DNA of 64,000 nt, taken from assembly GCA_017549805.1 (NCBI GenBank), contig JAFYNJ010000009.1:62001-126000 (forward strand), in the 5' to 3' direction. Numbering within the stretch: the stretch's first letter is position 1; each line of letters starts with the position of its first letter. This DNA is from Bacteroidales bacterium. GTDB lineage: Bacteria > Bacteroidota > Bacteroidia > Bacteroidales > F082. The translations under genes and the position numbers were made by a program. Positions 1 to 64,000 of the stretch are shown piece by piece. The notes beneath the pieces were generated by a model. The model was not told the origin of the DNA and did not search any database. It saw only the letters and a program-made list of their open reading frames with translations.

Positions 1-1013
1 ACGCTAATGTAGGCGACTATCTTTACAATCATTACGCATACGACCTCAGCCCTGCTTGGGAGACTTACCTCATCGACCGATTCACAGATTCGGTGGGCAA
101 TTGTTTTTTTGACAGTCCAGTGCCCCAAGGCGATGTCTGGCAAAGCGACATTGTCACCTCCAAAGGCAGGTCGGAAGAATGGACCTTGGCCTTGAGTGCC
201 AACTATTACGACAAACTCTTTATCGGAACCAGCATCGGCCTGACCCATATCAAACGCATCAGCACCCGCACTTATCAAGAGACTCCCGCTGGCTCGAACA
301 CCAATTTTTATGAATGGGGACATCAGGAAGAATTGGGCGACACAGCCTGGGGAGCCAACTTCAAATGTGGTCTCATCTACTTCCCGGCATCATGGTTGCG
401 TATTGGTGCCGCTTGGCATTCCAGAACCCTATACGCCATCGGAGAGAACTGGGCTACCGAGACCAGCACCACCCTTAAAAACAATAACGGATCGGAGAAC
501 TATCACAAATACCTCTCCCCGACACTATACCAATCCTACGAATTCCATACTCCACATTCTTTCATTGGAAGCGCGGCATTCATTATCGGCCAACAAGGGA
601 TGATCAGCGCCGACGTGGAATACATGAACTATGGCAATTCCAAATTCAACAGCTATGAGTATAGCTTCAGCGACGCCAACCAGGACATCCAAAATACCTT
701 GAAACCGACGTACAACTTCCGCCTTGGAACAGAGTGGCGCATGCGCCAATATTTTCTTAGGGGTGGCGCTGCCTACTATGGAAGTCCATACGGTTTCGGG
801 GAAGACTATGGAAGCGTCAAGAAAATCGCCTTCGGCATCGGCTATGCCACCCAGGAGGACTCATACTGGGATTTCGCCTACGAACTCACAGAGTCGACGA
901 CAGGCTATACGCCCTATCGTTTTTACGTGGATGGACAGAACGTAGTCAACGACATCGTCCAGCATCGATGGCGCAGCAAATTCATCATCACTTTGAAGGT
1001 GAAAATAGAATAA
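1..1013 (+). CDS. OmpP1/FadL-like outer membrane beta-barrel protein, 3' part
   Basis: The reading frame is open from base 3, so the gene starts before the window; a GTG at 93 is only an internal valine. The visible 337 residues show the alternating aromatic/polar strands of an outer membrane barrel, for example the stretches around WTLALSANYY and FRLGTEW, and end in a short beta strand (ITLKVKIE). Composition and strand pattern resemble the Bacteroidota OmpP1/FadL/TodX family often named putative hemin receptors, which move hydrophobic compounds across the outer membrane. The N-terminal hatch and signal peptide are outside the window, so substrate cannot be judged. It is followed by a bidirectional terminator and faces a minus-strand gene. 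Confidence 0.6.
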   Translation, partial: ANVGDYLYNHYAYDLSPAWETYLIDRFTDSVGNCFFDSPVPQGDVWQSDIVTSKGRSEEWTLALSANYYDKLFIGTSIGLTHIKRISTRTYQETPAGSNTNFYEWGHQEELGDTAWGANFKCGLIYFPASWLRIGAAWHSRTLYAIGENWATETSTTLKNNNGSENYHKYLSPTLYQSYEFHTPHSFIGSAAFIIGQQGMISADVEYMNYGNSKFNSYEYSFSDANQDIQNTLKPTYNFRLGTEWRMRQYFLRGGAAYYGSPYGFGEDYGSVKKIAFGIGYATQEDSYWDFAYELTESTTGYTPYRFYVDGQNVVNDIVQHRWRSKFIITLKVKIE

Positions 1014-1048
1014 CAAAAAACCGCTCGATTGAGCGGTTTTTTGTTTTA
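1013..1048. terminator. bidirectional rho-independent terminator
   Basis: Stem CCGCTC (1021-1026) and GAGCGG (1031-1036) with loop GATT. It has an A run before and a T run after, so it can stop transcripts from both the porin gene and the converging zinc-ribbon gene. Confidence 0.85.
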
Positions 1049-1831
1049 TTCCTTGTAGTTGTCGATAATGGCCTTATCGACCAAGATACGTCCGCAATAC
1101 TCGCAAACGATGATCTTCTTGTGCGTGCAGATATCGAGCTGATGTTGCGGCGGGATCTTGTTGAAGCAACCTCCGCAAGCATCGCGGTTGATACCCACCA
1201 CGGCCAAACCGTTGCGGGCGTTCTTGCGGATACGCTTATAAGCAATAAGGAGACGCTCTTCGATGAGACCCTCGCACTCCGAGGAACGCTTTTGCAAGGC
1301 TTCCTCTTCTTTCTGCGTTTCCTCAACGATAGTGTGAAGCTCTTCCTGCTTGGCAGTAAGATCGTTCTTGCGCTCTTCGAGACGCTGTTGGGCTTCGGCA
1401 ATCTTGGCGTTGATTTCTTCCAACCTGGCCGTAGCCTCTCTAATCTTCTTTTCGCTCAGCTGGATGTCAAGCTGTTGGTATTCTATCTCCTTGCTGATGG
1501 AATCGTATTCACGGTTGTTGCGGACATTGTTCTGCTGATCCTCGTATTTCTTGATCAGTGCTTCATCCTCTTTGATTTTGATTTTGTAATTGGCAACATC
1601 CGTAGTAAAACGCTTGGTGTCCTCCTGGAAGTTTCCGATACGGGTTTCCAAGCCGGCGACCTCATCTTCCAAATCCTGGACTTCCAAAGGCAACTCACCG
1701 CGATAGGCACGGATCTTGTCGATCTTCGAATCCACCTGTTGCAAGGTATATAATGCCTCTAACTTCTGTTCGATGCTGATCTCAACTTGTTCTTCGTTGG
1801 TCACATTCTTGACTGATTTCTTTTCTGCCAT
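1046..1831 (-). CDS. coiled-coil protein with C4-type zinc ribbon (DUF164/CT398-like)
   Basis: 261 residues. Residues about 20-200 are strongly charged and heptad-like (long helical coiled coil rich in E, K, Q). The C-terminus carries a zinc ribbon with CxxC pairs at C219/C222 and C243/C246. This is the architecture of the C4-type zinc ribbon family widespread in bacteria, whose molecular role is not well settled (proposed nucleic-acid or protein scaffold). It follows the Nif3 gene by 15 bases on the same strand, the usual pairing in Bacteroidota, so the two are probably one transcript from the box at 2656-2663. Confidence 0.85.
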   Translation of the reverse strand: MAEKKSVKNVTNEEQVEISIEQKLEALYTLQQVDSKIDKIRAYRGELPLEVQDLEDEVAGLETRIGNFQEDTKRFTTDVANYKIKIKEDEALIKKYEDQQNNVRNNREYDSISKEIEYQQLDIQLSEKKIREATARLEEINAKIAEAQQRLEERKNDLTAKQEELHTIVEETQKEEEALQKRSSECEGLIEERLLIAYKRIRKNARNGLAVVGINRDACGGCFNKIPPQHQLDICTHKKIIVCEYCGRILVDKAIIDNYKE

Positions 1832-1846
1832 GATGTATATGTTTTA

Positions 1847-2638
1847 TTATTTCTTACAAAAATAGTGAACCGCGTTGGTATTGGTCTCGGCGATTTCGGC
1901 TGCAAAGTTAGGAAATTTTTTCTGAATCAAGTCCTTAATTAATTGTTTCGTGAATTGTTCCGTCTCAAAATGTCCACCATCAACCAACAGAATGCCGTCG
2001 GGAGCAAAGAAATCGTGGTATTTGATGTCGGCGGTCAGATATGCATCCACCTGATTCTTAACGGCATCCGCAATAAAAGGACTTCCCGATCCACCGCAAA
2101 GTCCCACCTTCTTGACCATACGGCCGGTCAAGGCGGAATGGCGAAGGCAAGGAGAACCAATACATTCAGCTACAAGTTCCAGGAATTCAATTTCTTCCAT
2201 GGGTTTTTCAAACTCGCCCATCATCCCAGCTCCGCACAATTCCGGATGATCTGCCGAAGGTTGCAGAATGCTCAGGTGGGTCAAACCCAGTCTGTCAGCC
2301 AGCACTCGGCTCACCCCCATATAACTATTGTCGAGGTTGGTATGCATGGAGATGATGGCAATATCATGCTTGATGGCTTTCATCACGGCCCGTTCAATGC
2401 CCGTAGCGGGCGAGAGATGCTTCAAGCCGCGGAAGATCAAGGGATGATGGCTGACGACCAAGTCGCATTTTTTAGCGATGGCTTCATCCACCAAAGCCTC
2501 CGTCACATCCAGAGCTATCAAGGCTTTATGGACTTCGGCGTTCACATCGCCCACCTGAAGTCCGGCGTTGTCATAATCCTCTTGCCACTGCAACGGTGCG
2601 ATTTCCGTAATGCAGTTCATGATTTCCTTAACTGTCAT
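1847..2638 (-). CDS. Nif3-like dinuclear metal centre protein
   Basis: 263 residues, YbgI/NIF3 family. Metal-site motifs are visible: the HH pair in VVSHHPLIF, the later HTNLD stretch, and the C-terminal GGHFETE stretch supplying H and E. Family members form hexameric toroids with a di-metal site; some are annotated as GTP cyclohydrolase 1 type 2, but the physiological substrate is not established. The length matches the shorter form without the inserted PII-like domain. It is the first gene of a two-gene unit with the zinc-ribbon protein and is divergent from lpxK. Confidence 0.88.
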   Translation of the reverse strand: MTVKEIMNCITEIAPLQWQEDYDNAGLQVGDVNAEVHKALIALDVTEALVDEAIAKKCDLVVSHHPLIFRGLKHLSPATGIERAVMKAIKHDIAIISMHTNLDNSYMGVSRVLADRLGLTHLSILQPSADHPELCGAGMMGEFEKPMEEIEFLELVAECIGSPCLRHSALTGRMVKKVGLCGGSGSPFIADAVKNQVDAYLTADIKYHDFFAPDGILLVDGGHFETEQFTKQLIKDLIQKKFPNFAAEIAETNTNAVHYFCKK

Positions 2639-2655
2639 AATTATAAAATTTGGCT

Positions 2656-2683
2656 CAAAATTAGAGAATTTTATTTAATTTTG
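2656..2683. promoter_or_regulatory. divergent -7 boxes for nif3-like gene and lpxK
   Basis: Minus strand TAATTTTG (2656-2663) precedes the Nif3 gene. Plus strand TAATTTTG (2676-2683) precedes lpxK. Both match the Bacteroidota -7 consensus TAnnTTTG. The lpxK box ends only 8 bases before its ATG, so its mRNA would be almost leaderless. Confidence 0.55.
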
Positions 2684-2691
2684 ACCCCAAT

Positions 2692-3741
2692 ATGAACATT
2701 TTGCTGCTGCCCATATCGTTTTTACACCATTTCATCCTGAGCATCAGGCATAAATTGTATGACTGGCATCTCTTGAAATCAAAACGTTTCGAGCAGCCGG
2801 TTATCTGCGTAGGCAACCTCGCACTTGGCGGCACCGGCAAGACACCGCATGTGGAGTATCTGATCGACCTGCTTTCGGAACAATACCGCGTTTGTGTGGT
2901 GAGCCGCGGCTATGGGCGCAAGACCAAGGGGTTTCAACTGGCTTTAGAGAATAACAGTGCAGAGACCATCGGTGATGAGCCAATGCAGTATTTCAACAAG
3001 TTCAACGACCTGCTGGTCGCCGTGGATGAAAACCGCAACCGAGCCATCGAGCTGATGGACACCATGGACCGTCCCCCTGAACTTTATCTTTTGGACGACG
3101 CCTTCCAGCACCGCAGCACCCAAGCAGGTCTCAACATCCTTTTGACTGCCTTCGACAAACTGTACTGCGAAGATTTTCTCGTTCCTGCCGGCACTTTGCG
3201 CGATATTCGAAAAGCCGCCAAACGAGCCGACCTCATCGTTGTCAGCAAATCGCCCATGGATCTGAATGCCGAACAAAAAAACATTATCGTCGCCAAATTG
3301 AAGCCCATGTCTCACCAAAAGGTGTTTTTCTCCAGCATGGAATACGAGCCTTTGGAACCCATGAACGACACTGCCGAAAAGCTATCTCCCGAAGATGCCG
3401 AAAACGCGCTGCTCTTCTGTGGCATCGCCCATCCCAAGCCGCTGGTCAACGAACTTTCAAACCATTATCAGCGTCTGGAAACCGTCATCTTCAACGACCA
3501 TCACGCCTTCACCGAAAAGGACATCGAGACCTTGCTCCAAAAGTTTGAACAGCTTCCTTGCGAACGGAAAATCATGGTTACCACCGAAAAAGATTATGCA
3601 CGTATCATAAATTCTCCTTATCTTTGTCAGTTTGAATCGGTTCCGCTTTTCGTTGTTCCGATCCGAGTAAACATCCATCAAGAAGAAGAATTCAACAAAG
3701 AAATATTGGACTATGTACGAAAAGATCCTCACCACGGTTGA
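2692..3741 (+). CDS. lpxK: tetraacyldisaccharide 4'-kinase
   Basis: 349 residues. Phosphorylates the 4' position of the lipid A disaccharide precursor at the inner face of the inner membrane. An N-terminal hydrophobic helix (about 1-20) is followed by the Walker A motif GGTGKT (46-51) in the typical context VGNLALGGTGKTPHVEYL. Later family features include YLLDDAFQHR and VTTEKD. Length is normal for Bacteroidota LpxK. The gene starts the plus-strand unit lpxK-punA-lpxH: punA begins 29 bases before the lpxK stop, and lpxH catalyses an earlier lipid A step. The promoter box just upstream and the conserved N-terminal helix support the ATG at 2692. Confidence 0.95.
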   Translation: MNILLLPISFLHHFILSIRHKLYDWHLLKSKRFEQPVICVGNLALGGTGKTPHVEYLIDLLSEQYRVCVVSRGYGRKTKGFQLALENNSAETIGDEPMQYFNKFNDLLVAVDENRNRAIELMDTMDRPPELYLLDDAFQHRSTQAGLNILLTAFDKLYCEDFLVPAGTLRDIRKAAKRADLIVVSKSPMDLNAEQKNIIVAKLKPMSHQKVFFSSMEYEPLEPMNDTAEKLSPEDAENALLFCGIAHPKPLVNELSNHYQRLETVIFNDHHAFTEKDIETLLQKFEQLPCERKIMVTTEKDYARIINSPYLCQFESVPLFVVPIRVNIHQEEEFNKEILDYVRKDPHHG

Positions 3742-4549
3742 TTACATCAACCAGAAAACCAATGGGTTTCAGCCCGAAGTCGGTGTTGTGTTAGGTTCCG
3801 GCCTCGGCGGCCTGGCCAACGGCATTACGGTTGAATATGCCATCCCCTACTCAGAAATCCCGAACTTTCCGATATCCACCGTCAAAGGGCATCAAAGTCA
3901 GTTGTTGTTCGGCACCATTGCGGGGCGCAAGGTTGTTGCCATGCAAGGCCGTTTCCATTATTATGAGGGCTATCCCATGAGTGAAGTGGTCTTCCCCATC
4001 CGCGTAATGATGAAGTTGGGCATCCAGTTCCTCATCCTCAGCAACGCGGCGGGCGGACTCAACCCGGATTTCCATGTGGGCGACATCATGATCATCACCG
4101 ACCAGATCCATGCCATGCCCAACCCTTTGATCGGGCCGCATGATGACCGTTTTGGCGAACGTTTCCCCGACATGAGCGAGCCATACGACAAACGCTTGAT
4201 CAAGCTGGCTGACGATATCGCCATGGACAAGAACATCTGGGTGCAGCACGGCGTGTATTGCTCCACCACGGGTCCCACCTACGAAACCCCTGCTGAGTGC
4301 CGCTATTTCCGCATCATCGGTGCCGACACCATCGGCATGTCAACCACCCCTGAGGTCATCGTGGCTCGTCAAGGCAAACTGCCCGTGTTCGGCCTGAGCA
4401 TCGTCTCCGATATGGGTAACATCTATGGCATGAATCACACGAGCACTATTACCCACGAAGAGGTCATCAGGGCCGTCAACGCCGTCGAGCCCAAGCTCAT
4501 CACTTTGATCACCGAGCTCATCCGCCGCAGCACCGAAATCCAGTTCTGA
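3713..4549 (+). CDS. punA: purine-nucleoside phosphorylase
   Basis: 278 residues. Phosphorolysis of inosine and guanosine to base plus ribose 1-phosphate (PNP/MTAP family, trimeric type). Visible motifs: phosphate-binding VVLGSGLGG (25-33), GRFHYYEGY, SNAAGGLN, and the ribose/base site GMSTTPEV. Length matches the trimeric class. It overlaps the 3' end of lpxK by 29 bases and shares its stop codon with the lpxH start (TGATG at 4547-4551), so the three genes are translationally coupled even though the functions are unrelated. Confidence 0.95.
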   Translation: MYEKILTTVDYINQKTNGFQPEVGVVLGSGLGGLANGITVEYAIPYSEIPNFPISTVKGHQSQLLFGTIAGRKVVAMQGRFHYYEGYPMSEVVFPIRVMMKLGIQFLILSNAAGGLNPDFHVGDIMIITDQIHAMPNPLIGPHDDRFGERFPDMSEPYDKRLIKLADDIAMDKNIWVQHGVYCSTTGPTYETPAECRYFRIIGADTIGMSTTPEVIVARQGKLPVFGLSIVSDMGNIYGMNHTSTITHEEVIRAVNAVEPKLITLITELIRRSTEIQF

Positions 4550-5298
4550 TGGCCATCTACTTTGTCACCGACTTCCATTTAGGCATCCCCACGCTTGAGG
4601 ACAGCCACGAGCGCGAATTGAAGCTGATCAGATTTCTTGAGGGCGTCCGTCCTGACTGTGAGGAGCTTTATCTTATGGGTGATTTGTTCGACTTTTGGTT
4701 TGAATACAAGTCGGTGATTCCCCGTGGTTTCGTTCGCATCCAAGGCAAACTTGCAGAGTTCACCGACGCCGGCATTCCCGTCCACATGTTCATCGGCAAC
4801 CACGACCTGTGGTGCTTTGGCTACCTGCATGACGAGTTGGGCATTCAACTCCATAAAGAGCCGGAGGTCTTTACTTTAAAAGGCAAGAAGTTCTTCATGG
4901 TCCACGGCGACGGCTATGGTCCTGGCGACAAAGGTTACAAATTCCTGAAGAAGGTGTTCTCGTGCAAGTTCAACCAATGGCTGTTCCGCTGGTTGCATCC
5001 CGATATCGGTATTCGCTTGGCTTTACGCTGGTCGCACAACCACCGACTGAAAAAACTGAAGAACGAAGTGGAGCGCGGCTATTACGACGACATACCGAAG
5101 ACCCGTCTATACCAATACGCCGAGGAGCAAGCCAAACTCGACCCATCAATTGATTTCTTCGTCTTCGGACACCAACACAAGCCCATGCAGTACCCAAGCG
5201 GCGACCATGCCTTGACCACCGTGGTTGGAAACTGGATTTACGACTTCACCTACGCCGTGTTTGACGGAGAAAAGATGGAATTGAAACGGTTTGAATAA
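4549..5298 (+). CDS. lpxH: UDP-2,3-diacylglucosamine diphosphatase, LpxH type
   Basis: 249 residues of the calcineurin-like metallophosphoesterase fold. Hydrolyses UDP-2,3-diacylglucosamine to lipid X and UMP at the cytoplasmic side of the inner membrane. Metal ligands are all visible in order: DFH (D8, H10), GDLFD, GNHD, HGDGYG and GHQHKP. The aromatic insertion after GDLFDFWFEY is typical of LpxH. Start overlaps the punA stop by one base. With lpxK in the same unit, two of the lipid A pathway enzymes are co-transcribed. Confidence 0.9.
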   Translation: MAIYFVTDFHLGIPTLEDSHERELKLIRFLEGVRPDCEELYLMGDLFDFWFEYKSVIPRGFVRIQGKLAEFTDAGIPVHMFIGNHDLWCFGYLHDELGIQLHKEPEVFTLKGKKFFMVHGDGYGPGDKGYKFLKKVFSCKFNQWLFRWLHPDIGIRLALRWSHNHRLKKLKNEVERGYYDDIPKTRLYQYAEEQAKLDPSIDFFVFGHQHKPMQYPSGDHALTTVVGNWIYDFTYAVFDGEKMELKRFE

Positions 5299-5304
5299 GA
5301 CGCG

Positions 5305-7149
5305 TTATTCTACGACAACCTTTCTCGTAACACCATTCATTTGAAGGAAGTACAACCCTTGTGGGAGTTCCATCGTCGTTTGTCCATGAAGTTCAAGCTT
5401 TTTGATGGATTGTCCAAGGATGTTCATTACGACCAAGTGGCCAACGCCTTCCACGGTAATCAGGCCAGTCGTCGGGTTGGGATAGACTTTGAATAAGACT
5501 TGGGCTTTTTCGTCAATCCCATCATACCTCACCACCGGACCAACACTGGGAGAAGTGACCGTTCCGGAACAATTCGCAGCACTTACCTGCACATTGATCA
5601 TCTCGTCAATATCCGATTCCATCAAGGTATAAGAAGGATCGGTGGCTCCTTCGATATTGATTGTGTCGTGCCGCCATTGGAAGCTCAATTCGCCCAGATC
5701 ATGAATGGCAGGCATTGAATTCAAGTTCGTTATCGCGATTAAAGTCTCCCCAACAACAGGTTCACCTAAAATTTTGACTTCTCCTGTCAAAACGGGAATC
5801 ATCGGTTCGCTTAGCATCCTTTCGATGGCACCGTAGGCGTTCAGCCTTCTGGCATCGGCGACTAAGCCTTCAAGCGAAACCAGACGGTCGGCACCGTCGA
5901 GAAGCGATTCTCTGACCGAAAGGCCAAAACTTGCGGGATCGCTTTTGCAGGCCAGTATCATCTCTTCTGGCATGGCCGCATACATCAAAGCGATGGTGCC
6001 GGTCACTTGAGGAGTTGCCATGGAGGTGCCCGTCTTGTTGCCGTAGCCATTGGGCACGGTGGAATAGATGCCTGTGCCCGGCGCTCCGATATCGATATTG
6101 TTGATTCCATAGCCTGCACTCGTGTATTTCACATCGGCAGAAGTGGTGTTGGTAACGCCAATCAGATAGTCACCGGGACAAGTGGAAGGCACGTCGCCCA
6201 CCACATCAACGTTTACGTTCATGTTAGGTCCTGCACCACAACTCAAGATGCCAACATTACCCATTTCATCATACATCGAGCACCAGATGGGATAATTGTC
6301 AGGATTCCCGTAGTCCACGCCAAAAGACGAATTGGTAGCCACAACGAAGGCACCTTCAGCACCATTGGTTTCGTTGTAACGAGCCCGCATCTCCAACACA
6401 TACGAATAGGCTTCCACCACAACGGACTCGTTGCCCGAGCTACCGCAAATGGGCATGACTTTCACGTTCCAATTCACGCCGCAAACCCCAGTGCCATTGT
6501 TTCCAACCGCTCCGACAATGCCTGCAACATGGGTGCCGTGGTCGCTGCTGGAGACATTGCCGTTATGGTTGTACGCATTCCATCCAGCATAATCATCGAC
6601 ATAGCCATTGTTGTCATCGTCGATGCCGTTATTGGGGATCTCGAGACGGTTCTTCCACAAGCTCAAGTCCTCGTGATTCAAGTTAACCCCACCATCGATG
6701 ACCGCCACGACAATCGTGTCACCCGTTACCGTGATCCCTCCCGTAGTGAAGGTTTCCCAAGCCTGAGGCAGCTGCATGATAGCAGGGGCCCATTGCTGAC
6801 CAAAGAAAGGATCATCGGGGATGACTTCCCTCAAAGAAATATTGGTATGGTTGTTCTGGATCACCCGCACATCGGGATGCTTCCATAGGCAATCCATCTT
6901 TGCTTCATGCGATTCAGCCTTATCATCAGTTTCGAAAAGCCAAATGTTCAGTCTTTCAGACAACAGCCTCTTGGGCTCGATCCCGGCATTGGATTGGACC
7001 GCAAATGAGGAGGCATCCACACCTTGCTCCAACCATATGATGAATTCGTTTTCCACGTAGGTGGATTGAGGCTCCTGCTCCTGCCCAAAAGAAAGCACGG
7101 AAAAGGACAGCAAGGCCATGAAAATGAAGGATTTGACGAAAGTTTTCAT
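5305..7149 (-). CDS. secreted subtilisin-family (S8) serine protease with type IX sorting domain
   Basis: 614 residues. Signal peptide at 1-22. The subtilase domain spans about 120-400 with the full triad: D152 (VVAVIDGG), H207 (HGTHVAG) and S376 (GTSMATP). Residues about 455-540 look like an Ig-like or SSS-type beta domain. The last ~70 residues (from KVYPNPTTG to KVVVE) form a type A type IX secretion C-terminal sorting domain, so the enzyme should be exported by the T9SS and anchored or released at the cell surface. The stop lies 6 bases from the converging lpxH stop, with no terminator visible between them. The start follows a -7 box at 7170-7177. Confidence 0.92.
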   Translation of the reverse strand: MKTFVKSFIFMALLSFSVLSFGQEQEPQSTYVENEFIIWLEQGVDASSFAVQSNAGIEPKRLLSERLNIWLFETDDKAESHEAKMDCLWKHPDVRVIQNNHTNISLREVIPDDPFFGQQWAPAIMQLPQAWETFTTGGITVTGDTIVVAVIDGGVNLNHEDLSLWKNRLEIPNNGIDDDNNGYVDDYAGWNAYNHNGNVSSSDHGTHVAGIVGAVGNNGTGVCGVNWNVKVMPICGSSGNESVVVEAYSYVLEMRARYNETNGAEGAFVVATNSSFGVDYGNPDNYPIWCSMYDEMGNVGILSCGAGPNMNVNVDVVGDVPSTCPGDYLIGVTNTTSADVKYTSAGYGINNIDIGAPGTGIYSTVPNGYGNKTGTSMATPQVTGTIALMYAAMPEEMILACKSDPASFGLSVRESLLDGADRLVSLEGLVADARRLNAYGAIERMLSEPMIPVLTGEVKILGEPVVGETLIAITNLNSMPAIHDLGELSFQWRHDTINIEGATDPSYTLMESDIDEMINVQVSAANCSGTVTSPSVGPVVRYDGIDEKAQVLFKVYPNPTTGLITVEGVGHLVVMNILGQSIKKLELHGQTTMELPQGLYFLQMNGVTRKVVVE

Positions 7150-7169
7150 TATATTGTTTTTTAGTTCTG

Positions 7170-7197
7170 CAAATATATTCTTTTTTCCATATCTTTG
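7170..7197. promoter_or_regulatory. divergent -7 boxes for S8 protease and M20 dipeptidase
   Basis: Minus strand TATATTTG (7170-7177) serves the protease. Plus strand TATCTTTG (7190-7197) serves the dipeptidase. Both fit TAnnTTTG and lie 20-37 bases from their starts. Confidence 0.55.
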
Positions 7198-7233
7198 TCA
7201 ATCATTAAAATATAAATTCTTAAATCCTTACAT

Positions 7234-8595
7234 ATGAAAAAAACCGACAAGTACATCAAAGACAACAAGGATCGTTTCCTTGAGGAATTATTTAAACTCA
7301 TTCGCATTCCCTCCATCAGCTCGGAGGCGGCACACAAACCCGACATGATCCGTTGCGCCGAATGCTGGCGCGAGCACTTGTTGAAGGCTGGTGCCGACAA
7401 GGCAGAGGTGATGCCCACCGACGGCAACCCCATCGTCTATGGCGAGAAGATCATCGACCCGAAGAAGCCCACCGTGCTGGTGTATGGCCACTACGACGTG
7501 ATGCCTGTCGATCCCATCGAGTTGTGGAAGACCAAGCCCTTTGAACCCGTGGTGAAAAACGGCCGCATCTGGGCCCGTGGCGCCGACGACGACAAAGGCC
7601 AGTCGTTCATGCATGCCAAGGCCTTCGAGACCATGGTCAAGACCGGCACCCTGCCCTGCAACGTGAAGTTCATGCTCGAAGGCGAAGAGGAAATCGGCTC
7701 CGGCAGCCTCGCTAAGTGGATTGTGAAATACAAGAATCTGGTGAAAGCAGATGTCATTCTGGTTTCTGACACTTCGATGATTGCCACCGATGTGCCTTCG
7801 ATTACTACGGGTCTGCGCGGTCTCGCCTACTGGGAGATCGAAGTCACCGGTCCGAACGCCGACCTCCACTCCGGCATCTTTGGTGGCAGCGTGGCCAACC
7901 CGCTGAACACACTCTGCGAGTTGATTGCTGGCTGCATGGATGAGAACAACCACATCACCATCCCGCATTTCTATGATGACGTGATCAACTGTTCGCGAAA
8001 GGAACGCAAATTGCTCAACATGGCACCTTACGATGAGAAAACTTATAAAGAAAGCTTAAATGTTAAGGCTTTGCGTGGCGAAAAGGGCTACACCAAGATC
8101 GAACGAGTAGGCATTCGTCCTACTTTAGACCTCTGCGGTATTTGGGGCGGCTACACCGGCGAGGGCAGCAAGACCGTGTTGCCATCGAAGGCCTATGCCA
8201 AGCTCTCCTGCCGTCTGGTGCCAAACCAAGACCACGAGAAGATCGCCAAGCTGGTGAAGAACTATTTCGAGAAGAAGGCTCCGAAGTACGTCACTGTGAA
8301 GGTCACTCCGCTGCACGGAGGACAAGCCTACGGCTGTCCCATCGACCTGCCAGCCTACAAGGCCGCCGAAGCCGCCTACATGGAGACCTACGGCAAGCAA
8401 CCCATCCCGATGCGCTCGGGCGGTTCCATCCCGATCATCTCTGAGTTTGAGAGAGTATTGGGTATCAAGTCCATCCTGATGGGCTTTGGCCTTGGCGAGG
8501 ATGCCATCCACTCACCCAACGAGAACTACCGCCTCGATCACTTCTACAAGGGCATCGAGACGATCATCGCATTCTATCAGCATTTTGCTAAGTAA
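7234..8595 (+). CDS. M20 family metallopeptidase (dipeptidase)
   Basis: 453 residues, cytoplasmic (no signal peptide). Di-zinc M20 hydrolase motifs are all present: VYGHYDVMP (first His and nearby Asp), WARGADDDKGQ (bridging Asp), LEGEEEIGSGS (catalytic Glu and ligand Glu), VSDTSM (Asp) and AIHSPNENY (final His). The dimerisation lid (SGIFGGSVANP) is intact. This matches the CNDP-like dipeptidase group, which cleaves dipeptides with broad specificity and fits a peptide-fermenting lifestyle. Exact substrate cannot be read from sequence. It is a single-gene unit, with a palindromic repeat following the stop codon. Confidence 0.92.
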   Translation: MKKTDKYIKDNKDRFLEELFKLIRIPSISSEAAHKPDMIRCAECWREHLLKAGADKAEVMPTDGNPIVYGEKIIDPKKPTVLVYGHYDVMPVDPIELWKTKPFEPVVKNGRIWARGADDDKGQSFMHAKAFETMVKTGTLPCNVKFMLEGEEEIGSGSLAKWIVKYKNLVKADVILVSDTSMIATDVPSITTGLRGLAYWEIEVTGPNADLHSGIFGGSVANPLNTLCELIAGCMDENNHITIPHFYDDVINCSRKERKLLNMAPYDEKTYKESLNVKALRGEKGYTKIERVGIRPTLDLCGIWGGYTGEGSKTVLPSKAYAKLSCRLVPNQDHEKIAKLVKNYFEKKAPKYVTVKVTPLHGGQAYGCPIDLPAYKAAEAAYMETYGKQPIPMRSGGSIPIISEFERVLGIKSILMGFGLGEDAIHSPNENYRLDHFYKGIETIIAFYQHFAK

Positions 8596-8609
8596 GTTGA
8601 CGCGCTTTG

Positions 8610-8706
8610 CGTCATTGCGAGGAGCCTAAGCGACGAAGCAATCCAACCTGAACTATCAAAGCTATTTCGAGTCAAGTTGGATTGCTTCGCTTCGCTCGCA
8701 ATGACG
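8610..8706. repeat. palindromic interspersed repeat, copy A (97 bp)
   Basis: Begins CGTCATTGCGAG and ends CTCGCAATGACG, a perfect 12-bp terminal inverted repeat. An inner inverted pair GAAGCAATCCAAC / GTTGGATTGCTTC flanks a short AT-rich centre. The single strand could fold into one long hairpin. It lies between the convergent dipeptidase and ABC permease genes. Related copies lie at 20601-20734 and 21395-21502. Confidence 0.9.
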
Positions 8707-8717
8707 GTTATCACCAT

Positions 8718-9911
8718 TTATTTCGAGAACATCACCTTCTCGCTGTTGAACAGCCGTGTCAGCACCCAAACGGCGATGCCCGTATAGACGATATTGGCGG
8801 CCAGCGTGACGATGACGGGCAGCCACTTCATCTGATGGGCAAAGACGGCCGTCATCACCTGGATGGAGTTATAGAACGGAATCAGGTAGGCGGTCAGTTG
8901 TTCTTGTGTGCCACTTTGGAACATGGGCATCAAGCCACAGAACATCACCACCAACATGAAGGGAACAATCATGGTGCCTGCATTCTTCACATCTTTGGCC
9001 AAGGCAGAGAGGATGCTCACCATGGAGGCCATGATCAGCACCGTCGCCAGGATGGTGATCAGCAGCACCACATAGTCGGATGCCGTGTAATGCAGGCCCA
9101 AATCCACGCCTGCCACATCCGCTTGGATCATCTTGGGCAACCCCAAAGCAATCCCGATGAAGCTGGAGACACCGCTCAGCAAGGCCATGCCGCTGAGCGA
9201 CACCACTTTGCCCAAGGCCAACTCGTTTCTTTTCATCGGGGTAACAAGCAATGTAGCAATCGTACCACGTTCCTTCTCGCCGGCGATACTGCTGGGAGCG
9301 ATGGCCATCACGCCGCTGAAGATCATCATCAAGATGAGCATCGGAATGAGTTTGGAAAGGATGCCGCCCACTACATCATCGGTGTTGGCCATGTCGAATT
9401 GTGCCTCTTCCGTGTCGGCTCGGTTGATGTCAAAGCGGTTGCTCAACTGGTCCTCGTAAGCCGAGAGCGAGCTCTCCAACATGTAATAGACGCGGGATGA
9501 GGCGTTGTTGGCCGAGTTGTAATAGATCTCCACATTAGGTGCCTTCTCGCCGCTTTGCGGATTGTAGGAAGCCACTAAAGTGTCAAACCCCTCGGGAAAG
9601 CGCATCAGCACCATATTAAGGCCTTTGTCTTCAAGAAGATTGATATCTTCTTGTGAAACAGGCAGTTGAAGCACCTCGACGAAAGGTATCTCCTCCAACA
9701 GCGGCGTCACACTCTCGGGCATGTTTTCCACACGAACGACAACCAAGTCGTCCTTCCCTTCAGTTGCCATCCTGCTCATGCCACTGCCCATCAGGGTATA
9801 AATGATGTAGAGCATCAAACCCGGCATGATGACTGCGGTAAACAACAGTTGTCGGTCGCCAAAGAAACGGGCGAATTCTTTCTTGATGATGGTCCAGGTA
9901 TTGCTTTTCAT
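8718..9911 (-). CDS. ABC-2 type transporter permease (NatB-like)
   Basis: 397 residues. An N-terminal transmembrane helix (about 20-42) is followed by a ~150-residue extracytoplasmic domain, then about five C-terminal helices from ~185 on (for example the GGILSKLIPMLILMM segment). This is the ABC-2 topology of NatB/YhaP-type exporters, and the KEFARFFGDRQLL start is typical. The conserved EKERGT(I/L)ATLLVTP stretch links to the ATPase. It overlaps the upstream ATPase gene by four bases, so the two form one exporter. Substrate unknown; relatives export sodium, drugs or peptides. Confidence 0.88.
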   Translation of the reverse strand: MKSNTWTIIKKEFARFFGDRQLLFTAVIMPGLMLYIIYTLMGSGMSRMATEGKDDLVVVRVENMPESVTPLLEEIPFVEVLQLPVSQEDINLLEDKGLNMVLMRFPEGFDTLVASYNPQSGEKAPNVEIYYNSANNASSRVYYMLESSLSAYEDQLSNRFDINRADTEEAQFDMANTDDVVGGILSKLIPMLILMMIFSGVMAIAPSSIAGEKERGTIATLLVTPMKRNELALGKVVSLSGMALLSGVSSFIGIALGLPKMIQADVAGVDLGLHYTASDYVVLLITILATVLIMASMVSILSALAKDVKNAGTMIVPFMLVVMFCGLMPMFQSGTQEQLTAYLIPFYNSIQVMTAVFAHQMKWLPVIVTLAANIVYTGIAVWVLTRLFNSEKVMFSK

Positions 9912-10684
9912 TCCTCACCTCCTTTCACTTCCTTATAGATTTCAAAGAAACGATCCTCTAGCGTGAGTCCATTGCATACTTCGTCGAGGGTTCCGCAAGA
10001 GATCATGCGGCCGTCGATGATGATGCCCACGCGGTCGCACAACCTTTCGACCAAGCTGAAGATGTGCGTGCTGAGGATGATGGTCTTCCCTTCCGAGCGC
10101 AGTTCCTGCAGGTAGTCGGTGACGGTGCGAGCCGTCAGCACGTCAAGACCGTTGGTGGGCTCATCGAAGATGACGATGTCGGGGTCGTGTACCAGAGAAA
10201 TGACCAACGAGAGTTTCTGCTTCATGCCGGTGGAAAGGTTGGCCACCTTCACCTCTGCAAATCTGTCGATACCGAAACGGCTGAACATCTGCTTTTTGCG
10301 TTCACGCATGGTTGCTTCGTCCACATGGTGAAGCTGGCTGAAGAAGTCAAACAAATAATTCGGCGTGAAGAAGTCTTCCAACTTCAGTTCCGAGGTAAGG
10401 AAGCCGATCTTTCCACGCACCTCCTCGGGTTGGTTCACCACACTGCAGCCATCCAAGATGGCATCGCCGCTGTCAGGACGGATCAGGGTGGCCAGCATAC
10501 GCAATGTCGTGGTCTTGCCGGCACCGTTGGGTCCCAGCAGACCGAAGATCTCGCCTTGGTTGGCGGTGAAAGAAAGGTCATTTACCGCTACAATCTCCTT
10601 GCGGTTTGTCCTCTCGATCTTTTGTTGTTTGCGTGAGAGCTTGAAGGTCTTGCTCAAGCCCTCCGCGCGAAGGATTTCGTTCAT
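9908..10684 (-). CDS. ABC transporter ATP-binding protein (NatA-like)
   Basis: 258 residues from the ATG at 10684. The frame continues 24 bases further to a TTG, but that position lies inside a -7 promoter box (10706-10713), so the ATG is preferred. Walker A GPNGAGKTT, signature LSTGMKQKL, Walker B VIFDEPTNGLD and the switch His in STH are all present. It resembles the NatA/CcmA group that pairs with ABC-2 permeases. The four-base overlap with the permease gene indicates coupled translation of a two-component exporter. Confidence 0.9.
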   Translation of the reverse strand: MNEILRAEGLSKTFKLSRKQQKIERTNRKEIVAVNDLSFTANQGEIFGLLGPNGAGKTTTLRMLATLIRPDSGDAILDGCSVVNQPEEVRGKIGFLTSELKLEDFFTPNYLFDFFSQLHHVDEATMRERKKQMFSRFGIDRFAEVKVANLSTGMKQKLSLVISLVHDPDIVIFDEPTNGLDVLTARTVTDYLQELRSEGKTIILSTHIFSLVERLCDRVGIIIDGRMISCGTLDEVCNGLTLEDRFFEIYKEVKGGEE

Positions 10685-10705
10685 TTCATTATGATTAAGC
10701 TGGCG

Positions 10706-10713
10706 CAAAGATA
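10706..10713 (-). promoter_or_regulatory. -7 box for ABC exporter operon
   Basis: TATCTTTG on the minus strand, about 22 bases before the ATG at 10684. It rules out the upstream TTG start. Confidence 0.5.
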
Positions 10714-10725
10714 AAAATTATTTGT

Positions 10726-13038
10726 TTACAGCCTCTCCTTCTCGTCGTTTCCGGCACCCGTGCCTTGGTACTTGCTGCGCGTGGTGTTGAACTTGTAGCG
10801 CACGGTGAGTTCAAACATGCGGCTGTCACCCCAGCCAAATTGTTCAAACTGGGTGCCATCAAGAAATATCATCACCCTTTGTTTTTCAGTTCCGAGCAAG
10901 TCGTGGCCTTTCAAACGGACGGAAAGCCGGTCATCCAGGAAGGATTTGGTGAGGCTTACATTGAGCGAGCCGTAATTATTTCTAATTGAGGCATTTTCAT
11001 GGTCGCCAACGGTGATCAATTGGCCATCGACGGAAGCCACCCAGCCTTGACCGAACTCAAAACTGTTGTCCAAACCGAACTGGAAGATAGGACGGTTCAA
11101 ATTGTATTCGCCCGTGGAGGTTTGCAACGTAAACCATTGTTTTTCCATTGCAGCAGTAAACTGGGGCGACCAAATGCCAAAAGTTGGGGCGGCGGCCACC
11201 ATAACACCGACACTTTTCAGCGATGGAATGTTTGTTTGTGTGATGACGGTGATGCCGCTGTTTCCCTCAAACGGTCTGGACCACATGACGATGGCATCCT
11301 TACGGTCATTGTAGCCCACCGAGAACTGCAAGAAGTTCCACATGCCCATCAAAGCGAGACTGTGGACATATTCGTGCTTCAAGTAGGGATTGCCCGTCTG
11401 CAGCGAGAATCGGTTGCCGTAGGTCATGTTGTTGCTTAATTGTTCATAGTTGGGTCGGCGTGTCTTGGCGGCATAACTCAATTGCAGCATCGTTTGGCCA
11501 AGCTGTGTGGCAAAGGATACACTGGGGAAAAAGTTGCCGAAACTACGGCTTTGCTCGTCAACATGGGCATCATTCTCGTAATAGTCGAACTTCACCCATT
11601 CGTAGCGCAAACCCGCCGAGAGCATTCCGATAGGCGTTCCAAGGCTGTATTCCACAAAAGGCGCCACATTCGATTCCTCCAACGTGGTGAAAGAAGTGGG
11701 CACATAGTCCTCATGCATGATGTAGTTGTCGTTGCGGTGAGTGTTGGTATATTCCGTGCCTACCGTCAGGTCACCGCCGAAAAGCGGATAATCCACAGTG
11801 AGTTTGGAGGCGAGAAGTCGGTTATTCACGATGTTTTCCGAAGTAAAGCAGCGGCTTTCCTGACTATCACTTTGTTCGTTGTAAAGTGTATATTCATGGT
11901 TGCCATTGTTCAGATAATCGGCATTGAAATTGATTTCTGCATCACCGACGACACCTCTGTAATAGGCATTTACCGCATGCCCAGGCTGATAGTCGGTTTG
12001 GCTTTCTATGGTGTTGTCCAAGCGGTCATAATACTGCCCGTTGGCAGTGATATCGCTCGACAACACTCCTGTATCAAACTCGTCGGGACACAGTGTGAAA
12101 TTGTATCGGAGACCTATGGAATGGTTCTCATTGAAAGCATAGTTGGCACCAATCACATTGCGTGAAGCTTGGTTTCTGCTGAGGTTGTCTTGGCGGAACA
12201 GTTGTTCCCACAACGTGTCGGCAGGTACGGTGGTGTTGGTGATGATGGTTTGCCAGCGGCTATTGTACAAGGAATAATGCAGCGTGCCGAACACATCCAA
12301 CTTATTGTGGCGGTAGTTCCAATTGAGTTGTTCCACGAGGTCGGTGTTTTCCGATTGGAAATAGGAAGAACGCACGTCGAAGCCGAAGCCTTCGCCTTGC
12401 TGTTTCTTGGTACGGATGATGACCACACTCTTGACCGAGGCATTGTATTTCGCGCCGGGATTGTTGACGACTTCTACATTCTTGATGTCGTCCGATTTCA
12501 GTTGGTCGAGTTCGGAAAGATCGCGCACCTCACGTCCGTTGACATAGATGAGCGGCGTGCCTTTGCCAAACACCTCATAACCATCCTTCTTTTTGGTCAG
12601 GCCGGGGATCTTGGCCAGCACGTCCTCTGCCGTTCCGGCTTTGCTCAATACTGTGTTTTCCACATTCGTGGCGATGCCTTCGGCGGTCATTTTATAGGTG
12701 GGACGCATGGCTGTGACTTCCACTTCACCTAACATTTGCCGGTCAGTCAAAAGCGAGATATTGCCCAAGTTTCCGCCTTGGCAGTCAACAAATTTCGTGA
12801 CATAGCCGATACTTGACACTTTCAGCAGTCCGTGCGTTTTCTCTGTTGGGATGGAAAACCATCCATCGGCATCGGAAATGGCACCTTGGACGAAAGTGGA
12901 ATCAGGCAGCGAAAGCAGCACCACATTGGCGAAAGGAAGCGGTTGGGCGATCTCGTCAATGATGCGCCCATTGATGTTTTGGGCTTGTATGGCTATCGCC
13001 ATCAAACATAGTGTTGGGATAAGTAACAGTTTTCTCAT
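10726..13038 (-). CDS. outer membrane beta-barrel protein with carboxypeptidase-regulatory-like and plug domains (TonB-dependent receptor type)
   Basis: 770 residues. Signal peptide 1-19. A carboxypeptidase-D regulatory-like beta sandwich spans ~20-105 (NGRIIDE.AQPLPFANV...SDADGWF). A TonB-receptor plug-like region lies at ~115-215, including the LIYVNGREV and ISELDQLKSDDIKNVEVV-type stretch. A large C-terminal barrel follows. This fits the Bacteroidota outer-membrane-beta-barrel family often annotated with TonB-dependent receptors; no obvious SusD partner is nearby, so a glycan role is not indicated. The gene stands between the ABC exporter and the M13 peptidase on the same strand, 17 bases from the exporter's -7 box. 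Ligand unknown. Confidence 0.82.
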   Translation of the reverse strand: MRKLLLIPTLCLMAIAIQAQNINGRIIDEIAQPLPFANVVLLSLPDSTFVQGAISDADGWFSIPTEKTHGLLKVSSIGYVTKFVDCQGGNLGNISLLTDRQMLGEVEVTAMRPTYKMTAEGIATNVENTVLSKAGTAEDVLAKIPGLTKKKDGYEVFGKGTPLIYVNGREVRDLSELDQLKSDDIKNVEVVNNPGAKYNASVKSVVIIRTKKQQGEGFGFDVRSSYFQSENTDLVEQLNWNYRHNKLDVFGTLHYSLYNSRWQTIITNTTVPADTLWEQLFRQDNLSRNQASRNVIGANYAFNENHSIGLRYNFTLCPDEFDTGVLSSDITANGQYYDRLDNTIESQTDYQPGHAVNAYYRGVVGDAEINFNADYLNNGNHEYTLYNEQSDSQESRCFTSENIVNNRLLASKLTVDYPLFGGDLTVGTEYTNTHRNDNYIMHEDYVPTSFTTLEESNVAPFVEYSLGTPIGMLSAGLRYEWVKFDYYENDAHVDEQSRSFGNFFPSVSFATQLGQTMLQLSYAAKTRRPNYEQLSNNMTYGNRFSLQTGNPYLKHEYVHSLALMGMWNFLQFSVGYNDRKDAIVMWSRPFEGNSGITVITQTNIPSLKSVGVMVAAAPTFGIWSPQFTAAMEKQWFTLQTSTGEYNLNRPIFQFGLDNSFEFGQGWVASVDGQLITVGDHENASIRNNYGSLNVSLTKSFLDDRLSVRLKGHDLLGTEKQRVMIFLDGTQFEQFGWGDSRMFELTVRYKFNTTRSKYQGTGAGNDEKERL

Positions 13039-13063
13039 ATCGGGTGTTTGCTGAAGTCCCCAA

Positions 13064-15112
13064 TCACCAAATCATAGCTCGCTCCTCAGGAGCGATATAC
13101 ATCTTGCTTCCTTCCGGGATGTCGAAGGCCTCGTAGAAGTGCGGCATGGAGCGGAGGACGCAGTTCACGCGGGCTTCGGCGGGTGAGTGCACATCCTCCT
13201 TCAACTTGCGTTCAAGGGCTTTGTCACGGATATTGGTGCGCCAGACGGTGCCGTAGCTGATAAAGAAACGCTGGGCCGGAGTGAAACCGTCAATGCGCTT
13301 CCCCGTTTTGGCCTCGTCGGTCATCTGGTAGGCATCCCAAGCCACATTGAGGCCGCCGAGGTCGGCGATGTTCTCGCCCAAGGTGAGCTCGCCATTGATG
13401 TGATGGCCGCGCATTTCGAACTCGTTGAACAACTTGACGAGTTGCTGGGTGCGTTCGGTGAACTTGGCATCGTCCTCTTCGGTCCACCAGTTGTTGAGGT
13501 TGCCCTTTTCGTCGAACATGCGACCCATATTGTCGAAGCCGTGCGTCATCTCATGGCCGATAATCGCTCCGATAGCACCGTAGTTGACGGCATCATCAGC
13601 ATCCATGTTGAAGTACGGCGGTTGAAGGATGCCGGCTGGGAACACAACCTCATTCAATTCGGGGTTATAATAGGCATTGACTTCCTGCGGAGTCATATTC
13701 CATTCGTCCTTGTCAACGGGTTTACCGATTTTTGCCATGTCTCTCTCATGATCGAAACGTTCGTAACGTCGTACGTTCTGGAAGTAGGACTCGGGCGTGA
13801 CTTCATATTTGCTTAAGTCCAGCCACTTGTCGGGATAGCCGATCTTCACATTGTAGCAGTCGAGCTTATGGATGGCGTTGGCTTTGGTCTCGTCGCTCAT
13901 CCAATCGACGTTCTTGATGCGCTCCCTCAATGCCAGGCGCAGGTTGCCGACAAGGTTCAGCATGCGTTCCTTGGCCTCCGGCGGGAAGTACTTTTCCACG
14001 TAGAGTTGGCCGATGGCTTCGCCCAAATAGTCCGAAGTCTTGTCAAGTATGCGGCGCCAGCGGGGGTTTTGTTCCTCTATGTCGTAGAGGAATTTTTTAT
14101 AGAAATTGAAGTCTTCGGTGACAAGATCATCGCTAAGCCGAGGGGCGCTCTCTGTGATGACTACCCATCGCATGTAGTCCTTGATGGTGCCAAGGTCAGT
14201 GTTGAGGAGGATGCCATTGAGGGCAGTGAAGTAGTCGGGAGAGGCCACGTTGAGGCTGTCGAAGGCCGGTGCTCCAATGGCATGGAAGTAGTTATCCCAG
14301 CTGAAGTCGGGCATGGAGGCCTGTAGTTCTTGGCGACTTTTCAGATGATAGAGGTTGTTGGGATCGAGGCATTCCTCGATGGGCATGGAACTTTTGGCAA
14401 GTTCGGTCTCAAAGGCGAGGACGTGCTGGGCTTTTTCCGATGCAAAATCGGCCTCGGTACCGGTAAGTTGGAACATGTTGGCGATGTGTTCCACATACTT
14501 GTCGCGTATTTCCCGTGTTTCTTCAACGAGGTATAGATCGCGGTCGGGCAGTCCTAGGTCGGCTTGGAAGACCAGCATGATGACCCTGTCGGAATTTTTC
14601 CAATCGGTGTAGCTGCCCGCTTGAAAGAAAGGCCAGCCAAAGCCTTCATAGTGGAGCATCCCAATCAGTTCGGGGAGTTGCGCCTTGTCGTTCATTTGGT
14701 CAATCTTGTCAAAATAGGGTAGCAACTCGCTGTAGCCGCGTTCGTTGATGGCCACGGTGTCCATTCCCGCATTGTAGAAATCGCGGATCTTCTGGGCCGC
14801 GCTGCCTTGCTTGGCATTCTTATCATGCGTAACCTCGTCGATGATGGCTTTGATCTGCAACTCCGTGCGTTCGTCCACCTCGTAGGAGGCGCTATAGGCG
14901 GAATACGTCTCTGGAATCGGGTTGCTTTTCAGCCAGTTGCCGTTGCAATAGCGGAAGAAGTCATCCGCAGGGTTGATGGTAGTGTCCATGTTGCTTAGCT
15001 CGATAGCCGGGAAAACTTCTCTCTTTGATTCGGGGGATTCGACTGTCTTTTGTCCGCAGCCTGCTGCCAAAATACTTAAAAACAGAATGGCGATTGCGTT
15101 TGCTATTTTCAT
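13064..15112 (-). CDS. M13 family zinc metalloendopeptidase, lipoprotein (PepO/neprilysin-like)
   Basis: 682 residues. The N-terminus is a lipoprotein signal with a cysteine at 19 (LAAGC), so it is likely anchored in the envelope. Neprilysin-type features: zinc site HEMTH (H520, E521, H524), third ligand E580 in GENIADLGG, and the conserved NAYYNP substrate-binding stretch. The long N-terminal M13_N region spans ~35-430. Length is normal for the family. It probably degrades oligopeptides in the periplasm or at the surface. It lies upstream of the TonB-type gene with a 25-base gap, so co-transcription is possible; a peptide-uptake link is only an inference. Confidence 0.92.
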   Translation of the reverse strand: MKIANAIAILFLSILAAGCGQKTVESPESKREVFPAIELSNMDTTINPADDFFRYCNGNWLKSNPIPETYSAYSASYEVDERTELQIKAIIDEVTHDKNAKQGSAAQKIRDFYNAGMDTVAINERGYSELLPYFDKIDQMNDKAQLPELIGMLHYEGFGWPFFQAGSYTDWKNSDRVIMLVFQADLGLPDRDLYLVEETREIRDKYVEHIANMFQLTGTEADFASEKAQHVLAFETELAKSSMPIEECLDPNNLYHLKSRQELQASMPDFSWDNYFHAIGAPAFDSLNVASPDYFTALNGILLNTDLGTIKDYMRWVVITESAPRLSDDLVTEDFNFYKKFLYDIEEQNPRWRRILDKTSDYLGEAIGQLYVEKYFPPEAKERMLNLVGNLRLALRERIKNVDWMSDETKANAIHKLDCYNVKIGYPDKWLDLSKYEVTPESYFQNVRRYERFDHERDMAKIGKPVDKDEWNMTPQEVNAYYNPELNEVVFPAGILQPPYFNMDADDAVNYGAIGAIIGHEMTHGFDNMGRMFDEKGNLNNWWTEEDDAKFTERTQQLVKLFNEFEMRGHHINGELTLGENIADLGGLNVAWDAYQMTDEAKTGKRIDGFTPAQRFFISYGTVWRTNIRDKALERKLKEDVHSPAEARVNCVLRSMPHFYEAFDIPEGSKMYIAPEERAMIW

Positions 15113-15188
15113 GATGGATGGGGTTAGTAATAAAACACCAATAAAACGGATGAGAACGAAAAAAGTTACAGTTATCTTGAAAAAACGT

Positions 15189-15767
15189 TCAGAACTTCAA
15201 CTGCATCGACACACCTGCACAAGGCTGGAGCGCACCGGACGGGTCAGAAGCGAGGGAAAGCGTGGGGGCGAAACTCAACTCGACCGGCTTTTTGCCATTA
15301 ATAAGGTCTTGATAGTACATGTTCTTGACCCTGGCGACATTTCTCGCATCGATGCTGGACCAGATGGAGAGTCCCAAATCAACGCCCAACGCGGTGAGCA
15401 TGACCGCCATGTTCCTCTTGCCCACCTTGGGATCCGTGTAACCAGTAAGAAAGCCGCTTTCGTTGGTGATGGCGACTTCGGCGATATTATCGGCGGCCGT
15501 CTTGATTACGCTTATCAGAATGGCTTCTCCACCTATGAAAGCAAGGCCGCGCCAAGTCTCACCGGAAAGGAGTTGCCCGATACCAGGGATAAAAAAGGAA
15601 GTTGCTTCATACCAACCCACATGATAGGGGTCGGTAGCCTGCTTGACATACTCTTTGGGATTGTAGTTTCCTTTGATTTCTGAATAGCGGACTTTTTCGG
15701 ATTGTTGTGCACTGGCCGCAGCGAAGGCCATCATGGAAACCAGAACGGTAAGGAATAACTTTTTCAT
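15189..15767 (-). CDS. DUF5683-like exported membrane protein
   Basis: 192 residues from the ATG at 15767. The open frame continues upstream to 15977, but a full promoter at 15818-15849 and the start of a clean signal peptide (MKKLFLTVLVSMMAFAAASAQ) argue for 15767. The middle shows the motif SFFIPGIGQLLSGETWRGLAFIGGEA, which resembles the P-G-x-GQ-x-Y-x-G-x-x-W-(K/R)-G core of DUF5683 proteins, followed by one or two more hydrophobic segments. Function unknown. It sits between the LytTR regulator and the M13 peptidase, all on the minus strand. Confidence 0.65.
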   Translation of the reverse strand: MKKLFLTVLVSMMAFAAASAQQSEKVRYSEIKGNYNPKEYVKQATDPYHVGWYEATSFFIPGIGQLLSGETWRGLAFIGGEAILISVIKTAADNIAEVAITNESGFLTGYTDPKVGKRNMAVMLTALGVDLGLSIWSSIDARNVARVKNMYYQDLINGKKPVELSFAPTLSLASDPSGALQPCAGVSMQLKF

Positions 15768-15817
15768 GATACTAAATGATGATTGGTTTGACATTTGAAT
15801 TTCGATGTTTTCAGATG

Positions 15818-15849
15818 CAAAAATAGACCCAATCATCCACGCTGCCAAA
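15818..15849 (-). promoter_or_regulatory. promoter of DUF5683-like gene
   Basis: -7 box TATTTTTG (15818-15825) with a -33 TTTG (15846-15849) at 20-base spacing on the minus strand, about 50 bases before the ATG at 15767. One of the most complete Bacteroidota-type promoters in the window. Confidence 0.6.
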
Positions 15850-15900
15850 CACTTGGGACGGATAGCTAGAAGCAAGGACGGAAAACTAGGATGGGTTCGT

Positions 15901-16746
15901 TTAGATGATGAACGACTTGAGTTTGGGCACGAAAGAACGTGACACAGGGACCGTTGCCAAGCCTCCATCGAGTTCAAGGGTGTAGCCGTTGGAATTCCCC
16001 TTGGCAGAGGTGATGCTGTTCAAATTCACCACAAAAGAACGATGGCACTGGAAAATGTTGGGATAGTCCTTGAGGTCATTGAGCACCGAAGCCAGCGTGG
16101 ACTGGATTTCATTCCGCGCCACTTGCCCATCACTGACATAAACCACCACCACGTTATTCTTCTGTGCTTCGATGTAAAGCAAATCGTTTAGCGAAAGGCT
16201 CAGGTCGTTCCCCCTAACACGGTGGTCATGAAGCGTGACGGAAACACCCTCTTGTTCCTGCGTGGTCTTTTCCAGGAGGGCATCCAACCGTTTGCGCATA
16301 TACTTCTGATAGGATAAGGAGGTGGAAAGAGCCGTATAGATAAGGCCAATAATGATCGTAAAATAAACCATCTCCAAACAAGCCAATCGTTCCACTGGGT
16401 ATTGGAACAAGATGCAGGCAATTAAGAAATTACATATCCCAATGATTAAAATCTCTACGAAAACTGTCAAGGCCTGATGCCATATTCTCCAAGTCTTGAC
16501 ATGTTCATGCAAGGGAACCTCAATGCAATAATCCATGGCCAGACAACAAACGAACGTAACGAAGCCAAATGCAAGCGACACCAAGAACTTGTTCCCAGCA
16601 TATTCGCTGATCCCAAACGGTTGCAGTAAGAATAGGATCAAAAAGACAATGGCAAACGCAATCAGGCCTTCTTTTACTGGATGATCGTTCAACTCAAACG
16701 GATATTTCCTATTTAGAATTGAAACCTTACCTTTCATGCTTTTCAA
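15901..16746 (-). CDS. membrane-anchored LytTR-type transcriptional regulator
   Basis: 281 residues. Four hydrophobic segments in the first ~145 residues (about 27-47, 55-72, 88-112 and 122-142) anchor it in the inner membrane. The C-terminal ~100 residues form a LytTR DNA-binding domain (DLLYIEAQKNNVVVVY ... FQCHRSFVVNLNSI ... VPVSRSFVPKLK). There is no receiver domain, so this is the membrane LytTR type common in Bacteroidota rather than a two-component response regulator. Its targets are unknown; the adjacent DUF5683-like gene is a candidate by position. Confidence 0.85.
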   Translation of the reverse strand: MKSMKGKVSILNRKYPFELNDHPVKEGLIAFAIVFLILFLLQPFGISEYAGNKFLVSLAFGFVTFVCCLAMDYCIEVPLHEHVKTWRIWHQALTVFVEILIIGICNFLIACILFQYPVERLACLEMVYFTIIIGLIYTALSTSLSYQKYMRKRLDALLEKTTQEQEGVSVTLHDHRVRGNDLSLSLNDLLYIEAQKNNVVVVYVSDGQVARNEIQSTLASVLNDLKDYPNIFQCHRSFVVNLNSITSAKGNSNGYTLELDGGLATVPVSRSFVPKLKSFII

Positions 16747-16779
16747 ATTGTCCTTTATCTTCTCATTGAGAAAGGTTTA

Positions 16780-17979
16780 TTACAACGCCCGATAATGCTC
16801 CTTAAGATAGGCATCCACCCAATCATAATAGGCTTCCATCTCGGAAACATCATTATTGTCACGAAGCTTAGATAGGGCCGCCTCACCTTGTCGGATCACC
16901 TCTTCTTCAAGTGGAAGAATCTTTTGGTAGATGCCTGTCCCCTGCTTGTTAAAGAGGACTGCAATATTGCAATAGGATTTGGTATTGCCACGTTTCAAGG
17001 AAAACGCCCGCGACTTCAACTCCAAAGCCTTTTCGCAAAGCCAGGAATGACCTGTGCCATCGTCAGTGACAAGAGCAGGCAATTTCCCCGACGGAGTGAT
17101 TACCAATGGAATTGCAACGGCAGTCAAGGGCCAACCCATAATGGTCCAGCTGACGGTGTTCAACGGCGACTCGTCAGGCCTGACACCTTGCACCAGCACT
17201 ACCGACGCCGTGTAATAACGCGTGGTATAATCCACGAAAGGAAAATATTTGGTGTCGGATTCCGTCTCCGGCATGTGGTCGTAAATATTGGTTTTGGTAA
17301 CGCCATGCGTCAAATAACGAGGGATATGCGTAACAAGATATTCGTGATCCAGATGGCCTTCATTACAAGCCACAGTCATGAAATCGGTGATGGCAGCATA
17401 GCGCTCCACCCCTTGATCAAGCTTATGGTTGCCTGTCGTGCCGAAGTTGGTTCGCATCAGGTAACCGTCAGGAGCCACCAACGTATCGTTGGCATCGAAC
17501 TTCACGAAGCTGTAGTTGCCCGTTTCGTAATAGGCGCAACCGCCTTGGGCATCGAGCACAGCAAAGTTGGAATTCACGTCCATCGGCTTCTTCACGGTAT
17601 CAATCAAGCGTTCAAAGTCTGCTAAAGTAGCGCAAAGTCCCAATGCTTTGCGGATTAAGATACCGTCACCGTCGGTGTCACCGCCATTGCCATTCAGGTT
17701 GTAGGCAGCCGTGTTGATGATGGCAAAACCGGCTTCATTGTGGCCTCCCCAGACCTCAACGGGAGTCGTGTCACCTGCGTTCACCACGCCAAGATAGCGA
17801 TACTTCGGGCCTTGTACCAAAAGCGTCATGTTGCTCAGCTTACCAGAGTCGCGATGCTTAAGGATGATGGGACGACCATCTTTAGTGACTCGGCCCGAGA
17901 CGACGACCGAGGTACAGGCCCACACAGGTTGGGCAAAGAGCAATAGTGTCAGTGCGATGAGGAACGACCTTCTCATCAC
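16780..17979 (-). CDS. secreted Ntn-hydrolase, C45/choloylglycine hydrolase-like
   Basis: 399 residues. A signal peptide ends at A21, so processing would expose C22 (WAC-TSVVV) as the N-terminal nucleophile. The following stretch (KHRDSGKLSN..., GGHNEAGFAIINTAAYN) matches the acyl-CoA:6-aminopenicillanate acyltransferase / bile-salt hydrolase-like superfamily. Such enzymes cleave linear amide bonds; the precise substrate (peptide, acyl amide or bile salt) cannot be told from sequence. The gene overlaps the upstream DsbD-like gene by four bases. A second secreted Cys-nucleophile hydrolase lies at 49667-51358. Confidence 0.75.
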   Translation of the reverse strand: MMRRSFLIALTLLLFAQPVWACTSVVVSGRVTKDGRPIILKHRDSGKLSNMTLLVQGPKYRYLGVVNAGDTTPVEVWGGHNEAGFAIINTAAYNLNGNGGDTDGDGILIRKALGLCATLADFERLIDTVKKPMDVNSNFAVLDAQGGCAYYETGNYSFVKFDANDTLVAPDGYLMRTNFGTTGNHKLDQGVERYAAITDFMTVACNEGHLDHEYLVTHIPRYLTHGVTKTNIYDHMPETESDTKYFPFVDYTTRYYTASVVLVQGVRPDESPLNTVSWTIMGWPLTAVAIPLVITPSGKLPALVTDDGTGHSWLCEKALELKSRAFSLKRGNTKSYCNIAVLFNKQGTGIYQKILPLEEEVIRQGEAALSKLRDNNDVSEMEAYYDWVDAYLKEHYRAL

Positions 17980-20033
17980 TCAAGCACTTTTTGATAAAAC
18001 ATTCCCTCTTGGAAATTCTTCACACCTTCCTTGAGGAACGCTACGAAAGCATCCTTGTCAAGGTCGTATGCCCGAGGCTTCATCAGCAAATTGCCGTTGT
18101 GATCCATCAGGCAGTAATACGGTTGGGCGTTGGTGCCAAACTTGGAGATCTGGAAGTCTGCCCACTTGCGGCCGATGGTTTTCTTCTCCTTGCCGTCATA
18201 AGTAGAGGTGTACCATTCCTCCTTGGGCAACGAGGTCTTGTCATCAACATACAGTGCGCAAATGACGAAATCGTTGCGCAACATGTCCTTCACACGCAAA
18301 TCGCTCCAGACATTGGCTTCCATCTCACGGCAGTTCACGCAACCGTGGCCAGTGAAGTCAACAAAGATGGGTCGATTCAAGGCTTTTGCCGCAGACAAGG
18401 CTTGATCATAGTCGAAATAGCCCTTCAGGTTATGAGGCAAATGGAACAGATCGGCATATTTGGGTTCTTCATCGAACTCCGCCACGGCCACATTTTGCTC
18501 TTGCGGCGCTACAGCCATGTTGGCAAACTTGGCATCCACATACTCAATGACTTTCTCGCTATTCTCTTCGATGATGCGATTCAAGTCGAAGTCGAGGGTT
18601 TGTTTGGGTGGTAGATAGCCCGAGAGGGCCTTTAATGGAGCACCCCACATGCCAGGAATCATATAGATGACAAAGGTGAAGTCGATGATGATCAAAATCA
18701 GACGGAACACACCCAACTCCTTCACTTCCTTCTCACCTTTGAAGCGGATCTTGCCAAGGAGATAGAGGCCCAGCAAGGTGAAGCACACAATCCAGATGCC
18801 GAGATAGACTTCACGGTCGAGCAGATGCCAGTGATAGGTTTGGTCGGCAACGCTCAAGAACTTGAAACCGAGGGCGACTTCGATAAAGCCTAAGACCACC
18901 TTCACCGAATTGAGCCAGCCACCACTCTTGGGCAGACGTTGGAGCAGGTTCGGGAAGAAAGCGAAAAGTGCAAAAGGCAAGGCGAATGCCACCGCGAAGG
19001 CGAACATCGTCACAATAGGTGCCCAGAACTCGCCAGAAGTTGATTTGATCAACACCGTACCCACGATGGGACCTGTACAGGCAAACGACACCAGTACCAG
19101 GGTCAAGGCCATGAAGAAGATGCCACCGAGGTTCTTTGTGTTTTGTTTGCTATCGCTCTTATTGACCATGTTGCTACCCAAGGTGATCTCGAATGCGCCG
19201 AAGAAAGAGGCAGCGAAGATCATGAACACCAGGAAGAAGATGATGTTCGGCAACCAGTGCGTAGCGAGCCAATTGAAGATGTCGGCCGTCACACTGTTAC
19301 CTCCCACCAGCCAAGTCACCAGAATGATAATGGCTATCGGCAAGGTGTAAAGCAGCACGATGAAAAGGAAATACATGAATGCCTTGAAACGGCCCTGAGC
19401 TTTGGTTTCGCCTTCGCCGTGCATGAAGAACGACACCGTCATCGGGATCATCGGGAACACGCATGGGGTGAGCAGGGCAGCGAAACCCCAGAGGATGGCC
19501 TCGAGGATCATGGCCCAAATATTCGACTTGGCATGGCCGCCAACACCTTCATCGTCAGCCGATGTCAGCACCGATTGGTCGCCGTAGGTAAGGTTAACGT
19601 CCTCCGTTAACGAGACGCACATGCCGTCTTTGCAGGCTTGGTAATCCAGCTCGCCGACGATCGGGAACGACCCGTCTTTTAGCTTCCTGAACTTCTGACC
19701 GAAGGAAGCCGTTCCTGAAAACTGATAATAATCCACTTCGAAAATATCATCATGGAACAACGGCACTTCAGTAAGGTCGTAGCCTTCACCAACAGGCTCA
19801 TAGTACTCATTGCCTTCAAAGCTGAACACCGTCGGCAACGGCCCTAATTCGGGCATCTTAGTGGAATAGATGTGATACGACGGCTCAATGGCGGCTGTGG
19901 CCACCAGTTCGAATTCCTCATCGTTCAAGTCGTTGATGGTGAAAGTCCACTCTACAGGCTGGATAATATCCTGAGCGCACACGCTGAAGACGGTGGCAAA
20001 CACCAAGAATAGCGATAGAAACAGTCTTTTCAT
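17976..20033 (-). CDS. DsbD-like thiol:disulfide interchange protein
   Basis: 685 residues. Signal peptide 1-20. An N-terminal periplasmic immunoglobulin-like domain (~22-150) is followed by about eight transmembrane helices (~170-490) containing the redox segment TPCVFPMIPM. A C-terminal thioredoxin-like domain carries C565-V-N-C568 in the context FVDFTGHGCVNCREME. This is the DsbD/CcdA layout, which moves electrons from cytoplasmic thioredoxin to periplasmic proteins. The three domains are in the canonical order. It is transcribed just before the Ntn-hydrolase gene with a four-base overlap. Confidence 0.9.
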   Translation of the reverse strand: MKRLFLSLFLVFATVFSVCAQDIIQPVEWTFTINDLNDEEFELVATAAIEPSYHIYSTKMPELGPLPTVFSFEGNEYYEPVGEGYDLTEVPLFHDDIFEVDYYQFSGTASFGQKFRKLKDGSFPIVGELDYQACKDGMCVSLTEDVNLTYGDQSVLTSADDEGVGGHAKSNIWAMILEAILWGFAALLTPCVFPMIPMTVSFFMHGEGETKAQGRFKAFMYFLFIVLLYTLPIAIIILVTWLVGGNSVTADIFNWLATHWLPNIIFFLVFMIFAASFFGAFEITLGSNMVNKSDSKQNTKNLGGIFFMALTLVLVSFACTGPIVGTVLIKSTSGEFWAPIVTMFAFAVAFALPFALFAFFPNLLQRLPKSGGWLNSVKVVLGFIEVALGFKFLSVADQTYHWHLLDREVYLGIWIVCFTLLGLYLLGKIRFKGEKEVKELGVFRLILIIIDFTFVIYMIPGMWGAPLKALSGYLPPKQTLDFDLNRIIEENSEKVIEYVDAKFANMAVAPQEQNVAVAEFDEEPKYADLFHLPHNLKGYFDYDQALSAAKALNRPIFVDFTGHGCVNCREMEANVWSDLRVKDMLRNDFVICALYVDDKTSLPKEEWYTSTYDGKEKKTIGRKWADFQISKFGTNAQPYYCLMDHNGNLLMKPRAYDLDKDAFVAFLKEGVKNFQEGMFYQKVLE

Positions 20034-20066
20034 ATTTGGTAGTATTATTCTCTCAAACTAAAGGTG

Positions 20067-20074
20067 CAAAAATA
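20067..20074 (-). promoter_or_regulatory. -7 box for dsbD-like gene
   Basis: TATTTTTG on the minus strand, 34 bases before the ATG at 20033; lies in the short gap after the tilS stop. Confidence 0.45.
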
Positions 20075-20084
20075 CAAAACAAAA

Positions 20085-21515
20085 TCACATCATTCGAGCA
20101 ATCAAGATAGTTTTTGTTTTGTATGTCACCTTAAAGCGGTCATCGATCCTTCTACCCACCACCCAAACAATCTCATCATTGGCTGTGGTGAGCACAAGGC
20201 ATTCCTCCTTCTGTCGGGTGGTCATCTTTTGGTCCACAAAGAAGTCGCTGAGCAGTTTGGAGCCTTTCATCCCAAGGGGATGGAAGCGGTCACCCGCTTG
20301 CCATTTTCTCAATTTAAGGGGAAACGTTAACTTGTCGTAGTCCAGTTGGGCCACTTCGGATGATTTATCCAGAACGAAACTCTCGTCTTTTGACAGTTGT
20401 TCGTATGCCAATTCCACCGATGATTCCGTTTGCTCGCAAATCGGCGTCAGTTCCAAGCCATCGCGCTCAATGGTTAACCGATGCGTTGGCGAAAAGAACG
20501 TGGTCCCAGGTTGGCCGTTCATCGCTTCATAGATGAAATGGACTTGGTCGGAATTGAAACCATAATCACGGAGCCACTCAAACAACAGCTGTTCGCCTCC
20601 CGTCATTGCGAGGAGAAACGACGAAGCAATCCAACCTGAATTATCTATGCCATTTTGAGTCAAGTTGGATTTCCTCCCTTCGGTCGGAGAACCTTCGGGT
20701 TGCCGCGCTCCACTCCGTTCCGCTCGCAATGACGTAACCGACGCTAACTTTTCCTGTAACAATTCCCTATAAAGCTCGTTTTCCGAAGCAAGATGATTGA
20801 TGGATTTTAGAATCGCACTCCTCCCCTCTTTGGAGATGCCGTCAATCACTGGCAACAATTCATGACGAATGTTATTGCGAAGAAACTGCGTCTCAGCGTT
20901 GGTATGATCTTCACGCCACTGGATCCCATTTTCAATGGCATATTGATGAATCTCATCCCTTGAAACATCAAGCAAAGGTCGGATGATATGCCCATTGACA
21001 GGTTGCATTCCTTTCAAGCCTCGAATACCGGCACCCCGCAATAGATTGATAAAGAAAGTCTCCAATTGATCGTCGGCATGATGGGCCACGGCGATATAAT
21101 CGTAGTTCAGTTGTTGGCGTAATTCCTCAAACCAAGCGTAACGCAACTCACGGGCAGTCATCTCGATGGAGAGGCCATGTTCTTTGGCATAAACCTCCGT
21201 CTCAAATTGCTTCACATAGATCTTTAACCCGTTCCGCTCGGCATAGTCACGCACGAACCGCTCATCGCCATCCGACTCTTCACCTCTTAGGTGAAAGTTG
21301 CAATGCGCCAGCACGAAGTCCACTTTGGCCTTCAGCAACAAATCGACGAGCACCATCGAATCGATGCCGCCGCTGAGAGCAAGGATCAGCCGTTCGTCAT
21401 TGCGAGGGAGGCACGACCGAAGCAATCCAACCTGAATTGTTTCTGTTTGTGTCAGGTTGGATTGCCGCGTCGCTCCGCTATGCTTCGCTCCTCGCAATGA
21501 CGTACCGTCCATCAT
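20085..21515 (-). CDS. tilS: tRNA(Ile)-lysidine synthase carrying two in-frame palindromic-repeat insertions
   Basis: 476 residues. Converts the wobble C of tRNA-Ile(CAU) to lysidine, an essential reaction. The PP-loop ATP site SGGIDS is at 48-53, followed by CNFHLRGEESDGDE, VAHHADDQ and other TilS motifs. The C-terminal half holds the tRNA-binding region, ending in KLRKWQAGDRFHPLGMKG...K-L-SDFF. Residues ~5-40 are encoded by repeat copy C and residues ~261-305 by repeat copy B. Removing both would leave about 395 residues. The frame stays open across both insertions, so the gene looks functional, but the N-terminus is almost wholly repeat-derived. The start codon overlaps the flavin reductase stop (ATGA). 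Confidence 0.9.
   Translation of the reverse strand: MMDGTSLRGAKHSGATRQSNLTQTETIQVGLLRSCLPRNDERLILALSGGIDSMVLVDLLLKAKVDFVLAHCNFHLRGEESDGDERFVRDYAERNGLKIYVKQFETEVYAKEHGLSIEMTARELRYAWFEELRQQLNYDYIAVAHHADDQLETFFINLLRGAGIRGLKGMQPVNGHIIRPLLDVSRDEIHQYAIENGIQWREDHTNAETQFLRNNIRHELLPVIDGISKEGRSAILKSINHLASENELYRELLQEKLASVTSLRAERSGARQPEGSPTEGRKSNLTQNGIDNSGWIASSFLLAMTGGEQLLFEWLRDYGFNSDQVHFIYEAMNGQPGTTFFSPTHRLTIERDGLELTPICEQTESSVELAYEQLSKDESFVLDKSSEVAQLDYDKLTFPLKLRKWQAGDRFHPLGMKGSKLLSDFFVDQKMTTRQKEECLVLTTANDEIVWVVGRRIDDRFKVTYKTKTILIARMM
20601..20734. repeat. palindromic interspersed repeat, copy B (134 bp), inside tilS
   Basis: Ends CGTCATTGCGAGG and CTCGCAATGACG as in copies A and C. The left arm is near-identical to copy A. 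The right arm is longer and has diverged from GTTGGATT onward. It encodes tilS residues ~261-305. Its length is not a multiple of three, so the host frame depends on extra bases gained or lost at the junction. Confidence 0.88.
21395..21502. repeat. palindromic interspersed repeat, copy C (108 bp), inside tilS
   Basis: Same terminal inverted repeat as the other copies, with inner arms GCAATCCAACCTGA / TCAGGTTGGATTGC. Exactly 36 codons long; precise removal would keep tilS in frame and fuse the first four residues to the segment just before the PP-loop. Confidence 0.9.
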
Positions 21516-22078
21516 TTCTTTTTCTTTACCGAAAACCCAAATCCTCCAATCTTCTCACCTAAACCATAGTATTTCCCATGGGAATAGGCTAAGGGCCGAG
21601 CGTGATTCAGCTGGAAGGCTCCCGTGCCCTTGTCAATCAAACTTTCCTCCGCATCAATAGCCACCACTTCGGCAATGAACATGTCATGAGAGCCCAGCTC
21701 CTTCACCTCCACCACCTTGCATTCGATGCTCAACGGTGACTCCTTGATCAATGGGGCCTTCACGATTTGAGCCAGCTCCGTGTGAAGATGCATCTGCTTG
21801 AACTTATTGTAATCCCTACCCGATCGCACCCCACACCAATCCGTAGCAGCGGCCAGTTCCTCGGTGGTCAGGTTGATGACAAACTCCATGTTTTTCAGGA
21901 TGATGTCATGCGAATGGCGCTCTTTCCTCACGGAGATATAGCACATCGGCGGATCGGAACAAATCGTTCCAGTCCAGCCAATGGTAATAATATTATAGTT
22001 CTCCTCGCAATCACCGCAGGTTACCATCACGGCAGGCAACGGATAGATCAGGGTTCCGGGTTTAAAGGGGATTTTCAT
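21512..22078 (-). CDS. flavin reductase family protein
   Basis: 188 residues, flavin-reductase-like FMN-binding split barrel. Typical features: PVVMVTCGD near the start, GWTGTICSDPPMCYISVRKERHSHDII in the flavin-binding part, then a C-terminal lysine-rich tail (KKKK). Members reduce free FMN/FAD or bind FMN tightly; partner unknown. It overlaps tilS by four bases in ATGA arrangement, so both are probably translated from one message. The start follows a -7 box at 22109-22116 and a heptanucleotide repeat tract. Confidence 0.85.
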   Translation of the reverse strand: MKIPFKPGTLIYPLPAVMVTCGDCEENYNIITIGWTGTICSDPPMCYISVRKERHSHDIILKNMEFVINLTTEELAAATDWCGVRSGRDYNKFKQMHLHTELAQIVKAPLIKESPLSIECKVVEVKELGSHDMFIAEVVAIDAEESLIDKGTGAFQLNHARPLAYSHGKYYGLGEKIGGFGFSVKKKK

Positions 22079-22080
22079 TT

Positions 22081-22108
22081 AGTTAGCAGTTGGCAGTTGT
22101 TCAGTTGA
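22081..22108. repeat. degenerate heptanucleotide tract
   Basis: Four consecutive 7-mers (AGTTAGC, AGTTGGC, AGTTGTT, CAGTTGA) between the flavin reductase start and its -7 box, so they would be in its 5' leader. Confidence 0.6.
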
Positions 22109-22116
22109 CAAAAATA
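22109..22116 (-). promoter_or_regulatory. -7 box for flavin reductase-tilS unit
   Basis: TATTTTTG on the minus strand, 31 bases upstream of the ATG at 22078. Confidence 0.4.
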
Positions 22117-22147
22117 AAAAATCCCGTTCAATTGAACGGGATTTTTC
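22111..22147 (-). terminator. rho-independent terminator after korB
   Basis: Perfect palindrome CCCGTTCAATTGAACGGG (22123-22140) with an A run on its left and T run on its right; read from the minus strand it ends korA-korB transcription. Confidence 0.85.
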
Positions 22148-22166
22148 ATTTCGAATTGATCAACGA

Positions 22167-23201
22167 TTATTCGATGTTCCAAGTGGAGCCGCTGTTCAGC
22201 AGGTCATCCATACAATGGATCTTCGAGTTGGCCTTTTCGTTTTCGATCACTTGATCGAGACTGTCGTTGAAGGTCGGGGCTTTCACGTCGCGGATCACGC
22301 CAATGGCCACTGGGAAATGAGGCGGTGCCATGTGGGCGAGCATCATGTGGAGACCGGTGTCTTCAATGGTCTTGTCGTGAACCAGGATGTCCTTCTCGGT
22401 GATGCCGTTCTCGCCAATCTTCACCACTTCAAGTTGGTTGCCATTCAAGCGGATACCTTTGTCGCGGTTCTTGCCGAAGATCAACGGTTGACCGTGGACG
22501 CACTTCACTTGCATGTCGTCGCGTACGTCCTTGCCGGTAATGTTCTCATGCACGCCATTCGAGAAGATCATGCAGTTTTGCAGGACTTCGGTCACAGCGA
22601 TACCGTCGTGGTGGTACGACTCCATGAAGATCTCGGTGAGTTCCTTGGGGTTGACATCCACGCCACGGGCAAAGAAGGTCGCCTTGGCACCGATGGCCAA
22701 TTCGCCAGGGTTGAAGGGATCCTCGTAAGTGCCTTGCGGTGAGGTCTTGGTCTTCGTGCCACGGAAGGTGCAAGGTGAGAACTGACCCTTGGTCATGCCA
22801 TAGATACGGTTGTTGAACAGGATCAGGTTGATGTCGATGTTACGACGGCAGGCATGGATGAAGTGGTTGCCACCGATGGCGGTGCAGTCGCCGTCGCCGG
22901 TGATCATCCATACGCTCAGCTTCGGGTTGGCCAATTTCACGCCAGTAGCAGCGGCAGCGGCACGACCGTGGATGCTGTGGAAGCCGTAGGTATTCATATA
23001 ATAAGGGAAGCGCGAGGAGCATCCGATGCCGGACACCACCACGATGTCTTCCTTCTTAACGCCCAACTTGGGAAATACGTCTTGCATGGCCTTCAAGATG
23101 GCATGGTCGCCGCAGCCTGGGCACCATTTCACCACCTGGTCACTAGCAAAATCCTCTTTAGTCAGCTGAATAGCTTGATTTTCGATATTCTGATTTTCCA
23201 T
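22167..23201 (-). CDS. korB: 2-oxoacid:ferredoxin oxidoreductase beta subunit (2-oxoglutarate type)
   Basis: 344 residues. TPP-binding catalytic subunit. The N-terminal CPGCGDH (C27, C30) and the TPP/Mg segment GDGDCTAIGGNHFIHACRRN with downstream NNRIYGMT are diagnostic of the family. It forms an enzyme with the gamma-alpha fused subunit encoded upstream, 7 bases away; the complex decarboxylates a 2-oxoacid to acyl-CoA and reduces ferredoxin. The 2-oxoglutarate assignment rests on overall resemblance to the KorAB form (GFHSIHGRAAAAATG motif); other 2-oxoacids are possible. Confidence 0.88.
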   Translation of the reverse strand: MENQNIENQAIQLTKEDFASDQVVKWCPGCGDHAILKAMQDVFPKLGVKKEDIVVVSGIGCSSRFPYYMNTYGFHSIHGRAAAAATGVKLANPKLSVWMITGDGDCTAIGGNHFIHACRRNIDINLILFNNRIYGMTKGQFSPCTFRGTKTKTSPQGTYEDPFNPGELAIGAKATFFARGVDVNPKELTEIFMESYHHDGIAVTEVLQNCMIFSNGVHENITGKDVRDDMQVKCVHGQPLIFGKNRDKGIRLNGNQLEVVKIGENGITEKDILVHDKTIEDTGLHMMLAHMAPPHFPVAIGVIRDVKAPTFNDSLDQVIENEKANSKIHCMDDLLNSGSTWNIE

Positions 23202-23208
23202 GGTCGTA

Positions 23209-25050
23209 TTATTTTAAGAGGTCGTTAAACTTGGTCTCCAGCTCATTGATGGTGAACGGCAGACCCATCACCTTATTATATTGTTCTGACTTGTATTCCG
23301 GGAAGTTCATGCGGAGGTACTTGGCAAACTGGCCGCGGTTGATTTCACAGACCAAGATCTTCTTGTGACCCTTCAGCACTTCCTCGGTGTTGCGCGGCAG
23401 CGGCATGATGTAGTCGAAGTGGGCATGGGCAATCGACTTGCCTTGTTCCATGAGGTTCTCGACAGCAGTGCGAATCACGCCGAAGGTGCCACCCCAGCTC
23501 ACCACAAGGAGGTCGGCGTTCTTGTCGCCGTAGATCTCTTGGAGCGGGATGTCGTTGGCCACCAGTTCAACTTTCTTCTCACGGAGCTCGGTCATGCGCT
23601 GGTGGTTCTCAGGATTGGTGGAAAGGTTACCCTTGCCGTCTTCCTTCTCCAAACCGCCGACACGGTGACGCAAACCGGGTGTTCCCGGGATGGCCCATTC
23701 GCGACGAAGCCATTTCTCGTCACGGCGGAACGGCATATAGTCGGGATCGTTGGCCTTGGCGATAGGAGGTGTGATGGTCGGGAGGTCGGCCATCTTGGGG
23801 ATGCGGAACACTTCTGAACCGTTGCCAAGGGAACCGTCGCTGAGCATGATGACAGGTGTCATGTGCTCAAGGGCAAGACGGGCGGCCTCGAAAGCGGCAT
23901 AGAAGCAGTCGGCAGAGCTACGGGCGGCGATGACGATCAAAGGAGCGTCGCCGTTACGGCCGTAGAGAGCCTGCAACAGGTCGCTCTGCTCAAACTTGGT
24001 CGGAAGACCCGTTGACGGACCGCCACGCTGCACGTCGATAATGACGAGCGGAAGCTCGGTCATCACGGCCAGACCCATGGCTTCACTCTTCAGCGAGAGG
24101 CCAGGACCCGAGGTGGTGGTGACGGCGAGACAGCCTGTATAGGCGGCACCGATGGACGACATGATGCCGGCGATTTCGTCTTCAGCCTGATAAGCCTTGA
24201 CGTTCAAATTCTTGTATTTGGTCAACTCTGCCAAAATGTCTGTGGCAGGGGTGATAGGATACGAACCGAGGAAAAGCGGACGACCCGACTTCTCGGAAGC
24301 AGCCATCAAGCCCCAAGCGGCGGCAGTGTTGCCAGTGATGTTGCGGTACTTGCCTTTTTCAAGGTCGGCAGCCTCCACCTTATAGGTATTGGTAAAGAGT
24401 TCCCAAGTATCGGCATAGTGGTAACCGGCATCCAAAACAGTACGGTTGGCCTTGATTACCTGATCCTTGCCTTTGAACTTGGTCTCGAAATAAGCATAAA
24501 CGGTGTCGAGCTCGCGGTTGAAAAGATACATCACGATGCCGAGGGCAAACATGTTCTTCGATTTCAACATGGCCTTGTTGTCCATGCCGAAATCCTTGAG
24601 GGCTTCCTTGGTGAGTTCCGAAATAGGAGCTTTCACCACTTGGTAATCGGCAAGGGTGCCATCGACGGTAGGATCAGCTTCATAGCCAGCCTTCTCCAAA
24701 GCCTTGTCGGTGATGGAATCGGAGTCGATGATGATGATGGTACCCGGGCGGAGCCAGCGCATGTTAGCCTTGATGGAGGCGGGATTCATGGCAACAAGGA
24801 CGTCGCAGAGGTCGCCTGTGGAGTGAACCGGCTTGTGTCCGAAATGTACCTGGAATCCGGAGACGCCAGCCACGGTGCCTTGTGGAGGACGGATCTCTGC
24901 TGGATAATCCGGGAAGGTGGCGAAATCGTTTCCGGCGAATGCCGTGGAGTCGGAGAAAAGATTTCCGGTAAGTTGCATACCATCGCCCGAGTCACCCGCA
25001 AAGCGGATCACGACATGATCAAGGGCAACAACTTTACTTTTTCCTGTCAT
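23209..25050 (-). CDS. korA: 2-oxoacid:ferredoxin oxidoreductase fused gamma-alpha subunit
   Basis: 613 residues. The N-terminal ~190 residues form the gamma domain (IRFAGDSGDGMQLTGNLFS, FPDYPAEIRPPQGT). The remainder is the alpha (pyrimidine-binding and domain II) part, with GSYPITPATDILAEL, EDEIAGIMSSIGAAYTG and TTTSGPGLSLKSEA. The gamma-alpha fusion is usual for bacterial KorA. It lacks ferredoxin domains of its own, so an external ferredoxin is needed; one lies just upstream on the other strand. A -7 box is at 25111-25118. Confidence 0.9.
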   Translation of the reverse strand: MTGKSKVVALDHVVIRFAGDSGDGMQLTGNLFSDSTAFAGNDFATFPDYPAEIRPPQGTVAGVSGFQVHFGHKPVHSTGDLCDVLVAMNPASIKANMRWLRPGTIIIIDSDSITDKALEKAGYEADPTVDGTLADYQVVKAPISELTKEALKDFGMDNKAMLKSKNMFALGIVMYLFNRELDTVYAYFETKFKGKDQVIKANRTVLDAGYHYADTWELFTNTYKVEAADLEKGKYRNITGNTAAAWGLMAASEKSGRPLFLGSYPITPATDILAELTKYKNLNVKAYQAEDEIAGIMSSIGAAYTGCLAVTTTSGPGLSLKSEAMGLAVMTELPLVIIDVQRGGPSTGLPTKFEQSDLLQALYGRNGDAPLIVIAARSSADCFYAAFEAARLALEHMTPVIMLSDGSLGNGSEVFRIPKMADLPTITPPIAKANDPDYMPFRRDEKWLRREWAIPGTPGLRHRVGGLEKEDGKGNLSTNPENHQRMTELREKKVELVANDIPLQEIYGDKNADLLVVSWGGTFGVIRTAVENLMEQGKSIAHAHFDYIMPLPRNTEEVLKGHKKILVCEINRGQFAKYLRMNFPEYKSEQYNKVMGLPFTINELETKFNDLLK

Positions 25051-25110
25051 AACTATATGGATTTAAAATTTCAAGATTAAGATAAAAATTTGGTATCTTT
25101 TTTGAGACTG

Positions 25111-25118
25111 CAAAGGTA
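25111..25118 (-). promoter_or_regulatory. -7 box for korA-korB
   Basis: TACCTTTG on the minus strand, 61 bases before the korA start. No clear -33 element at the expected spacing. Confidence 0.45.
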
Positions 25119-25222
25119 GTGTTTAATTCGTAATTAATTTAATAAAAAAGAAATCTTTTTTCATCCCTTTTTAGAACATTTCTAAATTAGGAGACAACCA
25201 TGCTCCAAACAAAACATTGCAT

Positions 25223-25230
25223 TATATTTG
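25223..25230 (+). promoter_or_regulatory. -7 box for ferredoxin gene
   Basis: TATATTTG, 41 bases before the ferredoxin ATG; divergent from the korA promoter. Confidence 0.5.
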
Positions 25231-25258
25231 CAGACTCAAAACTGAATCCAACAATTAA

Positions 25259-25438
<180 letters not shown>

Positions 25439-25441
25439 GAG

Positions 25442-25458
25442 TTTAAGTGACACTTAAA
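25442..25458 (+). other. short perfect palindrome after ferredoxin stop
   Basis: TTTAAGTG-A-CACTTAAA, two 8-base arms around a single base, between the stop codon and the terminator. Too tight a loop for a simple hairpin; more like a duplex DNA protein site. Function unknown. Confidence 0.45.
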
Positions 25459-25465
25459 TGCATTA

Positions 25466-25508
25466 AAAAAAGGAAAAAAGCCTGTGTGAACAGGCTTTTT
25501 TTTATTTT
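25466..25508 (+). terminator. rho-independent terminator after ferredoxin
   Basis: Stem AAAAAAGCCTG (25474-25484) / CAGGCTTTTTT (25491-25501), loop TGTGAA, continued T run. Confidence 0.9.
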
Positions 25509-25545
25509 TTTTCGATGTTTTTCATCACTTTGGCAAAAAATTTGA

Positions 25546-25553
25546 TATTTTTG
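25546..25553 (+). promoter_or_regulatory. -7 box for lipoprotein gene 25634
   Basis: TATTTTTG, 80 bases before the ATG. A TTTG at 25529-25532 is only 13 bases away, shorter than the usual ~19-21. Confidence 0.35.
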
Positions 25554-25633
25554 CCTAGTCTTTTCAAAAAAGCATAACCAGAAAAAGAAAATCATTACAA
25601 CTAACAAATTATTAACCTAAAAAGTTTTTCACT

Positions 25634-26437
25634 ATGAAGAAATTAGCTTTGGCATTAGTTTGCCTCCTCGGCGTCGCCTTCTTAACAAGCTGCGACCCCA
25701 AGAACGTGGTTGAAAATCCAGAACCGTCCATCACCTTTATGACTGGTGATACTTACATTCAGGACGGCGATGTTCTCGACTACTATGGAGTTTACCAATT
25801 TGGCGTCCGCGCTGCCTCCAACCCTGAAACTTTGGAAGATCTTGCACGTCTCATTATCTCGTACAACAGCGAGGATGTTGAGGAACCTATCGCTCTTATC
25901 GACACTTTGATCAGCGGCAAAGAATTCTCATTTGAAGATTATATTTATTTTGCTGATGAAAAAACGATCATTGCTTCATTCGAACTCATTGCTGAAGTGA
26001 TTGACGTTGCTGGTGAAAAGAAGTCTATCTCAATGAAATGCGATGTCGATTGGGACGATACTCTTGAAGCCACCCCATTCGAATGGAGAAGAGACGATGG
26101 TGGTGCTGGAACCGGCCTTGAAAAATTCGGTCTTAAATGGACGACGAATGTCAATGACAAGTCCCATGCTGTGATTGAACCTCTTGAAGATGCTACTTTG
26201 ATGGTTTTCGATCCGGAAGATTGGAAGAATGTAAATACTGTTACTGAGAAAGTCAACTTGTTCACAGAACACTCTATTGCAATCACGCAATACGAGTCCA
26301 TCTCTACTTCTGCTTCCAGCGACTATGATTTGGTCATTGGTACTATCTACAACGAAGAAACTTACTTGATTCACATCACCCATTGCGATGTGTATAAGAG
26401 AGGCTGGCACTTTGTCATCACTGGCGAAGCCAAATAA
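25634..26437 (+). CDS. lipoprotein of unknown function
   Basis: 267 residues. Lipobox FLTS-C with the cysteine at 20; the next residues (DPKNVVENPEPS) are a typical flexible linker after the lipid anchor. The rest is acidic and beta-rich with no motif I recognise. A hydroxyl- and acid-rich central part (for example VDWDDTLEATPFEWRRDDGGAGTG) could be an immunoglobulin-like or calycin fold, but this is not shown. It is a lone gene between two strong terminators, so it is an independent transcription unit. Confidence 0.7.
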   Translation: MKKLALALVCLLGVAFLTSCDPKNVVENPEPSITFMTGDTYIQDGDVLDYYGVYQFGVRAASNPETLEDLARLIISYNSEDVEEPIALIDTLISGKEFSFEDYIYFADEKTIIASFELIAEVIDVAGEKKSISMKCDVDWDDTLEATPFEWRRDDGGAGTGLEKFGLKWTTNVNDKSHAVIEPLEDATLMVFDPEDWKNVNTVTEKVNLFTEHSIAITQYESISTSASSDYDLVIGTIYNEETYLIHITHCDVYKRGWHFVITGEAK

Positions 26438-26454
26438 GTAATGCTTCTTTATAA

Positions 26455-26492
26455 CAAAAAAAGCGCCTCGAATGAGGCGCTTTTTTTTGTTT
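26455..26492. terminator. bidirectional rho-independent terminator
   Basis: Stem GCGCCTC (26463-26469) / GAGGCGC (26474-26480), loop GAAT, A run before and T run after; ends the lipoprotein gene and the converging GH2 operon. Confidence 0.9.
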
Positions 26493-26494
26493 TA

Positions 26495-28309
26495 TCATTC
26501 CGCCAAGGCGTGACTGATTTTCCTGTTGATCTGCAACAATCTTTGTGGATCCAGTTTGACCACCTTGCGGTCGTAGGTCATCAAGCCGTTCAATTCAGTC
26601 TCACAATCGGTTGTCTGGGTGTAAACCGCGGCCGAAAAACCTTGGAAAACCATGTTGTACAATTGGTTGGCATACTCCACATAGGTGTCAGTCACCTTTT
26701 CTTCCGTGTCAAATTCCACATAGCCCCAGCCTTGGTCCTTCACCCATGTATGGCCTTCCACCTTTCGGCCGATGCCGCCATATTCGCCCAACACTGTGGC
26801 ACGCGTAGGATCGTACAGCACCATCTTCGGTTCAGGATAATGATGCAAGTCGAGGATGTCGCCACAAGGATAGAAGTTGCCACCCGAAGCAGGATTCACC
26901 AAACGCGTTGGATCCAGCTTTTTGGTCATCGCCACAATCTCAGTAGTCTTGAACTGACCCCACGACTCGTTGAATGGCACCCACACGCCGATACATGGCT
27001 GGGATATCAGGCTTTCAATGATCTCTTTCCATTCCTTTTTGTAGCATTCCTCCGATTCCATTGAACGCAGGCTCTCCGGACCGTCGAAGTAACGGTCGTC
27101 CTCCCATCCAGGTCCACGGCCTCCGCTCGGCATGTCCTGCCACACAATCATCCCAAGCCGATCACAATGGTAATACCATCGTGCAGGCTCCACCTTCACA
27201 TGCTTGCGAATCATGTTGAAGCCCAGTTCCTTGGTTTTCTCGACATCAAACGCCAATGCCTCGTCGGTAGGCGCAGTATAAAGCCCGTCGGGCCACCATC
27301 CTTGGTCCAAAGGACCAAAATGGAAGATCGGCCTACCGTTCAAGGTCAGCCTAACGATGCCGCTCTCATCGCGTTGCGTGCCAAAGCAACGCATGGCGAA
27401 ATAGCTCCCGACCTCGTCAAGCACCTTGCCTTTGCGAAGCACGGTCACCTTCATGTCATACAAGAAAGGATGGTCGGGCGTCCAAGTTAGGAAGCCTTCC
27501 GGCATGGTCACCTCCACAGGCTGGCCGCCAAGGGCACTTCCCGAAGCAACCATCTCTCCTTCACGCATCACCTCCACCTGATACAGGTCATCCGTTGTAG
27601 GATTGACCAACTCCGGCACCACCGTCACCACCGACCTTTCCAGGTCAGGCGTAGTCACCAGCGAGGCAATATAACTGTCGGGCACTGGCTCCAGCCAAAC
27701 GGTCTGCCAAATGCCGGTGACGGCAGTATAGAAGATGCCTCTCGGCCTATTTACCTGCTTGCCGTGGGGGATGTAGGAATCGTCGGTTGGATCCCAAACA
27801 CGGACTACAAGGCTATTGCTTTTGCCGTTCAAGGCTTGGGTGATGTCGAACGAAAACGGCGTGTAGCCTCCGGTGTGGCTACCCACCTTGACACCATTCA
27901 CCCACACATCCGCTTTCCAATCCACGGCACCGAAATGCAGCAACACGCGCTGACCTTTCCAAGCCTTGGGCACCGCGAAATCGCGCTGGTACCACAGCAC
28001 CTTGTCGGCACCCACTATCTTTTGCACGCCCGAAAGGGACGACTCGATGCAGAAAGGCACCAGGATATCACCATCGAACGTCACAGGAGTCCCGGCATCC
28101 TTGGCAGTGATGGCATAGTTCCACAAGCCATTGAGGTTTTGCCAGGCCGATCGCGTCATCAAGGGACGAGGATACTCTGGAAGCACATTTTCAGGATTGA
28201 CCTCTTCGGCCCATTTTGTCTTGATTTTGTCGCCCGCAGGGGCAAATTGCGCCATGGCGGCATAACTGGCCATCATCACAATCAAAGCAATGGTTTTTTT
28301 AATCATCAT
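26495..28309 (-). CDS. secreted glycoside hydrolase family 2 enzyme
   Basis: 604 residues. Signal peptide 1-20. N-terminal jelly roll (~35-215), immunoglobulin-like domain (~218-315) and catalytic TIM barrel (~320-600). The acid/base is E448 in FNESWGQF and the nucleophile is most likely E509 in VLGEYGGIG. GH2 includes beta-galactosidase, beta-glucuronidase and beta-mannosidase; the specificity cannot be read with confidence here. The enzyme is shorter than LacZ-type proteins, with no C-terminal domain. Its ATG overlaps the stop of the YbjN-like gene by four bases, so it belongs to the operon from 33110, an odd companion for a polyphosphate/kinase module. Confidence 0.82.
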   Translation of the reverse strand: MMIKKTIALIVMMASYAAMAQFAPAGDKIKTKWAEEVNPENVLPEYPRPLMTRSAWQNLNGLWNYAITAKDAGTPVTFDGDILVPFCIESSLSGVQKIVGADKVLWYQRDFAVPKAWKGQRVLLHFGAVDWKADVWVNGVKVGSHTGGYTPFSFDITQALNGKSNSLVVRVWDPTDDSYIPHGKQVNRPRGIFYTAVTGIWQTVWLEPVPDSYIASLVTTPDLERSVVTVVPELVNPTTDDLYQVEVMREGEMVASGSALGGQPVEVTMPEGFLTWTPDHPFLYDMKVTVLRKGKVLDEVGSYFAMRCFGTQRDESGIVRLTLNGRPIFHFGPLDQGWWPDGLYTAPTDEALAFDVEKTKELGFNMIRKHVKVEPARWYYHCDRLGMIVWQDMPSGGRGPGWEDDRYFDGPESLRSMESEECYKKEWKEIIESLISQPCIGVWVPFNESWGQFKTTEIVAMTKKLDPTRLVNPASGGNFYPCGDILDLHHYPEPKMVLYDPTRATVLGEYGGIGRKVEGHTWVKDQGWGYVEFDTEEKVTDTYVEYANQLYNMVFQGFSAAVYTQTTDCETELNGLMTYDRKVVKLDPQRLLQINRKISHALAE

Positions 28310-28719
28310 GTCAATAGGTTTTGAAACTGTTCAGCGGCTTCAACAAGGGCGGTGATGGCGCGTTCCACCACCTCCTGACACTGGATGCCGTCATCCAACA
28401 TCTGCTCGAAACACACCCACACCGAGGCTCTTCTTTTTCCTTCATCCTCATATTCATAAAGCGAGGCTTTCACCACCTTGTATCTCCAATTGAGTGTGTT
28501 GCAAGCCATCAGCGCCTGGGCATAATTCTCATCGGTCACATCAAAGATGCCAGGCAGGGTCAGACGGAAAAACAAAGGGTCGTCGGCATCATGCCAAAGC
28601 AGGAAATTCCAACCCTCACACTCGAAATTGATTCCGACTTTGGTTCTTCTTGCCTCAACGCCATGCTCTTTGAGGTAGGTAAGCACAAGGCTCTTCGCTG
28701 TGTCTTTCTTCGACGTCAT
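28306..28719 (-). CDS. YbjN-like small protein (type III chaperone-like fold)
   Basis: 137 residues from the ATG at 28719; a longer open frame upstream only shadows the kinase gene in another phase, so this start is chosen. The body (KVGINFECEGWNFLLWHDADDPLFFRLTLPGIFDV ... ALMACNTLNWRYKVVKASLY) resembles the YbjN / type III secretion chaperone-like fold. It overlaps the kinase-AAA+ stop (ATGA) and the GH2 start. Such proteins often act as small binding partners or chaperones, so a role with the fused ATPase is plausible. Confidence 0.6.
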   Translation of the reverse strand: MTSKKDTAKSLVLTYLKEHGVEARRTKVGINFECEGWNFLLWHDADDPLFFRLTLPGIFDVTDENYAQALMACNTLNWRYKVVKASLYEYEDEGKRRASVWVCFEQMLDDGIQCQEVVERAITALVEAAEQFQNLLT

Positions 28720-30461
28720 TTGTGGAATCCGATTTTGGTCTTCGTCGAATAGGTGGGATTCTTGTATTTCAGGACATCCACAAGGATCTTCTGTGAGATC
28801 GGGACATCCATATAGGCTGCCGTCATGGCGGCCTCGTTCACTGTCTCCGTAATATCGCCGGCTACGAAATCCTCCGACAGCTTGGCCAACTCCTCGAAGT
28901 CGATTTCCTCGCAAGGCCGGTTGCCCAAATGCTTGCGGAAGATGTCCTTCCTGGCTTCCATGTCGGGCTGTGGCACGAAGAACACGCGGTCGATGCAACC
29001 CGGACGCATGATGAAAGGATCCACCATCTCGGGTTGGTTGGAGGTGGCCACCAGCAAGATACCCTTGTAGGCGCAACCGTTCAACATGCTCAGCATTGCC
29101 ACACTCTCCTTGGTGACGTTTTCGGTACCAGGATTGGGAACCAGGTATTCGATCTCATCCAAGCAGATCACGAAAGGCGCCTTCAACGAGGCGGCATCGA
29201 AGATACGTTGCAGGTTGTCGAGCACGCCAGGCTGATAGATGTTGCCGAATTCAGAAGCTTTCAGAATAGTGTAGTTGAAGCCCAACTCCTCAGCAAAGCT
29301 CTCCGTCACTAAGCTCTTGCCACAACCGGGAGGGCCGTACAAAAGGATGCCGTTGACGGGAGGCAGCTGGTATTGTTTTGCTTTCTCAGGATTCTGCAAG
29401 GCGAAGATCACCTCCTTGCGCAGTTGTTCCTTCAGGTCGTCGCGTCCAGCCACCTGGTCGAAGCCGTTTCCCGAGCCTTTCTTGAACACGATGGGCTGCA
29501 CGGCATTGCCATTATTCTCTTCACTTGATGCTTCGTCGCCAGCAGCATCTTCCACAGCCAAATCTTCAGCATTCGAAAGATCCTCGGGAACCAGTCGGTC
29601 AATCAAGGTGTTGAAGAAATCATCCGCCGAGGCGAAACGCGATACCGCCTTGGAAGAAAGGGCCTTTTTCAAAATCTTCTTCAGGAAATCGGGAATATGG
29701 ATCTCCTCGGTATCCAAAACAAGCTTCTCCTTTCGAGCCTCTTTGACCTTGGCCTTGATCAAGTTCTTGTCGGTGCCGCATTCACTGAGATCGGCTTCCC
29801 AGGGAGCCTTGCCAAAAACCAGGTAATACAACAAGGCACCTACCGAAAACACGTCGGACTTCGGCGTGAAGATGCCCCTGAAAGTCTCCGGTGCACGGAA
29901 AAACGGCGCCAAGTCGCCCACAAAGAAGTTGGGACGACCCAATACCATGGTGGAGGTGTGTCCCAAGTCGATGATGGTCGGTAGCATCATGCCATCGTCC
30001 AATTCCTTCAACATGATGTTGGAAGGCGTGATATCGTTATGCAACAAGGCTTTGGAATGCATGTAACGCAAGCCGTTGAGGACACAGAGCGTAATCTGCA
30101 AGGCATCCTCCACATCGAAAACGCCGTCTTTCTCCACCGATTGGTTCAGCAACTCACCTTGATAAAACTCCGTCACCAGATAATGGTATTCCCTGTTCCC
30201 CTTATGGAAACCGCCATTGTCCACGAAACGGATGATGTTATCGTTTGGCTCTTCACTCAGTTCCTTGCAAAAGACGATCTCAAAGACCTCCTTGCCTTCA
30301 AAAAGCTGAGACGAAGTAAGGTCGCTCAAGTCGAAAACCTTGCAGAAATACAGCATGTCATCGTTGCCATAAACCGTGTAGGATTCGGCGACCGCCCCTT
30401 TCTTGATGAATGAATTGACGGTATATTTACCGATTTTGTCACCTTTTTTGAACAAGTTCAT
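28716..30461 (-). CDS. fusion of protein-kinase-like domain and AAA+ ATPase
   Basis: 581 residues. The N-terminal kinase fold spans ~10-285. The lysine is probably K41 (YFCKVF). The catalytic loop is H141-N-D143-ITPSN, the Mg-binding motif is D165-LG in place of DFG, and the APE-like motif is at 190-192. A linker rich in acidic residues (~288-325) leads to an AAA+ module: Walker A GPPGCGKS (376-383), Walker B ICLDE (432-436), sensor 1 ATSN and arginine-finger region RPG..DR. The kinase looks active but atypical (HND, DLG). The operon places it between DUF2490 and the YbjN-like protein. Its targets are unknown. Confidence 0.82.
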   Translation of the reverse strand: MNLFKKGDKIGKYTVNSFIKKGAVAESYTVYGNDDMLYFCKVFDLSDLTSSQLFEGKEVFEIVFCKELSEEPNDNIIRFVDNGGFHKGNREYHYLVTEFYQGELLNQSVEKDGVFDVEDALQITLCVLNGLRYMHSKALLHNDITPSNIMLKELDDGMMLPTIIDLGHTSTMVLGRPNFFVGDLAPFFRAPETFRGIFTPKSDVFSVGALLYYLVFGKAPWEADLSECGTDKNLIKAKVKEARKEKLVLDTEEIHIPDFLKKILKKALSSKAVSRFASADDFFNTLIDRLVPEDLSNAEDLAVEDAAGDEASSEENNGNAVQPIVFKKGSGNGFDQVAGRDDLKEQLRKEVIFALQNPEKAKQYQLPPVNGILLYGPPGCGKSLVTESFAEELGFNYTILKASEFGNIYQPGVLDNLQRIFDAASLKAPFVICLDEIEYLVPNPGTENVTKESVAMLSMLNGCAYKGILLVATSNQPEMVDPFIMRPGCIDRVFFVPQPDMEARKDIFRKHLGNRPCEEIDFEELAKLSEDFVAGDITETVNEAAMTAAYMDVPISQKILVDVLKYKNPTYSTKTKIGFHK

Positions 30462-30479
30462 ATTTGTAGATTTAAGATT

Positions 30480-31184
30480 CTAATACTTAAGATGATAGGT
30501 CACACCAAGATAAAAACGATCAAAAGGCTTTTTCACTTGGAATTCGTTATCCATACGGAGAAAACCGCTGATGGATTGGCGTCGGGCGATACGGTAATTC
30601 ACCGAGAAAGTCGTGCGCAGATGATCGATGAAACTGTCGTCCCCACGCAGTCGCATGAAAAACTCGGTTGAGAGCGTGTATTTGAAACGGCTCGCTGGCA
30701 TCTGATAAACTGCTTGGAACTTGTTTCGCCAATACCACTTGGGATTGACACGATAGTTGCCCATACGCTCGTCGCGATAGGTGGAAAGAAAACGGGTACG
30801 GTAGCTGAGCTTGAAACGTTGAACGGTCTCAAAATAGGAGAGATCCAATCCATACCGATAACGGTTGTCGAAATAGCCCTCGTCGCAATGATGCCTGACA
30901 TAGCCCAACTGGATCCCTGCATGCAACCTGTTCCCCATCCAGGGAATGAAGGTCAGGGGAGCATCGAAGGCAACCGAAGAAAGCCATCGCTCCAAATGGG
31001 CACCGCCATAGTTCTCAAAGCGGAGCTCCTCCTCCACTTCCATCTCAACATTTCTCCACAATCCCACTGTATAGTCCATCCCCACAATGGCTCCAAGGTC
31101 CTTGTTCCGCCCACTTTGGGCAAACGAAGGCAAGGCCAAGGCCAGCAACAGGAAGCTGAATACTATGTGGAACTGGTAACGCAT
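30480..31184 (-). CDS. DUF2490-like outer membrane protein
   Basis: 234 residues. Signal peptide 1-22. The mature part is a run of about ten amphipathic beta strands with aromatic girdle residues (RYRYGLDLSYFETVQRFKLSYRTRFLS, RRQSISGFLRMDNEFQVKKPFDRFYLGVTYHLKY). It ends in a tyrosine-rich strand, as in outer membrane barrels of the DUF2490 family. Function unknown. Its ATG overlaps the DUF4956 stop by one base in ATGA order, so it is coupled to the polyphosphate module. Confidence 0.68.
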   Translation of the reverse strand: MRYQFHIVFSFLLLALALPSFAQSGRNKDLGAIVGMDYTVGLWRNVEMEVEEELRFENYGGAHLERWLSSVAFDAPLTFIPWMGNRLHAGIQLGYVRHHCDEGYFDNRYRYGLDLSYFETVQRFKLSYRTRFLSTYRDERMGNYRVNPKWYWRNKFQAVYQMPASRFKYTLSTEFFMRLRGDDSFIDHLRTTFSVNYRIARRQSISGFLRMDNEFQVKKPFDRFYLGVTYHLKY

Positions 31185-31915
31185 CAGTAGTTGAATTCCT
31201 TTAGCTTGGTGAATGTCCCGATGGTACTCGCTTCTCCGGGCAGCGGTTTATACCAAATCTTGATGAAAGCTGCATCACGCAGATAATCGATATGGCCAAT
31301 CTCCATCTTCTCGATCTTGATGCCCGTACGTTCCTCCAAGTCCGCCTTCAACTCTTCTTCCCTACCCATCTTCACCAGGTCGATCTTATCGTAAAGAATC
31401 ACCTTTTCCGCCATCCGCTTCGCGTGCTTGTTGCCCTCGAAGGCCCAGATGGCAAGAATCACCAGGAGATTGGTGATGAACAGTTCGATATAGCTCGTGG
31501 TTAGGGCTTGGCCGTTGATAATGGATACACCCATGACGACAAAGAGATAAGTCATCTCACGGATGCGCAAGGTCTCGGTTCGATACCGTATCATGCCGAA
31601 GATGGCAAAGAGACCGAGGGCGTAGGCGACGTTCATCTTCATGTTGTCCATCAGGGTGATGATGAGGAAGATGACGACGGCAAACATCATGAAGGTAAAG
31701 TAATAGTCACGACGCTGCGACTTCTTGTAATAGAAAAACCGGATGATGATCCAGCACACGAGGAAGTTGAGCAGGAATCGGAACAACAGGGTCCAGAGAC
31801 TCGTTGCGTCGAACAACGGGACACCAAGGAAATTGATGTCGGAAACACCGCCACCATTGCCAAATTCACGGGCAATATCCGGATCAAAACTTTGAGGAGC
31901 TTGTAATAATATCAT
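31184..31915 (-). CDS. DUF4956 membrane protein
   Basis: 243 residues. Four hydrophobic segments between ~35 and ~165 (about 35-58, 73-90, 93-107 and 122-158), then a cytoplasmic C-terminal part of ~80 residues with an acid- and lysine-rich stretch (EELKADLEERTGIKIEKMEIGHID). DUF4956 proteins are widely found next to VTC-type polyphosphate polymerase domain genes, as here. It overlaps the VTC gene by four bases. It probably forms a membrane part of a polyphosphate-related system. Confidence 0.78.
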   Translation of the reverse strand: MILLQAPQSFDPDIAREFGNGGGVSDINFLGVPLFDATSLWTLLFRFLLNFLVCWIIIRFFYYKKSQRRDYYFTFMMFAVVIFLIITLMDNMKMNVAYALGLFAIFGMIRYRTETLRIREMTYLFVVMGVSIINGQALTTSYIELFITNLLVILAIWAFEGNKHAKRMAEKVILYDKIDLVKMGREEELKADLEERTGIKIEKMEIGHIDYLRDAAFIKIWYKPLPGEASTIGTFTKLKEFNY

Positions 31916-32685
31916 GGTTTAGTGTTTAAAGATTTCAGTTTGTTGATACGTCTGATTTTTTTCTTGAAGCGATTCTGCTTGACCTCGGGTCGGGTCATAG
32001 CAGTACCAATGCAGTATTTGCTGATCTTATACGGCTTGATGCGCAGGTCGAACAGCACTTGTTTCAACATGGAACGCGCTCGTCCATCCTGCTTGAGTTC
32101 CATGACCACCAGCTCGTCCATGGAGGCCGAATTGGCCGCGGTGAAGTTGCGGAACATCAAGTTACAGTCGATGGTAAGGCGTTCTGTTTTTTCGTGGTTG
32201 ACCAAGGTGATCCTGTCGAAAGCCGTCTCCAGTTGTGGAACAAGACTATCCACGGGATAGGGCTGACGTTCGGAAAGGAAAGCCACTGTCTCAGGATCCT
32301 TCAGCACGTCGATGCCAGGCTGGATCTGGATGCGTTTCTTTTTGGTGCGTCCCTTGTTGGTCTTGTGTTTCACCTCGCAAAAGGTCAGATGGGAGTCCAC
32401 ATACGTGCGCACCCTCACCTTGTCGCGAACCAGATGCCGGTCGTGATGGATGATGTACATGGTGAGTTCCGACGTGTCGTAATAGACGGTGCTGTAGGGC
32501 GACAGCCGTTTCCCTTCCACTTCCTGGGCATAGTAATGGCCACGGATGCCCTGCAGGATGGCCACAAGCTGATCCGATGTCACCAGATACTTCGTATCCA
32601 CACGGTTCATCAGGCGCACCTCCTTCATCTCATCCAATGAGATGGGTTGCATCGTGTTCACTATGTCCAGGATCTCTGGTCTCAC
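31912..32685 (-). CDS. VTC-domain protein (polyphosphate polymerase-like)
   Basis: 257 residues. The VTC tunnel domain spans ~15-230 with basic and acidic residues at expected sites: TKYLVTSDQL near the start, TVYYDTSELTMY, RDKVRVRTYVD, CEVKHKTNKGRTKKKRIQ, LTIDCNLMF and VMELKQDGRARS. In yeast Vtc4 this domain polymerises ATP-derived phosphate into polyphosphate. The bacterial relatives occur with DUF4956 membrane proteins. Its catalytic activity here is an inference. It overlaps both neighbours by four bases. Confidence 0.82.
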   Translation of the reverse strand: MRPEILDIVNTMQPISLDEMKEVRLMNRVDTKYLVTSDQLVAILQGIRGHYYAQEVEGKRLSPYSTVYYDTSELTMYIIHHDRHLVRDKVRVRTYVDSHLTFCEVKHKTNKGRTKKKRIQIQPGIDVLKDPETVAFLSERQPYPVDSLVPQLETAFDRITLVNHEKTERLTIDCNLMFRNFTAANSASMDELVVMELKQDGRARSMLKQVLFDLRIKPYKISKYCIGTAMTRPEVKQNRFKKKIRRINKLKSLNTKP

Positions 32686-33110
32686 CTCGCCACGTATTCG
32701 TAAACCTTCACCGACTCCAACTTCCCGTTGGGGAAATAGTTCAACTGACGTTTCTTGGAGCCGTCTTCATTGTATTCAAACTTGCGAATGCGCACCACCT
32801 TGTCGCGGTCGTTATACTCGATTTCACGAGTCACCTTGGCCGTAACATCGCTGTTGGGTGGGTATTCGCTTACCACACGCGACTTCTGGCCATAGCTGGC
32901 ATATTCTATTTCTTCAATCTTCCTACCCAATTCATCGTAGGTGGTGACATGGTCGAGAAAAGGCATTCTCGCTCCAACAGCGGTATTCCACTCCTTCAGG
33001 ACCATTCCCCTGCGGTTTTCACGTTTCTGGATGGTCGCATCAGAGACGGACTGGGAAAACGATGGCAACGCCATCCATCCCAACAATGCTAAAAACAATA
33101 ATCGTTTCAT
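32682..33110 (-). CDS. secreted protein with YD/MORN-like repeats
   Basis: 142 residues. Signal peptide 1-19. The rest has short tandem units of the type YDELGRKIEEIEY, YNDRDKVVRIRKFEY and NEDGSKKRQLNYFPNGKLESVKVYEY, recalling the YwqK/MORN-like or YD-repeat pattern. Overlaps the VTC gene by four bases, thus first gene of the coupled block 33110 to 26495. No function can be assigned. A 47-base gap separates it from the upstream lipoprotein gene. Confidence 0.6.
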   Translation of the reverse strand: MKRLLFLALLGWMALPSFSQSVSDATIQKRENRRGMVLKEWNTAVGARMPFLDHVTTYDELGRKIEEIEYASYGQKSRVVSEYPPNSDVTAKVTREIEYNDRDKVVRIRKFEYNEDGSKKRQLNYFPNGKLESVKVYEYVAR

Positions 33111-33157
33111 TTTTTCTACCGAGCTTTAACCCCTAAAGGGGCATTATTTTTCTATTA

Positions 33158-33880
33158 TCAAACTTGAATTCTAACAATAAATGTGGTGTCGGGTGTCATC
33201 TCCAGGATCTCGTCAGCGCCGACAGTCACCGTGTCGATCATGGGCGAAGGCACTTCCTGGGCATCTTGGGTATAGGTAATCACTTCGTAGGTTCCTGGAA
33301 GCACCTTCTGGAAGGCAAACACGCCGTTGAGACCCACACGCACATCGTCTTGATGATACGCTTCACCGAGCTTACGCAGATATACGCGATGCTCGTAGGC
33401 CCAGCCCTCACCACGGTATTCGGAGTTATGGAAAAACATGCCCCAGACCTTTCCCTTGATGATCGAAGTGCCGTATGCCTTGCCGTCATGGATGTAGATC
33501 GTGGGAACTTGTGCCACCTGACCGCGTTCCAGTGTCACCTTCTCAACAACCGGCACTTTTTCACCGGTCACCAAGGTGGAATAGGCAAATACCGTATAAT
33601 TTCCCGGGGTGAGATATTCAAACTGATAGAAGCCGTCGGGATCTGTCTCCACATCATCCCCATGGAAGGCGTCGTCGCCATACACGATGAACACGTCTGT
33701 CTTGGCCGCATTGAGGGTATCGGCCTCCAACTGATAGTTATCGTCAGGATGGTGAATCAACTTTAAATATCCCTGAACCGTGCCTGTGCCGCCCTCTCCC
33801 TCGTGGTCATTACAAGAGGAGCAAAGGCCCGACAACAAGGCCAGTCCCAAAACCAATACAAAAAACCGTTTCATGATCAT
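33158..33880 (-). CDS. lipoprotein with carboxypeptidase-regulatory/prealbumin-like beta domains
   Basis: 240 residues. Lipobox region LCSS-C with cysteine at 23. Two likely beta-sandwich domains follow, each with the LTPGNYTV / LPGTYEVI turn typical of CNA-B or carboxypeptidase-regulatory-like folds: DPDGFYQFEYLTPGNYTVFAYS and NGVFAFQKVLPGTYEVITYT. It is probably a surface or periplasmic binding/structural protein. It lies just upstream of the VTC operon on the same strand and could be its first member, although the 47-base gap could equally hold a separate promoter. Confidence 0.6.
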   Translation of the reverse strand: MIMKRFFVLVLGLALLSGLCSSCNDHEGEGGTGTVQGYLKLIHHPDDNYQLEADTLNAAKTDVFIVYGDDAFHGDDVETDPDGFYQFEYLTPGNYTVFAYSTLVTGEKVPVVEKVTLERGQVAQVPTIYIHDGKAYGTSIIKGKVWGMFFHNSEYRGEGWAYEHRVYLRKLGEAYHQDDVRVGLNGVFAFQKVLPGTYEVITYTQDAQEVPSPMIDTVTVGADEILEMTPDTTFIVRIQV

Positions 33881-33913
33881 ACTTATAAAAACTTGTAAAA
33901 ATACAAAATATTA

Positions 33914-34351
33914 TCAAACATTCAGTTTCTCAATGTTGTCACAAGCCTTGTTCAGCACCTTGACGAAAGCTTTCAGGTCGTCTTCCGAGATACCCTCCAA
34001 GATATCATTGAGCGCGTTGATGGCAACATTTTTTGTATTGTCTTTCATTGCCATACCCGTCTTCGAAAGACGGATGTTGTTGACCCTGCGGTCAGCCGAG
34101 TCCACCACACGGTTCACCAAACCCTTTTTCTCCAAATTGTCGATAAACTGGGTCACCGAGTTCTTGTCCTTTTGGATGATGTAGGCAATGGATTGTTGCG
34201 TCATTTCGCCTTGGTTCCAAAGGGCATCCATCACCAAAAACTGTTCGGCAGTAAGGTTGATACCCTCCGACTTGAAAACCGCGGCAATGTGTTTCTTCAA
34301 TTTGCAATTGAAAATGTTGACGAGCACGCCAACCTGTTTGATAAGCATCAT
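33914..34351 (-). CDS. MarR family transcriptional regulator
   Basis: 145 residues from the first of two adjacent ATGs at 34351. The open frame extends to a TTG at 34396, but that is inside the promoter, so it is rejected. A winged helix-turn-helix is visible: TAEQFLVMDALWNQGEMTQQSIAYIIQKDKNSVTQFIDNLEKKGLVNRVVDSADRRVNNIRLSKTG, the MarR pattern with DSADRR in the wing. N- and C-terminal helices would form the dimer. Its promoter lies within an 18-bp inverted repeat, so autoregulation is likely. Ligand unknown. Confidence 0.87.
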   Translation of the reverse strand: MMLIKQVGVLVNIFNCKLKKHIAAVFKSEGINLTAEQFLVMDALWNQGEMTQQSIAYIIQKDKNSVTQFIDNLEKKGLVNRVVDSADRRVNNIRLSKTGMAMKDNTKNVAINALNDILEGISEDDLKAFVKVLNKACDNIEKLNV

Positions 34352-34414
34352 AATAAAATCCCTATTTAAGATTATCACATTTATAGGATAATGCAAAAAT
34401 AGGGATTTTATTAT
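34350..34414 (-). promoter_or_regulatory. marR promoter within an 18-bp inverted repeat (putative operator)
   Basis: ATAATAAAATCCCTATTT (34350-34367) and its exact complement AAATAGGGATTTTATTAT (34397-34414) flank a 29-base spacer. The minus-strand -7 box TATTTTTG (34394-34401) overlaps the upstream arm; the downstream arm touches the ATG. MarR dimers typically bind palindromes at their own promoter, which suits autorepression. Confidence 0.6.
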
Positions 34415-34432
34415 TAAATCGCAACAATAACT

Positions 34433-35692
34433 TTACGGAATGGCCATGTTGGGCACTTCGGTGCCGTCGTACACGCCCCTGTCGAGTTTTTCCTTGACTT
34501 CCTTGAAGGCATTGAGCGTGTATTCCACATCTTCCATGCTATGGGCAGCGGTGGGGATGATGCGGAAGATGATCATACCCTTGGGAATGACGGGATAGGT
34601 CACCACCGAGCAGAAGATGCGGTAGTTCTCGCGCAGGTCCTTGGCGATATTGGTGGCTTGCACCACGTCGCCCTTCACATGCACCGGCGTAACGCAGGCT
34701 TCGGCTGGACCGATGTCGAAGCCCATGTTGCGGAAGCCGTCCTGCAAGGTGCGGGTCACCTTCCACAGCTGGGCGCGCAGACGGTCGCCTTCTTCGCCGC
34801 GGATGATCTCGAGACGCTTCTCGCAGCCTTCCACGATGGCCAACGGCAAACTCTTGGCATACATCTGGGAACGCATGTTGTAGCGCAGGTATTCGATCAC
34901 ATGTTTCGGACCCGCCACAAAGCCTCCGATGATGGCCATGGCCTTGGCATACGCACCGATATAGATATCCACCTCATCCATCACGCCAAAATGCTCGGAG
35001 GTGCCGCGACCCGTGGGTCCCATCACACCGAAACCGTGGGCATCGTCGATCAAGATGCGGAAACTGTATTTCTTTTTCAGCGCCACGATACCGGCCAAGT
35101 CACCCAAGGCACCGGTCATGCCATACACGCCCTCGGTGATGACAAGGATGCCGCCACCGGTCTTCTCCACCACTTCGGTGGCCACTTGCAGCTTCTTCTC
35201 CAAGTCGGCCATGTCGTTGTGACGGTATTTGTATTTGTTGCCCAGGTGCAAACGGATGCCGTCGAGCAGGCACGCGTGAGCCTCGTTGTCATAGACGATG
35301 ACATCGTGTGGGCTGGTCAAGGTGTCGATCGTGGACACAATGCCTTGATAGCCAAAGTTGAACAGATAGGCGGCTTCTTTCTTCTCAAAATCGGCCAGTT
35401 CTTTCTCAAAATGTTCATGCATACGGGTCTGCCCCGACATCATACGGGCTCCCATGGGAGCAGCAAGGCCCCAGCGGGCGGCACCCTCAGCATCCACCTT
35501 GCGGATGGCAGGATGGTTGGCCAAACCAAGATAATTGTTCAAGCTCCAGCAAAGCACCTCTTTGCCATTGAAAACCATACGGGGGCCAAGTTCGCCTTCC
35601 AAACGCGGGAATGCGAAATAGCCGTCAGCGCGCTCACGGTATTGCCCAATCGGACCACCGGAATCCTTTGCTATTCTTTCGAAAATATCCAT
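34433..35692 (-). CDS. PLP-dependent alpha-oxoamine synthase, serine palmitoyltransferase-like
   Basis: 419 residues, fold type I. AOS-family motifs: SLNNYLGLANHP, GARMMSGQT, NFGYQGIVSTIDTL, the Asp in LIDDAHGFGVMGPTGRG, and the Schiff-base lysine K250 in YAKAMAIIGG. The N-terminal segment (about 40 residues beginning MDIFERIAK) and the LNNYLGLANHPAIRK run are typical of Bacteroidota serine palmitoyltransferase, the first enzyme of sphingolipid synthesis. 8-amino-7-oxononanoate synthase or glycine C-acetyltransferase cannot be fully excluded. It is divergent from an SDR gene that could act on its product. Confidence 0.75.
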   Translation of the reverse strand: MDIFERIAKDSGGPIGQYRERADGYFAFPRLEGELGPRMVFNGKEVLCWSLNNYLGLANHPAIRKVDAEGAARWGLAAPMGARMMSGQTRMHEHFEKELADFEKKEAAYLFNFGYQGIVSTIDTLTSPHDVIVYDNEAHACLLDGIRLHLGNKYKYRHNDMADLEKKLQVATEVVEKTGGGILVITEGVYGMTGALGDLAGIVALKKKYSFRILIDDAHGFGVMGPTGRGTSEHFGVMDEVDIYIGAYAKAMAIIGGFVAGPKHVIEYLRYNMRSQMYAKSLPLAIVEGCEKRLEIIRGEEGDRLRAQLWKVTRTLQDGFRNMGFDIGPAEACVTPVHVKGDVVQATNIAKDLRENYRIFCSVVTYPVIPKGMIIFRIIPTAAHSMEDVEYTLNAFKEVKEKLDRGVYDGTEVPNMAIP

Positions 35693-35700
35693 TTTATTAA

Positions 35701-35735
35701 AATTTAGAATTTAGAATTCAGAAGTAAGAATTAGG
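35701..35735. repeat. degenerate heptanucleotide tract
   Basis: Five 7-mers (AATTTAG, AATTTAG, AATTCAG, AAGTAAG, AATTAGG) in the leader of the SPT-like gene. Confidence 0.6.
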
Positions 35736-35739
35736 ATTA

Positions 35740-35790
35740 CAAAATTAGTAAATATATTGATTATCTCAATGCTTACTTTTATTACTTTTG
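35740..35790. promoter_or_regulatory. overlapping divergent promoters for SPT-like gene and SDR-VOC pair
   Basis: Minus strand: -7 TAATTTTG (35740-35747) with TTG (35767-35769) 19 bases upstream. Plus strand: -7 TACTTTTG (35783-35790) with TTG (35757-35759) 23 bases upstream. The two promoters interlock, which suggests coordinated or competing expression. Confidence 0.55.
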
Positions 35791-35807
35791 CAAAAAAGAA
35801 CGAAAAC

Positions 35808-36599
35808 ATGTTGGATTTGAAAGGCAAATATGCCATCGTCACGGGTGGAGGAACGGGCATCGGCCGTTCCATTGCCATCCACTTGGCCCAAGAAGGCTGC
35901 AATTTGATCCTCACCGGACTTGGGATTGACGATTTGAACAAAGTGAAAGAGGATTGTGAGGGCATCGGAGTAAAGGCTTGGGCCACAGAAACCCAACTTG
36001 ACGACTATGCATCCATCGACATGTTCCACGACTTTGTAGTCGGACTTGGCGTGGGCATCGACCTTTTCGTGCTCAATGCAGGCATCTCGCAACGCGAGAA
36101 GGCCTTGGACACCGACTTCAGCGTGGATGAAAAGATCCTGAAGATCGACTTTTTGAGCGGCGTCTATCTGGTGAAGAAGTTCGGCGACATGATCAAGACT
36201 TCGGAGCATGTGCAGTTTTCGGTGACCACTTCCCTATCGGGCCTTTTCGGATTCCCGTTGCGCTCAGCCTATTGTGCCGCCAAGCATGCCTTGTTCGGTT
36301 TCTATGAGTCGTTGGAGTTGGAATATCCTAACATCAATGTCACCTTCCTTATCCCGGGACGCATCAACACGCAGATCAGCAAGAGCGCCCTGATGGGCGA
36401 TGGCACTGCCCACGCCAAGATGGACGCTGGGCAGGCCAACGGTCTTGACGTGGACAAATGTGGCGCCATTGCGGTGCGTGCCATCAAGCGGCAGAAGCAC
36501 CGCAAGCTCATCGGCAAGACCGAATTGCTGATGGCCCATATCCACAAGTGGTGCTTGCCATTGTATTATAGACTATCCAGAAAAATATCAGCAACATGA
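35808..36599 (+). CDS. short-chain dehydrogenase/reductase (SDR)
   Basis: 263 residues from the ATG at 35808; an upstream ATG at 35757-frame would precede the -7 box, so it is rejected. Nucleotide-binding TGGGTGIG (12-19), NAG in LNAGIS, catalytic Ser in TTSLSG and Y155-x-x-x-K159 are all present. A C-terminal hydrophobic stretch (LMAHIHKWCLPLYYRL) suggests membrane association, as in DHRS7-like or 3-ketosphinganine reductase-type SDRs. The divergent SPT-like gene makes a sphingolipid ketone substrate plausible. It overlaps the VOC gene by four bases. Confidence 0.8.
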   Translation: MLDLKGKYAIVTGGGTGIGRSIAIHLAQEGCNLILTGLGIDDLNKVKEDCEGIGVKAWATETQLDDYASIDMFHDFVVGLGVGIDLFVLNAGISQREKALDTDFSVDEKILKIDFLSGVYLVKKFGDMIKTSEHVQFSVTTSLSGLFGFPLRSAYCAAKHALFGFYESLELEYPNINVTFLIPGRINTQISKSALMGDGTAHAKMDAGQANGLDVDKCGAIAVRAIKRQKHRKLIGKTELLMAHIHKWCLPLYYRLSRKISAT

Positions 36600-37663
36600 A
36601 ACAAAAAGTGATTTGCGGCATACAGCAGGTGGGCATCGGAGTCAACGACTTCGTGGAGGCCTGGAAATGGTATTACGACAACTTCGGATTCGAAGTCAAG
36701 ATTGTTGATGACGAGGGTGTGGCCGAGCGCATGTTGCCCTACACGGGCGGCAAGCCTCAACCCCGTCGTTCTGGCATCGCCGTCAACATCCGCGGCGGTG
36801 GCGGCTTTGAGATCTGGCAGCCCAAGGGTCGTGAGCTAAACTACCTCAAGGAGCCTCTGCGATTGGGCGACCTCGGGATCCTCATCGCCAAGGTCAAAAC
36901 GGCCGACATCGAGAACGCCTTTAATACCTTCATTAATAAAGGTGCCGATGTCATCAGCGAGATTTTCACCGCACCGACAGGACAGAAGCATTTCTTCATG
37001 AAGGATCCCTACGGCAACCTATTTGAGCTGGAAGAGGATGGCTATGTCTTCATCGACGAGAAGAAGACCACGGGCGGCGCCAACGGTGCTGTCATCGGCG
37101 TAAGCGACATGGAACGCTCCCTGCCCTTCTACATGAAGCTTCTCGAATACGACAAGGTGGTTTTCGACCAAACCGATGTGTTTGACGATTTCAAACCCCT
37201 GCCTGGCGGCGAAGACAAGCTTCGCCGCGTCATCCTCGAACGCTCCAAGCCCATCGAGGGTCCTCTCTCAGGCATCATGGGCACCTCGCATCTTGAGTTG
37301 ATCCAGCGTGTGGACGGTCCAGGCAAGAAGCTTTACGAGGGACGCTTCTGGGGCGATCCCGGCTACATCCACCTCTGCTTCGATGTGCGCAACATGGAAG
37401 CCGTCAAACAAGAGACCGAGACAATGGGACATCCCTTTGTTTGCGACAGCGGCGCCGACTTCGGCATGGGCGAGGCCAACGGCCACTTCACCTACGTTGA
37501 AGACCCCGACGGCACCTTGATCGAATTTGTGGAGACCTATAAGATCCCCATCATCAAGAAGTTGGGGCTTTACTTAAACCTCGCCAACAAAGATGACCAC
37601 AAGCCGCTCGGCATCTTGAAGCTGTTGCGGTTTGCGAAAGTGAAACGCGAAAGCATCAAATAA
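36596..37663 (+). CDS. two-domain VOC family protein (HPPD-like glyoxalase fold)
   Basis: 355 residues. Two tandem vicinal-oxygen-chelate domains, about 1-145 and 160-315. Each has paired beta-alpha-beta-beta-beta units; metal-ligand candidates include H in TGQKHFFM and the ExVE pattern of LFELEE in the first, and CFDVR with LIEFVE in the second. A basic tail follows. Such double-domain forms include 4-hydroxyphenylpyruvate dioxygenase and extradiol dioxygenases; the HPPD signature residues are not obvious. Translation is coupled to the SDR by ATGA overlap. It ends at a strong terminator. Confidence 0.72.
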   Translation: MKQKVICGIQQVGIGVNDFVEAWKWYYDNFGFEVKIVDDEGVAERMLPYTGGKPQPRRSGIAVNIRGGGGFEIWQPKGRELNYLKEPLRLGDLGILIAKVKTADIENAFNTFINKGADVISEIFTAPTGQKHFFMKDPYGNLFELEEDGYVFIDEKKTTGGANGAVIGVSDMERSLPFYMKLLEYDKVVFDQTDVFDDFKPLPGGEDKLRRVILERSKPIEGPLSGIMGTSHLELIQRVDGPGKKLYEGRFWGDPGYIHLCFDVRNMEAVKQETETMGHPFVCDSGADFGMGEANGHFTYVEDPDGTLIEFVETYKIPIIKKLGLYLNLANKDDHKPLGILKLLRFAKVKRESIK

Positions 37664-37697
37664 AAAAAGCCGCGCAAATGCGCGGCTTTTTTATTCA
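37662..37697. terminator. bidirectional rho-independent terminator
   Basis: Stem GCCGCGC (37669-37675) / GCGCGGC (37680-37686), loop AAAT, A run before and T run after. It separates the VOC gene from the converging ompH operon. Confidence 0.92.
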
Positions 37698-37710
37698 TCC
37701 AATACCTAAT

Positions 37711-38229
37711 TTACTTAATGCCCAACTTGGCCTTGACGTCCTTGGTGACATCGACAGCGTCACCACCGATATAGACGGTAGTGCCGGTAGCAACATCGAG
37801 GATGTAGGTATAACCCTTTTCCTTGCCCACCGAATTGATGGCGTTCTGGATCTTCTCCAACAGCGGCTGAAGCAATTCAGCACGCTTGGCTTCGAATTCA
37901 TTCTCGGCGTTGGCTTGGAAAGCGGTGATGCGGCTTTCAAGATCAACCAGTTCCTTCTCCTTCGACTGCTTCACCAAGTTCGACATGGTTTCAGCATTTG
38001 ACTGATAGTCCTGGAGTTTGCCGGTGTACTCGTTGTACATGACCTTAAGCTGCTCTTGGAGTTCATTGTAGTAGTTCTCGAGGCTCTTCTCTGCCTTAGC
38101 CTTGTCAGGCATGGCATTCATGACCTCGGTGGTGTTCACGTGTGCGATCTTAACTGTTTGTGCGCTTACAAATCCGTTCATTCCTAAAAGGATGGCAAAC
38201 AGGAAGAATACTTTGAAGATTTTGTTCAT
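37711..38229 (-). CDS. OmpH/Skp family periplasmic chaperone
   Basis: 172 residues. Signal peptide 1-23. Body is a long helical hairpin (EKSLENYYNELQEQLKVMYNEYTGKLQDYQSNAETMSNLVKQSKEKELVDLESRI), with a beta core at the ends, as in trimeric Skp. It holds unfolded outer membrane proteins and delivers them to the BamA machine encoded in the same cluster. It has its own -7 box at 38278-38285, so it can be expressed apart from the second ompH gene. Confidence 0.9.
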   Translation of the reverse strand: MNKIFKVFFLFAILLGMNGFVSAQTVKIAHVNTTEVMNAMPDKAKAEKSLENYYNELQEQLKVMYNEYTGKLQDYQSNAETMSNLVKQSKEKELVDLESRITAFQANAENEFEAKRAELLQPLLEKIQNAINSVGKEKGYTYILDVATGTTVYIGGDAVDVTKDVKAKLGIK

Positions 38230-38277
38230 TTTATGGATTTTTAATGATTAATTATTCAAATCTGTTCATTGAGGGCG

Positions 38278-38285
38278 CAAAGATA
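38278..38285 (-). promoter_or_regulatory. -7 box for ompH (37711-38229)
   Basis: TATCTTTG on the minus strand, 49 bases before the ATG. Confidence 0.45.
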
Positions 38286-38307
38286 GCAATAATCCCGATA
38301 TGTGGAA

Positions 38308-38964
38308 TCAGTTTTTGCTTTTTCCGGTTTTCACCGAGGGGGATTTTCCGCTGGAGTTCGAGCTCGAGCTACTGGTTTTGCCTGCAGCAGCGGCATTGGC
38401 GCGCTTACGGTCTTCCCTGCGGACGGTTTGCATCACATTGCTCAGCTGGTCGAGCACATCGTCGCTGATGTCGGCCCTGTCGGAGGCATAAAGGATGGAA
38501 GTGCCCGAAGCCAGGTCGAACACGAAGGTGTAGCCCTTGGTTTGGGAGAGTTCGTTCAATGCGGTGTAGATCTTCTCTTGGATGGGTTGCACCAATTCAG
38601 TGCGCTTTTGATAGAGCTGTCCATCGGATCCAAAATACTGCATCTGGAGATTCTTGGCTTCTTGTTCCTTGTTGATGATTTCCTGTTCGCGGGCGCGTTT
38701 TTGGTCTTCTGACAGGAGCACCATCTCGGTTTGGTATTTCTTGTACATCTCCGACACTTTGTCATAAATGGCTTTCACTTCATCGTTCCATCTGGTGGAG
38801 AGAGCTTCAAGTTCAGCCTGGGCATCGCCGTATTCCGGAATGTTGCTCAAGATGTAATCGGAATCAACGTAGGCAAATTTCTGTCCGCCAATCTGTGCAT
38901 TGGCACTAATGACGCTGCAGCAAACGAGGGCAGCGGTCAAAAACAATGATTTCAATGCTTTCAT
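38308..38964 (-). CDS. OmpH/Skp family protein with serine/lysine-rich tail
   Basis: 218 residues. Signal peptide 1-23. Same Skp-like helical hairpin as the downstream gene (long helices at ~45-130), core residues FAYVDSDYIL and IYTALNELSQTKGYTFVFDL. It differs in a low-complexity C-terminal tail of about 30 residues rich in S and K (KTSSSSSNSSGKSPSVKTGKSKN). The tandem pair downstream of bamA is the usual Bacteroidota arrangement. Confidence 0.9.
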   Translation of the reverse strand: MKALKSLFLTAALVCCSVISANAQIGGQKFAYVDSDYILSNIPEYGDAQAELEALSTRWNDEVKAIYDKVSEMYKKYQTEMVLLSEDQKRAREQEIINKEQEAKNLQMQYFGSDGQLYQKRTELVQPIQEKIYTALNELSQTKGYTFVFDLASGTSILYASDRADISDDVLDQLSNVMQTVRREDRKRANAAAAGKTSSSSSNSSGKSPSVKTGKSKN

Positions 38965-39028
38965 TTCTATTTAGTTTGTTTGTTTTCCAAAAGATTCATT
39001 CAATCAATAATTATGCCGATTTCCTTCA

Positions 39029-41683
39029 TCAGTCAATAGAGCCTCCAATGGAGAAGTGGAACTGACTGCCGTTGGCACCGCTGGAACCCGGCACATTGTC
39101 GAAGCCATAACCCCAGTCGAGACCCAACAGGCCAAACATCGGGAGGTAGATACGGGCACCGATACCAGCGGAACGATACACCTTGAACGGGTTGAAGTTC
39201 TCGAAGCCAAGCCAGCAGTTACCCGCCTCCAGGAAGCCCATGGCATAGATGGTGGCAGATGGATTCAACGACAAGGGATAACGCAACTCAAGCGTGTATT
39301 TTGTGAAGATGTTACCACCCTTGATACCGCTGCTTGAACCTGGTGTGAGCGATTCGTTCTGGTATCCGCGCATGCCGATGACCTCCTTACTGTCAAACAT
39401 GTAGCCTGTCGGGATGCCATCGCCGCCCAAATAGAAGCGGTGGAACGGCGTGGGACCGATGTCTTCATTATAATAGCCGAGATAGCCGAAACGCACACGA
39501 GTCATCAGCACCAACTTGTCATACAATTCCGAATACCATGCTGCCTTGAACTTCCATTTATGCATCTCGATCCATTTGTACTTCTCGTCCTCTGTCATGC
39601 TGGCATAGTCTTTATCCGCAAAAAGCGAAATGGGGGGCGTAATCTCCAGCGACAATTGAACCTCGGAACCGTTCCTCGGATACAGTGGCTGGCTCACGGA
39701 GTTACGGCCGACATTGAAGGTATAGCTAATTAAGTTGAAATTGCCGTTACCCGACCCGAAATTAAGAATGTTGGCATAGTTCTTCAAGCGGTATTGGATC
39801 AAAGAGACGCCATGGTAGATCGAGAAGTAGTCGTCAGGCCATGTCACACGGCTTCCCAGACCCACTGTGGCACCAGTCATGCGGAAATAGCCAAAGTTCT
39901 CCTCGGTCCTTTTATAGCCATTGGAGTAGAAGGACTGGTAGATGGATGTCGTCAAGGAATTCGGTTTGCGTCCACCCAGCCAAGGCTCCGTAAACGAGAG
40001 GGAATAGTAGATGGAACGTGTGCCATAAGTCGAGATATTCAGGGAAAGCTTTTGCCCATCACCTCCTGGAATAGGTTTCCAGGCATCCTTGTTAAAGACA
40101 TTCCTAATGGAGAAGTTGTTGAACGAGAGACCCGCCTGAAGAATCAACATGCTCCATCCCCAGCCAGCCGAGAACGACACTTGGTCGGCGCTGGCCTCCT
40201 CCACCTGGTATTCAATATCCACCGTATTGTCTTTATAGTTGGGCTGCACATCCGGATAGATGGACTCCTGGTTGAAGAATCCCAAGGTAGCGAGTTCCCT
40301 CATGGTACGGGTGACATCGCTACGGCTGAAGAGCTGTCCAGGGCGCGAATACATCTCGCGGATGGCTACGAAGTCGTTGGTCTTGGTGTTGCCTTTCAGC
40401 GTCACGTTGTTGATACGGGCTTGCTGGCCTTCTTGGAGACGGATCTCCAAGTCGATGGAGTCGTTCTCCACCTGAACCTCCACGGGATCCACCCTGAAGA
40501 AGAGATAGCCATCGTCCATGTAAAGCGAGGAGATGTCGAGAGTCGTCTCACTATAAGTCAGGTTGGCATTCAGCAGATCCTTGTTATAGACATCGCCCGG
40601 CTTGATGCCGAGGATGCTGTTCAAGGTCTCTGTGGAATACTTGGTATTGCCCGTCCAATTGATGTTTCGGTAATGGTACAGGTCACCTTCGTCAATTACG
40701 AGATCGATGCCGAGGTTCTTATCGTCAATGGAATACACCGAATCCCTAACGATGATGGCATCGCGATAACCCTTGGCATTGTACTTTTTGATGATATTCA
40801 ACTTATCTTCCTGATAGTTCGATTCCAGATATTTGGAACTCTTGAAGATACGCGGCCGGTAGTTCTCATAGAAATACTCCTCCACATCGGTAATCGCTTT
40901 CAACGGCTTCAACGTCAAGGCATCGGCAACGGCATTGACGACCATGGGACCCAACGGATCCAGTGGGTTGAAGACGCCACGCTGTTTGGTTTCCTTCATG
41001 GCCGACAAAATCTGAGCATCCGAAACGTTTTCGTTTCCAATGATGTTGATCTTTCCGATTTTCACCTTCTCGCCCTTGTTTACGTCAATGATAAGGTCCA
41101 CATAGTGTTCACGAGTGGTATCAGGCACCTGGGTGATGGTCACCTCGGCATTATGGAAACCCTTGTCTGCATAATAGTCTTCGATGATTCTCCTGGTCTT
41201 GGTTTCCAGATGGTTGGTGGCGATGTCGCCTCTGGAGAGGTTGATCTTGTTGCGAATGTCGTCGGCTTCCGACTTCTTGATGCCGTTGAATGAGAACTTG
41301 GAGACACGGGCGCGTTCCTGAACGACGATTTGCAGGAAGATCTTGTCGGCCACGATACTGGTGGCGTTGATGGCTACATCCTCAAACATGCCTTGGTCCC
41401 AAATTTTCCGGATGGCCGTAGCGATATCGTCGCTGGGCACGGTAATCTCATCCCCCACCCTCAAGCCGGAGAGCATGGAAAGCACCATGGGATCGACGAA
41501 TTGGGTCCCTTCAACAGTGATGCCCCCGATCTCATATTTGGAGGGATTGCTGTAATCGATATCCGACATATCGTCGCCAATCTTAATCTGGGCCTGAAGC
41601 GGTCCAGACAATACAAGGGTGACGAAGGCAAATAAAATCAAAAAAGGTTTGAAACGTATATTTTTTCTCATGCAATGCATCAT
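39029..41683 (-). CDS. bamA: outer membrane protein assembly factor BamA
   Basis: 884 residues. An N-terminal signal (the ATG of MRKNIRF, 12 bases in, is an alternative start), then about five POTRA domains (~45-470) and a 16-strand Omp85 barrel (~500-884) with the conserved lid motif and GSMRGY-like element GMRGYQNES. It folds and inserts outer membrane proteins. It is translated after uppS with a four-base overlap. Length is typical of Bacteroidota BamA. Confidence 0.94.
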   Translation of the reverse strand: MMHCMRKNIRFKPFLILFAFVTLVLSGPLQAQIKIGDDMSDIDYSNPSKYEIGGITVEGTQFVDPMVLSMLSGLRVGDEITVPSDDIATAIRKIWDQGMFEDVAINATSIVADKIFLQIVVQERARVSKFSFNGIKKSEADDIRNKINLSRGDIATNHLETKTRRIIEDYYADKGFHNAEVTITQVPDTTREHYVDLIIDVNKGEKVKIGKINIIGNENVSDAQILSAMKETKQRGVFNPLDPLGPMVVNAVADALTLKPLKAITDVEEYFYENYRPRIFKSSKYLESNYQEDKLNIIKKYNAKGYRDAIIVRDSVYSIDDKNLGIDLVIDEGDLYHYRNINWTGNTKYSTETLNSILGIKPGDVYNKDLLNANLTYSETTLDISSLYMDDGYLFFRVDPVEVQVENDSIDLEIRLQEGQQARINNVTLKGNTKTNDFVAIREMYSRPGQLFSRSDVTRTMRELATLGFFNQESIYPDVQPNYKDNTVDIEYQVEEASADQVSFSAGWGWSMLILQAGLSFNNFSIRNVFNKDAWKPIPGGDGQKLSLNISTYGTRSIYYSLSFTEPWLGGRKPNSLTTSIYQSFYSNGYKRTEENFGYFRMTGATVGLGSRVTWPDDYFSIYHGVSLIQYRLKNYANILNFGSGNGNFNLISYTFNVGRNSVSQPLYPRNGSEVQLSLEITPPISLFADKDYASMTEDEKYKWIEMHKWKFKAAWYSELYDKLVLMTRVRFGYLGYYNEDIGPTPFHRFYLGGDGIPTGYMFDSKEVIGMRGYQNESLTPGSSSGIKGGNIFTKYTLELRYPLSLNPSATIYAMGFLEAGNCWLGFENFNPFKVYRSAGIGARIYLPMFGLLGLDWGYGFDNVPGSSGANGSQFHFSIGGSID

Positions 41684-42429
41684 TTGTTGATTTGTTCGCT
41701 TGTCTTGCCAAAACGGCGTTCGCGATGTTGATAATCGACAATGGCCTCATACAGGTCTTCTTTCCTGAAATCAGGCCAATATTTGTTGGTAAAATAAAGC
41801 TCCGAATAAGCCAGTTGCCAAAGCAGAAAGTTGCTGATACGCAACTCACCGCTCGTACGGATGAGCAGTTCGGGATCGGGCATGCCGGCAGTAACGAGAG
41901 AGCTGCTAAAGGTATCTTCAGTGATATCCTCAGGTTGCAGACGGCCTTCCTTGACTGCCCTGGCGATGCTACGCGAGGCTTCGGTAATCTCCCATCGGCT
42001 GGAATAGCTCAGAGCAAGGTTGAGCACCATGCGGGTGCAGTGCTTGGTAGCCTCGATGGCTCCGTTGAGCTGGTCACGGTTGACTTTTGGAAGACGATTC
42101 AGGTCGCCGATAGCCTGTAGCCGGATATTGTTTTTAACCAAGGTTTTCGTCTCGTTCTTGATGGTCTGCCCCAAAAGATTCATCAGGCCGCCGACTTCAT
42201 CGCCAGGCCGATTCCAGTTTTCCGTGGAAAAGGCGTACAGCGTCAGGTAGGAAACGCCGAGCTCGGCACAGGCCTCGTTCACCTCCCTGACCGATTGGAT
42301 GGCACTTTGATGACCGAAAAGACGCGGTTTGCCGCGTTCCTTGGCCCATCGTCCATTGCCGTCCATGATGATAGCGATGTGCTTGGGCAGACGTTCTATG
42401 ATGATTTGTTCTTTCAGTGACATGATCAA
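41680..42429 (-). CDS. uppS: isoprenyl transferase (undecaprenyl diphosphate synthase)
   Basis: 249 residues. IAIIMDGNGRWA near residue 25 supplies the catalytic Asp and the RWA loop; LTLYAFSTENW is conserved; the C-terminal RTSGELRISNFLLWQLAYSE motif binds the diphosphate. Makes undecaprenyl diphosphate, the lipid carrier for peptidoglycan, O-antigen and other envelope polymers. The start overlaps the DUF6089 gene by four bases (an ATG two codons in is equally possible). It is in the conserved envelope cluster. Confidence 0.95.
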   Translation of the reverse strand: MIMSLKEQIIIERLPKHIAIIMDGNGRWAKERGKPRLFGHQSAIQSVREVNEACAELGVSYLTLYAFSTENWNRPGDEVGGLMNLLGQTIKNETKTLVKNNIRLQAIGDLNRLPKVNRDQLNGAIEATKHCTRMVLNLALSYSSRWEITEASRSIARAVKEGRLQPEDITEDTFSSSLVTAGMPDPELLIRTSGELRISNFLLWQLAYSELYFTNKYWPDFRKEDLYEAIVDYQHRERRFGKTSEQINK

Positions 42430-43328
42430 TTGATATTCATTTTACAAGCAGAATTGTTCGGGATTACAAATTTCCATGTAATGGAGAGGTTGATCATCCC
42501 AAACCAGTCGTTGGTTTTCGCATTGCCGCGTTGATGATTCTCAGAAAACAACCCCGAGGGATCGGTCAAATCATAATCGAGAATTTCCACATGATTATCA
42601 GAATACTCTCCATGGACATCATCCAGATAATCCGTAAAAGTATAATGCATCCTCCATTCCAGCGTGGCCGCCAGATGCTTGGAGAGCGACAACTTGCAAC
42701 CTACACCAAAGGGAATAGAGATACCAAAAGCAGGAACATCCAAATTCTTCCCTCTAAACACTCTAGTTACTTGTTTATCACCGTTACCATCAATGAACGT
42801 AGAGTCCACCCAGCACCAATCGGTGGGGAGATTGTTGAGTAAAAGTGTATCAATAGCCTGATCCCCTGTAAAAGGATAAGTCTTATAAAAGAATCCCGAG
42901 ACTCCCGCGAAGATATACGGAGAGATGGATGATTCAGGACGACCGGTATAGTAATTCAAGAAATTAAACTCTGCCATAAGGCTGATGTCATGAAGTGTTG
43001 AGCGGAAATTCAGCTTCGCCTCTGGACGCCAAGCTGCAACTTCATCGCGAGCCCTGAAAGTGCCGTAAGTATAGTCAAGTCGGAAAGCCCAACGGGAGTC
43101 ATAATTGTAACGAACAACGGCACCCAGATCATAATGGAACTGGTTGAGTGATTTCCAATCCCAATCCTGAAGGTTTCTCCAAGTGTTCAACTCGCCGATG
43201 TAGGAAGTGGCTCCAAAATGCGGCCCAACTTCAATCGTCTGAGGGTTCTGCGCATAGGCAACAGGCCCTGCTTGGCTCATCAGGACCAGCAAAAACGTTA
43301 TCAACCAAAAATGCAGTCTTTTCTTCAT
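42426..43328 (-). CDS. DUF6089 family outer membrane protein
   Basis: 300 residues from the ATG at 43328 (a longer frame starts within the promoter region and is not used). Signal peptide ~1-27, then a predicted eight-strand barrel with repeated aromatic strands (TIEVGPHFGATSYIGEL, WAFRLDYTYGTFR, HLAATLEWRMHYTFTDYLDDVHG). The DUF6089 family is a fixed neighbour of uppS/bamA in Bacteroidota. Role unknown, probably in envelope assembly. The TAACTTTG box at 43343-43350 suggests this gene begins the transcript DUF6089-uppS-bamA. Confidence 0.8.
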   Translation of the reverse strand: MKKRLHFWLITFLLVLMSQAGPVAYAQNPQTIEVGPHFGATSYIGELNTWRNLQDWDWKSLNQFHYDLGAVVRYNYDSRWAFRLDYTYGTFRARDEVAAWRPEAKLNFRSTLHDISLMAEFNFLNYYTGRPESSISPYIFAGVSGFFYKTYPFTGDQAIDTLLLNNLPTDWCWVDSTFIDGNGDKQVTRVFRGKNLDVPAFGISIPFGVGCKLSLSKHLAATLEWRMHYTFTDYLDDVHGEYSDNHVEILDYDLTDPSGLFSENHQRGNAKTNDWFGMINLSITWKFVIPNNSACKMNIN

Positions 43329-43342
43329 GGTATAAAAGTGTG

Positions 43343-43350
43343 CAAAGTTA
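43343..43350 (-). promoter_or_regulatory. -7 box for DUF6089-uppS-bamA
   Basis: TAACTTTG on the minus strand with a TTG at 43373-43375 (22 bases upstream) and the ATG 15 bases downstream. Confidence 0.5.
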
Positions 43351-43384
43351 AGACTTTTTTTTAATAATGTGACAACGTTAGAAA

Positions 43385-44254
43385 TCAATTTCTATTGTCT
43401 TTGCCCCATGAGAGTTTGTTGCGAATGGTGCTGAAGAAATCCGTCCCCTCCATCCTGACGGTACGGATGCAGAAGTCGGCCTTGCGGACGACCAGCTCCA
43501 CCGAGGTGTCCAAGGCACAGACCCGAGAGTCCATGCTGAACACAAAACGTTTCTCGCGACCTTCCACATGGATGCGGACAACGCTGTCGTCAGGGATAAC
43601 GATGGGACGTACCGTTAAATTGTGTGCGGCAATGGGCGTGATGACAAAATTCCTGGAATCGGGTGTAAGGATAGGACCGCCAGCGCTCAACGAGTAGGCC
43701 GTGGAACCCGTCGGTGTGGCCATGAGAATGCCGTCACCCCAGTAGGTGTTGAGAAACACATCGTTGACGAAGACCTTGATAGCCAGCAACGAATGTTCGG
43801 GGTTGCGGATGATGTTGATCTCATTCAAGGCATAGTTGACCGTGTCGTCAAACACCCCTTGCGGCGAAACCAGCTCCAGCAGGGTGCGGCTATCGGTGGT
43901 GTAACGGCCTTGCAGGAGTTGTTCGACCGCCATCCCGATCTCGTCTCTCGCCACACTGGAAAGGAAGCCCAAACGGCCCATGTTGATACCCAAAACGGGG
44001 ATGCCCGAGTCACGAAGCAACGGCACCGCATCAAGGATGGTGCCGTCGCCGCCGATGGAAAGCATCAAGTCGGCATGACCTTTGAGTTCATCAGTGTTTG
44101 AATAACACTTCAGAGAGAAACCTCCGGGAAGATAAGCCGTGAAAGGCTCGTACACCAACACCTCGGCTTGATGGTCAAGAAGCTTTTGAATCAATTGACT
44201 CAAATAAATCCCATTTTCAGGGGCAAGGGTCTTTCCAAACAATGCGATTCTCAT
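43385..44254 (-). CDS. nadK: NAD kinase
   Basis: 289 residues. Phosphorylates NAD to NADP. The GGDG motif is at 68-71 in SIGGDGTILDAV, followed by LGINMGRLGFLS and the NE.TLxR-type loop (ALNEINIIRN). Further motif TPTGSTAYSLSAGG is intact. Length is average. It sits between the truncated CBS gene and the DUF6089 gene on the same strand. Confidence 0.95.
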   Translation of the reverse strand: MRIALFGKTLAPENGIYLSQLIQKLLDHQAEVLVYEPFTAYLPGGFSLKCYSNTDELKGHADLMLSIGGDGTILDAVPLLRDSGIPVLGINMGRLGFLSSVARDEIGMAVEQLLQGRYTTDSRTLLELVSPQGVFDDTVNYALNEINIIRNPEHSLLAIKVFVNDVFLNTYWGDGILMATPTGSTAYSLSAGGPILTPDSRNFVITPIAAHNLTVRPIVIPDDSVVRIHVEGREKRFVFSMDSRVCALDTSVELVVRKADFCIRTVRMEGTDFFSTIRNKLSWGKDNRN

Positions 44255-44267
44255 GGTTCAAAGGGTA

Positions 44268-44645
44268 TTAGACGTTCAAGTATCTCATCAAAAGGGCATA
44301 ACGATCACGCAAGTCGCTATTCTCATCCGGTGAGCTGAACGTGTTGGCTACTTTGTAGTTGTATCGGTAGAAGCTTTGCAGAATGGCGCTACAGTCGGGC
44401 TTGTTGACCAAGATGCTCACCAGAATCCTTCCAGGATCTTCAGGGATGTTATCCACCGTCAGGCCCAATATCTTGGCATCGTTCTCCTCCACAATCCTCG
44501 CGATCTCAGAGAGGCTGTAGTCGTATGCGCCCATCTCGAGCTGGATGATGCAGCTGAAAGCTGAAAGCTGAAAGCTGAAAGATTTCCAATTTTCAGTTCT
44601 CAGTTCTCCGTTTTCCGTTTTTAGTTCTTCGTTCTCAGCTTTCAT
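44268..44645 (-). CDS. truncated CBS-domain protein: only the C-terminal ACT-like part remains (possible pseudogene)
   Basis: The segment from about residue 33 (IIQLEMGAYDYSLSEIARIVEENDAKILGL) to the end matches the C-terminal domain of the ~218-residue two-CBS protein usually encoded beside nadK in Bacteroidota. The two CBS domains are missing. In their place the frame is made of a 7-base repeat tract (44553-44643) that reads as AENEELK-TENGELR-TENWKSF. The tract also overlaps the rsgA stop. An alternative ATG lies at 44660 and a later internal ATG at 44534. It is probably a decayed gene that may still give a small protein of 88-130 residues. Confidence 0.62.
   Translation of the reverse strand: MKAENEELKTENGELRTENWKSFSFQLSAFSCIIQLEMGAYDYSLSEIARIVEENDAKILGLTVDNIPEDPGRILVSILVNKPDCSAILQSFYRYNYKVANTFSSPDENSDLRDRYALLMRYLNV
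44553..44643. repeat. long degenerate heptanucleotide tract (13 units)
   Basis: On the plus strand GCTGAAA repeats four times, then GATTTCC, AATTTTC, AGTTCTC, AGTTCTC, CGTTTTC, CGTTTTT, AGTTCTT, CGTTCTC and AGCTTTC continue in exact 7-base phase. It spans the rsgA stop codon and the 5' end of the truncated CBS gene. Confidence 0.8.
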
Positions 44646-45561
44646 AGCTCCAATCCTCATCGTTATACATTCTCAAATAATTGTCATAACGCCATGCGGC
44701 GATATCGCCATTCTCCACCGCTTCCTTAACGGCACAGCCAGGCTCGTGGATATGGGTACAGTTGGCAAAACGGCATTGGCTCATCAGGTCGCGCATCTCA
44801 GGAAAACGCTGGGCCAAAGTATCCTTCTCCATGTCGTAGAGGGCAAACTCACGGATGCCCGGGGTATCCACAATCCAAGCGCCGAAAGCCAGATGGTGCA
44901 TCTCAGCAAAGGTGGTGGTATGCTTGCCCTTGTTATGCACATCGGAGATGGCCCCAATCTTGAGGTGTTGGCTGGGATCGAGGGCATTCACCAAAGCCGA
45001 CTTGCCCACGCCGGAATGGCCAGCGAAGAGACATACCTTATCTTGCATCAAGGCCTTGAGCTTATCCAACTTGAAACCCGTTTTTGCAGAGACGCCAAAG
45101 GAGGTGTAGCCGATGCTCGAATAGTATTCGATCAGCTCCGCCATCTCCCCTATTTGGTCGTCAGTATAGAGGTCGCATTTGTTGAAGATCAAGGCAGCCG
45201 GGATGTGATAGGCCTCGGCAGTCACCAAAAACCGGTCGATGAAACCCGTCGAGGTGCGCGGTTGCGCCATGGTCGCCACCACAATCGCCAGATCCACATT
45301 GGAGGCGATGATGTGCGAGGCCTTGCTCAGGTTGACCGACTTGCGGACGATGACGTTAGTGCGCGTCTCAATCTTCTTGATGACACCCGTCTCTTTTCCT
45401 GGCTCCTGCTCAAACACCACCTTGTCGCCCACCGCCACGGGATTGGTGGAACGCAGTCCGTCGAGACGAATCTTACCCCGCAGACGGCATTCCCATTGGC
45501 GTCCCGTTTCATCGAGGACGATATACCAGCTTCCCGTTGATTTGATGACTTGGCCGTTCAT
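44635..45561 (-). CDS. rsgA: ribosome small-subunit-dependent GTPase A
   Basis: 308 residues. OB-fold (~1-80), circularly permuted GTPase (NKCD G4 before the P-loop GHSGVGKSAL; DTPG later), then a zinc finger CRFANC-THIHEPGC. Acts in late 30S assembly. The last codons and the TGA are supplied by the heptanucleotide tract (EDWSYES-stop), so the C-terminus may have been altered by a few residues. Start has a -7 box just upstream at 45569-45576. Confidence 0.94.
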   Translation of the reverse strand: MNGQVIKSTGSWYIVLDETGRQWECRLRGKIRLDGLRSTNPVAVGDKVVFEQEPGKETGVIKKIETRTNVIVRKSVNLSKASHIIASNVDLAIVVATMAQPRTSTGFIDRFLVTAEAYHIPAALIFNKCDLYTDDQIGEMAELIEYYSSIGYTSFGVSAKTGFKLDKLKALMQDKVCLFAGHSGVGKSALVNALDPSQHLKIGAISDVHNKGKHTTTFAEMHHLAFGAWIVDTPGIREFALYDMEKDTLAQRFPEMRDLMSQCRFANCTHIHEPGCAVKEAVENGDIAAWRYDNYLRMYNDEDWSYES

Positions 45562-45568
45562 AGAAATG

Positions 45569-45576
45569 CAAAAGTA
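45569..45576 (-). promoter_or_regulatory. -7 box for rsgA
   Basis: TACTTTTG on the minus strand, 8 bases before the ATG, giving a very short leader. Confidence 0.45.
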
Positions 45577-45583
45577 AAGAAAA

Positions 45584-45617
45584 GAAATCAGAATCAGAAG
45601 TCGGAAGTCAGAATTTT
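45584..45617. repeat. degenerate heptanucleotide tract
   Basis: GAAATCA, GAATCA (one base short), GAAGTCG, GAAGTCA, GAATTTT between the divergent rsgA and dprA promoters. Confidence 0.55.
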
Positions 45618-45642
45618 TTCAATTATATATTTATAGCAATAA

Positions 45643-45671
45643 TTGGTATATAAAACAAATTATTATTTTTG
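45643..45671 (+). promoter_or_regulatory. promoter of dprA
   Basis: -33 TTG (45643-45645) and -7 TATTTTTG (45664-45671), 18 bases apart, 20 bases before the ATG at 45692. The best-spaced plus-strand promoter of the window. Confidence 0.65.
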
Positions 45672-45691
45672 CATTAAATAATCATTTGAAT

Positions 45692-46785
45692 ATGGAAAAA
45701 CAACTCTTATATCAAATCGCCGTCACGCTGATCCCAGGCATCGGCGACATCAGCGGAAAGCACTTCATAGCCTATTGCGGCAGTGCAGAAGCCATCTTCA
45801 AGGAAACCCGGAAATCACTGGAAAAGATCAGTGGGATGCGCGAGGTGACACTTGACGCGCTCAGCAATCCCAAAGACATCCTAAAAAGGGCCGAACAAGA
45901 AGTGGAATTCATTGAGGAAAACGGCATCAAACCCTTATTCTTTCAAGATGCGGACTATCCCCGACGACTGTTGCAATGCGACGATAGCCCCCTAATGCTG
46001 TATTACAAGGGCAACGCCAACCTAAACGCAAGTCGCGTCGTCGCCATCGTCGGCACGCGCAACATCACCGACTACGGCAAGGCGAACTGCACCCAACTGG
46101 TGAACGACCTCGTGGACGAACAAGTGCTGGTCGTCAGCGGCCTTGCCTACGGCGTTGACACCGTGGCCCACCGCACCTCGGTCAAAGTGGGGATTCCCAC
46201 GGTAGGCGTATTGGGCAACGGCTTCCAGCAGATCTATCCTGCGGCCAACAAGAAGCTGGCTGCGGAGATGTTGGCCAACGGCGGACTGCTCACTGAATGC
46301 ATGAGCGGCATCTTACCTGATCGGGGGAACTTCCCGCGCCGCAACCGCATCATCGCCGGTATGGCCGATGCCGTCATCGTCGTTGAGTCAGCACTAAAAG
46401 GAGGCTCCTTGATTACGGCAGATCTGGCCAATTCCTACAGCCGCGATGTGTTTGCCTACCCAGGCCGTGTGATGGACCTCTTCAGCCAAGGATGCAACTA
46501 CCTCATCCGCACCAACCGCGCCCACCTCATGGAGAGCGTGGCCAACCTGCGCTATGTGATGCGCTGGGAACGGCTCCAGGCGGAAGAGCACCAGACATCG
46601 ATATTCAGGGAGTTCTCTGACGAAGAGAAGCTCATCATGGATTGCTTTGGAAATCAAAAAGTGGTGAGTTTGGACGATTTAATCGTCAAAACCGAACTGG
46701 CAACCACCAAACTCGCGAGCCTGCTACTCAACCTTGAATTTGACGGCATAATAATGGCTTTACCGGGAAAGCGATATCAACGTTG

Positions 46786-46789
<4 letters not shown>
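45692..46789 (+). CDS. dprA: DNA-processing protein DprA
   Basis: 365 residues from the ATG at 45692. N-terminal helical (SAM-like) region, then the Rossmann-like DprA core: [74 protein letters not shown]-terminal winged-helix domain (~300-365) is present. Loads RecA on incoming single-stranded DNA in transformation; also kept by many non-competent species. Its stop overlaps that of the converging lepA (TTAA at 46786-46789). Confidence 0.93.
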
Positions 46790-48573
<1,784 letters not shown>

Positions 48574-48579
48574 GGGCTG

Positions 48580-48587
48580 CAAAGATA
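48580..48587 (-). promoter_or_regulatory. -7 box for lepA
   Basis: TATCTTTG on the minus strand, only 6 bases before the ATG; implies a nearly leaderless message. Confidence 0.5.
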
Positions 48588-48597
48588 CGAAAATATC

Positions 48598-49632
48598 TTA
48601 ATGCAACACTGCAAAGACTTCAGATTGTGCAACTGTACGGCGGTTGCCGTCGGGATCCAACAAACACAAGGCGGGACCTTCGTTATAGCCGATATAGAGC
48701 AAGGTGCCGTCGGACAGCCAGGTCGGATTGCTGGTCTCATAATCCGAGCCAGGAAGCATCATCTGTTGTCGGCCGTCGATGCTCGACACGAAGTAGGAGC
48801 CCAATGTGCCGTCGCCCATCCCGACATTGTATCCGATCAAGGCTCTTTTCCCGGTAGGATCCATCGAGGCATCCACGTCGTACTCTTCTTTTGACAACCC
48901 GAAGCCAAAGACCTCATCCATGTCGATCCTATCGGTCAGGCAGACCCGTTGTCCGTCGCCCACATAGTAGATCTCGTTGCCGACATTCTCGAGGAGATCG
49001 CCCTTCGAATCAGCCGATGTACCAGTTCCCCATCTGTTGAAGCCGCTTTCATCCGGGAGATCTTCATAGGGGTAACCATATTCCTCGAAATCCACTTCAC
49101 GATAAAGCTTATGGACAGTCACCGTTTTAGCGGCGCAGTCATAAACGGCAAGATTATAGTACATGCCGGCAAACCAAGCCAAATCCCTTTCCAAAGCGAT
49201 TTGGGTTTCATCGAAATTGAAATACATACGACCGAAAGGATTCATCTCGTATTCGGATTCATCCTTTACGGGGATGTCCCAATCAGCCACTTGTTCCGGC
49301 ATGGGGTCGGTTTCGTTCAAGTCGAGGCATTTCAGCACCAAACCACCATCCTTGACCACATTGTAATACAGCATGCCGTTTTTCTTGGAATAAATGGCAG
49401 CGTGGATATCGTCGGTTTCATTGACATAAGGTGCGGCATCGCCGTCTTTGAGACTGTAAAAGAAAAGTTTGCCATTTTCAACATAGCAAAAGTCCAAAGT
49501 CTTCCAGAACGAAGAAGTACTCACCTCAGGGTTTTCCGAGGGATTGTCCTTGGGTTGGTTGACGTTTTTTTGTCCGCAGCTGGCAAATCCCAAGGCCAGC
49601 ACGACGAGCATAAGCAAAAGTTGTTTATTCAT
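48598..49632 (-). CDS. lipoprotein with WD40/TolB-like repeat pattern, unknown function
   Basis: 344 residues. Lipobox GFAS-C with the cysteine at 19. After a short linker rich in N, P and S come irregular ~45-residue beta units with the phrase types IHAAIYSKKNGMLYYNVVKDGG, AGMYYNLAVYD, GLVLKCLDLNE and SNPTWLSDGTLLYIGY, suggesting a beta-propeller of six or seven blades like TolB or DPP4-N. No catalytic motif is seen. Located between lepA and a C69 dipeptidase. Confidence 0.6.
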   Translation of the reverse strand: MNKQLLLMLVVLALGFASCGQKNVNQPKDNPSENPEVSTSSFWKTLDFCYVENGKLFFYSLKDGDAAPYVNETDDIHAAIYSKKNGMLYYNVVKDGGLVLKCLDLNETDPMPEQVADWDIPVKDESEYEMNPFGRMYFNFDETQIALERDLAWFAGMYYNLAVYDCAAKTVTVHKLYREVDFEEYGYPYEDLPDESGFNRWGTGTSADSKGDLLENVGNEIYYVGDGQRVCLTDRIDMDEVFGFGLSKEEYDVDASMDPTGKRALIGYNVGMGDGTLGSYFVSSIDGRQQMMLPGSDYETSNPTWLSDGTLLYIGYNEGPALCLLDPDGNRRTVAQSEVFAVLH

Positions 49633-49666
49633 AATGATCGATATTGAATAATTGTTTCTTCCTTGA

Positions 49667-51358
49667 TTAACGCTCCCTACGGTCGATAACCTCCTTCAGA
49701 CGGTAGCGGTCGCCCGTGGCTTTGCCGATGGCGTCGATGAACTGCTGGTCATAGCCCGGCGTGTCATGTCCCCAACGAGTGTAGTTACCGTTTTCATCGG
49801 TGCGTTTCACGATTTGGTCGTTGTATTTCACGATAAGCAGCTTGGCCAGCTGATTCCAGCGTTCTATCATACGACCGGTGTAGGCAATGCTCTTTTTGTT
49901 GAGATAGCTTTGCCGGTCGGCTGGCATCATGTCCTTGATGGCTTCCAACACGCTGTCCTGGTCGGCGAAATAATAGTCCTCCAGCTCTTTCTGAGCCTTG
50001 CGCAGGTCGCCGATCATCATGGAATAGCGCGGATAGATCATGTTAGCCACCCAGTTGTTCACCCAAAAAGCCGATTGGTCGCTGAACTCGGTTCGCTGGT
50101 TGTTTTCGGGACGGAAGGCGTCAGGCATCTGGGTGATGCAGCAGTAGAGCGGCACGTAGGCCACCATGTCGGCATCGTCGCAATTGAACCAAGTAATGCC
50201 GCCCACGTCATCGGGTAGCCACGAGCGCATCTGGCAAGTCATGGTGAAGCCGCTTTGTTGGGTGGCAATGGGGCGCTCACGGAAATAGGCGATGCTGTCG
50301 CTGTCCTTGTAATGCATCGGTAGCGGACGGATGGGCATGCCCCAGGGACCTGCTGTCATGTCGGCCGTCATGTCCAAGGCGGTGCCTTCGAAGTGGTCGC
50401 GCATATCTTGCTGCAAGTCGCGCATTGACAACGGCTTGTCGGGTTTGATCCACAGCGGCAGATGGTCGCATTGGTCGAAGTCGCCGTTGATGTAAGGTAG
50501 GTATTTGTCCATCTCCTCGTGGCTGTAATGATGGCGGAAGAAGCTCCACACGCGGGCATCGGCATAGCGCACATTCTCGAAGTCGATGGGGCAATAGGCA
50601 TCCCGGAACGAAAAATCTTGGTCTTTGCCATCGAAGAAGCCCTTCTCACGGGCAAAGGAGATAACATCGTAGGCATAGACACATTCTATCTCCTTTTTAT
50701 TGATTTTAGCAAGTTGTTTGCTATTGATGCTGCTCCCTTTCTCTTGTGGAAATTGCCGTATGCGACTTAGGTTCGCATGGGCACAGATGCAGTCATCCGG
50801 GACACGTAGCGCCACCCATACGGCACCTTTGCGGTCGGGACCCTTGCCGATGATTTCCATGATCCAAGCCTCGTTGGGATCGCATACGGTGAGCGTCTCA
50901 CCACTGCTGTTGTAGCCGTATTCCTCTACCAATTCGGCCATGCATTTGATGGCTTCACGAGCTGTTGAGGAGCGTTGCAGTGCCAGTCGCATTAGGCTGA
51001 AATAATCGAGCAATCCGTCGCGATTCACCAGCTCCAATCGCCCGTCAAAAGTAGTCTCCACTATGGTTACCTGGCGTTCATTCATCAAACCCACCACGTT
51101 GTAAGTATAAGGCACCTGTTTCACATATTGTCCTTCGTGCGGCGGGCCCCATCCGTGGATGGCGATGAGCTCGCCTTCGGCATGTCGCCCGGCAGGATAA
51201 CACGACAGGGATCCCGGAAATCCAAAGCCGTCGCAGTTATAGGAACACATCACACTGCCGTCGGTGGAAGCTTTCTTCCCGACGATAAGGTTGGTGCAGG
51301 CCCATGCAGATTCCAAACCCAGCATAGCCAGCAAAGCAAAAACCAGAATTCTTTTCAT
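49667..51358 (-). CDS. secreted C69 family dipeptidase
   Basis: 563 residues from the ATG at 51358 (a TTG at 51382 is inside the promoter). Signal peptide 1-20; cleavage after A20 would leave C21 as the N-terminal nucleophile (WAC-TNLIVGKKASTDGSVMCSYN). This is the Ntn-type PepD family that releases dipeptides. The rest of the C69 motif set, such as GLMNERQVTIVETTF and DPNEAWIMEIIGKGP, is intact. Exported peptidases suit this bacterium's evident peptide use. Confidence 0.88.
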   Translation of the reverse strand: MKRILVFALLAMLGLESAWACTNLIVGKKASTDGSVMCSYNCDGFGFPGSLSCYPAGRHAEGELIAIHGWGPPHEGQYVKQVPYTYNVVGLMNERQVTIVETTFDGRLELVNRDGLLDYFSLMRLALQRSSTAREAIKCMAELVEEYGYNSSGETLTVCDPNEAWIMEIIGKGPDRKGAVWVALRVPDDCICAHANLSRIRQFPQEKGSSINSKQLAKINKKEIECVYAYDVISFAREKGFFDGKDQDFSFRDAYCPIDFENVRYADARVWSFFRHHYSHEEMDKYLPYINGDFDQCDHLPLWIKPDKPLSMRDLQQDMRDHFEGTALDMTADMTAGPWGMPIRPLPMHYKDSDSIAYFRERPIATQQSGFTMTCQMRSWLPDDVGGITWFNCDDADMVAYVPLYCCITQMPDAFRPENNQRTEFSDQSAFWVNNWVANMIYPRYSMMIGDLRKAQKELEDYYFADQDSVLEAIKDMMPADRQSYLNKKSIAYTGRMIERWNQLAKLLIVKYNDQIVKRTDENGNYTRWGHDTPGYDQQFIDAIGKATGDRYRLKEVIDRRER

Positions 51359-51379
51359 GGCAAAGCGTATTAATATTTG

Positions 51380-51387
51380 CAAAGATA
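51380..51387 (-). promoter_or_regulatory. -7 box for C69 dipeptidase
   Basis: TATCTTTG on the minus strand, 21 bases upstream of the ATG at 51358. Confidence 0.5.
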
Positions 51388-51503
51388 ATGCTTATTAATA
51401 AAACGACAATTTTTTGGCCATTATAAAAGACACTTGGTATAGTATTTGTGATTTTTCCTTATTATTGCAAAACGAATCCATTATTAACAAAAAATTACAC
51501 ATT

Positions 51504-51911
51504 ATGAAAAAAGTACTTATACTCAGCATCCTGGCATTCTTTGCCATCAACGCTTCCACCGTTCAAGCCCAATCACGTATGCTTGATAGAATCAGAGAAA
51601 AGCAAGCCCAACAGCAGGAACAAGCCGCTACATCATCAACAACAACGGCACCTAAAGCGCTTCCCACGCCTATCCAGCATCTTATAAGCGGAAAATATTA
51701 CCCAACATATAAGATTAGCAAGTGGTACTATAGAGGATCAGGAAGTGATCTAGTTTATTATGTCGATTTGGTATACAGCAACAACAACGCTAGGTATAAG
51801 ACGGCGAAGTTTGACAGTCAATATAACGAAATCAAAGATGTTATATCAGTTCCTGCAAATTCAACTAATAGCAGCAACAACCAACCTATAACTACGCCTA
51901 AACGCCATTAA
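51504..51911 (+). CDS. small secreted protein of unknown function
   Basis: 135 residues from the ATG at 51504 (MKKVLILSILAFFAINASTVQAQ, a clear signal peptide). Then a charged/Q-rich linker (DRIREKQAQQQEQAA), a T/S-rich stretch, a folded part with many tyrosines (YYPTYKISKWYYRGSGSDLVYYVDLVYSNN) and a disordered N/S/T tail. No domain recognised. Composition differs from its neighbours. It may be a small surface or periplasmic protein. It converges with the PPDK-like gene. Confidence 0.6.
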   Translation: MKKVLILSILAFFAINASTVQAQSRMLDRIREKQAQQQEQAATSSTTTAPKALPTPIQHLISGKYYPTYKISKWYYRGSGSDLVYYVDLVYSNNNARYKTAKFDSQYNEIKDVISVPANSTNSSNNQPITTPKRH

Positions 51912-51937
51912 TAGCATAGACCAATAGGCTAACCACA

Positions 51938-54900
51938 TCATTCCATCTCGTGGTGTCCTAGATACACCAACCCGAGGTTGCCATCGATGGCAATCTTGTC
52001 ACCCATATTCAAAGGATGGCCGTTGATGGCGCCGAACTCGTCGTCGATGTCCACGTCGAGGCCATCGCAGCTAACCACGCAGACCTTGCCGAGACGAACC
52101 GCCGTGACGGCTGCATGGGAGGTGGCGCCGCCGCGGGCGGTGAGCAGGCCGTCGCAGTCGAAGATCATGCCGATGTCGTCGGGCACCGTGTCGGGACGGA
52201 CGAGGATGACATGGTCATCAGGATGTTGCTCACGAAGCGTCACGATCTGCTGGGGATTGAAGGCTGCCAAGCCGTTCATGGCGCCGCCGCCGATGCCAAT
52301 GCCGTGGCCCACGGAAAGCTGTAGCCGTTGCTCTGGCTTCTCAAAGACAAAGGAACTTTCACCTTTCACCTTTCCACTTTCAACTGTCTTGAGGTCTTGG
52401 TCGCGGGTCTGGAGGATATAGAAATCGTCAGGATTGTCGCTCTCAAAGGTGAACTCTATTTCCTGAGGACTGTAGCCCAACTCTTCGGTGAGCTCCACGG
52501 CGATGTTATAGATCTTCTTGTACATGTCGGGCAACATAGTCTGCATCGAAGGGCCTTCCAATCCGGCGGCCTTGCGTTGGGTCTCGCCTATCGGCAACGG
52601 CTTCACCAAACCACCGACGATGTCCTCACCTTGGCTGCGCATGGTGAAATCGCCATAAAGGTGCACCCCGGGACGCTCGCGGTGCGGGTTCTGGGTGAAT
52701 ACCACGCCTGTACCGGAAGTCTCGCTGCGGTTGCCGAAAATCATCTGCTGCACGATGACTGCTGTTCCCCAGTCCTCGGCGATGCCGAGATGGCGACGGT
52801 AAGCCAGGGCGCGCTCACTGTTCCATGAGTCGATGACCATGTTGACGCACTCGATGAGCTGTTTGAACGAGTCTTGTTCAAAGGCAACGTTATGCTCCTT
52901 CAAGATGCGTTTGTAGGCCATGGCGACCTCCTTCATTTGTTCTGCTGAGAAGTCGGCTTTCATCACCACACCAGTCTGTTGCTTGTAGGCGTTGATCTCA
53001 TCGTCGAACACATCACGCTCAATGCCTTTGGCCATGCCCCAACTCTGGATCAGACGACGGTACGAGTCCCATACAGCCCAACCCTTGTCGGGATCTTGAG
53101 CCACGGCCTCGACAATCTCGTCGTTCAGACCTACGTTGAGCAAGGTGTCCATGGCACCTGGCATGGAGATGGCTGTTCCCGAACGCACCGAGAGCAGCAA
53201 CGGATTTTTGGGATCGCCGAAGTTGCGCTTGGCAATGCCTTCCAACCCACCGATGAACTTACGAATCATACCATGGATCTCCGAACGCAGCTCGGGGATG
53301 GTGTTGATGGTCTCGTTGCGACGGAAGGTCTCGGTGGTAATCACAAAGCCTGGAGGTACCGGCATCCCATGCAAATAGAGGTTCTTTAGGTGATAGGCCT
53401 TGTTGCCGATAAACACCTGGTTGTCCATCTTTGGGGTGGCTTCCCAAAAGGGACTGATCAGCATGTCGGAATTGTACGACATAATGTCGCGGATGAGCTT
53501 CTCATCGAGGTCGGCGGCCATGCCACGAAGCGACTTCAAGATGCGTGCGATGAAATTATCCAAAGGCTGCATCAGGAAGGCATCCGACAACAGGTCACGA
53601 TGGAACTCTTCCGACTTGCGACTGATCAAAGCGGTGGTTTCACGCTCGTCGAGTTTGCCTTCAGGATCAAACAGCTGCGGCACCACCACCTTCAGCGGGT
53701 ATTCGTACGACTTCAAGAAGTAGCTGATCACGATGCGTTTCACGTCTTCCGAGATAAACTGGAAGATGTTGATGTACTGATCGAAGGTAAAGCTTCGGGA
53801 AGTCAAGGCATATTTGAGCATCTGCAGCTTGGCGTTGAGTCCCTGGTTGGTGATGCCGTCGAGTTCCAGACCTTCGCGGAAGTATTCCAAGATGTCATAA
53901 ATCACCTCCAAGGTACGGGCAGAGATGTATTCGAGGTTGATGCCCTGCACCACCTGCTCCATCAGCTGGGTGGCTACACGTTCCAACCTAAAGGTCAGGC
54001 CCATAGCCTCGAACTTGTTTTCGCGATAGGTGCCATACATCGATGGGATGCCGATGGCGATATGGCGTTTGTGGTAGATATTCTCCCAACCCTCGCTCTC
54101 CTCGGGGTTGAAGATGGTCTCCTTAAGCTTTTCCATGAAGGCATAGATCATCTTCAGCGAAGTGCCTATATCCTTCTTCTTATAGGCTTTCTCGAAGGCG
54201 TTGATGTCCTTGTCGGCGATAAATGGATAATTGCGCAGTGAATTGAAGATGTTGACGCTCTCGAAGGAATATTTCTCACGCAAGAAGGCATACAGGTCCT
54301 TGATGTCCATGAGTCGGGCATGTTCGCGGTCGCCGATAGACTGGTCGAGTTCCAGCTTCTCCACTGCACGAATGATGAGTTTATCAAAGTCCTCCCGGGA
54401 AAGCATCAGCAGATCCTCAGGATCGAGACAGCTGGTCTCGCTCATCATGACCGTGATGTCGTGCACGTATGTAAACCACTGGCTGTTGACGTCAATGCTG
54501 TCATAGACATTGTTCGGCAGAATGGATCGAAGGTTCTCCTTGATGCCGTCGCTCCAGAACTTGAACACATTGAGCGTCAGTCCAATAAGGGTGTTGTTGC
54601 TCTCGGTATGCACCTGCTTACGCAGGAAATGCACCAGCTTGTCCTCTCGTCCCGAGATCTCATCCATATTGGTGGTGACGTTGCGGATCTCGCCTTCGGC
54701 GCCAATTTCGTTGAAATACACGGGGAAGATGCGGGTAAGCTGTTTTACCTTCTTATAATAGGGCGAGATGTTCGAGTTGAGAATCTTAGTGATCTCACGT
54801 TGGAAGAGGTCGGTATCGCTCAGGAAGATGCCTCCCAGCTTGAGGTTGACAATCAAGGAAGAAAGCAACTTCTCCATGGGGAACTTGGAGTGTTCGATGA

Positions 54901-56047
54901 GCTCCAGCCAAACGCGAATGTTCTTGATGTGGTTCTCGTCCACCGAAAGTTGCCAGTCTTCGTCTACAAACACCTTGCCCGGGGTGACGAAGCCGAAGTT
55001 GATCAGCTTTTTCTCGAAATAGTTGACGATTTCCTTCTGTTCGGTCTGGTCGATGTCGATGATCTTCAAGCCCAAAGTCAGCTGAAAGTCGAGCACGGCC
55101 GACATATAGTCTTTTCTGAGCTCCTGGGCGAGGTCGAAGATGGTGTCGATAAACGGCACAATCTGTTCCTGCGGCATTTCATCGACGGCTTCTCGGAGCA
55201 TCTTGTTCATGTTCCAGATAAGGCGCTCGCGCTGGCCTTCCATACCCGGAAGGTGCAGCAGATAGAACACATAATGGAACTTCGTGATGAAATGCGGGAA
55301 GGTCTCTTCCGATTTCGTGAAGCGGCTGGCAATCTGGTCATAGACGGGCATGGCGCAAAGCTTCTCCCAAGTGTCGGCAGCTTCAAGGTCGGCATTGAGT
55401 TGGTCGAAATAGGGCTGACCGATGGATGCTTTGATGACTTCAGCCTCTTGCGGTTCCACAAGCGAGGCTTTTTCGCTGAGCCAGTTTTCCACCAAGGTGG
55501 TCTCGCGCCAATAGCGATAGGTCTCTTTCAAGATAGTCTTCACGAGATGCATCACCTTATCGTGATAACCTTCATCGGAAGCTAATTTATCCAAATACTT
55601 GATGGCATATTTTGAGGCCAAGATATAGCAGTCGCGATTCGTTTCAAAACGGTCTTCCAAAATGTCAAACACGGCATCGGTATAGCCCTTGGGAGCAAAC
55701 TCAAGTAGCGTGTTGATAATGCTGAGTCGCAGTTTTTGGGGAACTTCGGGCTTCAGCAGGCTACGCATCATCTCCAAGGGGATGATCAGCGCGTCGTCCG
55801 GCACGTCGTCACGGGTATAGAACCAGAAGTCGTCCATAAGGATCTTGCGTAGTTCCTCGATGACGAAGGTGTGGTTCGACAGCGGGTGATGGTATTCCGT
55901 GATGCATTCCTTCGCCCGCTTGTTGATGCCGAAGTATTTGGCCGACAAGTTGATAAACCGCTGATGTTCTTCAGGGATGAAGATGTCTTTATATCGTGTT
56001 TGCTCCAGGTTGGCTTCGAGTGCCTGTGACTTGAATGGTTCCGACAT
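51938..56047 (-). CDS. giant PPDK-like protein: unknown helical N-terminus, ATP-grasp domain and phosphohistidine swivel, no PEP-binding TIM barrel
   Basis: 1369 residues. Residues 1-~860 are a helical region of no known motif. An ATP-grasp domain like pyruvate-phosphate dikinase starts at ~875 ([53 protein letters not shown]). The swivel domain (~1240-1369) carries the phospho-accepting His in GGATSHAAV (about residue 1311). The protein ends there: the PEP/pyruvate TIM barrel that makes up the last ~340 residues of PPDK is absent. This makes a dikinase with a different acceptor likely. A heptanucleotide tract at 52355-52389 encodes part of the linker. Confidence 0.78.
   Translation of the reverse strand: [1369 protein letters not shown]
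52355..52389. repeat. heptanucleotide tract inside the PPDK-like gene
   Basis: ACTTTCA, CCTTTCA, CCTTTCC, ACTTTCA, ACTGTCT on the plus strand; it encodes about residues 1219-1231 in the interdomain linker ([13 protein letters not shown]). Confidence 0.65.
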
Positions 56048-56068
56048 TTTTTTGTTTTCTTATTGCTG

Positions 56069-56095
56069 CAAAGTTATGTTTTTTTACTACTTTTG
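56069..56095. promoter_or_regulatory. divergent -7 boxes for PPDK-like gene and gapA
   Basis: Minus strand TAACTTTG (56069-56076) lies 22 bases before the PPDK-like ATG. Plus strand TACTTTTG (56088-56095) lies 30 bases before the gapA ATG. Confidence 0.55.
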
Positions 56096-56124
56096 CGCCA
56101 AACACAACAAATAAAATTATTGCA

Positions 56125-57132
56125 ATGGAAAAGATCAAAGTAGGTATCAATGGTTTCGGCCGTATCGGCCGCAACGTGTTCCGCATCATTTGCGAACGTC
56201 CGAATTTAGAGATCGTGGGTGTCAACGACCTGACAAGCACCAAGGTGCTGGCCCACCTGTTGAAATACGACTCCACCCAGGGCAAGTTCCCCGGCACCGT
56301 GGAATATGACGAGACCGCGCTGATCGTCAACGGCCAACGCATCCCAGTCACGGCTGAGCGTTCACCCTTGAATATCAAGTGGGGCAAGACCCCCGACGTG
56401 GTGGTTGAATCCACCGGCGTGTTCCGTTCCAAGGAAAGCAGCAAGGGCGGCTATGGCGACCACCTGAAGAACGGTGCCAAGAAGGTCATCCTCTCCGCTC
56501 CCTCGAAGGACGCCATCGATGCCACCATCGTGGTCGGCGTGAACAACCATGAGCTCACCGACGACATCGAATGCGTCTCCAACGCTTCCTGCACCACCAA
56601 CTGCTTGGCCCCCGTCGCCAAGGTGTTGAACGACCGTTTCGGCATTGAGCAGGGTTACATCACCACCATCCACAGCTACACCAACGACCAAGTCATCCTC
56701 GACGGTCCGCACAGCGACCTGCGCCGCGCCCGCTCGGCCGCCATGTCACAGATTCCCACCACTACCGGCGCTGCCAAAGCCGTGGGCATTGTAATCCCCG
56801 ACCTGAATGGCAAACTCGACGGCATCGCCGTCCGCGTCCCCACCCCGACTGGATCCCTCGTTGACCTCGTCTGCACGCTGAAGACCGAAGCCACCAAGGA
56901 AGAGATCAACGCCGCCATGAAGGAAGCCGCCGAAGGTCCGATGAAGGGCGTCCTCGAATACACCGAAGACCCGATCGTGAGCTGCGACGTCATCCACAAC
57001 CCACATTCTTCCATTTTCGATGCCCAAAGCACCATGGTGATGGGCAAGATGGTGAAAATCATGTCGTGGTACGACAACGAGTGGGGTTACTCCAATAGGA
57101 TGGTGGACCTCATTGAGATGATGAAATATTGA
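56125..57132 (+). CDS. gapA: glyceraldehyde-3-phosphate dehydrogenase, type I
   Basis: 335 residues from the ATG at 56125; the frame is open upstream but the -7 box lies inside that extension. NAD-binding GINGFGRIGRNVFR, catalytic C156 in SNASCTTNC, and the substrate site around HSYTND..LDGPH are intact. Central glycolytic enzyme; codon use is strongly biased to C-ending codons (for example AAC, ACC, GGC), as expected for a highly expressed gene. It ends in front of a large structured spacer. Confidence 0.96.
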   Translation: MEKIKVGINGFGRIGRNVFRIICERPNLEIVGVNDLTSTKVLAHLLKYDSTQGKFPGTVEYDETALIVNGQRIPVTAERSPLNIKWGKTPDVVVESTGVFRSKESSKGGYGDHLKNGAKKVILSAPSKDAIDATIVVGVNNHELTDDIECVSNASCTTNCLAPVAKVLNDRFGIEQGYITTIHSYTNDQVILDGPHSDLRRARSAAMSQIPTTTGAAKAVGIVIPDLNGKLDGIAVRVPTPTGSLVDLVCTLKTEATKEEINAAMKEAAEGPMKGVLEYTEDPIVSCDVIHNPHSSIFDAQSTMVMGKMVKIMSWYDNEWGYSNRMVDLIEMMKY

Positions 57133-57138
57133 TTCTTC

Positions 57139-57165
57139 TTCCTTTTGGCATTGCTCCAAAAGGAA
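57139..57165 (+). other. hairpin after gapA
   Basis: TTCCTTTTGG / CCAAAAGGAA with a 7-base loop; no T run follows, so it is not a classical terminator. Possibly processing or stability element, or part of the structured region that follows. Confidence 0.4.
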
Positions 57166-57178
57166 GCGAAAAGAGCTA

Positions 57179-57275
57179 GGCCAAAAACATTGGCCTACCG
57201 CACAGCCGTCCTAAGTGAGTTGAGCTCAACTCACTTAGTTCGTCTTTAGGGCGGGCGCTGCCCCGGTTTTTGGCC
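57179..57275. repeat. nested inverted-repeat region between gapA and the T9SS type B gene
   Basis: A perfect 28-bp palindrome (57211-57238, arms CTAAGTGAGTTGAG) is nested within an outer pair GGCCAAAAAC (57179-57188) / GTTTTTGGCC (57266-57275). Intervening bases are GC-rich. No coding potential seen; origin unknown, possibly another interspersed element. Confidence 0.7.
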
Positions 57276-57317
57276 GTAGCCCACGCGCCCGGCCCAGTGA
57301 AGGACGAAACAAAGAAA

Positions 57318-59582
57318 TCAACGGATTATCATAATAACCCCTTCCAGCCGCTGTGAAACCGGCCCTTCAGGGGTGGTCATTTCCACATCGCAGACATAGA
57401 AATATGTGCCTGCAGCACAAGGCTGATGCGTGCCCGAGGCATTTCCATCCCAGTTGATGAAGATATCCTCGGTGTGATAGACCATGCTGCCCCAGCGGTT
57501 GAAGATGTGCATCTCTACATGGTTGATCAACTCGGGCGTGATGCGCATGGGAGTGAAGACATCATTGAAACCATCGCCGTTAGGAGTAAATACATTGGGC
57601 AACTCATAAACCGGCTCCTCAGGTTCAGGCTCTTCATTATCAGAAGGTTTCACCTTCACCACTGCTGAGAAGTTCACCAACGGACTGGGCAAGCCATCAA
57701 GGGAATAATGGCCGTAAGTTCGGATATAGTATTGGTATTCCACCTCATTCTCCACACGGGTGTCAACATATTCCATAGCATCCACACAGGACATCTTCAC
57801 GAAGACCGTATCCATCTTTCGGAACACCTCGGTGCTATCGATCACCCAAGGCACTTCCTCGGTCCAACTCAAGGACACCGTCCTGTCGCCCCCCGTACCT
57901 GTCAACAAAATGGCATGGGCAGGAACACTCGTCCCCATCACCTGTTGGTTGGCGTCCCTCATTTCCACCTTATAAAAAAGAGATTGCACTGCTGCAAGGT
58001 CCACTTCTGCATCGCGGAAAGATAAATCGGCACCTGTATATACCATGCTCTCCACACCATCCAAGTTGCGGATCAATCGATAAATATAAGGAGCAGTGAA
58101 TTGGGCATCGATCTCTTGAGGCTGAGCCCATCCCACCAACATCTGATGACCAAGAAGGTCCTCATTGTCATTGGAAACCATCGTCATCAACGGCTGATTG
58201 TTTGGAATCTGTACACAGACCTCGTTGCTGGGTTTGCTCTCAGCACCATCATGGAACAATGCCACCACCCGATAGCAGTATTCCACACCCTGAACGAAGT
58301 CAACGCCCCCGTTATGATCATCATACGAAGTGGCATTGGCAGGCAATTCGGCTATCATCTCATAACCGGGACGCACTCCCGTCTCGCAGTAGTCAGGCTG
58401 GTAAGGCGTAGAGCCTGTTCTCCGATAAACACGGATGGCCTCGACGTTGGAACAAGCCAAATAGGGCGACCAGGAGAGGTGAGAGTTTCCCGTTATTACA
58501 TGCAAGTTTTCCACAGGCGGTGCAATCACGTTGATGTTGACCGCGTACACGTTGCTCAACGGGATGGGGAAAGAGTTGTCCTTGGCATGGACGACCACCT
58601 GGTAAGGATTCTTGCGGATATGGCTGCATTGGGTGTTCCAAATGAACTCGATGGAGGGATTCAAGCCGTAGTCGGTGGTTGGCGTCAAGGTGGCAGGGCT
58701 GGTTGCCAATTCAAACGGCGCACCTGAAGCCTCCAGAGTAACTTGGTCGCCATCGGGATCCAAAGCGGTGATGACAAAATCGAGGGTGGCACCCGCAATG
58801 ACACAGGTGTCACCGATGGCGGTAATCTGCGGCAGGTTGTTGTTACAGGCGTTGATCAGAATCTGCATGTCGCGAATCACCGAGCCGACCTTCATGCCAT
58901 GGCGCCATTCTTCGATGAGGATGGCCACATTGTATTCACCTTGCAAAACAGGGTTTTCCCATTGAAGGATGCCCGTCACAGGGTCGATCTCAAACAGGCT
59001 CGATGCCTGGGGATAAGAATAGCCTGGAATGTCCTCTCCGTTAATGCCCTTGCAAGGCACCAAACGATAGCTCAAGCTGTCGCCGTCTGGATCGTAGGCC
59101 GACGGGGTATGGTAGAACGGCTTCCCCACGCAACCCTTATCAACAGGTGCATTGAGCAGCTGCACTGAGCTGTTGTAGCCCAAGAAGGGACTGATGACCA
59201 GCTCCGTCTCGATGTACATGGGCACGCTGACGGAACTGGGAACGTTCACCACGCCATAATTGCGATTGGCATCTTCCATGCTGATCACATAGGTGCCTGA
59301 AGATGAAAAATCATGGATCATCTTATAGACACTCAGATAGTAGTCGTCGCCCAAATCCTGATAGATCAACCGAGGCATATAGCTGCCAAAACCATCTCCC
59401 CAATTCACCAACAGCGAATCCCGTTCGTAGCCCGCAGTGCTCGAAGTATAATAACAGGTCAGCGTAAACTCATAGCTATTGCCCCCTTTCCACTCGTAGG
59501 TAATCTCCGCGGCACGCTGGTGCGTCGCCCAAAGCGGGATGGCAAACATCAGGAAGAGACATAATGAAAAAAGTTTACGCAT
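57318..59582 (-). CDS. gliding motility-associated C-terminal domain protein (T9SS type B cargo)
   Basis: 754 residues from the ATG at 59582 (a longer frame begins inside the -7 box). Signal peptide 1-18. Middle part has fibronectin/immunoglobulin-like modules with PVDKGCVGKPFYHTPSAYDPDGDSLSYRLV and LDPDGDQVTLEASGAPF, the cadherin-like DPDGD pattern. The last ~90 residues (LPNVFTPNGDGFNDVFTP ... EGVIMIIR) are the CHU_C/gliding motility-associated type B sorting domain. Exported by the T9SS to the cell surface; probably an adhesin-like or structural surface protein. Confidence 0.88.
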   Translation of the reverse strand: MRKLFSLCLFLMFAIPLWATHQRAAEITYEWKGGNSYEFTLTCYYTSSTAGYERDSLLVNWGDGFGSYMPRLIYQDLGDDYYLSVYKMIHDFSSSGTYVISMEDANRNYGVVNVPSSVSVPMYIETELVISPFLGYNSSVQLLNAPVDKGCVGKPFYHTPSAYDPDGDSLSYRLVPCKGINGEDIPGYSYPQASSLFEIDPVTGILQWENPVLQGEYNVAILIEEWRHGMKVGSVIRDMQILINACNNNLPQITAIGDTCVIAGATLDFVITALDPDGDQVTLEASGAPFELATSPATLTPTTDYGLNPSIEFIWNTQCSHIRKNPYQVVVHAKDNSFPIPLSNVYAVNINVIAPPVENLHVITGNSHLSWSPYLACSNVEAIRVYRRTGSTPYQPDYCETGVRPGYEMIAELPANATSYDDHNGGVDFVQGVEYCYRVVALFHDGAESKPSNEVCVQIPNNQPLMTMVSNDNEDLLGHQMLVGWAQPQEIDAQFTAPYIYRLIRNLDGVESMVYTGADLSFRDAEVDLAAVQSLFYKVEMRDANQQVMGTSVPAHAILLTGTGGDRTVSLSWTEEVPWVIDSTEVFRKMDTVFVKMSCVDAMEYVDTRVENEVEYQYYIRTYGHYSLDGLPSPLVNFSAVVKVKPSDNEEPEPEEPVYELPNVFTPNGDGFNDVFTPMRITPELINHVEMHIFNRWGSMVYHTEDIFINWDGNASGTHQPCAAGTYFYVCDVEMTTPEGPVSQRLEGVIMIIR

Positions 59583-59600
59583 CGTGAATTTTTTGATGTG

Positions 59601-59637
59601 CAAAGGTAATCAATAATGAGAAATTTCAGTAAGTTTG
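59601..59637. promoter_or_regulatory. divergent -7 boxes for T9SS cargo gene and relA/spoT
   Basis: Minus strand TACCTTTG (59601-59608) lies 18 bases before the ATG at 59582. Plus strand TAAGTTTG (59630-59637) falls after the first ATG of the relA/spoT frame and 26 bases before the second ATG at 59664. Confidence 0.5.
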
Positions 59638-59663
59638 CAGATTATTTTCAAAAAAAACATGAC

Positions 59664-61853
59664 ATGGACAACACCTTACCCGATCATTATTCTTTAGAGG
59701 AGAAAGAAGAGATCATGCGACGATATGAGCGTTTGCTGAATGCTTGGCAAACGCGCAAAGAGAAACAAGACCTGGAAATGGTGGAGAAGGCCTTTTACTT
59801 CGCCGCCAACGCCCATTGCAACCAACGTCGCCGCACCGGCGAACCCTATATCTACCACCCCATCGCCGTGGCCACCATCGCCGCGCAAGACATCGGACTG
59901 GGCCGCACCTCCATCGTTTGCGCCCTATTGCACGATGTGGTGGAAGACACCGACTACACCTTGGATGACATCTCGAATGAGTTCGGTGAGAAAGTCGCCC
60001 ATATCATCGACGGCCTAACCAAACTCGACAAGGTAGAAAACGCGGAAAGCATGCAAGCCGAGAATTTCAAGAAGATCATCAGCTCGCTCTCCTACGACAT
60101 CCGCGTGGTGCTCATCAAGCTCGCCGACCGCCTGCACAACATGCGCACCCTGAGTTCCATGCCGCCCCACAAACAGCTTAAGATTGCTTCGGAAACCTCC
60201 TATATCTATGCTCCCCTCGCCTATCGTCTCGGCCTTCACGCCATCAAGAACGAGCTGGAGGATCTTTCGTTGAAATACAGGGATCCCGTCATCTACGAAA
60301 GCATCAACAAGCAGATGAATGAGGTCAGGGCAGAACGCACCGCCCAATTGAGGGAATTCCTTGTGCCTATCGAGGAAACGTTCAAGAAAAGAGGCATGGA
60401 GGTGGACACCCAGATCATCGAGCGCTCCACCCACTCCATCTGGAAACGCATGCAGAAGGAACAACTTACTTTCGACGACCTTTACGGCAACTTCACCGTG
60501 CGTTTCATCATCAACTGTCCATTGGACATGGAGAAAATCGAGTGTTGGAAGGTGTATGCCGTCCTCACCGATGTCTATACCCCCAACACCTCTAAGTTGA
60601 AGGACTGGATCTCAACGCCCAAGATCAACGGCTATGAGTCCATCCACGCTGTCTTCATGAGCAAGGACGGCAAATGGGTGGAGGTCCAAATCAGGAGCAA
60701 ACGTATGAACGAGATTGCCGAGAAGGGCTTCACCGCCTATTGGCAATACCGCACCGACAACCAAACCGAGAGCGGTTTCGACGAGTGGCTGAAACGCATC
60801 AACGAACTGATCAGTTCCGAGAGCGAATCCACCCTGGATTTCGTGGACACCTTCACCAACGACCTGTTTTCCGACGAGATCAAGGTGTTTACCCCTCAAG
60901 GGAAAGCCATCACCCTGCCCAAGCACTCCACGGTGCTCGACTTCGCCTACAACATCCACTCGGAAGTAGGCAACCATAGCATCGCCGCCCATGTCAACAA
61001 CCAGCTGGTGCAAATCGACCATAAGCTGAAGACCGGCGACCAGGTGGAGATCATCACCTCCGAGGCACAACACCCGCAAGAGAAATGGTTCGAGTTCCTC
61101 AACACTGCCTTTGCAAAATCCAAGCTCAAGGCGGGCATTAAGGAATACCGACGCAGCTTCCGTGAGAAGGGTGAAGAGAAGTTCAACGAAATCATGAAGA
61201 AGCTCGGCCTCGAGGCCTCCAAAGCCAATCGCAACAAGGTGATGGAGGACGGAAACATCTCCAGCGCGGTCGACTTCTACTACTACCTTGCCGAAGGCAA
61301 GATCAACGAGCAGATCATACAAAGAGTCCTCAAGCCTCAAAGTGGCGGTAGCGGAAGTGGATTGCTCCGATACCTCACCTTCGGTCTTTTGGGCAATGAC
61401 TCAAAGGAGAAGAAAGAGGCACCTGTCTCGAAAGGCGAGTTCGATTTCAACGTGGCTACTTGCTGCAATCCCATCCCAGGCGACGAGGTCGTGGCTTTCA
61501 CTTTCCCCGGCGAACCGCTGCAGATCCACCGTTCCAACTGCCCCAAGGCCATTGAGATGATGTCGCGCTACGGCAACAGCATCGTCAAGGCCAAATGGCA
61601 ACCCAAGAGCGAGATTGCCTTCCTCGCTGGGCTGAAGATCACAGCCATCGACAGCGTCGGATTGCTCAACAAGATGACCAACCTGCTTTCCAACGAGCTG
61701 AAACTCAACTTGCATTCCTTGCAGATGGAATCGAAACAAGACCTCGTGGAAGCCAATATCTCCATCTATGTGCACAACACAGCTGAGCTCAAGCTCCTCA
61801 TCGACAAACTCAGCAAACTGCAAGGCGTGAAAAAAGTAGTGCGACTTGTTTAG
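59664..61853 (+). CDS. RelA/SpoT-type bifunctional (p)ppGpp synthetase/hydrolase
   Basis: 729 residues from the ATG at 59664; an ATG at 59616 would give 745 but precedes the -7 box. The HD hydrolase domain is complete (HPIAVATIAAQDIG, HDVVEDTDYT, ADRLHNMRTL). The synthetase domain holds RFIINCPLDMEKIECW and the substrate loop NGYESIHAVF followed by EVQIRSKRMNEIAEKG. TGS (DEIKVFTPQGKAITLPKHSTVLDFAYNIH) and C-terminal zinc-finger/ACT domains follow. Both activities appear intact. Directs the stringent response. The next gene is fur, whose ATG is 10 bases downstream. Confidence 0.92.
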   Translation: MDNTLPDHYSLEEKEEIMRRYERLLNAWQTRKEKQDLEMVEKAFYFAANAHCNQRRRTGEPYIYHPIAVATIAAQDIGLGRTSIVCALLHDVVEDTDYTLDDISNEFGEKVAHIIDGLTKLDKVENAESMQAENFKKIISSLSYDIRVVLIKLADRLHNMRTLSSMPPHKQLKIASETSYIYAPLAYRLGLHAIKNELEDLSLKYRDPVIYESINKQMNEVRAERTAQLREFLVPIEETFKKRGMEVDTQIIERSTHSIWKRMQKEQLTFDDLYGNFTVRFIINCPLDMEKIECWKVYAVLTDVYTPNTSKLKDWISTPKINGYESIHAVFMSKDGKWVEVQIRSKRMNEIAEKGFTAYWQYRTDNQTESGFDEWLKRINELISSESESTLDFVDTFTNDLFSDEIKVFTPQGKAITLPKHSTVLDFAYNIHSEVGNHSIAAHVNNQLVQIDHKLKTGDQVEIITSEAQHPQEKWFEFLNTAFAKSKLKAGIKEYRRSFREKGEEKFNEIMKKLGLEASKANRNKVMEDGNISSAVDFYYYLAEGKINEQIIQRVLKPQSGGSGSGLLRYLTFGLLGNDSKEKKEAPVSKGEFDFNVATCCNPIPGDEVVAFTFPGEPLQIHRSNCPKAIEMMSRYGNSIVKAKWQPKSEIAFLAGLKITAIDSVGLLNKMTNLLSNELKLNLHSLQMESKQDLVEANISIYVHNTAELKLLIDKLSKLQGVKKVVRLV

Positions 61854-61863
61854 AATCGAAACC

Positions 61864-62307
61864 ATGAAAGAAAACAACGAAAGCATCACAGCGACTGTCA
61901 GGAAGATATTCACAGAATACCTGCGTCAACACAATCTTCGCAAGACCCCGGAGCGTTATGCCATCCTGCAGGAAATCTATTCCACCAACGGGCATTTCGA
62001 CATTGAGTCGCTCTACAACAAGATGAAGGACAACAAGTACCGCGTTAGCCGTGCCACACTATACAACACCATCGAACTGCTCCTGGATTGCAATCTGGTG
62101 ATCAAACACCAGTTCGGACACAACTGCGCACAATACGAGCGATCCTACAAGTTCAGGCAGCACGACCATTTCGTGGATCTCGACACCGGTCAGGTATTGG
62201 AGTATTGCGACCCGCGTTTGCAGGAAATCCAAAAGGCCATCGAAGAGGAGTTTGGCGTGGAGGTGACGCATCATTCGTTGATATTCTATGGACATAAGAA
62301 GAGTTGA
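61864..62307 (+). CDS. fur: Fur family transcriptional regulator without the C-terminal CxxC zinc site
   Basis: 147 residues from the ATG at 61864. Winged helix: LRKTPERYAILQEIYSTNGHFDIESLYNKMKDNKYRVSRATLYNTIELLLDCNLV. The dimerisation domain has QHDHFVDLDTGQVLEYCDP, where typical Fur has HDHxxCxxCGxxxEF; the two cysteines are replaced by D and D, so the structural zinc site is missing here. The C-terminus (GVEVTHHSLIFYGH) keeps metal-sensor histidines. Iron, peroxide or zinc sensing cannot be told apart. Its stop codon lies in a heptanucleotide tract. Confidence 0.88.
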   Translation: MKENNESITATVRKIFTEYLRQHNLRKTPERYAILQEIYSTNGHFDIESLYNKMKDNKYRVSRATLYNTIELLLDCNLVIKHQFGHNCAQYERSYKFRQHDHFVDLDTGQVLEYCDPRLQEIQKAIEEEFGVEVTHHSLIFYGHKKS

Positions 62308-62335
62308 GAGTTTAGAGTTTAGAGTTGAGAGATTT
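62301..62335. repeat. heptanucleotide tract at the fur stop
   Basis: GAGTTGA, GAGTTTA, GAGTTTA, GAGTTGA, GAGATTT; the first unit contains the TGA stop (62305-62307). Confidence 0.7.
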
Positions 62336-62355
62336 TAATAGATAAATATTTAAAA

Positions 62356-63633
62356 ATGAATAAAATAGACATTTTATTGGGTCTCCAATGGGGAGACGAG
62401 GGAAAAGGCAAGGTGGTGGATGCACTCACCCCGAATTACGACATCGTGGCGAGATTCCAAGGCGGTCCCAACGCCGGACACACCATTGAGTTCGAAGGCA
62501 AAAAGTTCGTGTTGCACAACATCCCGTCGGGCGTGCTCACGCCAGACTGCATCAACCTCATCGGCAACGGCGTCATCATCGAGCCGCATATCCTGAAAGG
62601 CGAGATTGAAGGCTTGAATGTGGCCGGATTCGACCTCAGCAAGACCCTGATGATTGCCAACCGCGCCCACCTCATCCTGCCCACCCATCGCGCTATGGAT
62701 GCTGCCAACGAAAAGGCCTTGGGCAAGATGAAAGTCGGCACCACGCTGAAAGGCATCGGTCCAACCTACACCGACAAGACCGCCCGAAGAGGCCTTCGCA
62801 TCGGCGACATCAACTCGGCCGACTTCCGCGAGAAATACGAACACCTGAAACAGATCCATCTGCAACAGATCGCTGGGATGGGCTTTGAAATGAACGGCTT
62901 CCAACTCGACGGCATGGACTTTGCCGAATACGAGAAGCTGTGGTTTGAAGGCATTGAATTCCTGAAACAATACCAGTTTGTTGACGGGGAATATTTCATC
63001 AACGAGGCCCTCGATGCCGGCAAGAAAGTACTCGCCGAAGGTGCACAAGGATCCATGCTCGACGTGGATTTCGGCAGCTATCCTTTCGTCACTTCGTCGA
63101 ATGTGATTGCGGCAGGCGTTTGCTCCGGTTTGGGCGTCGCCCCGAGTCGCATCGGCAAGGTATATGGCATCTTCAAGGCCTATTGCACCCGTGTAGGAAC
63201 AGGCCCCTTCCCCACCGAATTGTTTAACGAGACGGGAGATTTGCTCCGTCAGAACGGCCACGAGTTTGGTGCCACCACAGGCCGTCCACGCCGCTGCGGC
63301 TGGCTCGACCTGCCTGCGTTGAAATACGCCGTCATGCTCAGCGGCGTCACCGACCTGATGATGATGAAATCCGACGTGATGGATGATTTCGAGACCATCA
63401 AGGTGGCCACCGCTTATCGTTACAACGGACAAGAAACCAAGCAACTGCCCTTTGCCGCCTGCACCGAGACCATGGAGCCGATTTACCAGGAGCTCCCAGG
63501 ATGGAGGGAGAAGATAGAAGACAGAATTCCTGAAAAACTTGAAAAATATATCCAATTCATTGAAAATTACGTCGGAGTGCCGATCAAATTCGTTTCCTAC
63601 GGTCCCGACAGAACACAAAATATCATTAGGTAG
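62356..63633 (+). CDS. purA: adenylosuccinate synthetase
   Basis: 425 residues. GTP-dependent first step from IMP to AMP. P-loop GLQWGDEGKGKVVD near residue 10, GPNAGHTI, THRAMDAANE, GIGPTYTDKTARRGLR and TTGRPRRCGWLDLPAL are all intact. Length normal. Start ATG at 62356 lies 48 bases after the fur stop, separated by the heptad tract; it may be in the same transcript. Confidence 0.96.
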   Translation: MNKIDILLGLQWGDEGKGKVVDALTPNYDIVARFQGGPNAGHTIEFEGKKFVLHNIPSGVLTPDCINLIGNGVIIEPHILKGEIEGLNVAGFDLSKTLMIANRAHLILPTHRAMDAANEKALGKMKVGTTLKGIGPTYTDKTARRGLRIGDINSADFREKYEHLKQIHLQQIAGMGFEMNGFQLDGMDFAEYEKLWFEGIEFLKQYQFVDGEYFINEALDAGKKVLAEGAQGSMLDVDFGSYPFVTSSNVIAAGVCSGLGVAPSRIGKVYGIFKAYCTRVGTGPFPTELFNETGDLLRQNGHEFGATTGRPRRCGWLDLPALKYAVMLSGVTDLMMMKSDVMDDFETIKVATAYRYNGQETKQLPFAACTETMEPIYQELPGWREKIEDRIPEKLEKYIQFIENYVGVPIKFVSYGPDRTQNIIR

Positions 63634-63667
63634 AAGTCAGAAGACAGAAGTAAGAAGAAAGAAGAAA
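63633..63667. repeat. heptanucleotide tract at the purA stop
   Basis: GAAGTCA, GAAGACA, GAAGTAA, GAAGAAA, GAAGAAA, starting at the last base of the purA stop codon and ending just before the next ATG. Confidence 0.65.
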
Positions 63668-63669
63668 TT

Positions 63670-64000
63670 ATGATCATCCTTGAAAAACCCTACGTTTCGG
63701 CTCCCTTAGTAGAATATCTTGAAGAAAACCAAATCCCTGTCCTTCACAACGACATGGCCGAATTGCTGAAGCAACAAGGCCACCATCTCAACCTGCTAAA
63801 CGACCAACAATTCGTTGAAAAATACCAGCAAAACGGCAAGCTTTATGCCGTCTCAGAGAATGCTTTGGTGTGGCTCTATGCCCAGTTGCCCGAATCGGAG
63901 CTGGTGAAGAAGGTCAAGATCCTGAAGGACAAGGCCGAATTCCGTCGCATCTGCCAGCAAATCTACCCTGACTTCTATTACAAAGAAGTGGAGATGAAAG
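63670..64000 (+). CDS. ATP-grasp-type protein, 5' part (tentative)
   Basis: First 110 residues; the gene runs off the window. Beginning MIILEKPYVSAPLVEYL, then a short alpha/beta region (LHNDMAELLKQ, LLNDQQFVEKYQQNGKLYAVSEN) and KVKILKDKAEFRRICQQIYPDFYYKEV. The pattern of a small preATP-grasp fold followed by KDK..FR is like the start of carboxylate-amine ligases that follow purA in some Bacteroidota. The ATP-binding part itself is not in view, so the call is provisional. Confidence 0.45.
   Translation, partial: MIILEKPYVSAPLVEYLEENQIPVLHNDMAELLKQQGHHLNLLNDQQFVEKYQQNGKLYAVSENALVWLYAQLPESELVKKVKILKDKAEFRRICQQIYPDFYYKEVEMK

Follow-up and report, generated by a model that had tools for sequence, protein, structure and literature searches.

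Palindromic repeats of putative CGTC-tagged type lie in frame in tilS, and a TilS linker is an insertion hotspot among related gut Bacteroidales

The window, the 64,000-nucleotide stretch of DNA analysed here, carries a tilS gene whose reading frame remains open through two palindromic repeats, and an intergenic copy of the same repeat lies elsewhere in it (Table 1). All three copies are located where the earlier note had placed them, and the frame runs uninterrupted from 21515 to 20085, as that note also held. This gene (20085-21515) is the sole tilS match in the genome. Its two elements touch 82 of the 476 codons, and 79 codons lie wholly inside them, in agreement with the “about 81” repeat-encoded residues first estimated. 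Each copy is read in the one coding-strand frame, of three, that has no stop codon. TilS matches the Pfam domains ATP_bind_3 (residues 43-219) and TilS_C (400-468), and the mid-gene element sits between the helix past the PP-loop domain and the LLFEW stretch, a site that profile alignment to 3a2k places at the junction to the next domain. From the N-terminal copy to the SGGIDS motif, no ATG, GTG or TTG occurs and there is one CTG; some repeat-encoded residues therefore begin the protein, unless that CTG is the start. We infer that the tilS inserts are translated.

Table 1. Coordinates of the features discussed, in the window unless a locus (L) is given.
Feature	Position	Strand	Remarks
tilS, tRNA(Ile)-lysidine synthase	20085..21515	-	476 aa; frame open through two repeats
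Predicted CGTC REP head-to-head dimer, 108 bp	21395..21502	-	TilS residues 5-41 (N-terminus)
Predicted CGTC REP head-to-head dimer, 134 bp	20601..20734	-	TilS residues 261-305, linker past the PP-loop domain
Predicted intergenic CGTC REP dimer, 97 bp	8610..8706	.	convergent open frames on either side, gaps of 14 and 11 bp
ORF of 188 aa upstream of tilS	21512..22078	-	flavin-reductase-like by eye; stop overlaps the tilS start (ATGA)
Short tandem repeats, 7-base and 21-28-base	44552-44643		gap between predicted ORFs 44254 and 44635
...SLLAMT-reading half-element case	L058:84-1820	-	
...SLLAMT-reading half-element case	L050:6297-6869	-	
...SLLAMT-reading half-element case	L040:1889-2824	+	
Y1 transposase gene with hairpins alongside	L032:7700-8520		GCATCC...GGATGCTAGC hairpins

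Exact 12-bp ends number six in the window; the expectation, allowing up to one mismatch, is 0.30. Folded as single-stranded DNA, the elements at 20601, 21395 and 8610 give z values of -3.72, -8.97 and -7.56, respectively, and an Rfam search of the window returned zero matches at the gathering score. The genome-wide search for these ends that had been proposed reveals a dispersed family: exact CGTCATTGCGAG ends occur 36 times in forward and 36 times in reverse orientation in the 2.73-Mb genome (G000), compared with 2+0 for a reversed-pattern control. The surroundings of every such end were examined, and the ends group into 49 clusters, or 46 distinct ones once three doubled places on contigs C6, C13 and C14 are removed. 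Each of these three places is present twice with identical surroundings which, together with a contamination value of 7.58, suggests redundant strain contigs. Complete head-to-head dimers whose ends are exact make up 21 of the distinct clusters, and the remainder include halves, decayed dimers and bare 12-mers.

Each half-element is a hairpin composed of CGTC, ATTGC, a variable middle, GCAAT and the tail CCA. The CGTC forms an unpaired foot at one end, the stem starts with complementary A and T (ATTGC/GCAAT), and the tail GCAATCCA is found in most halves. A recognisable partner was present for 144 of 182 tagged half-stems (38 had none), and the variable stem position pairs in 143 of these 144 (116 G-C, 20 T-A and 7 C-G, with a single C-A), a count made on the loci available at that stage, whose rows are related and hence non-independent. 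Among 18 intergenic copies examined, 12 lie between unidirectional genes, 5 between convergent and 0 between divergent ones, with 1 at an edge, according to approximate gene calls. No clear target-site duplication emerges: none of 2 or more bases was seen in 24 of 30 dimers, 2 bases were duplicated in 4 and 3 bases in 2. TA precedes 20 of 60 dimer ends in G000 and G072 (about 3.4% expected) and 1 of 84 ends in viral contigs. A scan of viral contigs gave at least 120 stretches. BLAST matched the half alone: two Methylocystis rosea plasmids share 97.2% identity with it over 36 nt (query positions 1-36, stopping at the CCA tail), two Methylosinus plasmids share 94.4%, and one Novosphingobium plasmid and two Helicobacter canis prophage records share 96.7% over 30 nt. 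The idea that the repeats are built to be stop-free was rejected, as the 21 dimers of G000 have 2.14 open frames of six, versus 2.26 in dinucleotide shuffles, and the 9 dimers of G072 have 2.33 versus 2.55.

Judged by their sequence, the elements of the window are putative CGTC-tagged REP dimers. This superfamily, described by Di Nocera et al. 2013 (PMC3733652), was already known from Bacteroidetes according to the available portions of that paper, and intragenic REPs have been published for other species; the earlier note is corrected on this point. The shared features include the CGTC end, a stem starting with AT, the CCA tail, a predominance of head-to-head dimers, dispersal, a frequent location near gene 3' ends in convergent or unidirectional arrangements, some intragenic copies and, in the portions of the paper covered, the absence of a linked transposase. 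The foot is described there as CGTC, or as the variants TGTC and CCTC, unpaired at one end. Unlike the published stem of 8-9 bp with a loop of 4-5 nt (exceptions in loops being allowed), the stem found here is imperfect, with about 5 sure pairs read by eye, and its middle is variable and longer.

A comparison with relatives extends the picture. Those close relatives that are named are uncultured Bacteroidales, several of them from yak, goat, water buffalo and deer, and among 149 genomes from the family tilS turned up in 145. Seventy-six TilS proteins were extracted, of which 70 (67 genus rows from 65 genomes, plus 3 outgroup rows) entered a quick maximum-likelihood tree built with the insert columns left out; L095, L146, L148 and L160 had no anchors, the frames of L137 and L138 were broken past the linker, and L171-L184 do not form part of the tree. 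The N-terminal copy is confined to this genome among the 76 sequences compared. The mid-gene site holds an insert in 34 of the 67 genus rows, drawn from at least three palindrome families: CGTC-ATTGC in 6 rows (one partial), a CGTC half with a second palindrome in 4, CGTC-ATTTC or ATTCC in 11, a palindrome with CCTTCGACAGGCTCAGG in 11, and a GCATCC hairpin in 2. With classes assigned by hand, 18 state changes are needed on the tree; insert versus none alone requires 16, at least 11 of them forced by well-supported (starred) branches. The class of insert clusters on the tree, and sister species can differ, as in G109, which has no insert, versus G072, which has one. The tilS linker past the PP-loop domain is thus an insertion hotspot. 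In relatives the N-terminal segment is absent, and the second site is either empty or filled by other inserts. The earlier note would have been refuted by the same segments, with conserved protein sequence, in all of them, and this is not what is seen. L099 (G014) has a second ATTTC-type insert (VISTERSEWRNLLF) within the PP-loop domain of tilS itself.

The frame is kept in all 34 insert-bearing rows of the tree. Weighing against constant frame-keeping, the tilS frame breaks right past the variable linker in L137 (G144) and L138 (G113), whether through a faulty assembly or a genuine loss. Ribosomal bypass of hairpin inserts is known from other systems, and this precedent would allow the tilS inserts to be skipped in translation, or spliced out, and never to appear in the protein; the frames open through the inserts in 34 rows, and the use by both window copies of the only open frame of three, when an arbitrary dimer has about 2.1 of six frames open, make such an outcome very improbable. 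Likewise, the sequences are mostly metagenome assemblies, and both the contamination of this genome and its three doubled places could be taken to indicate that the inserts are artefacts of assembly or binning. Differing in-frame inserts in 34 rows, with classes that cluster by clade, and the use of identical gene sites in other species argue against this, and the prospect of an artefact is slight in the extreme.

Copies of a family tend to be more numerous in genomes whose tilS bears an insert of that class. For example, exact CGTCATTGCGAG ends have a median of 24.5 in 10 genomes with the insert and 1 in 55 without. Exact CGTCATTTCGA ends have a median of 90.5 in 10 genomes with that insert and 2.5 (up to 137) in 24 without, and CCTTCGACAGGCTCAGG ends (up to one mismatch) 55 in 15 with and 14 (up to 86) in 17 without, the 34 and 32 genomes of these last two comparisons having been hand-picked, and kinship being uncorrected throughout. 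Some family-rich genomes have no matching tilS insert. Exchange between species is also indicated: around the insert, approximately 300 alignment columns are 95-100% identical between G137 and G072, versus 63-91% in other windows of the alignment (gapped ends aside), a tract that we infer was transferred by homologous recombination.

Constraint on the inserts was gauged from three groups of four species that share an insert. Differences at codon positions 1, 2 and 3 number 53, 54 and 75 within the inserts and 714, 379 and 1995 in the rest of the gene, the pairs being non-independent; in the ATTTC group alone they number 37, 33 and 58, with some third-position excess. Since the codon-position bias is weak in the inserts alone, tilS is under protein-level selection and the inserts much less so. 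Selection of the repeat-encoded peptides as protein would fit the retention of frame in 34 of 34 rows and the clustering of classes on the tree, but it is hard to reconcile with that weak bias, with the use of all three repeat frames and with the different peptides found at one site, and it must be regarded as quite improbable. Insert DNA also differs less between species than do third positions elsewhere in the gene, something a purely neutral passenger would not have to do. The low divergence could stem from youth, homogenisation or recombination, or from a role at the nucleic-acid level. Such a role, whether as an mRNA hairpin tuning tilS expression or as a protein-binding site, would be in keeping with the low divergence, the missing codon-phase signal, the stem covariation between families and the strong folding. 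It is nonetheless unlikely, as G109 manages without the insert of its sister G072, unrelated families occupy the site, and homogenisation, recent insertion or recombination would give equally low divergence.

The repeats also occur in genes other than tilS. Of the 46 CGTC clusters of G000, 14 sit in frame, distributed over 13 conserved genes that were recognised by a Pfam domain or by orthologs: tilS (two copies) and genes for an rsmI-like protein, a U32 peptidase, a 4Fe-4S protein, a GreA/GreB-type protein, a DUF3987 protein, a GHMP-kinase-like protein (zero Pfam matches; 18 of 18 genomes have an ortholog), a SusD-like protein and a nuclease, together with dnaE, nnr, rfbB and aroA; short names such as these are our assignments from the domains. 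All three repeat frames are in use across the different genes. In the SusD-like and nuclease genes, a half-element encodes the hydrophobic part of an apparent signal peptide, and both cases are insecure because an ATG within the repeat could be the start. An hflX-like copy was taken off the count because an ATG lies just past the repeat. In alignments to PDB entries, the repeat-encoded stretches of aroA, rfbB and nnr fall in poorly aligned or gapped parts, and that of dnaE beyond the aligned part. In G072, a census of open frames at the first 30 of 135 exact ends placed 10 of 21 clusters within such frames; two of these are bare 12-mers, four sit right where the frame begins, and two resemble signal peptides. 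The sites themselves recur between species: the U32 site holds CGTC copies in G000, G072, G133, G083 and G111 and other repeats in further species, and the GHMP-like site is occupied by a complete copy in G000 and by halves of reduced length in G137, G109 and G072 (for these two comparisons rows L257, L265 and L287 were not found, and L269 is a fragment). In U32 peptidase loci L270-L286, the same loops hold short tandem-like repeats (QLAVDSGQLAVDS, RRTENGKLSVFRSPFSV) in other species, so other intergenic repeats also get into coding loops. Half-elements reading ...SLLAMT make up the hydrophobic core of what look like signal peptides of (lipo)proteins at the three loci of Table 1 and at L212 and L227 of G072, a downstream ATG start being possible.

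The reading that best accommodates these data, with a probability of roughly 0.75, is that the palindromes are mobile and for the most part neutral, and that selection sorts them by whether the frame stays intact and the loop is tolerant. It is supported by the dispersed copies, the open frames, the relatives that have no copy, the repeated gain or loss, the high-identity tract shared by G137 and G072, and the weak codon constraint. Specifically, the CGTC REP hairpins, mostly as head-to-head dimers, would be non-autonomous mobile palindromes that land widely, with selection retaining intergenic copies and in-frame copies in loops, linkers and tails. The tilS linker and the loops of the U32 peptidase and the GHMP-kinase-like protein would tolerate very different peptides. 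At such sites, families amplified in the genome would be gained, eroded by in-frame deletion and replaced, and the inserts, presumably neutral, would sometimes pass between species through homologous recombination. It is tempting to go further and to view the palindromes as steadily supplying new protein segments (loops, signal-peptide cores, pieces that erode until they look ordinary, and in-frame cassettes recombining between species at fixed tolerant sites of essential genes), possibly with a choice of site biased by the element as well as by tolerance, and this extension is offered tentatively, as a possibility below even odds.

Palindromes within genes, both REP and RPE, are already known. 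As in Rickettsia (PMC3733652, PMC2229807), where RPE-6 is CGTC-1 and RPE-4 is CGTC-4 on the description given in PMC3733652, they lie in frame in genes for conserved proteins; the earlier note's view that a dispersed family has inserted in frame into an essential gene, in the manner of the Rickettsia elements, is borne out. Unlike the RPE as described there, the present case involves gut Bacteroidales, several unrelated families per gene site and turnover between sister species. In-frame fusions are likewise described for enterobacterial and Neisseria MITEs that contain open frames (PMC2229807), and a Yersinia repeat is described in the same source as making up part of a signal peptide. The literature searched, at the level of titles and abstract openings, yielded no report of palindromes in tilS or of several palindrome families at one gene site, and the covered portions of PMC3733652 describe no recurrent use of the tilS linker by several families. 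Published in-gene palindromes come chiefly from Rickettsia and certain REP-rich genomes and are isolated occurrences; the literature searched, at that same level, has no counterpart to the linker of one essential gene reused by several families, where palindromes are gained, lost, replaced and apparently transferred. The phenomenon is also broader than was first noted, since it concerns palindromes, normally intergenic, that have repeatedly come to lie in frame in essential enzymes across a group of gut bacteria. The origin of protein sequence from selfish repeats becomes directly testable because dozens of sister species show turnover, and annotators should consider that loops, and perhaps signal peptides, of such genomes may be repeat-derived.

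Movement would probably be single-stranded and hairpin-based, by way of some enzyme. The earlier note had proposed a RAYT/IS200-type mover, and this part of its reading finds no support: the genome has one Y1_Tnp gene, and the CGTC-ATTGC REP is absent from 19 of 20 Y1 loci searched over about 1.5 kb on each side (some cut by contig ends). A Y1 transposase, IS200-like or RAYT, of the same genome could still act on the palindromes in trans. Y1 matches occur in 70 of 99 genus genomes and, as a raw association, in 43 of 44 with at least 10 CGTC ends versus 27 of 55 others, and the element resembles both Y1 substrates and GTAG REPs in being a hairpin with a tetranucleotide at its foot (PMC6006769, PMC3733652, as far as the available portions go). 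RAYT-associated REPs, however, are described there as having GT[AG]G and commonly lying near the transposase, whereas the foot here is CGTC and 19 of the 20 Y1 loci have no copy nearby, and no CGTC-transposase linkage is described in the covered portions of PMC3733652. A phylogenetic pair test of Y1 against CGTC ends gave no association but, with about 1 of its 6 independent pairs informative, has almost no power and tips the balance neither way. G133 has 35 ends with zero Y1 matches at a completeness of 88%; movement by Y1 is, on balance, doubtful. Some Y1 loci carry short CGTCATT or AATGACG words, and hairpins of other kinds border the Y1 genes of G000 and G150. Finally, GCATCC...GGATGCTAGC hairpins lie alongside the Y1 gene of L032, and the tilS genes of G099 and G127 carry a hairpin of the same kind, GCATCCCTACGGGATGC.
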